In this document: piece by piece, positions 1 to 64,000 of the stretch
Numbering within the stretch: position 1 is the stretch's first letter
Layout: each line of letters starts with the position of its first letter
DNA from: Enchytraeus crypticus
Lineage: Eukaryota > Annelida > Clitellata > Enchytraeida > Enchytraeidae
NCBI GenBank assembly: GCA_905160935.1
Contig: CAJHZI010000430.1
Span: 802,630-866,629 of the forward strand
Direction: 5' to 3'
DNA: 64,000 nt
Program-made: the position numbers and the translations under genes
Notes under the pieces: model-generated
What the model was told of the DNA's origin: nothing
The model's input: only the letters and a program-made list of their open reading frames with translations
Databases searched by the model: none

Positions 1-54
<54 letters not shown>

Positions 55-97
55 GTAATAATAATAATAATAATAATAGCTAATAATAGTAATAGCT
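1..97. repeat. (ATA)n microsatellite
   Basis: Near-perfect trinucleotide ATA/TAA run with a few G interruptions at the window edge. It contains no coding content. Confidence 0.95.
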
Positions 98-119
98 CAG
101 ATAGCTAGTAATTAGTTTT

Positions 120-1560
120 CGGCGATTTTGGACCATAATTTTGTTCACCTGCTTGGATTTTATCCTCGCTATACTGCTATAGTAAAAATTAAAAGAACTA
201 ACTAATTGTGTTCACGTACTTTGCAGTTTGTCTGACGTAGCTAGTAATCTTTTGTAAATTATAAAAATAATTATAGCGTACAACGAAATAATTATACTAC
301 TAAGAATATTCCTTTTCTTTAATTCCCTTTATCTTTAGTCTGGTTTTCAGGATTTTGGAATTTACGTCATTTTGGACATATAATTTCTGCATATCGGCTT
401 GGATTTAGCTTGTTAGTATTCGATGTTGTCATGGACGACTGCAGCAGTGTAATTATTATTACGTTACGCTACTTTTTAAATTTCGATGGAATCTACGAAA
501 TGGGTAGTTTAAGCTTAGCAGATATTCCGACGATTTGGTATCTAATTGACACGTTGTTGCAGAGCCGTAATCAGCTGATGCTTGTTTACCTTTAATCGAT
601 TTAAAATTGTATCTATTAAATTGTTCTTTAATAATTTAAATTTATTCTTTAGGTTGATCATTCATGATGAAATACAGCACCGTTTTCTGAGTGTTCAAAA
701 TGTTTAGAAATTTTTTTATTTCTGTATTTCTTGATTAGTAGAGAGTGTACAATGTAATTAGCTGAGGAAGTTTCAGAAACAGATGCTTGTTTAAGTCCTA
801 ACAATATATCGTATGGATTCAAAGTGCTAAGTAGCATAATGAATAAACATTTTGCTTTATAATATTTTTCTGCTGCATTTTTACTGATATCCAGACAGAA
901 AAATTTTGTATTAATTGCATAATTTTTGGATGTTATACGGAGCTGACTGATCTGTAATATACACTCATCTACGTGCCAATCTGCACGTATTTTCTGTTGA
1001 TAAATCTGTGCAGCAAAATCTGATAGTCGTCAACTTGGCGAAAAATTAGGCTCATGATGTAGATTATAATGTCTTCATTTTATTTTTATAGTTTGTTAGA
1101 ATTGATGAAGCTGATAATTTGTAGTGAAATGATATCATAAGAGTATTATAAATCACTGAGTATCTGTGAAAATAAATCTATAAAAAGCTGAAAGTAGTTT
1201 AAATGATTTGTTTACTGGATCTGAAACCCTTAATGCGTCTCAAACTCTGCGTGATATAAAATTTAACTGCATTGCCTAACGTACTGCTTTTGACTTTGAC
1301 TAGTTTTCTGGATTCTGGTGGCTTAAATTTGGTTCAATAGTGCTCGATGTTGTATTGACAACAGTAGCACTTTAGGTGTTGTTTTAGCTTTACTAAATTG
1401 TACACAACTTGGATTTTGTGCCTCTGTGATAAAGAATGCACATAGTGAAGTCTCAAATGCTTGACCGTATGTATTCAAGATTCAATCATTCTACCACTGT
1501 TCCACAAGGCATTCCATACTGTTTGATCACAATAACTGCGATATTAATAATCGCATTCAA
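120..1560. repeat. Gene-free stretch with dispersed repeat fragments
   Basis: I see no exon here. Two pieces of one dispersed family can be recognised at about 335-470 and 1296-1395. They share a TTTTCAGGATTTTGG-like start and a later GTATTCGATGTTGTCATGG-like block. A third copy lies near 46750-46890 and a short piece near 51070. The element type is unknown; I found no terminal repeats or tail. Confidence 0.5.
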
Positions 1561-1586
1561 TCGAAAGCAGATATGACTCAAGACTC

Positions 1587-1700
1587 ACTTATATGTGGAC
1601 ATTAAGAGGAAAGCTGAAGACAACGAGAAGACTGCGTTATATACCATAGACCTGCCAGTAGGCAGTCCACTAAGAGAGAGAGAGAGAGAGAGAGAGAACT
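1587..1700 (+). mobile_element. LINE 3'-end fragment with (GA)n tail
   Basis: The stretch reads like the end of the LINE coding region (a Y-V-D-x-K-R-K-A-E-D-type peptide), then a conserved ACCATAGACCTGCCAGTAGG block and CACTAAGAGAGAGAG. The same block recurs at more than eight places in the window, always ending in a GA (or, reversed, TC) tract. This copy lies about 170 bp upstream of the LRRC59 start codon, so it is in the promoter or 5' UTR region. Confidence 0.75.
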
Positions 1701-1867
1701 GCAATATACTAATTTACTGGCTTCATAGTTCTGTTAAATATCATTTATATTTCAGTTTTTTAGATTCTTTAACATTGTTTGTATATGGATTGATTACAGT
1801 TAAAACAATTAGGGTAGAGTGAATATATTTCTACATTAACAATCCAGCAGTCCGCAAGTCGCTAAAC

Positions 1868-4800
1868 ATGCAGAGTGATTCAGGAAAGTTGGGCAGTGGT
1901 CAGGCAAAGAAAGAAAATCTGAAGTCAAAGTTAGATGGAAACGAGCTAGACTTAAGCCTGAGTAGTCTGGAAGTTGTGCCCGTTAAAGAACTGGTTTGTA
2001 CAGCTGCTCTGCTTCCTTCTGAGTCTTACTTCGTTGGCTTCTGTTTTTTTGTCAAATCAAGCTCTATTTTCCTGTAGCCTGTTCAGGCTTGTACGTTGTG
2101 GTTTAGCTGGTATAATAAAAGCTAAATAAAACCCAATATTTATTTAATTTAAAAAATGAGAGCATTTATAGCAAACTGTCCGTTTTACATATAAAATATT
2201 ATTAATAAAATAACAAGAAATGACTGTAAAAGGTTATAAATATTGTAATTAGTGACTAAATTAATTCCGTTCAGTGAACACCATTTTTTTTGCACACATA
2301 TTGCATAGATATATAGCTGCTGCACAGTCATTGTTGAAATTGTTTTAAATGAGTAGTAGAGAGTTTTTATAGCCACTGCAGTAGATGTTTAACATGTGCA
2401 TTGAGCTCAGTTCCAAATAAACTCGGTAATAATAAATAACATTATGTGACGGTAGCTCGAGTAGGACAAATCCATCGTGAAGAGAAGCTTTGCGCTTGTG
2501 AACATTGACGTTAAGCACTAAAAAGTGCTAAATTTGTTCTGGATTGATAAAACATTACTTGTGTATAATATTGTATTACAATGTTGTCGCAATATTCTTG
2601 CCCTACTTTCTGCTTATAATCGGTTGTTAAATTTTTAGATGGAGTTCCTAATTGAATTAACGTATTGATTGATTGACTGACATTCAGGCAGCGATTCCTA
2701 AAGCAACCTCACTTGACTTGTCCTGTAACCTTCTGTTCACTCTCGGGGTGAGTTATTCTAGTGTAAAATAGTTGTTAGCTAAACTATTTGGAAAATTATT
2801 ATAGTAATTGGTGATTACAATAATTATATAATTACTAATTATATTAAATTATAATTAATTATTTTATTATTACTGGAATTTATGAAATTCATTCCTGATG
2901 ACCTATATTTGTTTTAGGATGATTTCCAATCAATGATGCACTATTAGGCATGGTTCCTGATGACCTATATTTGTTGTAGGATGATTTCCTGATGACCTAT
3001 ATTTGTTGTAGGATGATTTCCTGATGACCTATATTTGTTGTAGGATGATTTCCTGATGACCTATATTTGTTGCAGGATGATTTCCCATCACTCACTCACC
3101 TCGTTAAGCTGGACCTGAGCAAGAACAAGCTGCAGTCGCTGCCCGATAACTTTGGCAATCTGCAGCGCCTACAACACCTCGACCTCTACAACAACGCCCT
3201 CTCTCTGCTGCCACTAAGCTTTGCCCGGCTTAAGGCTCTCAAGTGGCTGGACCTGCGGGACAACCCGCTAGAGCCGTCCCTGGCACGACAGGCCGGAGAG
3301 TGCCTGAATGAGGCACAGTGCCGTGCCTGTGCCAAACAGGTGCATGCGGCAGAGGACTTTACTATATGTCTTGATTTATTGATTTTTCGTTATCATTATT
3401 ATTATTACTATTATTACTATTATTATTACTATTACTATTATTATTACTATTATTATTATAATTATTATTATTATTATTTGATTGTTGTTATTTTATTTTT
3501 TTATTAATAATATATTACCAGTGACATGTTAACAGGATCTTCTCGAACAAGATCTTGATTTGTAAAGTTTTAATCGAAGACAACTTTATTGTTATTCTCT
3601 CTGTCTCTCTATTAGTGCACTGCCCCCTGGCAGGTCCATGGTACATAACGCCTCCACTCTTCTCTGTCTTCCGCCTTCCTCTTCATGTCCACATACTAGT
3701 GGCTCTTTAAATCATCTAACATACCTAATCTCGGCCTGCCCCTGCCTCTTTTTCCTTCCATTCTACCTTCTATGACCTCTTTTAATAGACCGTCCCCCCT
3801 TAGAATGTGTCCTATCCATCTCTTCTTCCTATTTCTTAATACATTTATCAACTGTCTATCTGTGCCAACTCTCTCCAGGACTTCCTCATTTGTAAGTCCT
3901 GGAGAGAGTTGGCACAGATAGACAGTTGATAAATGTATTAAGAAATAGGAAGAAGAGATGTTTGATATTCTTAGCTATGTTAATAAGACTATTTATTGAT
4001 TTACTATAAGTTGGATTTATATATACTTTATTGACGTTCAATGTGCAATTTTAATTATATTGTTTATTTCGGCTGGTATCTTAATATTTTGATTTAACTT
4101 TATTTGATTTTTTTAATCTTTTATTTAATTAAAACAGCATTAATGTTAAATATAATTAATCATTAAAATCAATATAATATTAATATATTTAATATTGTAT
4201 TGATTTTTAGTTTAGATGAATTAATTCACCTGATAGTTTCACTGGTTAATTGATTGATATTTACGATTATGCTAATTAAAGTTAATTAATTATTGTAGAT
4301 TAATTGTTTATCTTTTGAGTGTAGCTCATAATAACTTGTTTATCTGTATAGTTTACTGTAGCTCAATGAAGTGTTGCTTGTGAATGACTGGTTCTGAATG
4401 TGTTCATTAATCGATCGATTGATTTATTGATTGATTGATCGATTGAGTCATGAATTGATTGATTCATGGATTGATTGATTGGTTGATTGATTAATGGATT
4501 GATTCATGGATTGATTGATCTATTGATTTATTGATTGGTTGATTTACTGACTGAGAATATGCGTGTAGCCGATTGTTGGAGAAGACTGCTTGACTTTTGA
4601 CTTGTTGATTGATTGATTTATTGATTGATTTGTTGTATGATTGATTGATAGATCGATTATTGATTTTGCATGAAGGTGGTAGAGTTTATGAAGAAATGGG
4701 AGTCAGAGGCAGAGAGAGTGAAACAAAAGAGATTGAAAGAAGAAAGAGGTGTGGCTTTTACAATCTGTCAATCAATTCTTTTATGATTATGAAGGACTTG

Positions 4801-6905
4801 TGGCTTACGTAATCAGTCAATCAATTCTTTAATCATTAAGATGGTGTGGTTTATACAATCAGTCAATCAATTGTTTAATTTTTAAGAAAGGGATGTGGCT
4901 TATATAATTAATCAGCCAACAAAATCTTTAAAGAAAGAAGTTTGGGTTTATATTTGGTCTATCAATTTATGGATTGTTTGCCTAATTCAGAAAAGCATGT
5001 TTAATTTCTAATTTCAAACGATTAACAACTGGCTGTCAACTAGATAGGGTATATATACCCTCTTTGATGACCTTGTGATTGTATGTATACTTGTATGTGT
5101 ATTTCAATAAACATAGTTCTCTCTCTCTCTCTCTCTCTCAATAGAAGTACACTGAGCTACAAGTAAATACAAAATGATTATAACAATTGTACGTAAATCA
5201 TACAATAGGTGCATAAAATTGAAACAAATATAATGCATGATGCAATTAACTAAAACAAGCCCAATACTATTCAATCGGTCCCTATGAGAGCATTGCTCTA
5301 TTTAGCAATATCTAATTAATTGATTGATCACTTGATTGATTTGACTGTAGAGAGAGAGGCAGCTGTTAAGAAGGAGGAGGAGCGAGAGAAACAGAGAGTG
5401 CAGCAGGAGAAGAAGGCAGAGAGAGAGAGACGAAAGAGAGAAAAAGAGATAGAGAGAGCGGAATCTGCTAACAGTGTTACCAGGTCATCGGAGAGCGAAA
5501 ACGGTAGCGCTGTTAGTAGTGCTACAGGTATGTCTGCTTGTCGCTCTCTTTCGACTTATTTTATGTTTTATTCTCTCTCTCCCTCTTCTCTTTCTCTCTC
5601 TGTCTCTGTGAGAAAGATCAAAATTGTTGATTCGGTCAATAAATAAATATACATCAAATAAGTTTTCTTGTAAAATATTTACTCAACTTTATTTATCAAT
5701 TTACTCAACTCAAATTGATGTCCAGAGTTCTAAGAATTGATCCAACTCTGTTAGTATAGTATTACTAGATATAGAACTCTCTTGAAGCCTGGCTGCGGTT
5801 CAGGCTATTTTTAGCTCCGGATGAGACTACAGTGTTGCAATGGATGAACTGTATGTACTTGATCACATCTTACCGACAGTATCTTACCGACATCGCCATT
5901 GGCTGGAGCCAGTGGCGTTGTCAGTAAGATATAAGACTGCGGATCAGTGTGTGCGGGTTCAAATCCTGGGCTCGCCTATCACTGACATCGCTTTCGAGTG
6001 AGGGAACTGACGTTAACATTAGCTTTACCAGCTTTTACATGAGACCCCCTGTTGTTGTTGTTGTGTGCCCACGTTCAGCTGAGTCAAAGAATTCCAAGAA
6101 GATTTCTAAGAAGAGATCGAGCGGTAAAGGTTCGATTGATTGATTCATTCATGTATTCATTCATTCATTCATTCATCGTAATTGTTTAAGGAAGAACATA
6201 CTGGTACAGGTTTGTTCATGCAAACCATAATAGGCTTTACTTATATTGTAGTGCTTTATGTTGATATACAGAGCTTCTCTATCTCTCTATATGCAGACTC
6301 TAAAAGTACAGAAGAAATTGTGTTTTTTGTCGTTCACAAATTATTTATTTGTATTTTATTTATTTATCAATTATGTATTTTATTTATCTGTATTTTTTAC
6401 CAACGTCAGAAAGGGCATTTGGTTGGTGAGCGCCTTGGCTTCAGAAATTGCTAAAAAAATTAAACAAATGGAAAAGTCTCAAATAGGGGAATGGCTGTTG
6501 GTGTGGTGTAGGACAGAGAGGATTTGAGACAGTCTATCCCGACCCTGGTTAAACTGGGATTCAAGGGAGGATGACGATGATGATGATGATGATGACGACG
6601 ACGACGATGATGATGATGATGATGATGATTATGATGACGATGATGATGTATTTTTGTCACCAGGTGGCTGCCTGTCGTGGTGTTTCGATGCCCTGGTCAT
6701 GGTAGCACTGTTCGTGGCGGGTGTTTTGATGACGGTAGCTCTGTACTGCTACGTGAAGCCTGACTCCACAGAGTGCGCCACTCTACACGATCAGTACTGG
6801 CCGCAGACTGTGAGCCTAGTCAGGACACAGTTAGATCAAGCGTGGGCTCTTACCTCTCTAGCGTACAGTAGAACTCTCGAGATGATTGGTCAGAAATCTG
6901 ATTGA
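1868..6905 (+). CDS. LRRC59: LRRC59, leucine-rich repeat ER membrane protein (7 exons)
   Basis: LRRC59 proteins are tail-anchored in the ER and nuclear envelope, bind ribosomes and aid nuclear import of cargo such as FGF1; that role is taken from the family. Coding exons are 1868-1993, 2688-2747, 3076-3339, 4676-4748, 5351-5527, 6079-6123 and 6664-6905. All junctions are GT-AG, phases agree, and the total is 328 aa (human about 307). The first exon carries [20 protein letters not shown], close to the human N terminus. Exons 2-3 hold the LRRs ([33 protein letters not shown]) and a C-x2-C-like CRACAKQ end. Exons 4-5 encode a charged K/E/R coiled coil. Exon 7 encodes a transmembrane helix ([20 protein letters not shown]) followed by about 60 lumenal residues. 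Intron 5 holds a SINE, intron 3 a LINE fold-back. Tandem repeats duplicate the exon 3 acceptor and the exon 4 donor. Confidence 0.93.
2449..2522 (+). repeat. Dispersed short repeat (TGACGGTAGCTCGAG family)
   Basis: Begins TGACGGTAGCTCGAGT and ends near TTGACGTTAAGCAC. Related copies are at 16228-16322 (reverse), 27695-27775, 27860-27895 and 28046-28112. The unit is roughly 75 bp and may be the body of a short retroposon. I see no clear tRNA-like promoter in it. Confidence 0.6.
2897..3075 (+). repeat. Tandem copies of LRRC59 exon 3 splice acceptor
   Basis: A 32-bp unit, roughly GATGATTTCCTGATGACC then TATATTTGTTGTAG, repeats so that AG/GATGATTTC acceptor copies fall after 2917, 2979, 3011, 3043 and 3075. 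The last, with TTGCAG, is the one that fits the protein. The 32-bp spacing is not a multiple of three, so using an upstream copy would shift the frame. Confidence 0.85.
3378..3510. repeat. (TAT)n microsatellite in LRRC59 intron 3
   Basis: AT-rich trinucleotide run with C interruptions, just downstream of the exon 3 donor. Confidence 0.9.
3594..3960 (-). mobile_element. LINE 3' end with 66-bp fold-back
   Basis: The reverse strand reads through W-I-G-H-I-L-R-G-D, a G-K-R-G-R-G-R-P-R stretch and the common 3' block, and ends in the GA tail seen here as CTCTCT. At the 5' side of the element, 3817-3882 and 3895-3960 form an apparently perfect 66-bp inverted repeat with a 12-bp spacer. The inverted part encodes [13 protein letters not shown]. 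This is the sort of inverted 5' end that LINE integration is known to leave. It sits in LRRC59 intron 3. Confidence 0.8.
3961..4675. repeat. AT-rich intron with (TTGA)n tracts
   Basis: Remainder of LRRC59 intron 3. Degenerate ATTGATTG tetranucleotide tracts run from about 4405 to 4660. I see no other feature. Confidence 0.8.
4741..4975 (+). repeat. Tandem copies of LRRC59 exon 4 donor region
   Basis: Four to five degenerate units of about 55-60 bp follow the exon end. Each starts like AAGAAAG-GTGTGGCTT and then has a CAATCAGTCAATCAATT block. The first unit contains the true donor after 4748. Later units keep a purine-rich pseudo exon end before a TGTGG core, with or without a usable GT. Confidence 0.7.
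5877..6045 (+). mobile_element. tRNA-derived SINE, family A
   Basis: The head CTGGAGCCAGTGGCG-TGTC-GTAAGAT resembles a Pol III A box and GGGTTCAAATCC a B box. The body then reads GTCACTGACATCGC, GAGTGAGG and TGACGTTAAC and ends ACCAGCTTTT. The first 24 bases are also present inverted just upstream (5881-5904), making a small head-to-head palindrome. Other copies: 13037-13137 and 17189-17319 (reverse), 20745-20885, 24711-24856, 42927-43004 (head only), 44471-44610, 49573-49716. This copy ends about 35 bp before LRRC59 exon 6. Confidence 0.85.
6568..6650. repeat. (GATGAT)n microsatellite
   Basis: GAT/GAC trinucleotide run just before the acceptor of LRRC59 exon 7. Confidence 0.9.
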
Positions 6906-7250
6906 TTGATTGATTGATCGATTGACTGATTGATTGACTGATTGATTGATTGACTGATTGATCGATTGATCAGTTGTTTGCCTGAATTATTGATTGATTA
7001 ATTAAATATTTCTGAAAGATGTCCAGGTAGTAGGTGCACTTTGTTTGACTGCTAAACTGAGTGGTTGATTTATTGTTTAATGACAGGTATGTTGATAATT
7101 ATTTTATTGATTGAACGTCGATACGTATTACGTTGTGTGAACCATTGAATAACGTATTGATAGCTTACCGGATGAGTTGTCAGTTTGACTGATTGATTGA
7201 TTGATTTATGGATTGATTGATTGATCGATTGATTATTCACTTGTCGTGAT
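6900..7250. repeat. (TTGA)n tracts at and beyond the LRRC59 stop
   Basis: The stop codon of LRRC59 lies inside an ATTGATTGATTG tract, and similar tracts recur up to about 7235. Confidence 0.8.
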
Positions 7251-7359
7251 GAATTTAATTTGTTTTAATTAGCGTTGTAACTGTAGTATTTATGTGATTG
7301 ACTTGGGTTGATTGTGAGATGCAGGATAATGTTCCATCAACAAGTACTGCCAACACATG

Positions 7360-7660
7360 TTAGTATACGTGTAATTGTACGTGTAATCAATCTGATTACA
7401 CGTGTAATCAAATCTGAGTACACGTGTAATAAATTGTGATTACACATGTAATCAATTGTGTAATCACATGTTATTACATATGATTACACATGTAATCAAT
7501 TGTGTAATCACATGTTATTACATATGATTACACGTGTAATCACATGTGGTTACACATGCGATTACACTTGTAATCAATTGTGTAATCACATGTGTAACCA
7601 CATGTGATTACACGTGTAATCAATTGTGTAATCACATGTGTAACCACATGTGATTACTTG
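7360..7660. repeat. Palindromic GATTACACGTGTAATC array
   Basis: About 300 bp built from variants of the 16-bp palindrome GATTACACGTGTAATC and the spacer CAATTGTGTAATCACATG, itself mostly palindromic. Many units keep a central CACGTG or CACATG. It lies between the convergent LRRC59 and neurexin genes. Confidence 0.85.
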
Positions 7661-8450
7661 TGCCCTTTCATGTCAATACATCTTAACACTTAATACGTCA
7701 ATGCATGTATCTTGTTTTATTCTATGTGCATCATATACAGTGATTTTATGCCAGGCATTACTTATAACACGTGCAGTTGTACCTGTTTAATGTAGCATAT
7801 TATGTAAGACTTTTGTTTAATGTCTACTTTAGCATCCTTCTTTACTTATTTCGCACCCTCGTTTGCCTAATGTTAAGTAAAGTGTAGTCGTAAAAAAGAG
7901 GTGTGAAAGTTATTTCTTTAAAATGGTTATTTCCTAGCTGTGTAATCAAACAGTTTTTACAATATCAATTTTTTTAATGAACTTCGGAATGGTATGACAG
8001 TTTTGTCCGTTCTTCTCGTAGACTTCAAAATCCATCTTGCTATCTTATCCTGCTAGAAGTAATAAATTTGTAATAATTATAAGATAGAAAGATAGAAAGC
8101 TCCGAAATTACGATTTACAGTTTAACTCTTGGACTCCAATTGAATTCCTTGTTCAAGCTCGCAATCTAATACTGACCCTCTTCCCGAACGAAATTCTAAG
8201 TTCTTATTGATTAATTTATAGATTAAGATGCTATTTTTGCAGGTTATTTGTTGTTTGAAACAACGATTGATTGATTGATTGATTAATAGGTTAATTATTT
8301 TTCATTGATGCAGTAATGTGATGTTTGATGTATTGTTTGTCCTATTGATTTATTGATTGATGCGTTACACGTAGATTAATGTCATTAATCAATATTTAAT
8401 TAATCTATTGAGCTATAACTCAGATGAAGAATACATTAAAACTCAACCAA
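7661..8450. other. Intergenic region between convergent genes
   Basis: AT-rich 3' flanks of LRRC59 and neurexin with short TTGATTGA tracts at 8265 and 8345. I see no coding or RNA feature. 3' UTRs of both genes presumably lie here. Confidence 0.5.
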
Positions 8451-11400
8451 TTACACGTACCATTCATTAACTTCCGACTTATGACTGGTCGGCAGTGCAA
8501 ACCTAGTTCTCTGATTGGTCGGATATTGCCCACTGTCTTGACCAATCAGAGGTGAGCTTCTCGAGTAGGCAGCAATTAGCGGAGTAGCTGAGGGCAGTGT
8601 CTCGCAGGCGGCGTAGGGATACTTGTAAACCCCCAGGGTGGAATTTCCCCTTACAGATTTTAAATTTGCTTCATCTCTGCCGGGTTTTCTCAGCCTAACC
8701 ACGGCTATCAGAGTGACAATGAGTAGGGCCATGGTGCCGCCTATGATGCAGGCTGTGAGGACGAGGTTAGTGGTCAGGGAGTTAAGCCTCGTCGTGTAGG
8801 GGTGTCGGGGTGGACTGGGCGGGGTGTGGAGGTCCCCAAGTGATCCATAGACCTCGTGGGGTGTGGGAGATGGAAAAGGTCGCTCTATGGTGGTATAGTT
8901 TCCTTTTTGCACGACGATCTCTCCTGCAGAATAAGGATCCACTGTAGAACTGGATGCTGGTTTTCTTTCTTCCTCAGATTTCAGCTGTTTGGCGATTCCG
9001 GTGTCGAAAATATTCGGCGACCTCGAGGTTAGCTGTTGATTAGAGGTCCGATCAAACGCAGCCACAGGTTTCGCCGTAGTGGTAGATTGGGGCTTCCTAG
9101 GTTGACGATCAGTTGATAAAGTGCTGTGAAATGACTGCTTCTTAATGTGCCCATTCTCTGAGAGAATCTCAGGGGTTTCTGTTGTTATTGTTGATCGCTT
9201 GGTGGTGTTTGGTAAAGAAACGTACTGGAAGTATTTAAAAGTTTGTCTCGAGGCTACTGATTGGTTGGGTGTGACGTTATGGCGTGACGTCATTGTTGTT
9301 GTTGTTGGTAGCGTTGTAGTTGAAGTGCTGACATCTGCTGAAACAAAGTCTTCATCGTCTGATATATCGTCGATCTTGACAAATTCTTGAAACCTTTAAG
9401 TAAAATTCAATTATAATTATTCAAGTTGATTTTTATTATTTAGATGACTCGTAACGGCATTACGCTGGATCCTAATCCAATCAAGTTATGTAAGGAATGT
9501 ACGAAAATCTCATTGAAAGGGAAAATGGATTACAAATATCGTCGTTAACAATTAATTTTAAGCTAAAAATTAGATGCTCATGGAAATCATTTTTAAGAAA
9601 AGGGTTGTCACAAATTATGTACGACATAATAAATTACAAAGACCGTATCCGAAACCTTTCTCTGTGGTATTTTGTGATACGAGAAAGTGAATGGCACAGT
9701 GTGGGAATAGCTACGGACAACATAAATTCTCCCTCTCAACCTCTATCTCTCTCTCTCTCTTAGTGTTCTGCCTACTGGCAGGCCTATGGTCTACAACGCC
9801 TCCACTTATCTGTCTTCCGTTTTTCCGTTTCCCTCTTCATGTCCACATGCGAGTTGATCTTTAAATCATCTAATGTGAAATACCATTATTCTTGGTGGAT
9901 TCTGCTTATGACGAGGTCGGCCCCAATGTCTTCCTCAGCTTTGACTAGCATTTACTGGGCAGGGGCGTCATTCCCTGAGAAAAAATCCTGTTTACCCAAT
10001 TACCAAAATATTACATAAATTAGCAGATGGTAAACTATAATATGGAGTATAAAAGTGATGAGATTATCTGGAGTAGAAGGCGATAATAGAAGTGAACCGT
10101 TACCTATTTTTAGAGCCGACCACTGCATGTATAAATGAATCCACTGCAATTCCAGAACCTTCTGTACAATCAATCTCCAAACACTCGCTTGGTGGCAGAG
10201 ACACCACTGATATAAAGTCATCGTCGGGATTGCCTGCTGACATCTGGCGAATCAAAATAAAACGATGTATGATATCTGCTGACATCTTTTGTGTAAAATA
10301 AATCCATGACAGTTGAATAGATTGAAGATACCTGGAGATCAACGAAACCAGGTTATTGTGACAGTGAATTTAAGATACTGACGATAAAGTAGAGACGAAA
10401 TAATTAAAGAAATTCGTTTAATAGTAATTTAATCAAATATAGAGATAGTAGCGCCAAAACTATGCATAAAGACTCTTAGTTCCTATTAATTTCTAATGAC
10501 AAACGAGCAAAAGAAAACCTTGCTTTGCGCAGGATTTTGATGTCCTTCATTTTCTATTATCACATCTTCACCAGTCAAATCAAAATGAGATGAAGACTTC
10601 CTGCAAACATTAATAAATAGTAACTAATTAATGTTATCATAATAAATGAATAAGTAATTATTACGTATTGCAATATTATCTAGTTAATTTTCCAAAGTAG
10701 AGAATATAGTGAGTGAGAGAGAGAGAGAGAGAGAGAGAGAAGGACAAAGAGACAGACAAAGTGATGGGCGATTGCTTTTCTAGTGAAATTCATAACAAGT
10801 GAACTGATTGCGACATTTATTTGTATTTATTTTCAATTCAATTGCAATTATTTATTTAATTTTAAATATAAATGATAAAAATGAATGCTGATAAGTGAAA
10901 AGCACTGACATTTGACAACTGATAATAAGTGATAAGCATTATATGAGTGATAATAAGTGATAAGTATGATATGAGTGATAATAAGTGATAAGCATTATAT
11001 GATTGTATAATAAGTGATAAGCACTGACATGAGACAGGTGGTAATAAGTGATAAACATTGGCACGAGATGACTGCTAAGCTATGATCAGCACTTATAAGC
11101 TCTGATAAGCTCTGCAATACTTTGATAAGCTCTGATAAGCTCAGATAAGCTCTCACATGAGATGGGGTCTGAGGGGTTTGATCTCGAGCTGTATGTCTCC
11201 ATAGACAGTCAGTCTATCATCTCCCTCTGCCGCCATCTCCAGCAGCCAATCATCGTTCAGTACCAATCCTAGCAATCAATCAATCAATCATCTCTAGCAA
11301 CCAATCATCGTTCAGTACCAAACCTAGCAATAAATCAATCAATCAATCATCTCTAGCAACCAATCATCGTTCAGCACCAATCCTAGCAATCAATCAATCG

Positions 11401-12752
11401 ATCACCGTTCAGCACCAGTCCTAGCAGTCAATCAATCAATCAATCATCTTTAGTAACCAATCATCGTTCAGCACCAATCCTAGCAATCAATCAATCAATC
11501 AATCACCGTTCAGCACCAGTCCTTGCAATCAATCAATCAATCACCGTTCAGCACCAGTCCTAGCAATCAATCAATCAATAAACAGACCAGTCAGTAAATC
11601 TACCAAAAATGCACCAATATATTAATTAGTCACTTAAATAAAAAATCAATAAATCAATAAAGAATTTATTACTTATTCCACTAATCAATTGCCCAAGCTG
11701 ATTGAGAGGTTGATTACTGCTGGCAATCAATCAGGAAGATTCAATACAACTTAATCGATGAATCAAATCAATCAATCAATCAATAATCATATCAATTCGT
11801 GAAGTCGTATAGCTCAGTATCTAACGAATTATTTTTTATCATTCAGTAATTAACATAATAATTAGTAATTAATAATTAATCATTAATAATAATAATAACA
11901 ATCATAATAATAATAATAATAAATAAATAAATAAATAATATTTAAAAAATAATAATTATTATTACTATTATAATTAATAAATATTAAATCTACGGCATTG
12001 CCAGTCTTCTCCTCTATCCCACTAAGGCCTTGCTGCTCAAAGGCTGCAACTGGAAGCAGGGTCTTCGCCATATAAGCGATGACGCAGTTTGCGTCACGAA
12101 ATTCTTCGGGGGTACCTGAAATCACTTATTAGAGTGGTATCGTATAATTGTACAGTATCCCCCCTAAGTTACGTTGGGTGTCAAAGGCCAAATTTGGGGA
12201 GGGAGAGACGCCCCTGACAGTAAGGGAAACTAGATGGCCGTAGTGAGCAAATTTTATTTTAGTTTCTGTTTGAAAATTTTATTTTAGTTTCTGTACTACA
12301 TATGTTGATCACACTTTGGACTGTTGATTTGTATGCTTTCAAAATTTTTTGTCGGTGTTTGAAGACTTTTACATAAACATATGTACAACTACTAAATTAA
12401 ACAACCTCACCCCCCACACTACAGGGGTCCACCCCCCTGTGTCAGGGTCCCCCTGTGTCAGGGCCCCCCTGTGTCAGCCCCCGCCCCCCTGTGTCAGGGA
12501 TCCCCCCCTGTGTCAGGGCCCCACTGTCCTGCAGAAAGCTGTAAATTCTCGATTAGTCTGGACGAGAGAGGCTGCCTGCAGATGTCGTAGGGTGCAGTGA
12601 GACAGATTAAAGGTTTGCAGTGTTTGGGGGCAGTGAGGCGTACTAGAACTAGAGAAAAGAATTGCGAGCTGCAGGTAGCAGACTATAGTGTGAGAGAGAT
12701 TAATGGATCAGTGAAACGTATTGAAGAATCGGCGTTGCTCAAGTCTGGAGTG

Positions 12753-12794
<42 letters not shown>

Positions 12795-12814
12795 AGAGAG
12801 AGAGTGAGTGAGTA

Positions 12815-12866
<52 letters not shown>

Positions 12867-15800
12867 TGAGACAGTGAGAGAGTGATAGACAGAGAGAGAG
12901 AGAGAATGAGAGACAGACAGAGACACAGACAGAGAGAGAAAGACAGAGATCTCGTTTGATTGAGAAATGGAGAGAGATAGAGAAGAGAGAACAAGAAAAA
13001 AAGAGAAAAGGTAGATAAAAAACTAAAAGAGATAAGGTTAACGTCAGTTTCCTCATTTGAAAGAGATGTCAGTGACGGGCGAGCCCAGGATTTTAACCCT
13101 GCATATACTGATCCGCGGTCGCGTATCTTACCAAGATCGCACAGGATCGTCAACAACAAAATGGCAAAAATATTCAAATATCTAAGCTGCTATAAGCAGA
13201 TTTCACCACCAAATTAATTCAAGATATTCTAGCAAGAAATCAATTTAATTGAAATGTAGATTAGAAAGAATGTGGTGTTTAGCGATGGGAAGTTATTTTT
13301 TATTCTGCAGAAAAACTTGACGTTACCTGCGATGGTACCGCTGAATGTTTCCACAGGGTTACCCAGGGGTCCTTTCCTCCCACCAATATCAACAGTTCCA
13401 GGTCCATCGAACACTGTCAGTGGCATGCCTTATCAATCAATTAATAAAATATTAAATCAATCAGGTAAAAGAAACTATAGGGTTAATCATCGAAATCTAC
13501 CATTACTAGTCGAAGACTGTTTTCAGCATGTCCTGACGAAAGGGTATACTTCAGTAAACCTTTCTCTCTCCCTCTCCCTCTTTCTCTATCTCTCTCACTC
13601 CCTTTTTCTCTTAGTGCACTGCCCATTAGCAGGTCCATAGTATATTACTCCTCCACTCTTCTCTGCCTTCCGATTTCCTCCTCATATCCATATATGAGTG
13701 GATCTGTAAATTATCTGATATTCCTAATCTCGGTCTGCCTCAGTTGGGGTTTTGGTTTTAGACCACCCACCTGTTGGGCTTCTGGCTCTAAACCACCCAC
13801 CTGTTGGGGTTATGGTTTTAATCGACTCACCTGTTGGGGTTATGGTTATAAACCACCCACCTGTTTGGGTACTGGTTTAAAACCACCCACCTGTTGGGGT
13901 TACGGTTTTAAACCAACTACCTGTTTGGGTTATGGTTTTAAACCACCCACCTGTTGTGGTTCTGGTTTTAAACCACCCACCTGTTGTGGTTCTGGTTTTA
14001 AACCATCCACCTGTTTGGGTTCTGATTTTAAACCATCACACTGTTGGGGTTCTAGTTTTAAACCACACACCTGTTTGGGTTATGGTTTTAAACCACCCAT
14101 CTGTTGTAATTATGGTTTTAAACCATCCACCTGTTTGGGTTATGGTTTTAAACCACCCACCTGGTGGTGTTCTGGTTTGAGAGGGCAGGTCATCGACCCT
14201 TAGGGTGGAATTTGAGCCTTGGCGGGAGAAGTTTATCACGTGATAGGAGCCGTCGTCCACTCGTCTGAGCGTCTCTGAGATATGATGAGCGCTGAGCCCC
14301 AGGTTGTACTCAGCGTGCACATGACCTTCTATCTGCCTCAATCAATCAATCAATCAATCAATCAGTCAGTCAATCAATCAGTCAATCGATCAGTCAATTA
14401 ATCGGTCTATCAAGCGATCAATCAATCAGTCAATCATTCAATCAATCGGTCGATCAGTCAATAAATAAATAAATTACTTAATTAATTAATCAGTCACTTA
14501 ATCAATCAATCCATCAATTAATCAACAAATCAATCCAACAATTATTCTACAATCCATCCGCCAATTAGTTAATCAATTAATTAAATAAGCAATTCATTAA
14601 TCACTTAGTCTGTCAGTCAATCATTCTGTCTATCAATTAGTTAACCAATAAATTAGCGAGTCAATCAACCAGTAAGTCAATATTAATCTGAGGCCTATCA
14701 AAAGTTAAACTAGATTACTGCAATAGCCTCTAACCAGTCTTAGTTGAAGATAGTCGCCAGACGTCTCGCTGCTCATGCTCAGTATTACACAGTTAGATTT
14801 CATTGTTATTAGCCCCATCGTTAGGTTATCTGCTACTGTGTCCTCACTCTCCATTGGTCGAGCCGAGTATGTAATCAATCCTCCCATTGGTCCAAATGTA
14901 TAAGCTATACTGTCTGCATAGCAATATAGTTGTAGATGCTAAATAACAAAGCTTAATATGCTGGCATTTAGTAAGGATTCAAAGATGTTCAATAGGCCTG
15001 CTATATAATTTAAATATTTATTACACAATAAATCAGAATAAAGCTTCACCTGAGTCAGAATCAGTTCCATTGATCTTATTAATGAAACTAAAGAAGGCAT
15101 AGGGGCCCACCTTGTCATACGCAGTATGACCCAAGAATAATGATATATCAAAAGGAATGCTATAGATGATTTAAAGATCCACTCGTATGTGGACATGATG
15201 ACGAAAATGGAAGATAGAGATGAGTGAAGGCATTAGATACCATGGATCTGCCAGTAGGCAGTGCACTAAGAGAGAGAGTTACAAACCGTCAGAGCAGGTG
15301 TGACCAGTGAATGATGTAGTGGCGTTACATACCATGGACCTGCCAGTAGGCACTGCACTAAGAGAGAGAGTTACAAACCGTCAGAGCAGGTGTGACCAGT
15401 GAATGATGTGGAGGCGCAGTCACAAGTGAACGAGTTCAACAACTGAAGACATACACCACCGTTATCACACGAGCGTACCGTGCACTCTAGTCAGTCAAAC
15501 ATTCAATCATTCAATCAATCAATCTGTCAATCAATCAAGCTGTCAATAAGTCAATAAGTTAATCAACCATTCAATCAATCAAACAAACAACCAGTCAATC
15601 TGTCAATCAATCAATCTGTCAAAAAGTCAATAAGTTAATCAGTCATTCAATCAACAAATCACTTTCATCACATGAGAGTGATGTGTCATCACACAATCAC
15701 AACAAATCACAACAAATCAATCAACACCAATCACTCTCTCAATCAGTCAGTCAATCAACCAATCAATTAATCAATCAAACAACCAATCGATCTACCTATC

Positions 15801-18800
15801 TATCAATCAATTTGTCACTAGCATTGATATCAAGATCACCGCTGACATGGAGCAGTTTGCAATAGTTTATGGTCAATTAACCTATCAGAACTTAGAAGAA
15901 CTCAGAGGAACTCATAGGAACTTAGAAGAACTCTAACCATCGATACGTTCCGACAGAGGAACGCAATTAAAACACAGCACTGATCGATACCCTATCCGAC
16001 CTATAATGCCTTCAACACTTCTTCTAGAAGCACGTGAGAGGATTTGTATAGAATTCTCCAATCTTCTCGACTTATTTCAATGAAACCATCAGAAAATGAG
16101 CAGCTAATAAAATCAAATCTCTGTTATTCTTTATTTTTTCTATGAATTACTAGTTTACATTAAATTCGTTAGATGGTTTAGCAATCTATATTGTTTCGTG
16201 TTTTATGGGTAAACAAAGCATCAAGGTAGGTAGGTTGTAGTGTGCTTAACGTCAAGGTTCAGAAGCACAAGACTTCTCTTCAATACGACTCGACACACTC
16301 GAGCTACCGTCACAAAGATTAAGGCAACATTGAGTTACTGGTAATACACTGATGTGAGACTTACCATGGCGCATTAATGATAGAGATACATTTACCCAGA
16401 TGCTGTCGTCGATTTGTCACTAGTATAAACGATCACCCAATATGTTTCCAATAAAATCAAAGAAAACGGGTGTTAACTCCTCTTGAGATCAGTGAAGAAT
16501 TTAGGGGTCCTTGCCTGAGCCACGCCATACCTTATGACAGAGCTAATTTCACCCGGGTTTGGTTAGAATTATTGGCGTGGGTGGGGGGTGGGGGGTGGGG
16601 GGGGGAGGTGCAGAAAGGAACGTGGGTGAAAATAGGGAAGAAAAGTTGTAGCGTAGCAACCGTTAAACGTCTTCCACCATCAATCCTTGCTGACACCCGG
16701 GGCTTCCCTTAGAAATAAAACTTCAAGATTCATTACAGGCTGCCACATCGATGAGATGTCTCGATCTTTACTGCTAATTTTACGTCGCTGTACTGCCTCA
16801 CACTGAGCAAGGCGTTTTATTATTACATGCGAATTAATCGAGTGACTTATTGATGAAATATGGTCGATTAATTGATTTATGGATTGATTGATTGATTGAT
16901 TGATTGATGGCTCAAATGATAGATTGACTGATTTATTGATGACTGTTTGCTTGATCGATTCATTAATTGATTGATTGATTGACAGACAGACTGGTTGATT
17001 GAGTGCTTAATTGATTAACTGATTGATTAATTGATTAACTGATTGTTGGTTTATGGACTGATCAATAGACTGATTGAAAGATTGATTGATTGCTATACAG
17101 ATAAACGGATGAAGAGAGAGGTAGGGTGATAGAAAGAGATAGAGAGAGGGGGGAATTGATAGAGGAAAACATATAAAGCTGGCAAAACTAATGTTAACAG
17201 CAGTTTTCTCACTAGAAAGCGATGTCAGTGACGACGGGCAAGCCCAGGATTTTAACCCCGCACATACTGATCCGCGGTCGAATATCTTACCGACATCGAC
17301 ACTGGCTCCAGCCTGGTGTAGAGCCTATGGGGGGGGGGGGGGAGGAAAACGTGACGACATTTAGCTTTTTGTTTCTACGATGTAATTTCTCTGGTCGAGT
17401 CCCTCGCTTCAGCAACTCTTCTACAAGATGACTGGCTTTTAACTTAAACACCACGTTAACGTCTAGTGGAGCAAGATGACGATCATACGATGTATGAAAT
17501 TAATTGAAGATCAACAGTTACTATGTGCGTTACGTTACGTAAATTTGAATGTTTAGAACGTCATTTCATTGTTTAACATTCTACTCATATGCAATCTTGG
17601 TTGTGTGTTACTTGGATGTGATTATGCTAATATATCTCTCTCACTCTCTCTTTCTTTCTCTCTCACTCTCTCTCTCACTCTCTCTCCTTCTCTCTCTCTT
17701 TTTCTCTCCCTGTCTCTGTCTTTCTCTTTCTTTCTCTCTCTCTCTATCTCTATCTCTCTATCTATCCATCCATCCGTCCTTATATTCATCCATCCATCCA
17801 TCCATCTATTCATCCATCTAACCATTCATCCATCCATCCATTCATCCACCCAACCATTCATCCATCCATCCATTCATCCATCCATCCATCCTTCCATCCA
17901 TCCATTCATCCATCCATCCATCCATCCATCCATTCATCCTTCCATCCATCCATCCTTCCATCCATCCATCCATTCATCCATCCATCCAACCATTCATCCA
18001 TTCATCCATTCATCCATCCATCCATCCTTCCATCTATCCATCCATCCATTCATCCATGTATCCATCCATGCATTCATCCATCCAACCATTCATCCATCCA
18101 TCCATCCATCAAGTCCTACTTTAAATTGTAAGCAATTCTGTTTTTATCACAATTGTAGCAATATGAATTACTGATTGATCGAGAAACCTAGAGAATAGAA
18201 CCGTTGATTCCCGAATATGTTCTTTAAAGGCCAGGAAAGCAACTATCGTGAAATTACTGTCGATTATTTTAAAGTTCTAAAATTGAGCAAGAATTATTCT
18301 GCCTGCGAAGTGTCATGCATTTATTACGGACTTTGTAATGGGATTAAATCTCAGTCACTTGGAGTGAACGTCAAGATTACATACGATTTACAATGTCGGA
18401 ACATACAAACAGGAACCAGCTTTTTATGTTAATAATGGTGTTTTAGAAATTTAATTTTCATATCTTTATTTAACTCTTAGTCTGGCAATATATTTTCCGC
18501 TACAAGTTTATGAAATATTCATCTAGTGTTTTTGCATTTATTACGGACTCGAGTTAAATCAAAGCGCGGGCATTTCTGCGTGCAAAGTCAAGTATAGCTA
18601 AATAAACTAATAAACATCCTGAAAACAATTTCGTTAAGAATATCTACTTCTTACCTCCGTGTTGCAGGCGGGTATCTGAAAAGTATACAACAGAAAGTAA
18701 TTATTTTAAAGAGTGGTGACCTAACGTAACTGAATACACCTTAAACCTAGTAAATATAGCTCTTTAAATCAATAAAATGTTGGTTTGCGTACAATTTTGT

Positions 18801-21800
18801 AATGGGATTAAATCTCAGTCACTTGGAGTGAACGTCAAGATTACATACGATTTACAATGTCGGAACATACAAACAGGAACCAGCTTTTTATGTTAATAAT
18901 GGTGTTTTAGAAATTTAATTTTCATATCTTTATTTAACTCTTAGTCTGGCAATATATTTTCCGCTACAAGTTTATGAAATATTCATCTAGTGTTTTTGAT
19001 ATAAATCATAAAGTCTAGCCAGTTTAAGGAAACCCAGATAGTGCGATTAAATAGTAGACCAAACCTGCGAGTATTTAGATAATTAGCTAGACTAGCCTAG
19101 GCTGTTTTACTGAAAGTCGCTGTCGTCTATGACAACATCGAGCACTATACATCGTGCACTTAAACAAATCCATGCAGACGAGCCAAACAAAGATGAACAA
19201 AAACTCTGGGTGAAAAATAGAGATGGAAAAGATAGGTCTTCAACTGCCTATGGAACTGTTCATAGGAAAGCAAAGGCCGATGTCATTCAAACGAAGACTT
19301 CCGAAGATTGGATTGAAGAGAATTCCGGATCTGCGGTGCAGCATGCTGGAAAGAACGATTAGATAGCTTGGAGCGTGAAGGTAAGCTAGGTTTCACAAGA
19401 GTAACTAATTTAGAAGACCTAGTAACAGCAGGCTGCATCACTTTAACCAAGTGAGAGATATAACTAAATTAAGGCAAATCAGGATTTAGTCAAGTGTGAT
19501 GTCGTTTTAACCATTAAAATGGCTTCTTTTTTAAAATAAAAATTCAATTATAAAAGTAACTTAAGGTAATGTTTTAAATAACCCAAACCCTACAAAAACA
19601 GCATGTAAGAAAGGAAATCATGTAACATAATTATGCGGAATGCCTCGTGTGTAACTATACGAAATATAAAAAATAAAAAAATTAATGTGTAACTTGACCA
19701 CCCAATTAGCATAAAACATTAAATCAATCGATCAATAAGAATTTAACGTCCGGTTTCTAGCCATAAGGATATATCAGGAACGTCACTAAATACCCTATAA
19801 TCGTGTAATAAATATGTGCAACAAGAAAAGGGTGTTTAAGGCGTCACGCTATACAAACAATAATGAGACAGATAGCCTAGTCGTCGAATGCAACAAGAAA
19901 CAATGGAAAGGGTGGGAGATAGAGAGGGGGGGTGAGGAGGACAGAGTAGATATCACGTGACCTAAGCCACTTCCGGTCTGGTTTGACATGTGATGAGCTT
20001 GTTAGGACGCTATGATGGATTGAACGCTTCACATGAATGGGACTCAATGGGCTTCCTTTACTGCCTCTTCTTCTCTAAGTCTTTCTCTCTGTCTCTCTAT
20101 ATTTCACTGTCTCTCTCTCTCTCTCTCTCCTTCATTGTCTCTCTCTCTTTCTCTGTCTGTATTCTTGATTTTTATATTCTGTATCTCTCTCTCGCCCCCC
20201 CCCCCCCCCACCTCTCTCTCTCTCTCTAACTCTCTCTATCTCCTCTCTCTCTCTCTCTCTCTCTGTCTCTCTGTCTTCTCCATCTCTCTCTCGCCCTCTG
20301 TCTCTCTCTCTCTCTCTCATTCTCTCTATCTCTCCATGGATTTCCATTTCTCTGTATACAATTCGTTTTTTGTTCTCTCAACATCTCACTCTGACATATT
20401 TCTCACTTTGACATATTTATGAGTCACATTTCTCCGTCCTTACACTTTACATGCCTGTCTTATAATTCTATTCTGTCAACATTACTAGACTACTTTCAGG
20501 ACGGTGATGATGATGACTATTTTCATAAAGGTCCACACAGTTTTACTCGCATCTATGACTTCAGTTAACAAAATCTTCTTTACCGCTTTGAATATTTCTA
20601 AGATGTTGAATTTGGAAAATTTAGAAGTCTTCATTCTCATCTTTCTGTATTTATTTTTAAAATTTATTTATTTACTGCTTCTTTATTTACTTTTTCTTTT
20701 ACAACAGATTGGAGACTGTTAAACTGACCTATATTATATTTTGACTGGAGCCAGTGGCGATGTCGGTAAGATACTCGACCGCGGATCAGTCTTTACGGGG
20801 TTCAAATCCTACGCTCTCCCGTCACTGACATCGCTTTCGAGTGAGGAAGCAGTCATTAACAGTAGTTCTATTTTAGCTTTTATTCTGAACTGACCTCTAT
20901 ATTCACGGCAGTCATTAATGTCTTCTTTCCTGCTGAAGAGGAAAAGGTATGGAAGCCAAACAAGATATGATATCATATGTCATAGAAACGGAAAAGTTCA
21001 GAAGTGCCTTAAGCGGAGGATTGGATTGCTATTCAATTTTCTTCCAACTTACTCCATCGACAATATCTTATCTAACTTATTTCTTTTTTATTTTATCCTA
21101 TTTGATTTTGTACTGTTGCATTTTTGATGATTTGTTTTTTATTTTACACGATCCTGACCTTTAATTTATCTGTTAAATAATTTGCCAGTTAATTCGTTAG
21201 CGAGACATAGGCCGTTAGTGACAAATTAGGCCTATTGAGTCAAATAAGATGGTTAAATAAGATAGTGTTCTCAGTCGAAGCTGAGGAAGGCATAGGAACC
21301 CACCTCGTCATAAGCAGAACCCTCCAAGAATAACGGTAGGCCTATATCAAAAGGAATGTTGGGTAATTTGAAGATTCATCCGTATGTGGACATGAGGAGG
21401 AAAGCGGAAGACAGAGAAGAGTGAAGGCGTCACATACCATGGACCTGCCAGTAGGCAGTGCACTATGAGAGAGACAGAGAGAGTGAGAGAGAGATTATTA
21501 TTTTTTTTTTTAAATTTTATTTTATTAATCTCCCTTTCCTCCCCGGTAAATTTTCTCAGAGAATAAAATAGATTTGTTAGAGCTTACCCTTGCAGGCTCG
21601 TCTGACCCCTAATTAATTATTATTGTTATTATTATTACTATTATTATTATTATACTATTATTATTATGATTATTGTTATTATTTTTTAAAAAAATTTTAT
21701 AAAAATTTTATTTTTATTTACCCCGGTGTAAAGAACCTGGGGTTTGATAAAAACGATTCAAGCAATACGTGCTGAATCGCCGCCCGGCTACTCGAGGTCA

Positions 21801-23598
21801 TCAAACGGCAATAATAATTAATTATTATAATTATTATTATTGTTTTGTTAATGCTTACCCTTACAGCCTCGTCGTACCCCTAGCCTAAGACTTTCCTTGA
21901 CCTTGACCTTTGGATCATTCAACGTGACCGAATTACCGTCGATATCCACCGAGGCCATGCAACCCTCGTATCCCTCCGCCGACCAAATAGTCCCCGGTAG
22001 TCTGCTGTATTCTTGTGCGGGTAAACCGCCTAAATAAACAAGATGGCTATCTGTCGACACCTTTCTTTCCTGTCTTTCTGCTCTTTTAAAGTGACGCTGC
22101 TTTTTGTGAATGTATGTTTCAGTTATGTCGGGTGAATTTGAAAATTTTGGTTTCCCATCTTTTGATTCTTTTCTAATTGAGGCCTCAGAAGGTTGACCCA
22201 GTTTTTTATTTAGGGAGAAACCTGTGATGTCAGAATTGTTGATTTTCTCTGTGTCTCCGCCCATTGATTCCAAGTGGGCGTGGTCGTATGTAACGGTTTC
22301 GTCAACACGAAGGAGGTGCCTATGTGATGACAGACAGGTGATGCTAACGCCGTGCCATTTGTCGTCGTTTACCGGCACAGTGCTGTACATGGTGTAGTGG
22401 ACGGTGTCGTTTGAAGTAGGCGTGGTTTGACAACTGCTGCCGTCCAATGAGGTTGAGCCGTACGAATACTTGATTCGCCCGCGTAGTAATTCCACGCCTA
22501 CGTAGCATATTCCTCTCGCTGATTGGTGAACTGGTAGATTTGAAAATAGCAACAAGCCGTTTAATTGGCTTGTTTTGATCTATTTGAAAATATCAAAACA
22601 AATCAAACTTTAGATGCAAAATAGTGCAATATATAGTGCAAAATACTTTCAATGAAAAATTCTTTTCAGTTACTCTTCAATTATATATTTAACTTTACTA
22701 TCTCAAAGGAAGGGAGTTTTTTCTAGTTCACATTTCAAAAATTAATTTCAATTAAAATTCAAATAGGCCTACAGTTTTAAGCAGAATAATCAAGAAATGT
22801 GTTGGCCTATAATGCTAAACACTACGAAATTGTATTTAAAATACAATACAAATACTATTATGTAAATACTATTATGTAAATACTATTATGTAAATACTAT
22901 TTGCATAATTTAATTTACTTACCAAGAAGAATATATTGTAGGAGGAGCCAAGTTTAAGATCGACAGTCAGGTAGGAGGAGCTAGTGACGAAGGTTATGGG
23001 AAAATTGACAAGAGAATCTTTAGCCACACCCATGGACGGGAACATCCTCTTGAATCTCCGCCCTGCAGTGATTTGATTGGCTGTCAGCTTATGATAGGCG
23101 TGTCGAATCGATTGAATGTTGATATCTTCTGCATAAAAAATTTCATGAACAAATATAGGCCTAGTTTTTATGACCACATTTCGTCGACTCCCACAGACAA
23201 ATTTTATTGTTTGGACAACAAATTACATAACACCATAATTACACCGGCACTTGGGCAATAGGCCTACATAGAAAAATACCAGGTAACATGTTTTAAAATG
23301 CAGGAATTAAATCGACACAATTCGGTATTCTCAAAACATAATTGTGAAAATTCTGTAAACTGAATCTCAATTTTGCAAATGCTATAAAAATGCTATCTCC
23401 CTCTCTCTCTGTTTTTTTTTTCTCTCTCTCTCTCTCTCTAACTCCGCCCCTCTCACTGTCTATGTGTCTATCTCTATCTCTATCTCTTTCTCTCTTTTTT
23501 TTCTCTCTCTCTCTCTATTTCGCTCTCTCTCTAACTCCGCCCCTCTCTCTGTCTATGTCTCTATCTCTATCTCTATCTCTCTCTCTCTTTCTCTCTTT

Positions 23599-23645
<47 letters not shown>

Positions 23646-26600
23646 TTCTCTCCTCTCTCTCATCTGATAATATAATTCTTCTTTGATTGAATGAGATCGC
23701 CTCACAGAATTCATAATAAGTTTTACACAGTCACGTAGCGGCGATGTGTCTTCTTAGCGCTTTATTAACTCCTGCATAATGTCTTACATCAAAGTTCATA
23801 ATTCTTCTCTCCCCGGGTATAATTTAACGGGGGGAGGGGGGGGGGGGGGGAATGCCAAATCTATCGGCCAATAAAAAGAGCAACGTACATCATAATAATA
23901 AGTTTTTGAAAAATCTTGACCGTTAGGTGTTTGTTTGCCTCTTTCGCCCTTTTTTGATTTTGGTTATTATTTTAGTAAAATATTTTTGTTTATTTATTAT
24001 TGTTATTATTTATTTATAACATAACATTACAGAGTCAGGAAGCAATTATATGCTTATTTAAAACTCATCGGACTCTTAACCAAAACCAATTAATATAAAT
24101 CAAATCATTATTTATTATTAATGTCTATTATTAGTATTTATTTATGTATTTATTTATTAACTATTATTTTTATTTTATTTTATTATTATTATTATTTTAT
24201 ATCAACTTATATATCCTAACATATACAGTATATATCATCACACATCACATCATCATATGTATGCATAGGTTATAGGCCTATAGCATAGGCTATCTCTATC
24301 TCTACCTCTTACTTTCTATCTCTATGTCTCTATCTCTACCTCTAGGCTCTAACTCTCTATCTCTCTATCTCTATCATTTTTTCTCGCTCTCTCTCACTCT
24401 CTAGCCCCCCCCCCCCCCCCCCATTCTTTCTCTCATCAATGATTAGGCGTAGTTTGTTTCACTTGAACGGTTTCCATGTTACGTTGTTTCGATTGACCGA
24501 TTCAATTAAAACTTCTCGAAGCTTCATCAGAAAATTCTAGGGTGGAGGAGGGGGTGATATTTATCTACAGAATAATGGAATACGAGAAAAGTTGTTGGAA
24601 TTAAAACTGAGAATATTGATATTTCATAAAGTAATTACAGAATACAAAAATTATGATAGCTTTGGATTAATTCACTTATTAATTATAACTAAAACGGTTT
24701 TATGAACGTACTGGTTGAAGCCAGTTGCGACGTCGGTAAGCTAATCGACCGCGGATCAGTATGTGCGGGGTTCAATTCCTAGACTCACCCGTCACTGACA
24801 TCGCTTTCGAGTGAGGAAACTGACGTTAACCTTAGCATTACCAGCTTTTTTACTGCATTTGATATTGTTTCTAATTGCACTACCCAGCATGTTTGTTAGT
24901 CTCTTCTTAGTAAACATATGCGGCTGACCAGTGAGTGGTCCAACAACTAAAGCACAACGACTGAACAATGGACAAGTCATTAGTGGATTTTGTTTATTGG
25001 CGGATCTCCTTCCAATGATCAATTGCCCATGGGCACCCGTAGTGCAATCAGCTAAGCACAGACTGACAATTAATCGTAATCAAGTCTGCGCTAAGTTAAT
25101 AAAAGGGTGTTTAATAATGGCTTTATTATTCCGCATGTAAGCTGCTATATCGAATGCGCCAGTAGTTGTAATGAATCAAATAAATACGAAATATCTCTGA
25201 GATATATGGAAATATAAATGCTATGGAGATGATAATCGTATTATCTCATTTAACGTAGCTTATGTAAATTAAAAATTAACATTGTAAATTAACATTTACG
25301 CTGAGGCAATGATGGAGGAAGCCATGGAAGACTTGGAAGAAGGAATAAAAGTAGGAGGGAATTTGTTACAAGATGTACGATTTGCAGATGACCAAGGAAT
25401 GATAGCGGGCAGCGAGATTGGATTGCAGAAGATAATGGATAGGCTGAATGATACGGCCCTAAGATATGGCATGAAGATTAATATAAAAAGACCAAGGTTA
25501 TGAGAGTGTCCAATAATAAAGGTGAAGTTAGTATCACAATAAATGGTACGAAATTGGAACAGGTAAGGAGTTTCAAATATTTGGCTCATATTATAACCGA
25601 TGATGGGAAATGTGAGACAGAAATATGCAGTAGGATTGCAATAGTAAAAACGGCCTTTGGTAGTAGAAAAGAACTATTAACAAAAAGTCTAAAGAAAGAC
25701 ACAAAGATAAAGATAGTGAAAACTTTGGTTTGGACCACGCTACTATATGGATGTGAAACATGGACCTTAAGAAAGGAAGATATTAGGAAACTGGAGGCAT
25801 TGGAAATGTGGATTTGGAGAAGAATGGAGAGGATTAGCTGGACTCAAAGGTTACAAATGAGGCAGTCTTGGAGAGAGAGATGTAAATTAATTAGTTAATT
25901 AATGCTGTTGAAATCTACAGCTTTGCCAGTCCGAATAAATGGCGCATGATAAGTATGCACAACTATACACCTAAATATTGGTATAAATCTGGGAATATTC
26001 TACAAGAAGTAGCGCAAATATATGATAAATCACTTCTACTTCGAATGTTCTTCTAAATGTGTGTAGAAGGTTAGTGACTTCTCCCAAAAGATACATTTAA
26101 CTCAATAGAAATTGTAGAAAGTCTTTATAGCGTAGGGGTAATATCGTGAAGTTTTAAATGCCAGATCCGGAGATGAGTTGAATCCTCGTGGGTTCGAATC
26201 CCAGACGCGCTGATCTAAGTAGAAGTAAAATCTCGGATTTTGCACTGCACTGGTTATACTGAAAATGGTGTAATTGCCTAACGGATTAAACATGTGGTTT
26301 TAAATTTAAAAGTGAAAGATATCAACAGTTGATTATTTCACTATAATGCTTGTTTACTTGTGGTTTTTATCTTGATTGAAATGTAAAAATAATCAACTCT
26401 TACCGTCAGCACTAGTGTTGTGTTTCTCTAACAGGTTCTCAGTTGGATCCATTGACCTCTTGCTTATTAGGTCCATGAACCTCTTGTTCATTAGGTCCGT
26501 GGACCTCTTGCTCTTAATTTCAAATTCTGTATCAGTTCTACTTTCGTTCAAGATGCCATCGAGCAATTCCAAGCTTATTTTATCCTGCGTCAGTTTAACA

Positions 26601-26680
26601 GGAGTTTTGACTAAGCCGGATTTCGCCTGGCACTGAAGCGCGATTAGTAAGGCAAATATTCTCAGATATGGCGAAATCAT
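8451..26680 (-). CDS. NRXN: Compact neurexin: signal peptide-LNS-EGF-LNS-stalk-TM-PDZ ligand
   Basis: Neurexins are presynaptic adhesion proteins that bind postsynaptic partners through LNS (laminin G) domains and intracellular scaffolds through a C-terminal PDZ motif. Exons in gene order: 26680-26404, 23128-22923, 22579-21859, 18675-18655, 15486-15379, 14913-14735, 14332-14161, 13428-13327, 11268-11157, 10600-10519, 10243-10104, 9393-8451. All phases agree, giving 1020 aa. Signal peptide 1-20 ([14 protein letters not shown]). The first LNS (about 140-400) matches vertebrate LNS5 ([23 protein letters not shown]) with a long polar insert. EGF about 410-445 ([14 protein letters not shown]). The second LNS (about 447-625) matches LNS6 ([33 protein letters not shown]). 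TM 917-941; the 79-residue tail ends EWYV (vertebrates EYYV). LNS1-4 are absent and I see no such exons upstream. Exon 1 has three 8-residue repeats (SKRSTDLM-like). Confidence 0.9.
9730..9985 (-). mobile_element. LINE 3'-end fragment
   Basis: Reversed LINE end: a TC tract, TAGTGTTCTGCCTACTGGCAGG, the ATGTCCACATGCGAGT block, then a second block (ATACCATTATTCTTGG ... GGGGCGTCATTCCCTGA) also found at 15078-15281, 21270-21500 and 49258-49380. It lies in neurexin intron 11 upstream of the last exon's acceptor. Confidence 0.75.
10690..10745. repeat. (GA)n tract
   Basis: GAGAGA tract in neurexin intron 9, possibly a LINE tail whose body is no longer recognisable. Confidence 0.7.
10880..11156 (-). 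repeat. Degenerate array at neurexin exon 9 donor
   Basis: In gene sense the exon ends CATCTCAT before GTGAGAGCTTATC. The following ~275 bp are made of degenerate relatives, such as GTCTCATGTCAGTGCTTATC, CATCTCGTGCCAATG and runs of AGAGCTTATC and CACTTATTATC. The array thus starts at the donor itself. Confidence 0.65.
11235..11575 (-). repeat. Array of neurexin exon 9 acceptor copies
   Basis: About seven degenerate units of 40-60 bp. In gene sense each has an intron-like TTGATTGATTGCTAG, then GATTGGTGCTGAACGATG and often GATTGGTTGCTAGAGATG, matching the first ~37 bases of the true exon (high end 11268). Several units keep an AG directly before the copied exon start. Confidence 0.8.
11580..12140. 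other. AT-rich intron 8 segment with ATA tract
   Basis: CAAT-type tracts, an ATAATA microsatellite (11880-11990) and a 120-bp open stretch on the reverse strand (11990-12118) that I do not count as an exon. It carries an ACTGGCAATGCCGTAGATTT motif also related to repeat sequence near 25910. Confidence 0.5.
12418..12530. repeat. C-rich minisatellite (CCCCCTGTGTCAGGG)n
   Basis: Six to seven units of about 15-18 bp with a shared CTGTGTCAGGG core in neurexin intron 8. Confidence 0.85.
12757..12955. repeat. Long (GA)n tract
   Basis: GAGAGA simple sequence with few interruptions. Open frames across it encode only R-E or S-L repeats and are not genes. Confidence 0.95.
13037..13137 (-). mobile_element. 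SINE family A, reverse copy
   Basis: Reverse copy with GTTAACGTCAGTTTCCTCA, the reversed B-box region GGATTTTAACCC and a reversed head ending ATCTTACC. The 5' head is cut short compared with other copies. Confidence 0.75.
13560..13740 (-). mobile_element. LINE 3'-end fragment
   Basis: TC tract, then TTAGTGCACTGCCCATTAGCAG and the reversed terminal coding block through CTAATCTCGGTCTGCC. It abuts the 30-bp minisatellite in neurexin intron 7. Confidence 0.75.
13741..14176 (-). repeat. 30-bp minisatellite of duplicated splice donors at the SS4 position
   Basis: About fourteen units, on the plus strand AACCACCCACCTGTTGGGG then TTATGGTTTTA. In neurexin sense each unit ends ACAG/GTGGGTGGTTT, like the true exon end ACCACCAG/GTGGGTGG after 14161. 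The unit length is ten codons, so later donors stay in frame. Intact CAG/GT copies next to the exon fall after 14131 and 14071; those at 14101 and 14041 lack the GT. The frame stays open until near 14036. The exon junction here aligns with vertebrate splice site 4 of LNS6 (the YPAG/RQLTIF boundary). Confidence 0.85.
14341..14700. repeat. (CAAT)n tracts in neurexin intron 6
   Basis: Degenerate AATCAATCAGTC-type tetranucleotide sequence filling the intron between exons 6 and 7, with no clean polypyrimidine tract before the exon 7 acceptor (GAGGCAG). Confidence 0.8.
15078..15370 (+). mobile_element. Two nested LINE 3' ends
   Basis: The first copy (about 15078-15278) runs from AAGAAGGCATAGGGGCCC through the terminal block to a GA tail. 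The second (15318-15370) is only 53 bp, a severely 5'-truncated end plus GA tail. A 39-bp direct repeat (15279-15317 and 15371-15409) flanks this second copy and looks like its target duplication. The repeat spans the 3' end and donor of the neurexin EGF exon. Confidence 0.75.
15490..15810. repeat. (CAAT)n tracts in neurexin intron 4
   Basis: Degenerate AATCAATCAATC sequence with no coding content. Confidence 0.85.
15811..17188. other. Neurexin intron 4 segment with a reverse dispersed repeat
   Basis: Mostly unremarkable intron. 16228-16322 is a reverse copy of the TGACGGTAGCTCGAG family. A G-rich run lies at about 16577-16608, and TTGA tracts at 16860-17090. Confidence 0.6.
17189..17319 (-). 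mobile_element. SINE family A, reverse copy
   Basis: Full-looking reverse copy from GTTAACAGCAGTTTTCTCAC to GACACTGGCTCCAGCC, with the reversed B-box region. It is followed by a poly-G run at 17330. Confidence 0.8.
17635..18112. repeat. (TC)n tract followed by (CATC)n minisatellite
   Basis: TCTC tract to about 17760, then CATCCATCCATT variants to 18112. The long I-H-P-S open frame across it is a product of the repeat, not a gene. Confidence 0.95.
18317..18549 (+). mobile_element. 201-bp short element with 16-bp target duplication
   Basis: Sequence 18333-18533 is flanked on both sides by GCATTTATTACGGACT (18317-18332 and 18534-18549), as expected for a target-site duplication. A copy that looks identical over about 200 bp lies at 18797-18997. 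The two copies bracket the neurexin microexon. I see no terminal inverted repeats and no tRNA-like head. Confidence 0.75.
18655..18675 (-). other. NRXN: 21-nt neurexin microexon (cassette)
   Basis: Acceptor ACTTTTCAG and donor GTAAGAAG flank 21 bases whose phase (1 in, 1 out) fits both neighbours. Inclusion gives R-G-C-K-D-T-R-L-Q-H-G-E-C between the first LNS and the EGF domain. Skipping also keeps the frame (G-C-K-E-C). Confidence 0.65.
18797..18997 (+). mobile_element. Second copy of the 201-bp element
   Basis: Appears identical to 18333-18533. Its own flanks show no clear target duplication. Confidence 0.75.
19129..19362 (+). CDS. Small hypothetical ORF, 77 aa
   Basis: An ATG-initiated frame encodes a polar, K/E/D-rich peptide (start [19 protein letters not shown]). 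It has no low-complexity origin and no recognised domain. It lies in neurexin intron 3 on the opposite strand. It could be a remnant of a mobile element's coding region or a chance ORF. I see no matching splice partners. Confidence 0.2.
   Translation: MTTSSTIHRALKQIHADEPNKDEQKLWVKNRDGKDRSSTAYGTVHRKAKADVIQTKTSEDWIEENSGSAVQHAGKND
19725..19800 (-). mobile_element. Short repeat tail (GGACGTTAAATTC + ATTG tract)
   Basis: In reverse sense the sequence ends ACCGGACGTTAAATTCTTATTGATCGATTGATT. The same tail occurs at 48160-48215 (reverse) and 32225-32275, and with a TTA tract at 33930-34000 and 35185-35265. It is likely the 3' end of a short retroposon. Confidence 0.55.
20075..20345. repeat. (TC)n and poly-C tracts
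   Basis: TCTC simple sequence interrupted by a C run at about 20194-20210. Frames across it are not genes. Confidence 0.95.
20745..20885 (+). mobile_element. SINE family A copy
   Basis: Head CTGGAGCCAGTGGCGATGTC, B box GGTTCAAATCC, body ending near GCTTTTATT. Confidence 0.85.
21270..21500 (+). mobile_element. LINE 3'-end fragment
   Basis: Runs from GCTGAGGAAGGCATAGGAAC through TATGTGGACATGAGGAGG and ACCATGGACCTGCCAGTAGG to a GAGAGA tail, inside neurexin intron 3. Confidence 0.8.
21574..21610 (-). repeat. Partial duplicate of neurexin exon 3 donor
   Basis: In gene sense AGGGGTCAGACGAGCCTGCA-AGGGTAAGC resembles the true exon end (AGGGGTACGACGAGGCTGTA-AGGGTAAGC at 21859-21882). It keeps an intact GTAAGC. 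About 270 bp separate the two, with ATT-rich sequence between. Confidence 0.7.
21715..21812 (-). mobile_element. 3' end of a mobile element (also at 50545-50640)
   Basis: In reverse sense GATGACCTCGAGTAGCCGGG, GCGGCGATTCAGCACGTATT and CCCAGGTTCTTTACACCGG match the sequence just after the nuclease-like ORF at 50187-50561. It is therefore the 3' end of the same element type. Confidence 0.75.
23385..23665. repeat. (TC)n tract with internal duplication
   Basis: TCTC simple sequence containing two copies of an AACTCCGCCCCTCTC-TGTCTATG segment about 90 bp apart. Confidence 0.9.
23666..24710. other. Neurexin intron 1 segment, AT-rich
   Basis: TTATTA-rich sequence, a G run at about 23830-23850, TATCTC tracts at 24290-24400 and a C run at 24404-24422. 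I see no gene. Confidence 0.6.
24711..24856 (+). mobile_element. SINE family A copy
   Basis: Head CTGGTTGAAGCCAGTTGCGA, B-box region GGGGTTCAATTCC, end ACCAGCTTTTTT. Confidence 0.85.
25309..25900 (+). mobile_element. LINE reverse transcriptase fragment
   Basis: The frame at 25309-25503 encodes a palm/thumb portion with FADDQ, then an overlapping frame at 25500-25898 continues with the usual linker ([43 protein letters not shown]). The frame changes once at about 25490-25500, and the N-terminal endonuclease and most of the RT are missing, so it is a dead 5'-truncated copy. The C-terminal coding end continues in other fragments (for example 3594-3960). It lies in neurexin intron 1, antisense to that gene. 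I cannot name the clade with confidence. Confidence 0.85.
26117..26349 (+). mobile_element. tRNA-derived SINE, family B
   Basis: Head TAGCGTAGGGGTAA (A-box-like), B box GGGTTCGAATCCC, then GATCTAAG, TAATTGCCTAACGG and a tail ending GATTATTTCACTATAATG. Other copies are at 42272-42495 (forward) and 51269-51497 (reverse). Confidence 0.85.
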
Positions 26681-26734
26681 GTTTGTTTACTGAGGTAGTT
26701 TTAAAAATGTTGGTAAAAGCTTTGGAAAGAAAAA

Positions 26735-26835
26735 TCCCAGGGTGATGGAAGGTTATTCTTAAATCCGCGCCGGCTGCAATTGATGCGCCATCAAAAGGCA
26801 ACGATTACTAATAACCATGGAGAGGAAGGAGGAAA
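26735..26835 (+). mobile_element. 3' part of SINE family C
   Basis: GGGTGATGGAAGGTTATTCTT, TGCAATTGATGCGCCAT and AAAAGGCAACGATTA match the 3' part of the SINE at 32363-32535. It lies just upstream of the neurexin start codon. Confidence 0.6.
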
Positions 26836-27139
26836 TGGGTCTTAAACAATCACCTGTGCCTCCTGACCCAGTGTGCCGTTATGTTATGTTATGTTATGTA
26901 GTTTTGAGTACAACAATCACGGATTATGACCGATTATCACGGACATACTGTATACACTGAAAAATAAAACTGCAATATCATATAGTAAATGAGGCAGCAT
27001 TATTAAGTCTTCAGCATTATTAAACAATGTAATTATTATTATGGTTATTATTATTATCATCATCATTATTCAGTATACCGCAACCTTTTATATGGACTAG
27101 AGTATGGACTAGAGGTAGCGTAGATGCTTTTAAAATTAC

Positions 27140-27460
27140 TATACATATATATATATATATATATATTATATATTATATATATATATAATATAATATATAT
27201 CTATATATATATATATATATATATAGATATATATTTATATATTATATATATATATATATATAGATTTAGATATATTATAGTATATAGGCTATCTATATAT
27301 ATATATTATAGAATAATATATATATATAGATATTTATAGTCATATATATATATCTAATATATAATATTATATATAGGCCTATATATATATATATAATATA
27401 TATTATATATATAATTATAATATATATATATATATATATTTATATATAGCCTATATTATA

Positions 27461-27501
<41 letters not shown>

Positions 27502-27540
27502 CCTATATATATAGCCTATATATATATAACCTATATACAT
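27140..27540. repeat. (TA)n tract
   Basis: About 400 bp of TATATA with scattered C/G, upstream of the neurexin first exon. Confidence 0.95.
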
Positions 27541-27694
27541 GTATTAAGAAAGAACAAAATTGGAATATTGCACACACCATTACCTAGCGCTGAAATTCTA
27601 TACATAACTACTACACTTTCATTATAATTGACTAACCTTGTCTAAAATACTGAAACTTACTATTTGTAACTTACTATTAGTAACTTAATATTTG

Positions 27695-28115
27695 TGACGG
27701 TAGCTCGAGTGTGTCGAGTCGTCTTGAAGAGAACCCTTGTGCTTCTGAACCTTGACGTTAAATACACTACAATCTACATAACTGACTAATTCAACTAAAT
27801 ATTCCTCTTTCAATTCATTAATATTTTGATTCATTGAACAGAAGCTCAAATCAGCTTTTGCGACGGCAGCTCGAGTGTGTCGAGTCGTCTTGAGAAATAT
27901 TTCGCTTCAAAACCCTTCAAGAACTCGTAACTTGCTATTACAGTTAACTGCATTTTTCAGAACGTTAATAAGTTAACCGTTAACGCCTAGTTAAAGTTAC
28001 CATCGCAGCAATAACTTAACAAGTAAATTTTACGTTAATTTAATCTGTGACGGTAGCTCGAGTATGCACGTGGTCTTAATGAAAAGGTTCTGAAACTTGA
28101 CGCCAAGCATACTAC
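27695..28115 (+). repeat. Three copies of the TGACGGTAGCTCGAG repeat
   Basis: Copies at 27695-27775, 27860-27895 (partial) and 28046-28112, all in the same direction, separated by 85-150 bp of unrelated sequence. Confidence 0.7.
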
Positions 28116-30508
28116 AATTAACTTTTAAAATTATTATATCAGTAATAATATCTAAGTTTTTCCCAACTAATGAAAAGCTGAATTGCGGAACACACTGATC
28201 ACTGTGTCCTCACTCCTCAGTGTAATAAGAAGCAGCGAGTTTTCTGCAAATTTAATTACAAGCAATTCGACAGAGCGCGCTTTATATGAGGAGGAATATG
28301 CTGCCGTCATCTGGCGAAAAGTCGAGTACGTGAAAATAATTCCTGGCGCTCGCTCATGACAGCCTCAAGCACTACGAGTCTTCGACAGCAAAAATTAATG
28401 CCAATCGGCATTCAAAATTATTAAGTGATTAGACAATATGTAGAATATTAATTCTAAAATTAATCAACTATGCATTTCATAAACAATGTGATTGTTCTAA
28501 GAAAAAGAGATTGGTAGATTTATTTCGTGCAAGATGAACTAAGGAAGTATCTTTCAGTTGCAAACACAATGTGTTCGCATATGCAACTGTAATATAAATG
28601 CTTATAGAATTGTATCATATACAGTCTTATTAGATTTTCATTATTTTGTAGCAATTGCGACGTAAAGATGTGAAAGAATTAAATGAAGTTCTTAACGGTT
28701 TTAGTATGCCTGAAATATTTATGGGCATCACAATTGTAAAATTACAGGAGAATATTTAGACTAAAATGTCGTTTTTCTTGAAGTTGCACTTATAGCTTCT
28801 CATAAAGTTTCCTTTATTTCGAGAAGACATAACGCCAGAGTTAGAATTATTGTATCTTCATTTGACGCTACCTACAAATAATTCTGGAAAATTTGTAGAA
28901 TTGTTTTCTAACGAAGCTATATTTGAGTCTAAGGCAATAACTGGTAACATTACAAAAAGTATTATTATTGTAATTAATTATTTGAATTTATATCCAAATT
29001 AAGACTTACTAAATTGCCATTAACTAAACCATTGTGAGCTAAATTATGAATTATTAATTAAACTTATTAATTATTTTTATTAATTATTAATTACACTTAT
29101 TAATTAAACTTAATTATGAACTAAAGGAATTATTTTATTTTATGACGGCTATGATGAACTGCTATATCTAGACATTTACGAACTCCCAGGTAAAGTTTGT
29201 AAACATTCGATTTAAACTGAACTTTGAACTGAAAAGGTTAAAGACAAATATTGTAAATTGAATGTCCACGATGACACCTATTTGTTTAAATGTGCCGAGT
29301 TGTGTTTAAATATTAAAGTGGTTTAGTTTCTTATTCATTCACCTCTCAAATAAAAAATAAGATATTTTCTGTTTGAGATCACTCGATAAAGGATTCATTT
29401 AGTTGTATAATATGATTACATTTCATAAGTTAATCTTAACTGTTAGAAATTACAAATTATATGATCTGCAATCAATGAATAATTTTTAGACCTGCGGCTT
29501 TTTTTATTTTGTGCAGTAAGACACATACTAGGTATTTTCGATGTTTTTGCTGAATAATGACTGACTCGGCATTTTGGTTAAAGAATTGAAGTTACATATG
29601 TTTTATTGGGGGGGGGGGGAATCCCCCTTGAAATCTACTGGGCACTCTTGACAAAATTTAAAAACCCTCCACCTGAGAGGGGTATTTCAGAAGATTGGTA
29701 TTCGTTAGGGAGGGTGGGACGTCTGTGCCCCTCAAAAAATGCTAAAAGTTAGTAGAATTTTCAGTAGCATGGCTAAAAAAGGTCCTCACTTAATTTTCTA
29801 AGGGTAGAATTGTAAAGTTTTCGTAAACTGTCCAAAAAATGTCCTTCCATTTGATCCCACAAATTCCTCCCCCCCCTCCCGAGCCAAAACCGTGTAAAAG
29901 CCATTGAATTACATTCATGAATAAAGAGTCTTACTCGCTTAGATGAACCTTATTACTTATAATTATATTAATAAAACGGCACTTTATGCAGAATTGCTCG
30001 GTAAAACTAATCATAAAATTTAAGTAACTTTCCGTGCATAATGGCCACAACCGGCGTAGTAATGGGCATGGCTCTCACATGCATTGAAGTACTCCTTGAG
30101 AAGTTCCACACCTTTAAATTCTCATATTTCTGTTGAATTTTGCTTTCATAGCATTAGATGATATGTGATTCTTTAATCGATGTTTGATTAATTAATTGAT
30201 GATTGAATTAAATTGATGATTGATTAATTGATGATTGATTAATTAAGTGATGATTGATTAATTAATTGATGATTGATTAATTAATTGATGATTGATTGAT
30301 AGTTATGCTACTTAGCTGCTTGTGACATAAACCAGAGTTAAATTTTTCATTAGTCTACTGGTTTCTTATGGAGATATATGCCGATGCATGTTTCTTGCAT
30401 ATTTGGAAATCTATTAATAAGGTCTATAATGTTTATATTTGTAGGGAAATTTTATATTGAGATTTTATAATCAGATAATTTTGTAGCCAGTAACAATCAC
30501 TCGCTAAA
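28116..30508. other. Intergenic region upstream of the tautomerase gene
   Basis: AT-rich sequence between two divergent genes. There is a G run at about 29610, and ATTAATTGATGATTG repeats at 30175-30300. No exon seen. The promoters of the neurexin and tautomerase genes must lie somewhere in 26.7-30.5 kb, but I cannot place them. Confidence 0.5.
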
Positions 30509-32343
30509 ATGCCAATCTGTGTGCTTGAAACTAATCTACCCAAGGAGAAAGTACCTCAGGACCTACATCTGAAGCTCTCTAAGAAGATTGCCGAAGTTCT
30601 TTCAAAATCAGAGCAGGTAAGAATGGATTCTATTTAATAAGAGTTAAAATACTTAATTCATATATTTACTATGTGTTTATAGTTAATACTGAATTCATTT
30701 AAGGAATTTATTAAAGTATTATTTAGTCAATAACTAATCTTTTACAAAGGCAAATTTAACTATTTTTTTCTCTCAATACATTCTTGTAGTTTTTTATATT
30801 CTTTTCATACCTGTAATTGATTGATTGATTGATTGTGTTGTTGGTTGGTTGTTGTAAATTAACGGTAGTAATGATTGATCGATTATGTAGATAGAATGAA
30901 TTACCATTACTAATGTATAACCTGGGCATCAATGACTATGATACTAATTCATCTATCTCTCTCTCTCTCTCTCTTAGTGGATCGCCCACTGGCAGGTCCA
31001 TGATATATGAGATCATATCTATATCAATCCATTAATCAATGGATTGGTATAGATGGTAAGCGCTCCTGTTAAATCAGGTGTAGCAGTGAGGCGAGTGAGC
31101 ATCAATGATTGATTGATTGATTAATTGATGAATTGATTAATTAATTGATTGATTTATATAGGTGGTTAGTGTCACTGTTAAGGCAGATGAGACAATGTGT
31201 CAGGGGGCAGCTACGATTGATTGATTGATTAATTGATTGATTGATACAGTTAGTTAGCGTGACTATTAGATCAGGAGAGACTCTGTGTAGGGGAGGCAGT
31301 GATGATGCCACAGTAACGCTGCATGTCTGGTCTATCAACGTCTTCAGTGAGGACAGGAATGCAGCCTATGCCGCTCAGCTGCACGAGTTCCTACGCACCG
31401 AGTTGGGCCCGCTACCTGAGAACCGGTGAGAACTGGCTGTGACTTTCTGAATTCCTTATGTTAGGATGACTATAGTAATCCCAATTGCTGTGTATGCTGG
31501 GCTGGAGGTAGTATTGTGGCATTTAAATGATTCTGAGATGAATGATTGATTGGTTGACTGGTTGATTGATTGATTGATTGATTGGTTGGTTGATTGATCC
31601 TCAGGTGAACTTAACTCACTCTTTATCAGTTGAGCTGATACGAAATCTAGTTTTATTTTTATTTGTAGTTTTATTTTTATTTTTATTTGTAGTTTTATTT
31701 TTATTTGTAGTTTTATTTTTATTTTTATTTGTAGTTTTATTTTTATTTGTAGTTTTATTTTTATTTGTAGTTTTATTTTTATTTGTAGTTTTATTTTTAG
31801 ATGTAGTTCTATTCGGACAGGACTGGTAAATGGATAATGGACAATAAGCTGTGTGTTGAATCATCGGTTATATGATTTCTGAAAGATAGAGATCGTCATG
31901 AATGATATGTCTGCCTAATGACAGATCCATGATATATATTCCTTCTATAGAGTCTCCTTTCACGCTGCATAAAGATCACTCAATTCTCTAGTAATTCTAG
32001 TAATCACTAGTAATTCTCTATGTTAATCTCTGAACTAATGGCTTTGCCATATCCACACGTTAAATAGCCTCTAGCTGCAATGCGGATCATATTTGTGTCC
32101 TATGATATGGAACTGTTTTAATATCAATAATCTGTTGTACTTGTTAACATGAATCGTGTTTGACATCCAATAAAAAAGTCAATAAGTTACAGAGAAAATA
32201 GAGATAAATTTGACGCTCTTGACATTGCCCTATGGCGAGGGACCGGACGCTAAATTCTTATTGATTGATTGTTTGATGTTTTGTGCCGCAGTGCCATACT
32301 AGCGTTTCACCCTATAGAACGCCATGAGGTCTTCTCAGTCTGA
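30509..32343 (+). CDS. DDT: D-dopachrome tautomerase / MIF-family protein (3 exons)
   Basis: MIF-family proteins are small trimeric tautomerases that also act as cytokines in animals. Exons 30509-30616, 31250-31425 and 32292-32343 join in phase (0, then 2/1) and give 111 aa. The N terminus MPICVLETNLPKEKVP matches DDT (MPFLELDTNLP). It keeps the catalytic Pro directly after Met and the family lysine (LSKSEQ). Exon 2 has VSVTIRSGETLCRGG and EDRNAAYAAQLHEFLRTELG, like the DDT helix. Exon 3 reads RAILAFHPIE, like RILIRFFPLE, but then ends HEVFSV, so the usual final GKxGTxxTFL-type segment is lost or replaced. A SINE begins 20 bp after the stop. Exon 2 is preceded by two decayed copies of its own 5' part. 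Confidence 0.88.
30953..31010 (-). mobile_element. LINE tail fragment
   Basis: TC tract followed by TTAGTGGATCGCCCACTGGCAGGTCCATGATATA, the reversed terminal block of the LINE family. Confidence 0.7.
31042..31222 (+). repeat. Two partial copies of tautomerase exon 2
   Basis: After TATAG at 31052 comes a frame reading M-V-S-A-P-V-K-S-G. After TATATAG at 31161 comes V-V-S-V-T-V-K-A-D-E-T-M-C-Q-G. The true exon after 31249 reads L-V-S-V-T-I-R-S-G-E-T-L-C-R-G. Each copy is about 55-60 bp, starts at an AG, and runs into an ATTGATTG tract and a stop; neither has a donor. Confidence 0.75.
31641..31805. repeat. TTTTATTTTTATTTGTAG tandem repeat
   Basis: About eight units of 18-24 bp in tautomerase intron 2. 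Confidence 0.95.
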
Positions 32344-32362
32344 TTCTCTAGTCGCTATACCA

Positions 32363-32535
32363 GGGGGCGGGGTTTAGCACATCGGTAGAGCATGCGCCGC
32401 ACAGCTGTGAGGCCTGGGTTCAAATGCCTGGTCAGTCAGCTGTATATCAACCCTGGAGTGATTGAAGATTATTCTTAAGTCTGTTCTAGCTGCAATATGC
32501 ACTATAAAAGGCAATGGTTATAAATAGGCGCGGAA
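32363..32535 (+). mobile_element. tRNA-derived SINE, family C
   Basis: Head GGGCGGGGTTTAGCACATCG with GGTAGAGCATGCG (A box region), B box GGGTTCAAATGCC, then a tail shared with 26735-26835. It is the most tRNA-like head of the three SINE families here. Confidence 0.8.
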
Positions 32536-32654
32536 TGAAGTAGAAAGTAAAACGGTACAAAACAGCAATCAAAACAATAACAGCTGAATCAGTGAAACTT
32601 TTTAGAACTTTGCTGTTGTACACTATAGATGTAACTAGACAAAAATATAGTCCT

Positions 32655-33035
32655 TTGCCTCGATCATCATCATCATCTTCTATTTTTTCTGATCGTCATC
32701 ATCATCATCTTCCCTTTTGCCTGATCATCATCATCATCTTCCATTTTGCCTGATCATCATCATCATCATCTTCCATTTTGCCTGATCATCATCATCATCA
32801 TCTTCCATTTTGCCTGATCGTCATCATCATCATCTTCCATTTTGCCTGATCATCATCATCATCATCTTCCATTTTGCCTGATCGTCATCATCATCATCTT
32901 CCATTTTGCCTGATCGTCATCATCATCATCTTCTATTTTGCCTGATCATCATCATCATCATCTTCCATTTTGCCTGATCATCATCATCATCCTCTTCCAT
33001 TTTGCCTGATCATCATCATCATCATCATCAGCCCT
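32655..33035. repeat. Minisatellite with TCATCATCATC core
   Basis: Nine or so units of about 35-44 bp: GCCTGATCATCATCATCATC then TTCCATTTT. Unit length varies by the number of CAT triplets. Confidence 0.95.
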
Positions 33036-33324
33036 TCTGCCTGAATGCTACTTCATATTCTGTCAGGATAATACTGTAAAACAAAACTGTCAAAGCTGGC
33101 ATCAACACAGCGATGAAAATGGATGTTAATTCTTGTTTTAGTACTGGATCATGATTATTATTTGTTAAAATTGTTAAGATAAATTTTAGCTTGTTACCCA
33201 CTTTGGCTTTCAATTTGTTGTTACCGTACTGCTGATGTCAATGTTACTGTTTGCTACTGAGATTTGACCGTTTATGTTTATTTTAATTAGTTTGCATTCA
33301 AATAGAATTTTAAAATTTATATTT

Positions 33325-33361
33325 TTTAAGCATAGTTGAATTGTATTCAACTATGCTTAAA
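33325..33361. repeat. Perfect 17-bp hairpin
   Basis: TTTAAGCATAGTTGAAT, loop TGT, then the exact reverse complement. There is no evidence that it is transcribed. Confidence 0.8.
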
Positions 33362-35214
33362 GGTAACTAAAATGCCAAAATGATAGTTTTCATTTTATTG
33401 TTTAAGTGTAATGGAATTCCATGTATGTTTCGATTCATTTTTAATTTAATAAACATATTTTCTCTCTCTCTATCTCTGACTATTGAATATTTTAAAGGGT
33501 AAACCATTTTGATTGCTTCGTTCTTGAACTGATTGAATTTTATTTGCTGTGTATATTATAAAAAGGAACGATTATTTAAGCCATGACCATTTGGAGATGC
33601 CGGTGTTATGTTGAACGGACTAATTTCAGACAGGTACTCTACATATAAGACGTAATGTTTTATTATGTGAAGCTTTAAGAAAAAAAGATAAAAAATAAAA
33701 TTAAACGATACAAAAAAATAAGATAAACTTTGTGCCTGCAGATAGATGTCGAGATGGTCTCGTAGTTTCAATAATAATAATAAATGTTTAACGTCCATTT
33801 CCTCATGCAAGTGAAAGTTTCGTCATTCAGGTGAAAATAAAGATTTTATAGCTATGATGAAATTTAAATGAATGTACATTTTTAACAACTTTGCTTTTAC
33901 ATGTATTTTCTTACTTTATCTGTAGTGATGTGTGCTGTAGGGACGTCCCTGACATCATCCTTGGATGAGGAAACGGACGTTAAACCTGTATTATTATTAT
34001 TGCCAATATAGCATATATATCGTTTGTTTATTTTAGCATTACTACTGTTTACTTATATTTGTATTTATAATACTATAATCCTTGCCAAACAATTCAAACA
34101 AAAATGATGATGATGATGACCACTATTGAATTGTGATCTGAACTGTGGACCTATACTGTAACCAAGCAATACTTCTCCTAAGATAGCCACAGTTTCTCAG
34201 TCTGCTAAACCTAAAACATTGTCTAAGTTAAATTTACTAAAATACCATTATTATCAGTCCTCAGAAAATATAATTTATTCAATTGACGTGTGTAGATTGC
34301 TTGCTAGGTTATGGTTCTGTATAACTTGCCTGTAGAGCACTCGTATACGCATTATACATGTATGTATGGGATGTTAGTATCACGTTACTCTCCTTAGGAT
34401 TATCTCAACCAGGAGTTGAATGCAGAGCTTCAAGCTTAACTGTTAACATGGTCAATACCAGTCAATGATTCGAGCATATTAATACATAGCCTAGCTATAA
34501 TTGTCATTTAGTAATATTTGTCTTCATTTACAGAACGTGTGCATAGTATGCTCCAATAGTTGTTGAACAACAGAAATGGTAACGTCATCAGAGTTTAATC
34601 CTTTATATGGGCTCTATTACAAAAAGCCAAGAAAAGCTAATGTAATTAGTTTAGTTTATTATTATAATTTCATTCTTTCTGTAAAGTAGTCTCGAACACT
34701 GCTTTCGGCCATGAGACTGCTATATAAACTTCCTTTCTAAATAATGATAATAATACCAAATACTGCTGTGTACTAATGAAATGTTTATTGTTTAACACAG
34801 TGGCCTATATCAGGCACACTAACAAGCAGGAATCCTTCTCATAGATTTTACTGAAGCAGAGTTAACATATTCATTTCAAACTATAAAAATTGCAACTTTT
34901 CACACAGCAATCTCAACTGGGCACTCAAAGTTCTAAGCAACGTACGAAAAGTGAATACTGAATAGATGGAGGTCTAGCTAACAAAGCCACAACCAATGTG
35001 GCAGAACCATTGTGGCAGAACCAATGTAAACCAATGTGTGCATCTCATGTTTGAAGGACTTTTAGAATCATTATGAAGAAATCAAGGCCCCTTCGCTGAG
35101 TTTACATTACATTGGAAGACATGAATACGAGCATATGTCAAGTTCTGCTTAGTCTGAGACGTCTCAATTAAATATAACACCTTTTAAATTGGATGAGTGA
35201 ACGGACGTTAAACC

Positions 35215-35262
<48 letters not shown>

Positions 35263-36095
35263 TCAGACAATTTTATCTGAAAGTGTTTGTTGGGATTATT
35301 GTTAAGATTGCTACAGATAAATATATAATTATTTATTTTATTCTAATTATTTAATTAATTAAATTTAATTATTTAATTCTAATTTACATATAAGACTAAA
35401 TTACACCATAGTATCCTTTAATTAAAATAGAGCGGTGTACTTTAGTTTTAGGATTTATATGGACTACCATGTTTATGACTTAATTAAACAAGATAATTCA
35501 GAGCTAACAGTTAGCTTGGTACTAAATTTACAGCCACCGTCTTATACACTCTAACATTTTCAATTGACCCAGACAACATTCATAAAGTATTTCACTGTAT
35601 GAAATATAAATACAACAATGACAAGCAAATAAGTAAAGCAAGTAAATAAACCCAAACAAGTAAATACACTCAAATATATAAAAAATATGCTTAATATACT
35701 GAAATATATACATATAACTGTACAACGAGATTTAAAATTCCAAAAAGAAGAATTTAAATAATTATATAACAAATTACACCACTGTAGCGCTTAATAAATA
35801 ATCTAGTTTTATTTCATGTGACTAGTTAGATTGAAATTCTCTTGAAAATACTTGAAAAACGAGTGATTAACATTGAAAAACATCTAGAGTAAAATATACA
35901 TAGAATGACTCAAATGTCTCTAAAACACTACCATACTACCTCTCAGATTCAACTAATCTTGAAATGAATATTATATACATAGAGTGTTCATGAGCCACAG
36001 ATCTATGTCATAACAAAAGATGGTAGCACTCTTACAAGATTCTTTAGTCAACATCAGGAAATCAATAGTAGAGAGACAAATTTTACCCCGACATT
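33362..36095. other. AT-rich intergenic region
   Basis: No exon seen. Two GGACGTTAAACCT short-repeat tails followed by TTA tracts lie at 33930-34005 and 35185-35265. The 3' UTR of the small membrane protein gene on the reverse strand probably lies in the right part. Confidence 0.5.
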
Positions 36096-36287
36096 TTAGT
36101 CTGCATGATCTACGTCTTTTATATTGATAAATCTTGACGCAACAGTGGCAGCGATTATAGATAAAACAACCACAAATATAGCGAAGATGTAAAAAGTTTC
36201 TTCGTCGAATAGTTCTTGAAAACGTGGCAGCATAGCGCTGACTTTCTCCATAAATTGGCTCTCAGACGGTCCTTCAGGAAGAGTCAT
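36096..36287 (-). CDS. Small single-pass membrane protein, 63 aa, unrecognised
   Basis: A complete ATG-to-stop frame with balanced composition: an acidic/amphipathic N-terminal half (ESQFMEKVSAMLPRFQELFD), one strong hydrophobic helix (residues about 32-52, FYIFAIFVVVLSIIAATVAS) and a short polar end (IKDVDHAD). It resembles the layout of animal SMIM-type micropeptides, but I cannot match it to a named one. A possible acceptor (TTACCCAG) lies about 20 bp upstream of the ATG, so a 5' UTR intron is likely. It is divergent from the large gene at 37422. Confidence 0.6.
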   Translation of the reverse strand: MTLPEGPSESQFMEKVSAMLPRFQELFDEETFYIFAIFVVVLSIIAATVASRFINIKDVDHAD

Positions 36288-37421
36288 TGTGGGCCGATCT
36301 CCTTCTGGGTAACCGTGGTATTAAAGTCTTCACTTAGGAGGGTATCTTCTGTTATTAGAAGGGTGTAGTGAACTACAGTGGTAGTAAATTAATTAATCTG
36401 AATCAATTAGATTTAATGACCGTGAGTTCACTAGAATAGTATCCTATCGGCGAAAGAGCAATTAAATTATATGTTAAATGTTCTATATTTATTACATTTA
36501 CTTTTATTTGCTTTTATTTACTTTTGCTTTTTTTCAGATTAATTGTTTATTTACAAACAAACCAAGATCTGACACAAGGTCAGTATTACATAGATATACT
36601 TTAGGATTGTTCTCTCCCCTTTATAATAGCATAAAATATGTTATGCTATGACATATTTTGTATTAAATAGACGCTTTATTGTGAATTGTAGGATAGCCAT
36701 TGACCCCGTGTTACTAATTAGTAGCATTGAAAACTAATCAAATCATAATATTAACCTTATAAATATAATTTTCTTGGCTAGCAAAACTATAGAAAACTGT
36801 GAGTCATCTAGATGTGTTGTTATTTATGCTAATTATTAAATTATAAATATTAAAAATTTGCCACAAATATAAAATTATATATATTAATACAAAATTTAAG
36901 TAAAGCCAATTAATTACTGCAGTCGCGAATTATTTCTGCTAATAAATAAATAAATAAAATAAATATGTCATCCTAGACAACATCGAACGATTTTCAAACC
37001 GATTGAATAATTTTAAACGTAGGTATTATAGGACGACATTGTAATTTAAGCTAATTTAAAATTAAAGTATTTTTGCACTCCTGAAATTGTTTTCTTACAA
37101 AATCGCATTCATAAATGCTGTTTTGTGCAAATTAACATCTAGTAATTTTCTGGCGTTTAGGATAATTCGATTGATAGGAGCAAATAGGAAGATAACCCAT
37201 AGTAAGTTGTTGCAGATTATTTACAGATACTAATCTGATTAAGATTGATTATGAGAATCATGTTATATTTCAAATTGCATTAATTTATTATTTATATATG
37301 TTGGAAATATAAGCATTTAGCAATTAATAAGTAATAAATAGTAGGTCAAAATGTATTATGTTATTATTATGTGTTATGTCATAGATTCCTTGGGAAGAAT
37401 GCACAAACTAAAGAGCCTGAA
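36288..37421. other. Divergent intergenic region
   Basis: AT-rich sequence between two divergently oriented genes. A plausible acceptor (TTATGTCATAG, ending 37384) before the large frame suggests an upstream non-coding exon. Otherwise I see nothing. Confidence 0.4.
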
Positions 37422-40400
37422 ATGAAGCCGGATCATGAAAGGGTAACAAAACTCTTAACAGACACGGTAACGCTGTTGTGCAAGAATGGCCTAACGTTCA
37501 CCGATGAACTCAAGATTCAGGGACTGCTCGGCGTAACGATCGATAAATCAGAAATATTCATCGTTCAGATCTGCGACACTTTTCGTGCATCTACGAGAAG
37601 TTCGAGGGAGGATGAGGGAACAAGTCTGCAGCCGAGCAGCAGCTCAGGGGGAGGGGAGCTCACTCCCCCCACCTCCGAAGGACCTCCCCCTAGAAAGAGA
37701 CCAATGTCGTCATCCAATCAGTTTGTAGATCTGACGCAATTGACGGAGAGTAGGCGGGACCAAGGTAACTCGAGCCAAAGACCAGAAAATAGACCAGAAC
37801 CGCAGAAGCAGGAACAGGTAGGACAACCACCTCGAAGATCTTCCATTCAGCCCCATTCCACACAGGAAGCAAAGTATTCGCATCAGGGGAATCACCCGTT
37901 TCACCCCCACCCACCTGGTCCCCCTGCTGGGATGCCTCAGAGAGGAGGCGGGGCCTCAGAGGAGAGAGCTAGAGGAGGCGGGGCCTCGGAGGAGCGAGCT
38001 AAAATGGGCGGGGCTACAGAGGAGAGAGCTAGAATGGGCGGGGACACAGCTAGGAGGATTAGCGACCCTGGTACGGGGAGAGTTGGAAGACAGGCTGAAC
38101 TGGCTACAGCAGCTCACGAACAGCTGCTTCAGCAGCAGCTACAGCAGCAAATGCAGCAGCAGCTGCACCAGCAGCAGCTGCACCAGCAGCAGCTGCACCA
38201 GCAGCAGCTGCACCAGCAGCAGCTGCAGCAACAGCAGCAGCAGCAGCTGCAGCAGCAGCTTCACGAGCATTTGCAGCAGCAAAACTTTCAGCAGCTGCAG
38301 CAGCAGCAGTTGCAGCAGAAGCAGCTGCAGCAGCAGCAGCTACAACAGCATCTGCAGCAGCAGCAGCAGCAGCAGAAGAGGCGAGAAGAGAGGCATGCCA
38401 AGCAGCAGCAGCAGCAGCTGTTGCAGCAGCAAATTCAACAGCAACAATTACAGCAGCAGCAACTACAGCAGCAACAGATGCAGCAGCTACATCAGCAGCA
38501 GTTACAGCAGCAACAGCTGCAGCAACAAATGCAGCACAGGGAATCTTTTCCTTTCTCTTCTAAAGATCCGAGATTTCACCGGCCCGACATTCCGTTGCCT
38601 AATTTCCCGCCACACCACCTGGGGTCTCCTGAAGGTTATCATGGACCACCGATGGGTCCGGTTCTTCATGGACCCTTGGGTCATCTGAGGCACCCTCTTC
38701 CAGTTCCTGGAGTCAACCCACACCGGGCCAGCCCTCCACCCTATCAGAGAGTCTCCAAAGGGCAGACCACTCCAACTCCTGGCGGAAACCTTCACTCGCC
38801 ATCTTTTCCTCTCCCGCTTCCCGCTCAAGGTGGTATCCACGTAGGTGCTGGTGTAATAGCACCTGGTGGACACCAGGTTGGCTTCCCACCTGGTCCAAAT
38901 TTTGGTGGCGAGTTTCACCACCAGTTTCAGCTTCAGTATTATCAACAGCACGTGGGGGACGGTTTTGTTTCCCCCACTCGCAGCGGATCGTCGGAGTTGG
39001 GCAGGCTTTCCGAGGGCCTTCCAAATCTTCAGGCTTTTCCGTTGCACGCGGATCTGCACGGACAGATGCCAGGATTAGATCCGACGACTCTGCCACAGCC
39101 TCCTCCCATTAGGAGAGCTCCCAGAGTTCGTCCAGCTGTCTACGGCGAAAAAATAAATCTGTGCGAGGAAGATGGTGACGGTAATGCCGTTGCTGTCGGC
39201 GAGAACGAAGGAGTAAGTGGGAACACTACTACGAGTGAGGGTACGGGTAATTCTGCTGCAGACTCTAGTGATAACGCAGCAGTGTGCTACAGCAGTACTA
39301 GCGGGTACGGTAGAGATGAAATTAGTAGATATACCAGTAGCGGTTGTGCATTCAGCGACAATGGGAACGATGGCGGTGGTGAGGTTCTTGGCTCGGCTGA
39401 AATGAATTCATTCGCAAGACAAGACCAGCGTGAGATCAGAGACGTTCAGAGCTCAGTGTCTGGCGTTTTAACCTCTTCTAACTCAGCCGGCATTTCAGCC
39501 GGTATTGTAACCTCATCTCACTCAGCCGGTATTTTAACTTCCTCTCTCTCAGCCGGCATTCAGTCTGGCTGTGGAGCCGTTAGCCAAACGTCAGTTCAGA
39601 ACAGCGCAGTAGTTGCAGGTGAAAGTTCATCGCGTAGCGACGGCTTATCGGACGAGTCTCGCACTAGCGGCTGTGAAGCCGGCGGCTGTGAGGTGTCGAG
39701 TATTGTGATACAGCCGGACAACCTGGAGGAAGCCGCCGAAATGCTCAATGAGAGCGGCTTAATGGCTGTCAGGAGCGCGAATGAGATGGAAGAGGAGATG
39801 TCGATGTTTGGAGATATCTCCGTGATGTCAAACATTCAGGAAATCCTTCCGCTGGATTCCGACGAGGGATTTCCCATGTCCGGCGGGGAAAACCTTGATC
39901 CCGATGATTTAGTCGGGAACGGTTTGGGTGAAATTGATCGGAACATGACAGACGAAGACGAGAATAGAGCTTGGAATAACCGCGGCGTAGAAGGGTGTGA
40001 CGAACATAGTGAAAGTCAAAGTGGTTTGAATGAAAATGCTGCCGGAAATGTAAGTGACAATTTAGGCTGGAATGCTGGCGATAGTGACAGGGAAAATCGT
40101 AATCAAATGAGTTTTGGCTGTGACAGTGTTTTGGACGTTGGATCTGCGGAAGATTATGACGTGACCGGCAATCACAGATCTTTTCCGCTCGGAGAAACGT
40201 TGCGCGATCTTAATGAAACGTCTAACAATGTTAGTACAGTGACGTATAGCCCTGCCAGTTCACTGAATGGCAGTACAACTGGTGCTACTACCAAAAGCTC
40301 GACTTATCCAATAATGGCACAGGAAGCTACTACTGCGAGTTCTTTCCTAGTGAACAGTGACTCATTGAATTCTGATTTAATCAAGTATTCTGTAAATAAT

Positions 40401-41231
40401 GTCAGCGGAAACAATTCTTTACAAAGTACGGCTTCTGAATGCGTACCTCCAAGATCTTATCACGACGGTTGTTCCAATGTGATGACTCATCCAGAGGGAA
40501 TTGTTGACGTCACTACGAGAGAAAACAATGAAGCTCATCGCAACGTGTGTCATCAAACGTCGACGCTAAACTCTTCTGATAACACTAGTCACCCTCAAAC
40601 CCTCAAAACCTCAAACCCTCAAGCCACAGGTTCATCTTCACATCGAGTCGTCGAAAAGGTATCGGATCATGCCACGGCTGATTGTGCGTCCTTAGGACAT
40701 GACGATTCCCACCTGCCTTCAGCCGGTCGGGGAATTCCCACGGATATAAATTGCGCTGATCGGTACTGTCAGATTTACCAGGGAGGTGGTGCCACTACTG
40801 CTTTTTCGGCAAATGATCCGATGAATCCAGAGGCTTTGAGTTCAGAGCGATCTTCAGAGACATCATCTGGTGAATTGGATGACTATCACAGAACTCTCCC
40901 AGACACGCTGACATCTGGTGAATCGAATGAATGTCTCAACGTCCGCCCTTCTTTTTCCACAATAACTCCATCCATTCCCGAGGAAGCTGTAGACTCAACC
41001 GGACAAATCTCCGCCATGGAGGCACTCACCGGAGAGAGGTCATGTGAGCCGGAATGCCAGATTTCTGCAGCCGGCGGCTCTCCAGGTGGACCGGCGTGCA
41101 TAGTGACCATCGGTACATCGGAGGTGGAGGTGTCCTATCAGTATCCGGAGGAGCGGAGGGAGGTGATGACTGATGAAATGGAGGGAGTGGAGGAGGAAGT
41201 GATTGATCAATCAATCAATCAATATAATTGA
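37422..41231 (+). CDS. Large intronless Q-rich protein, 1269 aa, unknown function
   Basis: The first in-frame ATG is at 37422; the frame is open without ATG a little further up to a possible acceptor at 37384. The N-terminal 55 residues look folded and conserved (VTKLLTDTVTLLCKNGLTF, LLGVTIDKSEIFIVQI) and give the impression of a small domain I cannot name. Next come an acidic/P-rich linker, a four-fold G-G-A-S-E-E-R-A-R-type repeat (about 37940-38050) and a Q/L/H tract (38105-38535) from CAG-CTG-rich DNA. A P/G/H region and about 650 residues rich in S, N, E, D and G follow, with SAGI-type repeats. No TM, zinc finger or catalytic motif is visible. A nuclear or transcription-related role would fit the composition but is only a guess. 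The final residues (DQSINQYN) come from a CAAT microsatellite. Confidence 0.8.
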   Translation: MKPDHERVTKLLTDTVTLLCKNGLTFTDELKIQGLLGVTIDKSEIFIVQICDTFRASTRSSREDEGTSLQPSSSSGGGELTPPTSEGPPPRKRPMSSSNQFVDLTQLTESRRDQGNSSQRPENRPEPQKQEQVGQPPRRSSIQPHSTQEAKYSHQGNHPFHPHPPGPPAGMPQRGGGASEERARGGGASEERAKMGGATEERARMGGDTARRISDPGTGRVGRQAELATAAHEQLLQQQLQQQMQQQLHQQQLHQQQLHQQQLHQQQLQQQQQQQLQQQLHEHLQQQNFQQLQQQQLQQKQLQQQQLQQHLQQQQQQQKRREERHAKQQQQQLLQQQIQQQQLQQQQLQQQQMQQLHQQQLQQQQLQQQMQHRESFPFSSKDPRFHRPDIPLPNFPPHHLGSPEGYHGPPMGPVLHGPLGHLRHPLPVPGVNPHRASPPPYQRVSKGQTTPTPGGNLHSPSFPLPLPAQGGIHVGAGVIAPGGHQVGFPPGPNFGGEFHHQFQLQYYQQHVGDGFVSPTRSGSSELGRLSEGLPNLQAFPLHADLHGQMPGLDPTTLPQPPPIRRAPRVRPAVYGEKINLCEEDGDGNAVAVGENEGVSGNTTTSEGTGNSAADSSDNAAVCYSSTSGYGRDEISRYTSSGCAFSDNGNDGGGEVLGSAEMNSFARQDQREIRDVQSSVSGVLTSSNSAGISAGIVTSSHSAGILTSSLSAGIQSGCGAVSQTSVQNSAVVAGESSSRSDGLSDESRTSGCEAGGCEVSSIVIQPDNLEEAAEMLNESGLMAVRSANEMEEEMSMFGDISVMSNIQEILPLDSDEGFPMSGGENLDPDDLVGNGLGEIDRNMTDEDENRAWNNRGVEGCDEHSESQSGLNENAAGNVSDNLGWNAGDSDRENRNQMSFGCDSVLDVGSAEDYDVTGNHRSFPLGETLRDLNETSNNVSTVTYSPASSLNGSTTGATTKSSTYPIMAQEATTASSFLVNSDSLNSDLIKYSVNNVSGNNSLQSTASECVPPRSYHDGCSNVMTHPEGIVDVTTRENNEAHRNVCHQTSTLNSSDNTSHPQTLKTSNPQATGSSSHRVVEKVSDHATADCASLGHDDSHLPSAGRGIPTDINCADRYCQIYQGGGATTAFSANDPMNPEALSSERSSETSSGELDDYHRTLPDTLTSGESNECLNVRPSFSTITPSIPEEAVDSTGQISAMEALTGERSCEPECQISAAGGSPGGPACIVTIGTSEVEVSYQYPEERREVMTDEMEGVEEEVIDQSINQYN

Positions 41232-41530
41232 GTGAAATGATCAATCAATCAATATAACTGAGTAAAGTGATTGATTAATCGTTAATCAATGAATGAATTG
41301 ATTGATCTATCAATCAGTCAATATAACTGAATGAAATGATTGATCAGTAGTTAATCGATGAATGAATTGATTGATCTTTCAATCAGTCAATATAACTGAA
41401 TGAAATGATTGATCAGTAGTTAATCAATGCATGAATTGATTGATCTATCAATCAGTCAATATAACTGAATGAAATGATTGATCAGTAGTCAAACAATGCA
41501 TGAATTGATGGTTCTATCAATCAGTAGTTA
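41195..41530. repeat. ~66-bp tandem repeat including the stop codon region
   Basis: Four to five units with GATTGATC, TTAATC, ATGAATGAATTGATTG and CAGTCAATATAACTGAATG. The first, shorter units include the last codons and the stop of the large gene. Confidence 0.85.
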
Positions 41531-41635
41531 CTAATATGCTCATTGCGTTTTGTCGTAGTGTATCTATGTTAGGAACTGATAACCTGAATGAAGTAATGAT
41601 GGGTGACTACTGATCAATGATTGATTAGCAATTTA

Positions 41636-41679
<44 letters not shown>

Positions 41680-42271
41680 CATGATTAATTTATTGATTAT
41701 TGATTGATTAGTTGTTTCGGTTGTTCCCTATTTGTCACCGGGCATTTTGTATTCTGCCGATCTGGTACTATTTATTTACTTTCAGTTGGTTCCAGACTGC
41801 TAGCTTTATTTTGTTGCTTGCTCTTGCATTTAATTTGAGGTTTATTTAATTGTAACTTTTGTCTGAATAGAACGCTTATGAGTTTTATTTATATTAATTG
41901 TTAAGTTTGCCCCTTGTTTAACGTCCTTGTTAAACAGGATTTTATTTATTTATTTATCATGATGAAGATGATGATGATGATGATGATTAGATAGATTAGC
42001 TGTAGTGTTACTTTTTATGCTGGTGCTTTATCTTTATATAATAGTGATGTTTACCTGAATTGCTTTTCGTCTTACAAAAGTAAGTCGAATGGTAAACCTA
42101 GAGATTTGTATCTATTATCTAGTTAGTGTTATATTTAGATTACTATGCTACAGTGTAGCTCTTTTGTAGTATATGTGTATGGTAACATTGTCATTGCTAT
42201 GTACATATGTGTCATTTTGTCTTTCGTTTTGCATGGTATTTATTTATATCTAGTTGCTGTATAATAGTAGA
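41531..42271. other. AT-rich intergenic region
   Basis: ATA tract at 41637-41680 and GATGAT at 41960-41990. I see no gene; probably the 3' UTR and flank of the large gene. Confidence 0.5.
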
Positions 42272-42495
42272 ATGTCTTAATAGCGTAGGGGTAACGTCAT
42301 GAAGTTTCAAATGACAGATCATGAGGTGAATTGAGCCCTCGTGGGTTCGAATCCCAGCCGCGCTGATCTGAGAGTAAAACCTCGGACATTCACAGGACTG
42401 GTTACACAGAAAATGGAATAAATTGCCTAACGGTTTAAACATGTGGTATTAAAAGTGATAGATATCAACATAGTTGATCATTTCACTATAATGCG
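42272..42495 (+). mobile_element. SINE family B copy
   Basis: TAGCGTAGGGGTAACGTCAT head, GGGTTCGAATCCC B box, tail CATTTCACTATAATGC. Confidence 0.85.
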
Positions 42496-42926
42496 TGTTT
42501 ACTTTTTTTTTACTGTATTAGGCGCAAATAATTTGTAATACATTTATTGGTATTTTAATGGTTTTATACGGTCTGGTTTTTATGACCGTTTAAATTATTA
42601 ATTGTATATTGAAAGCTTTACGATTAACTTCGTTTCTAGTGTATTTAATTCTACGTGTAGCTATCTATTACTAGCGTTATGCCAAAAATGACAGATCCAA
42701 GCTACTTATTCCTACAAAATTTGATGTACTATACTGTAACGCTCATGCTTTTAATTGGCTTGTTGACACCATGTTCGTTGACTATATACCGCTTTCTAAA
42801 TATTGACTGGAAAAATTGTAATTTATTTATGCGCATATTTAGGATGTATTTCGCTCACTAGCCTCGTGTAGTGTAGTCATTTGTCTAGTATTTGCTTTTG
42901 CTTCTTCTGCGATACATAATATTAAT

Positions 42927-43004
42927 GCTGGAGCCAGTGGCGACTTCGTTAAGATAATCGACCGCAGATCAGTATGAGCGGGGTTCAAATCCTGGGCTCG
43001 CCCG
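42927..43004 (+). mobile_element. SINE family A head only
   Basis: CTGGAGCCAGTGGCGACTTC to GGGCTCGCCCG; the body and tail are missing. Confidence 0.75.
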
Positions 43005-43154
43005 TTTATATTTATTGTATGTACTGCACATACTGCGTGTATTTTATAGTTTTATTGTAGAGGCTCTCGCTTTGCTGTTATACTGCGCAGAATCACTCTC
43101 ATCATTGTATTATACTTATCACTTAGATCAGTGTGTAGTTTATTTTGTATTTAA

Positions 43155-43440
43155 CGTTAGTTACCTTTCTCTCTCTCTCTTTCTCTCTCTCTCTCTTTCT
43201 CTTATTGCACTGCCTATTGGCAAGTCCATGGTATATAACGCCTCCATTCTTCTCTATCTTTCGCCTTCCTCTAAATGTCCATATATGAGCGGATCTTTAA
43301 ACCATCTAGCAATACCTAATCTCGGCCTGCCTCTGCCTCGTTTTCCTTCCATTCTATATTCTATGAACTCTTTAATAGATCTTCCCCCCTTAGAATTTGA
43401 TTTATAATTAATTAATTCCCCACTTAGAATGTGATATATA
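43155..43440 (-). mobile_element. LINE 3'-end fragment
   Basis: TC tract, TTGCACTGCCTATTGGCAAG, then the reversed coding block through ATCTCGGCCTGCC and CCTTCCATTCTA. A piece of the last part is repeated at 43418-43433. Confidence 0.8.
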
Positions 43441-43530
43441 TATATATATATATATTATATTATATATATATATAATTATATATATATATAATTATATATA
43501 TATATAAAATTATATATATATATATATATT

Positions 43531-43578
<48 letters not shown>

Positions 43579-43580
43579 GC
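43432..43580. repeat. (TA)n tract
   Basis: TATATA simple sequence with a few AT-AA interruptions. Confidence 0.95.
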
Positions 43581-44470
43581 GTCGACTACGTGTTTAACAA
43601 CCCTCTAGAAGATTTACAAATTCCCAGAATGGCTTTGGCTGTAGAATTAAAATTGTGGATAATACTTAAAATTAGTAATTTAATAAAATAATTAACATCG
43701 CAGATAATAATTGAAATTGGTAATTTAAATAAATAATTAACATCGCGAATAATAATTGAATTGGTAATTGCTGTTACTGCAAGTTGGTAACGACGTGCCG
43801 GCTTTCATTTTCTTTATCAATCAATCAATCAATCAATTGCTTACAGAATAGGCCTACCCTAACTCAAGTACAATAAGAAGTAAGGAATGCACATTGTTGG
43901 AAACTATATATGGCACAATAAATTGATTAGGGAGAGCTATAATTGAGATCTTCAGACAAATCTATTATCTAAGTAATAAAATAGTTCTGGCTCAATTGTT
44001 GACAATTAATTAATTGCTTGGCTGGGCTAGGTAAAATGGTTTCAATTAGCTGTAGACTGCATATTTTCTCTAAAAAATCCAGTACAGATAATTAACATCC
44101 ATCAACCTACCTTACCTTTTATCAATTTTTTTAGCCTTCCCCACTTTCTCTTTCTCTCTCTCTCTCTCTGTCTCTCTCTCACTCTCTCTATTCTGTATTA
44201 TTCTGCTAATAAATGACAGGTCCAAGATATACAGTTTAATAATATTGATGCAGAGTAAGCTTTCACACTTCATATTGAGCACTCCATCGATTAAAAAATT
44301 AAATTCTCAATAATTAGTATTGGAGCCGATGGGCCGATTTCTCTTAATTTGACCATTAAAAAATTGCCAGTAGACCAAATTCTATGTACATACAGAAGAC
44401 ACGCTAAATCCTGTATAGACCATACATACTAAAGATAAAGTCAAATCCTGTGTATGTACTCCTGTGTACA
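43581..44470. other. Intergenic, AT-rich, with a degenerate LINE tail
   Basis: A decayed reverse LINE end is visible at about 44150-44320 (TC tract, then AAATGACAGGTCCAAGATA). A 66-bp AATAATTGAAATTGGTAATT-type duplication lies at 43655-43770. No exon seen. Confidence 0.5.
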
Positions 44471-44610
44471 CTGGCTGGAGCCAGTGGTGATGTCGGTAAG
44501 ATACTCAACTGCGGATCAGTATGTACGAGGTTCAAATCCTGGGCTCGCCCGTCACTGACATCACTTTCGAGTGAGGAAACTGACGTTAACCTGAGCTATT
44601 TTAACTTTTT
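44471..44610 (+). mobile_element. SINE family A copy
   Basis: CTGGCTGGAGCCAGTGGTGA head, GGTTCAAATCC B box, ends near TTTTAACTTTTT. Confidence 0.85.
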
Positions 44611-45248
44611 ACTGAAGTTAAGAATTGTCTCCAGAAACACAGGCGACTATAATTAGGGCCTATATCGCAAAAATATTGTATGACCAATTTCTCTCGTCTC
44701 TTGATTTATTGTAGTAATTGTGTTACGGAGTAATTAATATAGGCTACATTATCTTTCTCGAAACGCAGTTTTTCAAATGCCTTTCGTTGTCTAAATAGGG
44801 CCACAAATTTAACAAATAGCTGTAGCTTGGTTACACACCGTCAGCTGTTCGCAGAATTGCGGACCATGTAGGCGCCTAGTCCTGTATATTGAGAAAAGTT
44901 AAAGTAATTTAGTAGCAGTATTATTAATTTTAATTTAAAAATCCATAAGTTTTAAATAGATAAGCACAACAACCTTCATCTTTTAGCATCACGTACATGT
45001 ATGCTTATTGTAAGGCCCTCTATCAGCGAGAATTGCCATTTGTTTGAATGGATAATTTCCCTACTGGGGTTTTACACAGCAAGGTTTGTTATACTTCCTA
45101 AACTGAAAATGCATTCCATCTAAGTTTTAATAATTATTGTGAAGGTTTAACGTCCGTTTCCTCATAATGATAATTATATAACATTATATTATGTAACACT
45201 TTACTGTCAGTTATGTAACACTTATTGATTTTACAATTAAGTCTCTCA

Positions 45249-45412
45249 TATGGTTGTCAGTCTCTATCAGTGTGGTTGTCAGGCTCTGTCAGTATGGTTG
45301 TCAGGCTCTGTCAGTGAGGTAGTCAGGCTCTGTCAGTATGGTTGTCAGGGTCTGTCAGTGTGGTTGTCAAGCTCTGTCTGTGAGGTAGTCAGGCTCTGTA
45401 AGTATGGTAATC
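45249..45412. repeat. 22-bp tandem repeat
   Basis: About eight units of GGTTGTCAGGCTCTGTCAGT with AT/GT/GA variation. Confidence 0.9.
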
Positions 45413-45619
45413 CAAAAAATTAAAAAAATTGGTAAATTAAAAAAAATTGACTTTAACTTTTGCGCAGATGATCTGTGGATAATCCTAATCCATACATATC
45501 GCTAATTCGTTGTATAGATTTTAAATTTAAATTAAAGCAATTTAATAATTCAAGAGGTGTTTACCGAAAGCAGTATTTTGCTGGTCAATTCGACTAATTA
45601 CTCCCATTATATTCTGCAG

Positions 45620-47054
45620 TCGTTTTGGCCGATTGATCGCCTATCTCGAAGGTGTCAGAGAAGGGGGAAGAGAGGGGGGAGGGTTACCAGCAGGGATAGC
45701 GGGGGATCGAGCCCCTACCCCTCCCCCGATATACTCTGCAGCACGCCACCCTTGCAGACCACTGGGGGTTACAGTGCCCAAGTGACTAGTAGAGAGAAAC
45801 ACAGTGCAGGTAAATTAATATGCTCAGCACTAATTGATTTATTTTTATTGATTGATTTTGAATGATTGGTTTTGATTGATTAATTGACTTTATTCATTGA
45901 TTTTGATTGATTGATTGACTTTATTCACTGATTTTGATTGATTGATTTTGATCTATCGGCCAGCTAAGCAATGATTGAAGTGTGAGCTTATGCGGTAAAT
46001 ACTGGTTAGCAAGTAAAGTTTTATTGATTTTCTCGCTTTGGTTTTCCCAATCAATCATTGATCGGCCCGTATAGCTATTGAACGTTCGATATGCCGCAGC
46101 CGCAGTTGTAAATCGTATTTAATTAAATCTGATTTTAAAATTCTCATTAAATATCGAACTGATTTGATTACATTTTAAACCCTCACCAGGCTAAACCATC
46201 CTCTTGCTATAGCCGCCTTCATAATCATAGTCGCGCCCAAAACGATAGCCACTATTCGAAAATATACAAATATAGAAATTTCAGGGAGAGAAACATGTAT
46301 TATATAAAGTTAGCAAGTGAATAGGTCGTTGTATAATTGTTAGTAGTTTTACCAGAGCGGCTTGTTTTCCCACTGGGTTGATCTTATTGTCGGCAGTGTT
46401 GCCATGTCTTTGCTTCGAGGGCTTCCGTTAAAAATCTGGGAGCACTATTTTAGTTGGCAGATGTTAATTAAATGCACAATTATAGCATGCAATTATTTAA
46501 ATTATTTTCATTTTACCTTTATTAGAAGCCTCCTTTAAAATAAGTACACAATTAACACAGTGACATTTTTAGAATATTTAGTAAAGGAGCCGATATGATT
46601 TCTTATGAGGAATGTTTTGCAGAAAGTTGTTTGAAGAATGTAGTGGAAAGCAATAGAGGAAGATCAATAGGTTAAAAGCTTTTCTCTTTGACCTCTAATA
46701 TTCAACTATTGCACAGGAACTGAGACCAACACTCCATTCCACTAATATCCCTCTTTGGACTGATTTCCTGGATTTTGGTTTGCACCGTTTTTGGATCCCA
46801 CATTCTGCTCGTCTGGGTTGATTTGGTACATAGTGTTCAATGTTTTCATGGACGACAGTAATACTCTAATTACGATGTTGTTGTTGTTGACTAAAACTGT
46901 AGGGATGTTACAGGCCGATTTGATTTTGTTTTATTAACGTTAGATTGCAGATTGAAAATGATATAATTTGGAGAGTATGGAGGAGTTACACTAAGATCTA
47001 TGGACCTGCCGTTAATCAATGATGCATTGCTAGAGTAAGCGAGAGTAAGGAGAG

Positions 47055-47102
<48 letters not shown>

Positions 47103-47392
47103 TTGAGAGTGATGGGTTGCTTAAGTAGCACAATTTGTATTACTGTAGATCAGCCTGTGCTATACAGGCCTATACTGTATACTGAACGTGTTTTTGCATG
47201 CGAAACTTTGCTTACAATTATCTGGACCTCACTTAGCACAAACATATTGAAAGACCACAGAGTTTAGAGATTAACAACATAGTGTTGAGTATACGGTATA
47301 TAGTTTGTCCGAGGCAGTCTTTTCATTTTACTTTTATTAGAAGCCCCTGTAAAAAAGTACACAATTAATGCAGTGACGTTTTTAGAATATTC

Positions 47393-47462
<70 letters not shown>

Positions 47463-48067
47463 TGACAGACAGACAGACAGACAGACAGAGACAGAGACAG
47501 AGAGAGAGGCAGAGAGAGAGGGAGAGAGAGAAAGAGAAAGAGAAAGAGACAGAGAGACAAAACGAGAGAGAGAGAGAGAGTGTGTGTGTGTGTGTGTGTG
47601 AGAGAGAGACTAAGTGTGAACGAGAAACTAAGGGAGACAGAGATCGAGTGAGCGAGAGAGAGAGACATTGAGAGAGGCAGAGAGAGAGAGAGAGAACGAG
47701 AGAGAGAGAGAGAACGAAAGAGAGAGAGAGAGAGAAAGAGAAAGACTGCTAGTTATTAGATCTGTTAGATGATTAAGTTTACTTTTATGTACGATTGATC
47801 TAAGCTATCAGAGCATGTTAACATTCTCAGCCTAGTATTAAAATTCGATAATTAATTTATTATTTGAGCAATAACTATTGTAGAGAAATTAATCCACTGG
47901 CCTGGTACATTAGTAAATAGCAGCGATCAATATCAGTAGCCTCGAGAGTGTAGTGAAGAATTTAAGTTATTCAAGTAAAGCCTAGAGAGATTGTCGTCGT
48001 AAATATTCTACTGTAAATCTTATAGCGTTATAAAGAAATCTTACAATCGTAGCGCGTAAACTACCTT

Positions 48068-48162
<95 letters not shown>

Positions 48163-51100
48163 GGAATTTAACGTCCGGTTCCTCGCCACAAGGACGTCAT
48201 TCATGTCAGGGACGTCTCTTATTACTTTCACTATTGTTTATAGTTCCTCATCGAAGCTCATCTGCCTTTGAAACAAATAGCATCGACTTCGAGCTAGGCA
48301 GAGGGTTGGAGAGTGAAAATATAGGGGTGAAGGGTGAAAATAGAGGAATGGATGTAGCAGGACGAGAAGTGGACTTTAAATCCCTATCCGGGATTAGGGA
48401 GAGAGGGGGAAGACAGAATGGAGATCTGGCGGAAGAGATTGACAAGAGATTTCATCAATCTCTTAAATCTCTTCTCCACTCCGGTTAGATACTTGTAGTC
48501 AATCAATCGATCAAACAATTACTTGATCAATCAGTCAATCGATCAATCACTGTATCAATCAATCAATCGAGCGATGTATCAACAAATCACTAGATAATAC
48601 TGCTATATGAATAAATCAATCGATCGCTGAATCAATCAATCAATCGATCACTGTATCAATCAATCAATCCAGATTGTGAGATTTATTTTTGCTTTATTTT
48701 ATGAACGAAACATTTCCGATGGTTTAAAACTGTTGTTTTTGGTTTATTGTAGGCCTATGTTTAAATTTTGGTTTATTGCTTGGTTTTAGTTTATTGTGGG
48801 TTTTTGGTTCATTGTTGGTTTTAGTTTATTGTAAATTTTGATTTTGGCAGATTTAATCTTTGCTGTTGTTCTTGTCAGATGGACGCAGAGCTCTCTCCTG
48901 CAGTTCTTTGCCCAGCTGTGACGTCACCCACGACGATTATGACGTCACGATGGCGTCAGCAGGAGGCGGGACTATTGGATTAGGAGGAGGAGTCAAGAGC
49001 CTTGCCGGTGTACCAATGAGAAGCTTCGATCAGTATTTGATTGACAGCGATCTGGATGGATCCATCCAATCATCATTCATCAGAGAGAAATTGACTTCTG
49101 GGCGTGGTTTGTACTCTTATACCTTATTCTTCATCTCTCTCTCTCTCTCTCTCGTTGCACTGCCTACTGGCAGGTCCATGGTATATAGCTCCTCCACTCA
49201 TATCTATCTTCCGTTTTCCTCTTTGTGTCGACATACGAGTGGATCTTTAAATCACCTAACATGATATACCATTATTCTTGGGGGATTCTGCTTATAATGA
49301 GTTGGGCCCCCTGTGCCTTTCTCAGCTTCGACTAACATTTACTGGACAGGGGCGTCATTCCCTGAAAAAACAATCATGTTCACCCGTTTTCTTCATGTCA
49401 ATGCCTCACCAACTGGCAGGTCCAATCTAGCGTGACACAGGCACTCGTTGTAGGCTTATTTCTTAAATTCGTATAGATTGATTGATTGATTTCACTCGAT
49501 TTGACCAACCCATCACACTACAATATCTCTAACCACTGCTCTATCGAGACATAGCAAAGTGTTCGTATAATAGGCTGGAGTCAGTGGCTATGTCGGTAAG
49601 ATACTCGACTATTGATCAGTATGTGCGGGGTTCAAATCCTGGGCTCGTCCGTCACTGACATCGTTTTCGAGTGATGGAAACTGACGTTATCTTTAGCTTT
49701 ACCAGCTTTTTAATGAAAATGTGGTTATCCTCAGGATAAATTCTTCGTCACTGTGGTTTCTGTGTAAATTTGTCTCACATTCTGGCACTGTAATCTAACT
49801 CTGTTACAGAGAGGACGGATAGGGAGTCCGAGATTAGAAGTGGACGCTCTATGGACTTCTGGAACTTTCCTTTCTCCACGTCCGAGATTTCTCCTGGAGA
49901 GAGCCTGCAGGCACTCAATAACAAGGTACCCAGTCAGGATTTGTTTGACAAAACAATAATAATAATAATAATAATAAAAATAATAATAATAAGAATAATA
50001 AAAATAATGATAATAATAGTAATAATAATAATAATAATAATAATGATGATGATGATGATAATAATTTAAAATAATGATAATAATAATAATAATAATACTA
50101 ATAGTAATAATAAGAATAATAATAAGAATAATAAAAATAATGATAATAATAGTATTAATAATAATTATTATTATTATCCGGACGGCATGACTTTAGTGCC
50201 CTGGTGCAACGGTAAATGTGCCGTTTGGGACGTCACGGTCATTGACACTATGGCAAACTCCTACCTGAATACGACTTCAGTCACAGCCGGTGGTGCTGCT
50301 GTTCATGCCGCCTCTAGGAAGTTGGATAAATACCGTGATCTGTCCTTAGGATATGAAGTTTTTCCGGTGGCTATTGAAACCATGGGCCCGATGAATCCCG
50401 AAGGAGTTGACTTTATTAATGGCATAGGCAGACTTATCACAGAGCAAACCGGCGATAAGCGAGAGACATCTTTTCTTTGGCAAAGGCTTTCCATGACTTG
50501 GCAAAGATTTCATGCAGTCTGCTTCAACAATTCTTTTAAGCCGATTGATGACCTCGAGTAGCCGGGCGGCGATTCAGCACGTATTGCTTGAATCGTTTTT
50601 ATCAAACCCCAGGTTCTTTACACCGGAGTAAAATAAAAATTAAAAAAACAAAAGAAAAATAATAATAATAATGATGATAATGATAATTTAAAATAATGAT
50701 GATAATAATAATAATAATAATAATGCGGAGTTGCGGACTCCCAGAGCGTAGAGAAATTATTTTAAATATTTCTTTCATCTTTCTCTTAATTAAATAAATA
50801 TTTTCTTTTATCTTATTTTTTAGCCCAAGGGCCCTATACAGCCCAGGGCATTAAATAATAATAATAATAACAATAATAATAATAATAATAATGCACCCGA
50901 AATCCTCATAAATTATAGCATCAAGCACTGTGAAATCATTGCCAGTCAAATATCCAACTTTAAACAATAACAGAAACATTTAATTTAGCAGCATACGTGC
51001 GTAATTTTATACCCTTGCAAACTTACTTATAAATGTATGGTTAAAAAAGCAAGCTGCGGCTTTGATCATGGACGATAGCAGCACTTTAGTGCCATTCATT

Positions 51101-51216
51101 GTTTTGATTGATTGGTGTTTTAGATTGACCTTGAGATGGCCTTGAAGCTGCGCAAGGAGCTGTTGAGATTGGACACAGAGCTTCGACAGTCTGCTGGGAA
51201 GAAGAAAGTTAGTTAA
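45620..51216 (+). CDS. 3' part of an unrecognised gene (5 exons, 288 aa)
   Basis: Exons 45620-45809, 48244-48483, 48879-49106, 49810-49925 and 51124-51216 have clean GT-AG borders and matching phases, ending at TAA 51214-51216. The first exon begins after TTCTGCAG without a start codon, so upstream exons are missing from my model. The protein is polar and low in recognisable folds: a basic S/P/G-rich start (SSPYPSPDIL), an acidic-charged middle (EIDKRFHQSLKSLLHSG), a segment RSFDQYLIDSDLDGSIQSSF, then DFWNFPFSTSEISPGE and a short amphipathic helix ending ALKLRKELLRLDTELRQ. It may be a scaffold or cytoskeletal regulator, but I do not recognise a family. Exons 2 and 3 are both phase 1-1 and could be skipped in frame. 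It is not part of the large gene upstream, which ends in its own stop. Confidence 0.65.
45858..46990. other. Intron with TTGA tracts and a dispersed repeat
   Basis: TTGATTGA tracts at 45840-45955. A copy of the TTTCCTGGATTTTGG repeat seen near the window start lies at 46750-46890. No exon seen. Confidence 0.5.
46990..47760. repeat. (GA)n, (GACA)n and (GT)n tracts, with a decayed LINE end
   Basis: TCTATGGACCTGCCGTTAAT at 46997 is a decayed LINE terminal block before a GA tract. A second, longer GA/GACA/GT compound tract covers 47396-47750. Open frames here are S-L repeats, not genes. Confidence 0.8.
48066..48220 (-). mobile_element. Short repeat tail with a long (CAAT)n
   Basis: About 95 bp of near-perfect AATC tetranucleotide, then reversed AGGAATTTAACGTCCGG-TTCC and CATGTCAGGGACGTCTC, the conserved short-repeat 3' end. 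The tetranucleotide sits at the 3' side of the element, consistent with its being the tail. Confidence 0.6.
48500..48680. repeat. (CAAT)n tracts
   Basis: Degenerate AATCAATCGATC sequence in the intron after exon 2 of the unrecognised gene. Confidence 0.85.
49130..49420 (-). mobile_element. LINE 3'-end fragment
   Basis: TC tract, GTTGCACTGCCTACTGGCAG, the coding-end block, then the GATATACCATTATTCTTGGG block and GGGGCGTCATTCCCTGA, in the same order as at 9730-9985. Confidence 0.8.
49573..49716 (+). mobile_element. SINE family A copy
   Basis: GGCTGGAGTCAGTGGCTATG head, GGGGTTCAAATCC B box, end ACCAGCTTTTTAATG. It lies about 95 bp before exon 4 of the unrecognised gene. Confidence 0.85.
49954..50178. 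repeat. (AAT)n microsatellite
   Basis: AATAAT with GAT and AAG interruptions. Confidence 0.95.
50172..50640 (+). mobile_element. Nuclease-like C-terminal fragment of a mobile element
   Basis: The frame to 50561 begins PDGMTLVPW, then CAVWDVTVIDT, a G-G-A-A-V-H-A-A-S-R-K stretch, VFPVAIETMGPM and a Q-R-L-S-M-T-W-Q-R-F end. The PD..WD-x-T layout resembles PD-(D/E)XK-like domains that end reverse-transcriptase-bearing elements in many invertebrates; I recognise this from memory and cannot name the family. The 3' flank (CCGGGCGGCGATTCAGCACG) matches 21715-21812. Everything upstream of the domain is missing and replaced by an AAT microsatellite. Confidence 0.6.
50641..51123. other. AT-rich intron with AAT tracts
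   Basis: AAT tracts at 50660-50725 and 50855-50895, and a short piece of the ATGGACGATAGCAGCACT repeat at 51068. No exon seen. Confidence 0.5.
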
Positions 51217-51268
51217 CAGCAGCATGTCAATCAATCAATTAATTTGTCATCAATCAAAAAGTAAACAA

Positions 51269-51497
51269 GCATTATAGTGAAATAATCAACCATGTTAACG
51301 TCTATCACTTTTTATAATACCATACGTTTAAACCGTTAGGCAATTTATTCCATTTTCCGTATAACCAGTCCAGTGAATGTGTGAGATTTTACCCTCAGAT
51401 CTGCGCGGCTGGGATTAGAACCCACGAGGGTTAAGTTCACCTCAGGATCTGTCATTTAAAACCTATATGACGTTACCCCTGCGCTATTGAGACATTC
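51269..51497 (-). mobile_element. SINE family B, reverse copy
   Basis: Reversed tail GCATTATAGTGAAATAATC, reversed B box GGGATTAGAACCC, reversed head TTACCCCTGCGCTATTGAG. Confidence 0.85.
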
Positions 51498-51855
51498 AAT
51501 CAATCAGTTAATCACTCAGTACTCAGTAACGCTGACGTAAAACCGCTGCTATTTTATTTATTATATAATTTAATTTCGATGTAGACTCATATGTAAACAC
51601 ATGCGCATTAAATTTATAAAAAACTCATACGGATTGATTGCTTGTTCTATAAATAGATTCGTTGACTGATTGATTTTTGGATTGATTGAGAGATTGATTG
51701 ATTTGGCAAGTTGGTTTGTTATTTGGTTGGTAGGCTGATTGGTTGATTGATTAATAGATTTATTGAATTATTGATTGATTGTTTGATTGATTGTTTGATT
51801 AATATATTAATTAAACAATCAATTAATTTATTGATTAATTAATTGATTGTTGAAT

Positions 51856-51908
51856 TATTGAGGCAGTCCTGGAGAGAGTTGGCACAGATATACAGTTGAT
51901 AAATGTAT
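51856..51908 (+). mobile_element. LINE fragment at the LTR insertion point
   Basis: GGCAGTCCTGGAGAGAGTTG, GCACAGATATACAGTTG and ATAAATGTAT match the LINE coding segment at 3895-3945 and then stop at the LTR boundary. The LTR element therefore inserted into a LINE copy. Confidence 0.8.
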
Positions 51909-54131
51909 TGTGGTGCGGCGCAGCGCCGACGTCGCCTATCGGCGGCCGCTGCGTCGTCACCGCCGTCGGTCGCAACGGCGCCGCTCTGTCGAGAGGGCCG
52001 GCGGCCGACGTAAGTAGGCGGGGGGCGTCCGCCTCGGGCGCGAGAAAGGTTTCTCGCTCTGTCGGAGTAACGCTCCCTTGATATATCGAGAGAGGATCGA
52101 GTGTCCTAGTGGCACCTACTGTTACGGAGACCGGTAAAGAATGTCCCGATTCACCGCGACTTGGCGGATCATCTATCAGTCGATTGAGCGACTCTGCACT
52201 GTCAGGGGTTGGTGCAGAGTCTTGCTGCCATACGACGTTAGCATCTTCCATGGTATACCGTCGCTGACTACCAGATTGGAAGTACTAGTCGCGTTTATCT
52301 ATAGAACAAAGTAATTACGACAAACACAGGCAAAAACAGTCAAATTAACAGAATTATTAATCGTATATCAGTATTATATGTGTAAAACAGAGTCAACTAC
52401 GAACTCTATTGCACATAACTAAATAACTGTTTAGCGAGTCCTATCCCGCAAATTAGGTTCTTATTTAACTCTATCGCGTAATTGTCCGTATCAATGAGAA
52501 TCAATGAGAGACCGCCGCACTCGCCGGACTCGCCGGACTCGCCGTACTCGCCGGAGTCCAGAAACTGTAGACCCCGCCGCACTCGCCGGACTCGCCGCAC
52601 TCGCCGGAGTCCAGAAACAGGTCTTCTGACGTAGACCGCCGCACTCGCCGGACTCGCCGGACTCGCCGTACTCGCCGGAGTCCAGAAACAGTAGACCGCC
52701 GCACTCGCCGGACTCGCCGTACTCGCCGGAGTCCAGAAACAGATCTTCTAATGTAGACCGCCGCACTCGCCGTTACTCGCGGAGTCCAGAACAGTAGACC
52801 GCCGCATCGACGTGACTCGCCGGACTCGACCCGTCTACTCGCCGGGAGTCCCAGAACCAGATTCTCAGGGTAGACCGGCCGGGCACCAACCAAACACTCG
52901 CCCCCCGGGGGACCCCCCTTTTTTTTTTTTTCCGGGGGGGCACCGTACTGCGGAGTCCAGAACAGAAAGACAGTAGACCGCGCACTCGCCGCACTCGCCG
53001 GAGTCCAGAAACAGGTCTTCTGACGTAGACCGCCGCACTCGCCGGACTCGCCGTACTCGCCGGAGTCCAGAAACTGTAGACCGCCGCACTCGCCGGACTC
53101 GCCGTACTCGCCGGAGTCCAGAAAACGTAGACCGCCGCACTCGCCGGACTCGCCGTATTCGCCGGAGTCCAGAAACAGTAGACCGCCGCACTCGCCGCAC
53201 TCGCCGGAGTCCAGAAACAGATCTTCTAATGTAGACCGCCGCACTCGCCGGACTCGCCGTACTCGCCGGAGTCCAGAAACAGATCTTCTAATGTAGACCG
53301 CCGCACTCGCCGGACTCGCCGTACTCGCCGGAGTCCAGAAACAGTAGACCGCCGCACTCGCCGGACTCGCCGCACTCGTCGGAGTCCAGAAACAGGTCTT
53401 CTGACGTCTATTTAGGAAATAAAGAAATTGGTATGCAGGCAGGTGCCCATAAACGAACTATTACGGTCCTAGAGAATAAATTTCGAGAGCATTAGATACT
53501 GTATTCGACCAGCTGTCTCCTCACGACCTTGTTCCTAGTTAGCACAACATCTCCTGCGAGTTACTCAATAGTACTTACTATGAAGGATCACACTTACCCT
53601 CACCTGACGTTGATGGCTTCTCTGCACTCCCTACTTCCTGCCCGACCTGTCCTTCCGTGATCTCTCGTCGGGTTTCTCACCGACACGTCCCTCGTAGTTC
53701 TCGAAGGCTGCTCCTCGAGCGTTATCTTTACTTCCCTCAATAATTATCTATACTACAGATTCTATAACTATAACTATTATCTCATCACGTACGATGCTCT
53801 TAATATATCACTTAATGTATCGTAATATCTCTCTTAATATATACGTATACGCTTCTATCTGCAAGAAGCCGCCCACCGCGCTATTAATGAAACACTATTA
53901 GCACACGCGACAGTCACACGCTTGTTTATCGGACTGCCCAGATTCCCGCGCGTCGCTTCTCTTTATTTCACGCGTGATAGGCCACGCCTCCATAGACTAG
54001 CAAAAAGTCAGCCAAGCTCACACTGCTTAATAATGTCCAAATTATAAAACGAATCAAAGAAATATCTTAACTAATGGCAATGCCACTACATTTTACACGA
54101 ATCGTGTGCGAAGAAGCTAGAAATCCCTACA
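51909..54131 (-). repeat. 3' LTR (~2.2 kb)
   Basis: Plus-strand start TGTGGTGCGGCGCAGCG equals 62073 onward; the other end is ...CCCTACA before a C-rich (polypurine complement) stretch. In element sense it runs TGTAGGG... to ...ACCACA. The length is unusually large for the superfamily, partly because of an internal GC-rich minisatellite (52505-53405). The last ~340 bp in element sense are homologous to the start of the gag frame. The exact end could be a few bases either way (54131-54135). Confidence 0.85.
52505..53405. repeat. GC-rich minisatellite in the 3' LTR
   Basis: Nested units: CGCCGGACT/CGCCGTACT 9-mers inside ~45-65 bp units ending GAGTCCAGAAACAG and GACGTAGACCGCCG or TCTTCTAATGTAGACC. 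The stretch 52780-52970 is irregular with long C, T and G runs and may include consensus errors. Confidence 0.9.
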
Positions 54132-54145
54132 CACACCCCCACTCA
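54132..54145 (-). other. Polypurine tract of the LTR element
   Basis: In element sense a G/A-rich AGTGGGGGTGTG directly precedes the 3' LTR, where plus-strand priming is expected. Confidence 0.6.
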
Positions 54146-54245
54146 AGCGTCGGCACACGCCGACAAGATAAATGCCAAAGACTAGGGATTTCTGATTCCG
54201 TCTTCGCCGTTGTCTGTGCGTTGCGTTGAGAAAACGGTGCTGCTC

Positions 54246-55253
54246 CTACACCTGTGGTTCCAACGTTGGTGGAGGCAGGCACCTCATGCGTCCAATGAGG
54301 CTGTTTGCCTCTTTCAGGTGCTCTAGGGCCGACTCAACGAGACGTCGATCTCTGCTGCGACGCTGCAGTCTGTCCTCCAACATCCAACGTAAGACACCGT
54401 GATCTGCAGTGGCACATGAACGGAACAGTTTCTCCTCCACGGACGATCCATCCCACGACGTCGGGTTTAACGTGAAGGTTTCGTCAACCGAGCTTCTAAC
54501 ATGAGTCAGTTTCTCTAAGAACTTTCTTTCCAAAGCCTGTTCGGACTCACGAATTTGCAGGGCCTCACGAGCGGCCAACTCAGCCAGGTTTCTCTGCAGA
54601 CCGGGAAGGGCGACTTTTAGAAAGTCTAAAGCGTCCGCTTCGTCGAATGCCGTCTCTGCCAATTCCATGTGACGTACTAGAATCCCTCTAGCCGCTGCTA
54701 CGCGCTTTACAGCTTTAACAGGAGAACAATCCCACCGCTCAGGAGTCGAATCCCTGCTATTGAAGTCTTCTAATCGCTCCGAATGCGTCGATATCCGTTT
54801 GTAAGGCGCCCGCGTTTCCACGTCGTCTCCCGACTCCTGAATCGTTACTCCGCGCACGGCTTCAACGTCGTCCATAGTTAAGCCTACTAAGTCTCCCTCT
54901 CGTTCACCTTCGTGTACTTCCGTTCCTCCCTGTGCCGTACGTGGCCCCGCGACCGACAAATCCAATAATATCTCGGAGGATGAAGACACTCGAGGATCAC
55001 TTTCCATAGGGATCTCTCTTGATACATCTCGAGCGACAGACACGGGAATAGAGGCTTCACCTATAGGCGCCTGCGAAGGATCAGGAGCCAAACCTTCATC
55101 TTCAACCGACATGTCCACGGAGGTCGATGCTCGACGACCGCTACAGGTAGAAATCGGGGCATTCCTCACTAAAACGTGCGAGCCCAAAGTAGACGGCTGA
55201 GCTGCATCTCGCTTGTTCTTATCTCTGCCCGCAACATCCGTCTCTCTCATCAC
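54246..55253 (-). CDS. LTR-element accessory frame, 335 aa, unknown
   Basis: An open frame between pol and the 3' LTR in the same direction as pol. It encodes an acidic, S/E-rich N-terminal half and a helical C-terminal half (AELAAREALQIRESEQALER, then R-R-S-R-D-R-R-L-V-E-S-A). No TM or envelope-like motif is visible, so I do not call it env. It may be a structural or regulatory add-on of this lineage. Confidence 0.5.
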   Translation of the reverse strand: MMRETDVAGRDKNKRDAAQPSTLGSHVLVRNAPISTCSGRRASTSVDMSVEDEGLAPDPSQAPIGEASIPVSVARDVSREIPMESDPRVSSSSEILLDLSVAGPRTAQGGTEVHEGEREGDLVGLTMDDVEAVRGVTIQESGDDVETRAPYKRISTHSERLEDFNSRDSTPERWDCSPVKAVKRVAAARGILVRHMELAETAFDEADALDFLKVALPGLQRNLAELAAREALQIRESEQALERKFLEKLTHVRSSVDETFTLNPTSWDGSSVEEKLFRSCATADHGVLRWMLEDRLQRRSRDRRLVESALEHLKEANSLIGRMRCLPPPTLEPQV

Positions 55254-55421
55254 CTCTGTCGACCTTGGCTTATCCCTTCGTTGAACCTTATTGGGCGGTT
55301 CCTCAACGTCCCCTCAACAAACCTCGCTGTTCGAGTTATTCGGATGACCGGCAACTTTGTCGTTCTGTCGTTTACCTTCGTCCCTCCGGCCTTTAATCAC
55401 CTCCTTGTTTCGAGAGACACC

Positions 55422-55898
55422 CTAAGAAGAAGGTGCTTGGTTGATGTCCCCTCTTCCGCGAGCTTCTGAATTATCCATACCGCCACAACCTCTAGGTCGG
55501 CGGTCCGTCTCAGAGCGATGCGTCGAAGGCGAAACATATCCTCTGTCCGTCCGGGCTGTACGAGGCCAATCCGTGTGTCGACGCCTCCCGCGTTCCCTAG
55601 TGTATGAAGGCGGGACCGCTTTCTCTATGATAGGCATCACTCCTGACCTGAAAGCTGGATCGTGGTTCGACATCGCCACCAATCCCAATTTGACCGCCAG
55701 AGACCTGGCGCGCCTGACGACCCTCGCCCTTGTCTCGTGCTGTCGCCACAAGTGATCAGCCATGCTCTCGCCTCGAGTTCTGATCTGCTGGCACAAGCGG
55801 CACTTATACTGCCAATCGTTACTGCCCATATCGACCGGCTCGATGAACTCGGAGCCATCATCTTGAGGAGATGCATCTTGTCCGCCACCCGACATCAT
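55422..55898 (-). CDS. LTR-element accessory frame with C2H2-like finger, 158 aa
   Basis: The first half has YKCRLCQQI...MADHLWRQH, a C-x2-C-x12-H-x4-H pattern like a single C2H2/BED-type zinc finger. The second half is R/G-rich. It starts about 200 bp beyond the gag-pol stop. The family of this protein is unknown to me; a DNA- or RNA-binding role is inferred from the finger only. Confidence 0.5.
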   Translation of the reverse strand: MMSGGGQDASPQDDGSEFIEPVDMGSNDWQYKCRLCQQIRTRGESMADHLWRQHETRARVVRRARSLAVKLGLVAMSNHDPAFRSGVMPIIEKAVPPSYTRERGRRRHTDWPRTARTDRGYVSPSTHRSETDRRPRGCGGMDNSEARGRGDINQAPSS

Positions 55899-56097
55899 GC
55901 CCTCGAATCGCCTTACTGAAACCTGGTGATAAACTTAGAACATAGACACATTCGACCTTAATCATTACAAGGGTCGCGACACCAGTAGAGAACTTAATTA
56001 AGAATACAAAAAAAATGCTTATATATTTCAGAATCGTCAATTTAACTATAAAACTCCTTCTTTCGTTAACTCTAGCAACTTAACGCGATGCGGTCCG

Positions 56098-59000
56098 CTA
56101 GTCCGCTTGCGATCGACGTCGGAGTCTCGATTGAGTCCCTCGTAGTGAAAGAAGACGCACTCTTTTCCGCGATCTTTTTACTTGCTTTAAGGAAACGTCA
56201 CGACGAAACGATCGAGGATAGTGATATCGTAATGATACAGCGAGCGAAAGCTTATCGCTTACAGTTTTACGCCTAATCCTACAAAATCGTTGCGGCTTAC
56301 GAATCTCGTGCCGTGGTCGCAGATTAGATTTAAACTCCGATGAAACCATCGTTGCGGCGCTACTTGGTAATTCCGGACCACGTGAGGGACTGGATTCCGC
56401 CGGGACTGCCGAAAACGTGCTCTCAACGCTTGGTCTACCAATTTCTGTAGGGCCCTCTATTTCTGTTCCCAGAAGTTCCCCTTCCTCCGAAGGACAAACC
56501 TGCGCCACTTTAAGTTTATCGACCTGTACAACTATTACTCTTCTTCTGTTAACCTCTCTTATTGCGTAATTTAACGCGTTAATTTTCTTTACAATTTCGT
56601 ACGGTCCGACATAGTTAGACTGCCACTTGGGGGACAATCCCTTATACCGTCTCGGGTTCAAGTACCAGACTGTCTGACCTACTTTAAACTCTTGCACCTT
56701 GACGTGTCCATCATAGTCACGCCTGCGCACGGCCGCAGCACGTCCCAACGCTTCGTGAGCTTGTCGATACGCTTTTCTCATAACCTCCGCCTTATTTTTT
56801 ACGAACTCTGAATAAGTTTCGTATTTGACGGAATCTGGCGTATTACCATAGGCAATTTCCAGGGCACCTCTGTAATCTCTGCCAAACATCAGGAAGAAAG
56901 GAGAATAGCCCGTCGTATCAGTTATTGTCGAATTGTACGCCGTCAAGACGAATGGTAGCCATTCGTCCCAGTCGCGTTGAGAAGAACTTATTGTTTTTGC
57001 AAGCATAGCATTCAGGGTTCTGTGCCATCTTTCTACACACCCGTTGGTTCGAGGTTGATAAGGCGTTGTACGGAGTTTCTTGATCCCAAGTAGGCTGCAT
57101 AGATCGCTGATCAACCTACTCTCGAACTCCCTGCCCTGATCGGTAATCATCCTTTGCGGTAACCCAAACACACTGAAAAGTTTGTCCAACAAGCATCTGG
57201 CGACCGTGCTGGCTTCGTGATCTCTCACAGCGAAAGCCCATTCATACTTGGTAAATAGATCCATGGTTGTGACCATGTAGATATATCCATTACGCGATCT
57301 AGGGTGCGGCCCGGTCACGTCTACTGCTATCATCTGCCAAGGGCCCTCAGACAGTATCGGCTGCATTAAACCCTGTCTCGGCGGCTTACCTCTCCTGTAT
57401 CGGGCGCACTTCTCACATCTGCTTATGTACTCCTTTCCTTGCGTATTGAGCCCGGGCCAATAGAACTTCGTTTTGATTTTCGATTCCGTACGCCTGACTC
57501 CCAGGTGCGCACCTCCCCATTTCTCGTGAGCTGCCGCCAGTATTTCCTTCCTCTCAGGCAACGGCGGGATAATCTGTAGTCGTCCGCTGCCGTATTCGCT
57601 GTCTATCTTTCGATACAGCCTACCTTCTTTTACTACAAGACTTGGTCTCTGTAGCCACACACGTTGGCAGTCATAATCCCAAAGTTTCACCTCTATGTCA
57701 GTAGGTTCTTCGCCTCGGTCGATTAACGATTTAATTCGGGTGAGACCGGTTTCGGTAGTAGTATCAACCTCAACGCGCGTATCTTGAACACCCTGTCCGA
57801 TAATCGCAACTTCAGGAATTCCAGTGTTGCACACTCCAGTCGGTAATTCTTGTACACCGGCTCTAGACTCTGTGTATCCATCTTGCGACTCAGAATAATA
57901 GTGTGGGCAACCGGAACATGGACGCCGCGACATCCCATCTGCATTACCGTGTAGCCGACCAGGTCGGTGGTGGACATCAAATTGGAACTCCTCCAGCCGT
58001 TCCAACCAACGAGCTTGCTGTCCGACGGGATCCGGAGTTCTCCTAAGCCATTTTAATGCTGCATGGTCCGTTCTTAGCAGAAATCGCCTACCCAGTAGGT
58101 AGTGTCGGAAATACTTGACGAAATAGACTACAGCAAGGAGTTCCAAACGGGTAACGCAATAGTTAAGTTCAGACCGACTGAGTGTTCTAGACGCATATGC
58201 TATTACCCTTTCGTCCCCGTGCTGAATCTGGGACAAAACTGCTCCAATTCCTGTCAAGCATGCATCTGTATCCAACACGAAAGGATCTTCTTCAGTCGGA
58301 GTTGCTAATATTGGAGCAGAAGTCAGACCATTTTTCAAAGACTCGAATGACTCCTGACAATTCGCGTTCCAACAGAACGTTTTGCGTTTGACACTGGTGA
58401 GCTCGTACAGTGGCAAAGCGATTTCTGAGAAATTCTTAAGAAACCTGCGGTAATATCCGCATAATCCGAGGAAAGCCCTCAACTGATGCGCATCTGCCGG
58501 TACAGGCCACGTCTGCACGCTGACAATTTTCTGCGGGTCCGTATGTATGCCCTTCTCGGATATCACGTGACCAAGAAAGAGCGTTTCTTTTCGAAGCAAC
58601 CGACACTTCGACGGTTTCAACTTCAAGTTGGCTTTCCTCAATCTAGAAAACACGGCTCTCAATCGATCCAGGTGCTCCTCCAAATCTACGCTGAAGACCA
58701 CAATATCGTCGAGATACACTAGGCAACACTGGTAATTCAGTCCAGCCATCACTACGGCCATCAGTCTTTGGAAGGTAGCTCGAGCGTTGCATAACCCGAA
58801 TGGCATTTTACTGAATTTGAACAATCCCGCTCGAGTGATGAATGCTGTTTTGTCACTGTCCTCTTCGCTCAACTTTACCTGATGGTATCCAGACCTCAAA
58901 TCGAAAGTTGAAAACAACCTGGCCCCGGCTAGGGCGTCAAGGCAGGCGTCTATTCTCGGTAGTGGATAAGAATCCTTGACGGTAAGATCATTTAGATGCC

Positions 59001-62000
59001 TATAATCAACACAGAAACGGGCACTACCGTCCTTCTTAGTCACCAAAACCACGTTAGATGCCCAGGGGCTGTAGCAGCGCTCCACGACTCCTGCCTGAAT
59101 CATCTCAGTGACCTGTTCATCAATTATTCGTTGCTTCGTGATGGGTTGCCTTCGAAGAGGTTGCCGGAATGGTTTAGCACCTTTCGTTTCAATGGTATGT
59201 TCTACATCACGTGCTGTTCCCAGGTCTAGCGGACCCGTAGAGAATATGGCCTTGTACTCCGATAACAGTCGCATTATTCGCTCTTTTCCCACTTCTCCAA
59301 CATTAAGTTCTACACCTTCGATCATCATCGAGATACTTGGTGGAAGACCTCCCACTTCTTCCGCGACCACTGCTGCCGAATCATTTCGAATCGTTCTCAC
59401 TAGATTGGGTACGGAAGAATCCATGTCTGGTAAATGAAATACCTCTCTCACCGGTACAACGGGCGCTATTTCTTCTCCTCCCCTGATCACAACCGAATGT
59501 TTATTTAAATTCATCAAACGAACGTACCCGGTATCTGCAGAAGTCTCCAATAAAGTACTCGCAACTAGAACTCCAGGCTGACACTCTGTGGCCTCTGCCA
59601 TCACTGGGTCGCCTGGCGTTAGATCGAACTGGCACCCGCATAATTGTGCTCGGATAATGGCTTCGGAATGCGGAGCTACTGTCGCGGTTTCCTTTGCTTG
59701 CACGCGCATAATAGAGCTCTGTTCTCCACTACAAAGGATTATGCGCTTACCCCCAACTACCACAGCATTGCCCTTAACAGCCCAATTCGTAACATGTCTA
59801 CTCACCCAATCCTGTCCTAACAGAGCTTCATCTATGGACGGTGAGACTAGGGCTACTCCCGTAGTCTTCTTGCCGCTTACTATCAGTTCAAAATCACCCT
59901 CCCCGCTCACATCTAATTTGGTCTTGTTGGCAGCCAAAACCTTCTCCTCGCAACGACGTGTCGCCATATTCTCGCACAACTTCGCAGGTAATAGACAATA
60001 ATCTGCTCCGGTGTCGATCAGAAAGACAGATTTCCTTCCGTTGATATCCCCCACAATAAATCTCTTCATGTGCGCGGTCATAGTCGCCCTTCGATATACT
60101 ATTGTCTCTGCGGTGTCCTCGTCTCCAGACCTTCTTCCGTTAAGCTCCGCCGTATTTTTCTCATCCGTACCCCCTTCTCTCAAATCTCTCCTACCCGCTA
60201 CAAGTCTTTCACGGTTAGGGGCCGACGGGCATAAGGCAGCTCGGTGACCTCTCCCGTGACAGTTGTAACATGTCATTCTGTCGTCTGTCACTCGCTCTCG
60301 ACGCGGTTCTTTTTCGTGTCTTTCTAGCCTCGTTTGCCCCTTTTTACTGTTACAGTTTTTTCGGACATGTCCAGTCTGCCCGCAATTGAAACACGTTATG
60401 GTATTACGCTCGACCTTCCGGAATGCGTTTGTGAACGCCTCTTCAGGGGCTTCCGCACTCCGCACGCGGCCGTCGTATCGATGGAACTCTTCTACCTTCT
60501 TGCTCTTGTTCCCAAATACCGCACGATGATTAGCTTCCAGCTCTTCCGCTATATCGTACGCCTTCGTAAGGGTAGTGGGCCGATGGTCCTTAATTTTCAC
60601 TTGAAGTGGCGGATTGTTGAGAGCTCCGATAAAAGTATCTACAGCTATCGACTGCACGGTCTCGGACCACGGATCCAAATAAGCTAAGGGTAATAACCTC
60701 CGCACCCCCAGGTACACGTCACGAATATCCTGACCCTCCGTCCTTCTTAAACCCGTCAACTCCGACCGGTAGATGCTTCGCTGCCCCCTGACGCCAAACC
60801 TTTCTTCTAGCCGGTCAACAAGTTCCTCATAGCAAGAAGGGCAACCTCCATCCGCCAGGACCAATGCCGCTGACCCGACGAGAGACATTGACAGATGAAT
60901 AAATTTCTCATTTTCGCTCCATTGATTATATTGAGCACACAAATCCACCTGATTAAGAAACACACTGAGCGGATAAGAACCGTCATAGCGATTAATCTTC
61001 ACCGAACTCGAGCTGCTATTAGCTGGGTTCCGAGCGATCACCGACGATCTATAATCGTCCTCGATATCCCGCCGACCATGTTCTCGATCAGCGTATCGGC
61101 TGTATGTTGATTGACCTCCACAATAAGGTTCCTCCGCTCTGTCGACCCCCCAGCTCCGAGAGGGGCGATAGCTGTACGATGGGCCTACCGGTACTCCCGT
61201 GCGTTTGTCCCATTCTTCCTCGTATCGATTCCAGCCCGATGCGTGTCCCACCGCCCGGTTGCTAGTCTGTGACAAATAATCAGAAGTCTTCATCAACCCA
61301 CCTCCATGCCTGCACTTACCGGAAAGAGTCTCCGTGCGGCGGCTCGGTGGCATCAACACCTCTTCGCGTTGAGGGTATGCCATGTAGTCAGTACACGGAA
61401 TTGAATGATTTCTCCAAACCTGATTATCTCGCTTCGGGAATATCCACTCCCTTGACGGTTCCCTCGATCGCCGCTCACGCCCGCTGCTCGTAGGTGCATT
61501 ATACTGGCAGTTAGACGGATCAGGAGAGTTTCTCCTTCCCGCAGGTTTCTCTTCGGTGCAGTTCCGAGTCCAGCCGATCTGTCCACGTTCTATCTCCGCG
61601 TTCTCTACGTGTCCACGGCGTGCTACCCTACATTCGTACTCATGCCCGCCGATGGCTTCACCTTTACCGCAAGGAAGGACAGTATCATTCCCCTGTCTCC
61701 AAATTCTACCTCCCTCATAGGTATCTCCTCTTGTACCGCTTCCGTCCCTATTATTCCAACTCGCTCCCGCCGTGGTCGTGGTCTGTGTCTCATATGATCC
61801 TCTCCCGGAGTTATAGCCATCTCCGTCACATCCCTCGGCTTCTGCGTCCGCTGACACCCAGACCATTCTAGATCCACAGGACTTCCGGAAGAGCACTTCG
61901 TCTCCGTCATTCTTCCACTTCAATCCTTCGGGAGAAGTGTAATCTCCAGTCTTCGCTCTGTCTGATCTCCTAGAACCCACATCCGAACACACTCCGCCGT

Positions 62001-62415
62001 AGTTTTCCTCCCGGAATCTACCTCTCTCTACGGAGCTCACATCCGACAAATATACCCCACTTCTGGTACCATTGTGGTGCGGCGCAGCGCCGACGTCGCC
62101 TATCGGCGGCCGCTGCGTCGTCACCGCCGTCGGTCGCAACGGCGCCGCTCTGTCGAGAGGGCCGGCGGCCGGCGTAAGTAGGCGGGGGGCGTCCGCCTCG
62201 GGCGCGAGAAAGGTTTCTCGCTCTGTCGGAGTAACGCTCCCTTGATATATCGAGAGAGGATCGAGTGTCCTAGTAGCACCTACTGTCACGGAGACCGGTA
62301 AAGAATGTCGCGATTCACCGCGACTTGACGGATCATCTATCAGTCGATTGAGCGACTCTGCACTGTCAGGGGTTGGTGCAGAGTCTTGCTGCCATACGAC
62401 GTTAGCATCTTCCAT
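56098..62415 (-). CDS. Gag-Pol polyprotein of the Ty3/gypsy element, 2105 codons
   Basis: One continuous frame. Residues about 1-460 are S/R/G-rich with no known fold. A retrotransposon capsid-like region spans about 470-630 (FLNQVDLCAQYN, ELVDRLEERFG). Two CCHC knuckles lie at about 675-688 (CFNCGQTGHVRKNC) and 716-729 (CYNCHGRGHRAALC). The protease has LIDTGAD at about 799. RT covers about 1090-1290, with the YLDD catalytic box near 1234. RNase H follows (LDTDACLTGIGAVL), then an integrase H2C2 finger (about 1610-1660), the D-D-E core and a GPY/F-type end (YVGPYEIVKKI). The protein order PR-RT-RH-IN with a GPY/F module is that of Ty3/gypsy. The frame starts about 340 bp inside the LTR and reads through the primer-binding site. 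Confidence 0.92.
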   Translation of the reverse strand: MEDANVVWQQDSAPTPDSAESLNRLIDDPSSRGESRHSLPVSVTVGATRTLDPLSIYQGSVTPTERETFLAPEADAPRLLTPAAGPLDRAAPLRPTAVTTQRPPIGDVGAAPHHNGTRSGVYLSDVSSVERGRFREENYGGVCSDVGSRRSDRAKTGDYTSPEGLKWKNDGDEVLFRKSCGSRMVWVSADAEAEGCDGDGYNSGRGSYETQTTTTAGASWNNRDGSGTRGDTYEGGRIWRQGNDTVLPCGKGEAIGGHEYECRVARRGHVENAEIERGQIGWTRNCTEEKPAGRRNSPDPSNCQYNAPTSSGRERRSREPSREWIFPKRDNQVWRNHSIPCTDYMAYPQREEVLMPPSRRTETLSGKCRHGGGLMKTSDYLSQTSNRAVGHASGWNRYEEEWDKRTGVPVGPSYSYRPSRSWGVDRAEEPYCGGQSTYSRYADREHGRRDIEDDYRSSVIARNPANSSSSSVKINRYDGSYPLSVFLNQVDLCAQYNQWSENEKFIHLSMSLVGSAALVLADGGCPSCYEELVDRLEERFGVRGQRSIYRSELTGLRRTEGQDIRDVYLGVRRLLPLAYLDPWSETVQSIAVDTFIGALNNPPLQVKIKDHRPTTLTKAYDIAEELEANHRAVFGNKSKKVEEFHRYDGRVRSAEAPEEAFTNAFRKVERNTITCFNCGQTGHVRKNCNSKKGQTRLERHEKEPRRERVTDDRMTCYNCHGRGHRAALCPSAPNRERLVAGRRDLREGGTDEKNTAELNGRRSGDEDTAETIVYRRATMTAHMKRFIVGDINGRKSVFLIDTGADYCLLPAKLCENMATRRCEEKVLAANKTKLDVSGEGDFELIVSGKKTTGVALVSPSIDEALLGQDWVSRHVTNWAVKGNAVVVGGKRIILCSGEQSSIMRVQAKETATVAPHSEAIIRAQLCGCQFDLTPGDPVMAEATECQPGVLVASTLLETSADTGYVRLMNLNKHSVVIRGGEEIAPVVPVREVFHLPDMDSSVPNLVRTIRNDSAAVVAEEVGGLPPSISMMIEGVELNVGEVGKERIMRLLSEYKAIFSTGPLDLGTARDVEHTIETKGAKPFRQPLRRQPITKQRIIDEQVTEMIQAGVVERCYSPWASNVVLVTKKDGSARFCVDYRHLNDLTVKDSYPLPRIDACLDALAGARLFSTFDLRSGYHQVKLSEEDSDKTAFITRAGLFKFSKMPFGLCNARATFQRLMAVVMAGLNYQCCLVYLDDIVVFSVDLEEHLDRLRAVFSRLRKANLKLKPSKCRLLRKETLFLGHVISEKGIHTDPQKIVSVQTWPVPADAHQLRAFLGLCGYYRRFLKNFSEIALPLYELTSVKRKTFCWNANCQESFESLKNGLTSAPILATPTEEDPFVLDTDACLTGIGAVLSQIQHGDERVIAYASRTLSRSELNYCVTRLELLAVVYFVKYFRHYLLGRRFLLRTDHAALKWLRRTPDPVGQQARWLERLEEFQFDVHHRPGRLHGNADGMSRRPCSGCPHYYSESQDGYTESRAGVQELPTGVCNTGIPEVAIIGQGVQDTRVEVDTTTETGLTRIKSLIDRGEEPTDIEVKLWDYDCQRVWLQRPSLVVKEGRLYRKIDSEYGSGRLQIIPPLPERKEILAAAHEKWGGAHLGVRRTESKIKTKFYWPGLNTQGKEYISRCEKCARYRRGKPPRQGLMQPILSEGPWQMIAVDVTGPHPRSRNGYIYMVTTMDLFTKYEWAFAVRDHEASTVARCLLDKLFSVFGLPQRMITDQGREFESRLISDLCSLLGIKKLRTTPYQPRTNGCVERWHRTLNAMLAKTISSSQRDWDEWLPFVLTAYNSTITDTTGYSPFFLMFGRDYRGALEIAYGNTPDSVKYETYSEFVKNKAEVMRKAYRQAHEALGRAAAVRRRDYDGHVKVQEFKVGQTVWYLNPRRYKGLSPKWQSNYVGPYEIVKKINALNYAIREVNRRRVIVVQVDKLKVAQVCPSEEGELLGTEIEGPTEIGRPSVESTFSAVPAESSPSRGPELPSSAATMVSSEFKSNLRPRHEIRKPQRFCRIRRKTVSDKLSLAVSLRYHYPRSFRRDVSLKQVKRSRKRVRLLSLRGTQSRLRRRSQAD
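62054..62071 (-). other. Primer-binding site, tRNA-Leu-like
   Basis: In element sense TGGTACCAGAAGTGGGGT lies one base inside the 5' LTR. It would pair with a tRNA 3' end ACCCCACTTCTGGTACCA, the form of animal tRNA-Leu (UAA type). The assignment is from memory of tRNA ends. Confidence 0.65.
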
Positions 62416-64000
62416 TGTATACCGTCGCTGACTACCCGATTGGAAGTACTAGTCGCGTTTATCTATAGAACAAAGTAATTACGACAAACACAGGCAAAAA
62501 CAGTCAAATTAACAGAATTATTAATCGTATATCAGTATTATATGTGTAAAACAGAGTCAACTACGAACTCTATTGCACATAACTAAATAACTGTTTAGCG
62601 AGTCCTATCCCGCAAATTAGGTTCTTATTTAACTCTATCGCGTAATTGTCCGTATCAATGAGAATCAATGAGAGACCGCCGCACTCGCCCGACTCGCCGT
62701 ACTCGCCGGAGTCCAGAAACCGTAGACCGCCGCACTCGCCGGACTCGCCGCACTCGCCGGAGTCCAGAAACAGGTCTTCTGACGTAGACCGCCGCACTCG
62801 CCGGACTCGCCGTACTCGCCGGAGTCCAGAAACAGTGACAGCCGCCAACTCGCCGGGGACTCTGCTACTCGCCGGACGAGTCCAGAGAAAAGATATCTTC
62901 TATGTAGACCGCCGCACATCGCCCGTACTCGCCGGAGTCCAGGAAACAGTAGACCGACGCATCGCGGACTCGCCGGGACTCGCCGTACTCGCCGGAGTAC
63001 CACGAAATCCAGATCTTCCTGAAGGAGACCGCCCGCACTGCCGGACTCGCCGTATAGACGGACGGAGTCCAGAAAACAGTAGGACGCCGCACTCGCCGCA
63101 CTCGCGGAGTCCAGGAAACAGGTCTTGCGTAGACCGCACGCACATCGCCGGACGCGACGTACTCGCCGGAGTCCAGAAACAGTAGCCCGCCGCACTCGCC
63201 GGACTCGCCGCACTCGTCGGAGTCCAGAAACTGTGGACCGCCGCACTCGCCGCACTCGCCGGAGTCCAGGAACAGGTCTTCTGACGTAGACCGCCGCACT
63301 CGCCGGACTCGCCGTACTCGCCGGAGTCCAGAAACAGGTCTTCTGACGTAGACCGCCGCACTCGCCGGACTCGCCGTACTCGCCGGAGTCCAGAAAACGT
63401 AGACCGCCGCACTCGCCGGACTCGCTGTACTCGCCGGAGTCCAGAAACAGTAGACCGCCGCACTCGCCGGACTCGTCGGAGTCCAGAAACAGGTCTTCTG
63501 ACGTCTATTTAGGAAATAAAGAAATTGGTATGCTGGCAGGTGCTCATAAACGAACTATTACGGTCTTAGAGAATAAATTTCGAGAGCATTAGATACTGTA
63601 TTCGAACCCAGCGTCTCTCCGAACTTGTTCTAGTGGAACAACGATATCCTGCGAGTTATTCAATAGTATATATGAAGGATCACACTTACCCTCACCTGAC
63701 GTTGATGGCCTCTCTGCACTCCCTACTTCCTGCCCGACCTGTCCTTCCGTGATCTCTCGTCGGGTTTCTCACCGACACGTCCCTTGTAGTTCTCGAAGGC
63801 TGCTCCTCGAGCGTTATCTTTACTTCCCTTAATAATTATCTATACTACAGATTCTACAACTATAACTATTAGCTCATCACGTACGGTGCTCTTAATATAG
63901 CACTTAATGTATCTTAATATCTCTTCTAATATATACGTATACGCTTTTATCTGCAAGAAGCCGCACACAGCGCTATTAATGAAACACTATTAGCACACGC
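62073..64000 (-). repeat. 5' LTR, partial at window edge
   Basis: Matches 51909 onward to about 53908 at high identity outside the minisatellite (62670-63505), whose unit order and number differ between the two LTRs. About 225 bp should lie beyond the window. Confidence 0.88.
62670..63505. repeat. GC-rich minisatellite in the 5' LTR
   Basis: Same CGCCGGACTCGCCG-type units as 52505-53405. The part 62840-63180 is irregular compared with the clean units on either side. Confidence 0.9.

Follow-up and report, generated by a model that had tools for sequence, protein, structure and literature searches.

Organization of the neurexin gene

On its minus strand, the window (the whole stretch of 64,000 nucleotides that was analysed) contains the 3′ portion of a neurexin gene of the classical type, apparently from an invertebrate. 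The model is composed of eight exons and seven GT-AG introns with matching phases, is intact, and encodes 854 residues. Its best tblastn matches, to lamprey and shark neurexins, run colinearly through LNS5, the third EGF and LNS6, and it exhibits the classical layout of LNS-EGF-LNS followed by a stalk, a membrane span and a short tail ending in EWYV, which we take to be PDZ-type. The exons, all on the minus strand, are LNS5 (21859..22579), EGF (15379..15486) and LNS6a (14735..14913), each placed by tblastn and the model; LNS6b (14161..14332; homology, alignment and model), which ends at splice site 4 (SS4) in phase 1; LNS6c (13327..13428; tblastn E 4.5, well placed in the alignment), the first exon past SS4; LNS6d (11157..11268), with a weak tblastn match (E 0.94) to shark neurexin and a colinear frame; a stalk exon (10104..10331) placed without a homology match by frame and splice sites only; and the last exon (8451..9393), where the remaining stalk, the membrane span, the tail and the stop were recognized by eye from the translation. 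LNS6c, LNS6d and the stalk exon have the weakest basis.

A protein search gave 78 matches from 1300 candidates, all vertebrate and 30-38% identical, of which 77 are named neurexin and one laminin-G protein; an earlier search (738 candidates, lengths 408-1298 aa) had given nine matches, all bird CRUM1. Pfam recognized Laminin_G_2 in the model (E 4.5e-30) and an EGF below the cut-off (E 0.0022; 18.7 vs 21.5 bits), and the same search found no PF01034, a family present in most of the vertebrate matches. Of the six LNS domains that mark the alpha form, LNS5 and LNS6 are the only ones seen, and the best 26 minus-strand tblastn matches contained no convincing upstream LNS exon. Within the LNS5 exon, about 87 residues (22300-22040, minus strand) separate two tblastn matches that are about 19 residues apart in the lamprey protein, and this apparent insert is rich in basic and polar residues.

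Elsewhere in the window, a long open frame on the minus strand (56101-62448) contains motifs resembling those of a Ty3-type retrotransposon polyprotein. Short frames and GC-rich 51-bp arrays recur on both sides of it, near 52-54 kb and 62-64 kb, in the manner of long terminal repeats. A 32-bp minisatellite of 11.5 copies (93% matches, TRF) occupies 32663-33026.

The LNS6b junction is positioned at SS4

All 78 vertebrate matches, among them many isoforms from a small number of species, could be anchored at the junction residue, where 42 carry an insert of 30 residues and 36 carry none. When the model was aligned with 13 vertebrate rows, the gap fell at the split glycine, which is both the exon junction and the point at which the SS4 insert enters LNS6. 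The end of LNS6b displays R-x-P-x-G, as do nine of the 13 vertebrate rows, the other four having H for R. Matches in a solved-structure search to 3mw3, 3mw2 and 2r1b, presumably insert-bearing neurexin chains, end at query residue 117, which is this same glycine. Anchoring, alignment and structures therefore agree with the earlier note, which had identified the junction as splice site 4. It had also spoken of the second LNS domain; the domain is indeed an LNS domain, but it is the LNS6 equivalent, following LNS5 and the EGF. No vertebrate-type SS4 cassette exon was found in 14160-13429 among the best 26 minus-strand tblastn matches to two full-length insert-bearing neurexins, P0049 and P0063, a search that could miss a much-diverged exon.

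A 30-bp array spans the LNS6b donor

Exon LNS6b ends CCACCAG/GTGGGTGG, and its last 18 nt already belong to a minisatellite (13743..14178, minus strand) for which TRF gives a period of 30, 14.5 copies and 83% matches, with no indels. A 20-base core (up to three mismatches) occurs 14 times in the window, always inside this array, compared with a maximum of one occurrence across 100 shuffles; the roughly fourteen copies of the donor region described earlier are thus borne out. The description of the intron as consisting of such copies held for the array itself but not for its extent, since the array covers only 418 nt at the donor end of the SS4 intron, which is 732 nt long (13429..14160, minus strand, from the model). 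Of the final 18 nt of the exon, 15 agree with the consensus built from the other 13 units, a level reached at none of 126,904 positions outside the array on both strands, where the best match is 14. Because the array starts inside the exon and matches it this closely, the unit is to be read as the final 18 nt of the exon followed by the first 12 nt of the intron, so that each copy brings a donor region with it. The units differ from one another by 17% on average, and neighbors are no closer than distant units (5.08 vs 5.09 differences per 30), with one adjacent pair identical. Rfam returned no family at the gathering score.

Donor copies and their predicted products

Donors were scored with a PWM and by pairing with the U1 end. 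The first donor, CAG/GTGGGT (14155..14163, minus strand), is presumed to be authentic and has a PWM score of 5.94 and a U1 duplex of -10.9. Thirteen donor copies follow it, from 14131 to 13771; the unit that ends at 13741 is not followed by a donor. GT is kept in 11 of the 13 and is lost after 14101 (AT) and 14041 (TG). The copy after 14131, CAG/GTGGAT (14125..14133, minus strand), lacks the +5 G and is weak (PWM 2.13), while that after 14071, CAG/GTGTGT (14065..14073, minus strand), is of moderate strength (PWM 5.53, U1 duplex -7.2). Both are in frame, and joining them to 13428 in the model yields full-length proteins of 864 and 884 residues compared with 854, that is, 10 and 30 additional residues. 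The reading frame of LNS6b remains open to the first in-frame stop of the array, a TGA at 14036..14038 (minus strand). Intact GTs after 14131 and 14071, inserts of 10 or 30 residues and a frame open to about 14036 had all been claimed from the sequence before, and each was confirmed.

The remainder of the array behaves differently in the model. The other nine of the eleven GT-bearing copies, when joined to 13428, all stop at residue 434, so splicing from most of the array would be poisonous; a second in-frame stop, created by two changes in one codon, is also present. Seven of the 13 downstream copies equal or exceed the first donor in score, all of them past the TGA, including the top-scoring CAG/GTGAGT (13825..13833, minus strand; PWM 8.51), which gives a truncated product. 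Since the open frame ends within the fifth unit downstream, changes in copy number outside the four proximal copies would be expected to create no new insert length. Folding predictions of donor access gave no clear pattern.

Constraint on the repeat units

No coding constraint is evident in the 14 intronic units, whose single changes comprise 9 silent, 31 replacing and 1 stop, compared with 9.2, 29.7 and 2.1 for random placement, in a count that leaves out the two-change stop. The donor columns are changed in all five of the nearest extra copies and in one of the eight distal ones (permutation with free split, P 0.016), in a post hoc test that counts GTGAGT as intact and treats copies that share a history and are not independent. 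Non-donor columns show no such trend, with means of 0.8 changes near and 1.25 far when three hypervariable columns are left out. Donor changes concentrated near the real donor fit purging of competitors better than use. The donor 9-mer ranks 9 of 30 for conservation within the unit, and a UUUAAAA core barely exceeds the rest (0.939 vs 0.872), so conservation of either is slight only.

Other arrayed junctions of the gene

Two other junctions of the gene are also duplicated in tandem. Exon LNS6d is preceded by six extra copies of its acceptor and exon start (11234..11579, minus strand; TRF and model), each with its own acceptor and with 17 to 19 of the first 20 bases identical, all upstream of 11268; all six acceptors lead to stops. 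At the EGF exon, a 92-bp unit composed of 38 nt of exon end and the start of the intron is present in two copies (15228..15416, minus strand) that are identical at 87 of 92 positions. Tandem arrays of any period make up 18% of the window. An excess of gene boundaries within arrays was not significant against a circular-shift control: 3 of 13 positions lie in arrays, and the fraction of shifts at least as high was 0.068 for periods of at least 28, 0.148 for at least 20, 0.29 for at least 8 and 0.646 for all. The positions were 12 splice boundaries and the stop, in early coordinates of which some are 1-2 nt off, with the LNS6d donor and both stalk-exon boundaries left out. In our reading, the SS4 array is one instance of splice junctions being duplicated in tandem in a genome rich in repeats.

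TTGA runs lie within 40 nt upstream of four of the eight acceptors (15486, 14332, 13428 and 11268) and downstream of none of the seven donors. The circular-shift fraction is 0.003 (0.014 at 20 nt and 0.006 at 60 nt), in a post hoc comparison. Branch points follow the pattern yUnAy, which UUGAU fits, so these acceptors may have their branch points within the TTGA repeat.

Interpretation of the array

The array is probably a neutral repeat that happens to span a donor, with the first donor mostly used and the further copies acting as decoys. We infer both the choice of donor and the neutrality of the array. A 30-nt segment across the LNS6b donor (18 nt of exon and 12 nt of intron) would have been duplicated in tandem within the SS4 intron and expanded to about 14 copies. 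The first donor would mostly be chosen and joined to 13428, giving an ordinary neurexin without an SS4 insert. Among the decoys, the nearest would have been weakened, whereas the distal ones, mostly intact, would read into an in-frame stop, so that stray use would mostly produce truncated or decayed transcripts and occasionally the form with 30 additional residues. Some inclusion through the latter donor is plausible, given that its score is near that of the first (5.53 vs 5.94) and its product is in frame.

The best-surviving alternative is that the array works as an SS4 switch, in which neuron-regulated use of 14131 or 14071 would add 10 or 30 residues to the ligand rim of LNS6; we regard it as unlikely. 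It is favored by the exact position of the junction, by the complete in-frame products of both donors, by an insert of 30 residues equal in length to that of vertebrates, and by the precedent of IFI6, where downstream repeat donors are described as used (PMC4526556). The length match may be chance, however, since the repeat yields only multiples of 10. The units give no sign of evolving as coding sequence, the donor after 14131 is weak, GT is missing from two of the four copies that come next after the first donor, the post hoc test above finds the nearest donors degraded, and the seven donors past the stop that match or outscore the first would compete. A review (PMC12665717) also describes extensive alternative splicing of neurexins as apparently exclusive to vertebrates; as a counterpoint, the honeybee neurexin gene is credited with 12 alternative sites (PMC2570956). 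The array thus resembles a neutral repeat, its decoys mostly harmful, more than a working switch, and the suggestion of the earlier note that it forms a route to SS4 diversity finds only partial support: no coding constraint is evident, the nearest donors are degraded, and nine of eleven GT copies truncate the protein.

Less probable still is that distal donors such as 13831 serve as poison junctions, whose truncated or decayed transcripts would set the level of full-length protein or supply a secreted form. The seven high-scoring donors past the stop would suit such a role, and honeybee neurexin isoforms that have no membrane span and are apparently soluble are reported (PMC3487723). The donors nevertheless show no sign of maintenance beyond the general identity of the units, and other stretches of the unit outrank the donor 9-mer in conservation.

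The array could also be a binding platform, in which UUUAAAA-type motifs 30 nt apart in most units dock dimers of STAR-family proteins and steer the choice of SS4 donor, though we give this little credence. The 418 nt hold 23 UWAA motifs, the densest run of the gene region, where stretches of 418 nt (array included) have a mean of 8.3 and a fraction of 0.001 reach 23; on the minus strand of the whole window that fraction is 0.020. Exact UUUAAAA occurs at nine places in 30-nt steps. The STAR proteins SLM2 and Sam68 control mammalian SS4 through UWAA motifs whose number matters (PMC5397175), and the spacing of their motif pairs is more than 15 nt, with enrichment up to about 30 (PMC4735526). Any repeat whose unit carries one motif will show many, however, so the density is a lead rather than evidence of function. 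In addition, the core is hardly more conserved than its surroundings, UUAA alone is denser in the intron 14734-14333 than in the array (32.3 vs 26.3 per kb), and no cassette exon was seen at SS4 among the best 26 minus-strand tblastn matches.

A reading that combines these elements would have an SS4 switch rebuilt from a minisatellite, with in-frame donors (+10 and +30) and a UWAA ladder, in which copy number tunes the ligand choice of LNS6. It would originate in a habit of this genome of multiplying splice junctions, a habit suggested by the two other arrayed junctions of the gene; we hold this reading to be just as improbable as the binding platform. The slightest chance of all falls to an assembly or collapse artefact that made the array or its copy number wrong in the contig, for while assemblies are error-prone at tandem arrays, the copies differ by 17% on average and both array ends join coherent exon or intron sequence.

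Much work has been devoted to SS4 as a splice switch in synaptic adhesion. Should the repeat donors be used, receptor diversity would be set by a mutable minisatellite in place of a cassette exon. Even if the array is neutral, the gene tolerates one junction with 11 decoy donors that keep GT and another with six decoy acceptors, and these decoy-rich junctions offer a natural test of splice-site choice.

Comparison with known systems

The repeat units of human IFI6 add a few residues in frame. A minisatellite of splice donors was reportedly described in this gene by Turri et al. in 1995. According to PMC4526556, the minisatellite of IFI6 (6-16, G1P3) gives several donors and several mRNA species, with two downstream units used; the title of a paper on this splice-donor minisatellite appears among the references of PMC3618361. 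Repeat-encoded alternative donors are thus not new in kind, and the earlier view that a repeat-based source of SS4 diversity would be new has to yield to this precedent. The units of the SS4 array likewise carry donors, 11 of 13 downstream with GT and two giving full-length products. The systems differ in that downstream units of IFI6 are reported as used, whereas those of the SS4 array are putative donors, most of which would truncate the protein, and in that the window gene is a synaptic receptor with its array at SS4.

Among open-licence PMC articles, nothing on point by title appeared for neurexin with minisatellite or with octopus, and nothing at all for neurexin splice site 4 with mollusc, although such absence in print carries little weight. 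In honeybee neurexin I, human site 4 coincides with an intron/exon junction, as it does in the window, so having an intron at SS4 does not set this animal apart; a repeat array is unmentioned in the section of that paper on site 4 (PMC2570956). The vertebrate site (AS4) lies at the same LNS6 residue, where 30 residues are either inserted or missing. This vertebrate insert does not resemble the array units and is encoded by a cassette exon (PMC5397175), whereas the only route seen in the window is an alternative donor within the repeat. The mammalian intron beside SS4 also has many UWAA motifs, but there the clusters flank the cassette exon and have a tested function (PMC5397175), while the array offers motif density only. 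Among donor minisatellites, the SS4 array is at an unusually telling place.
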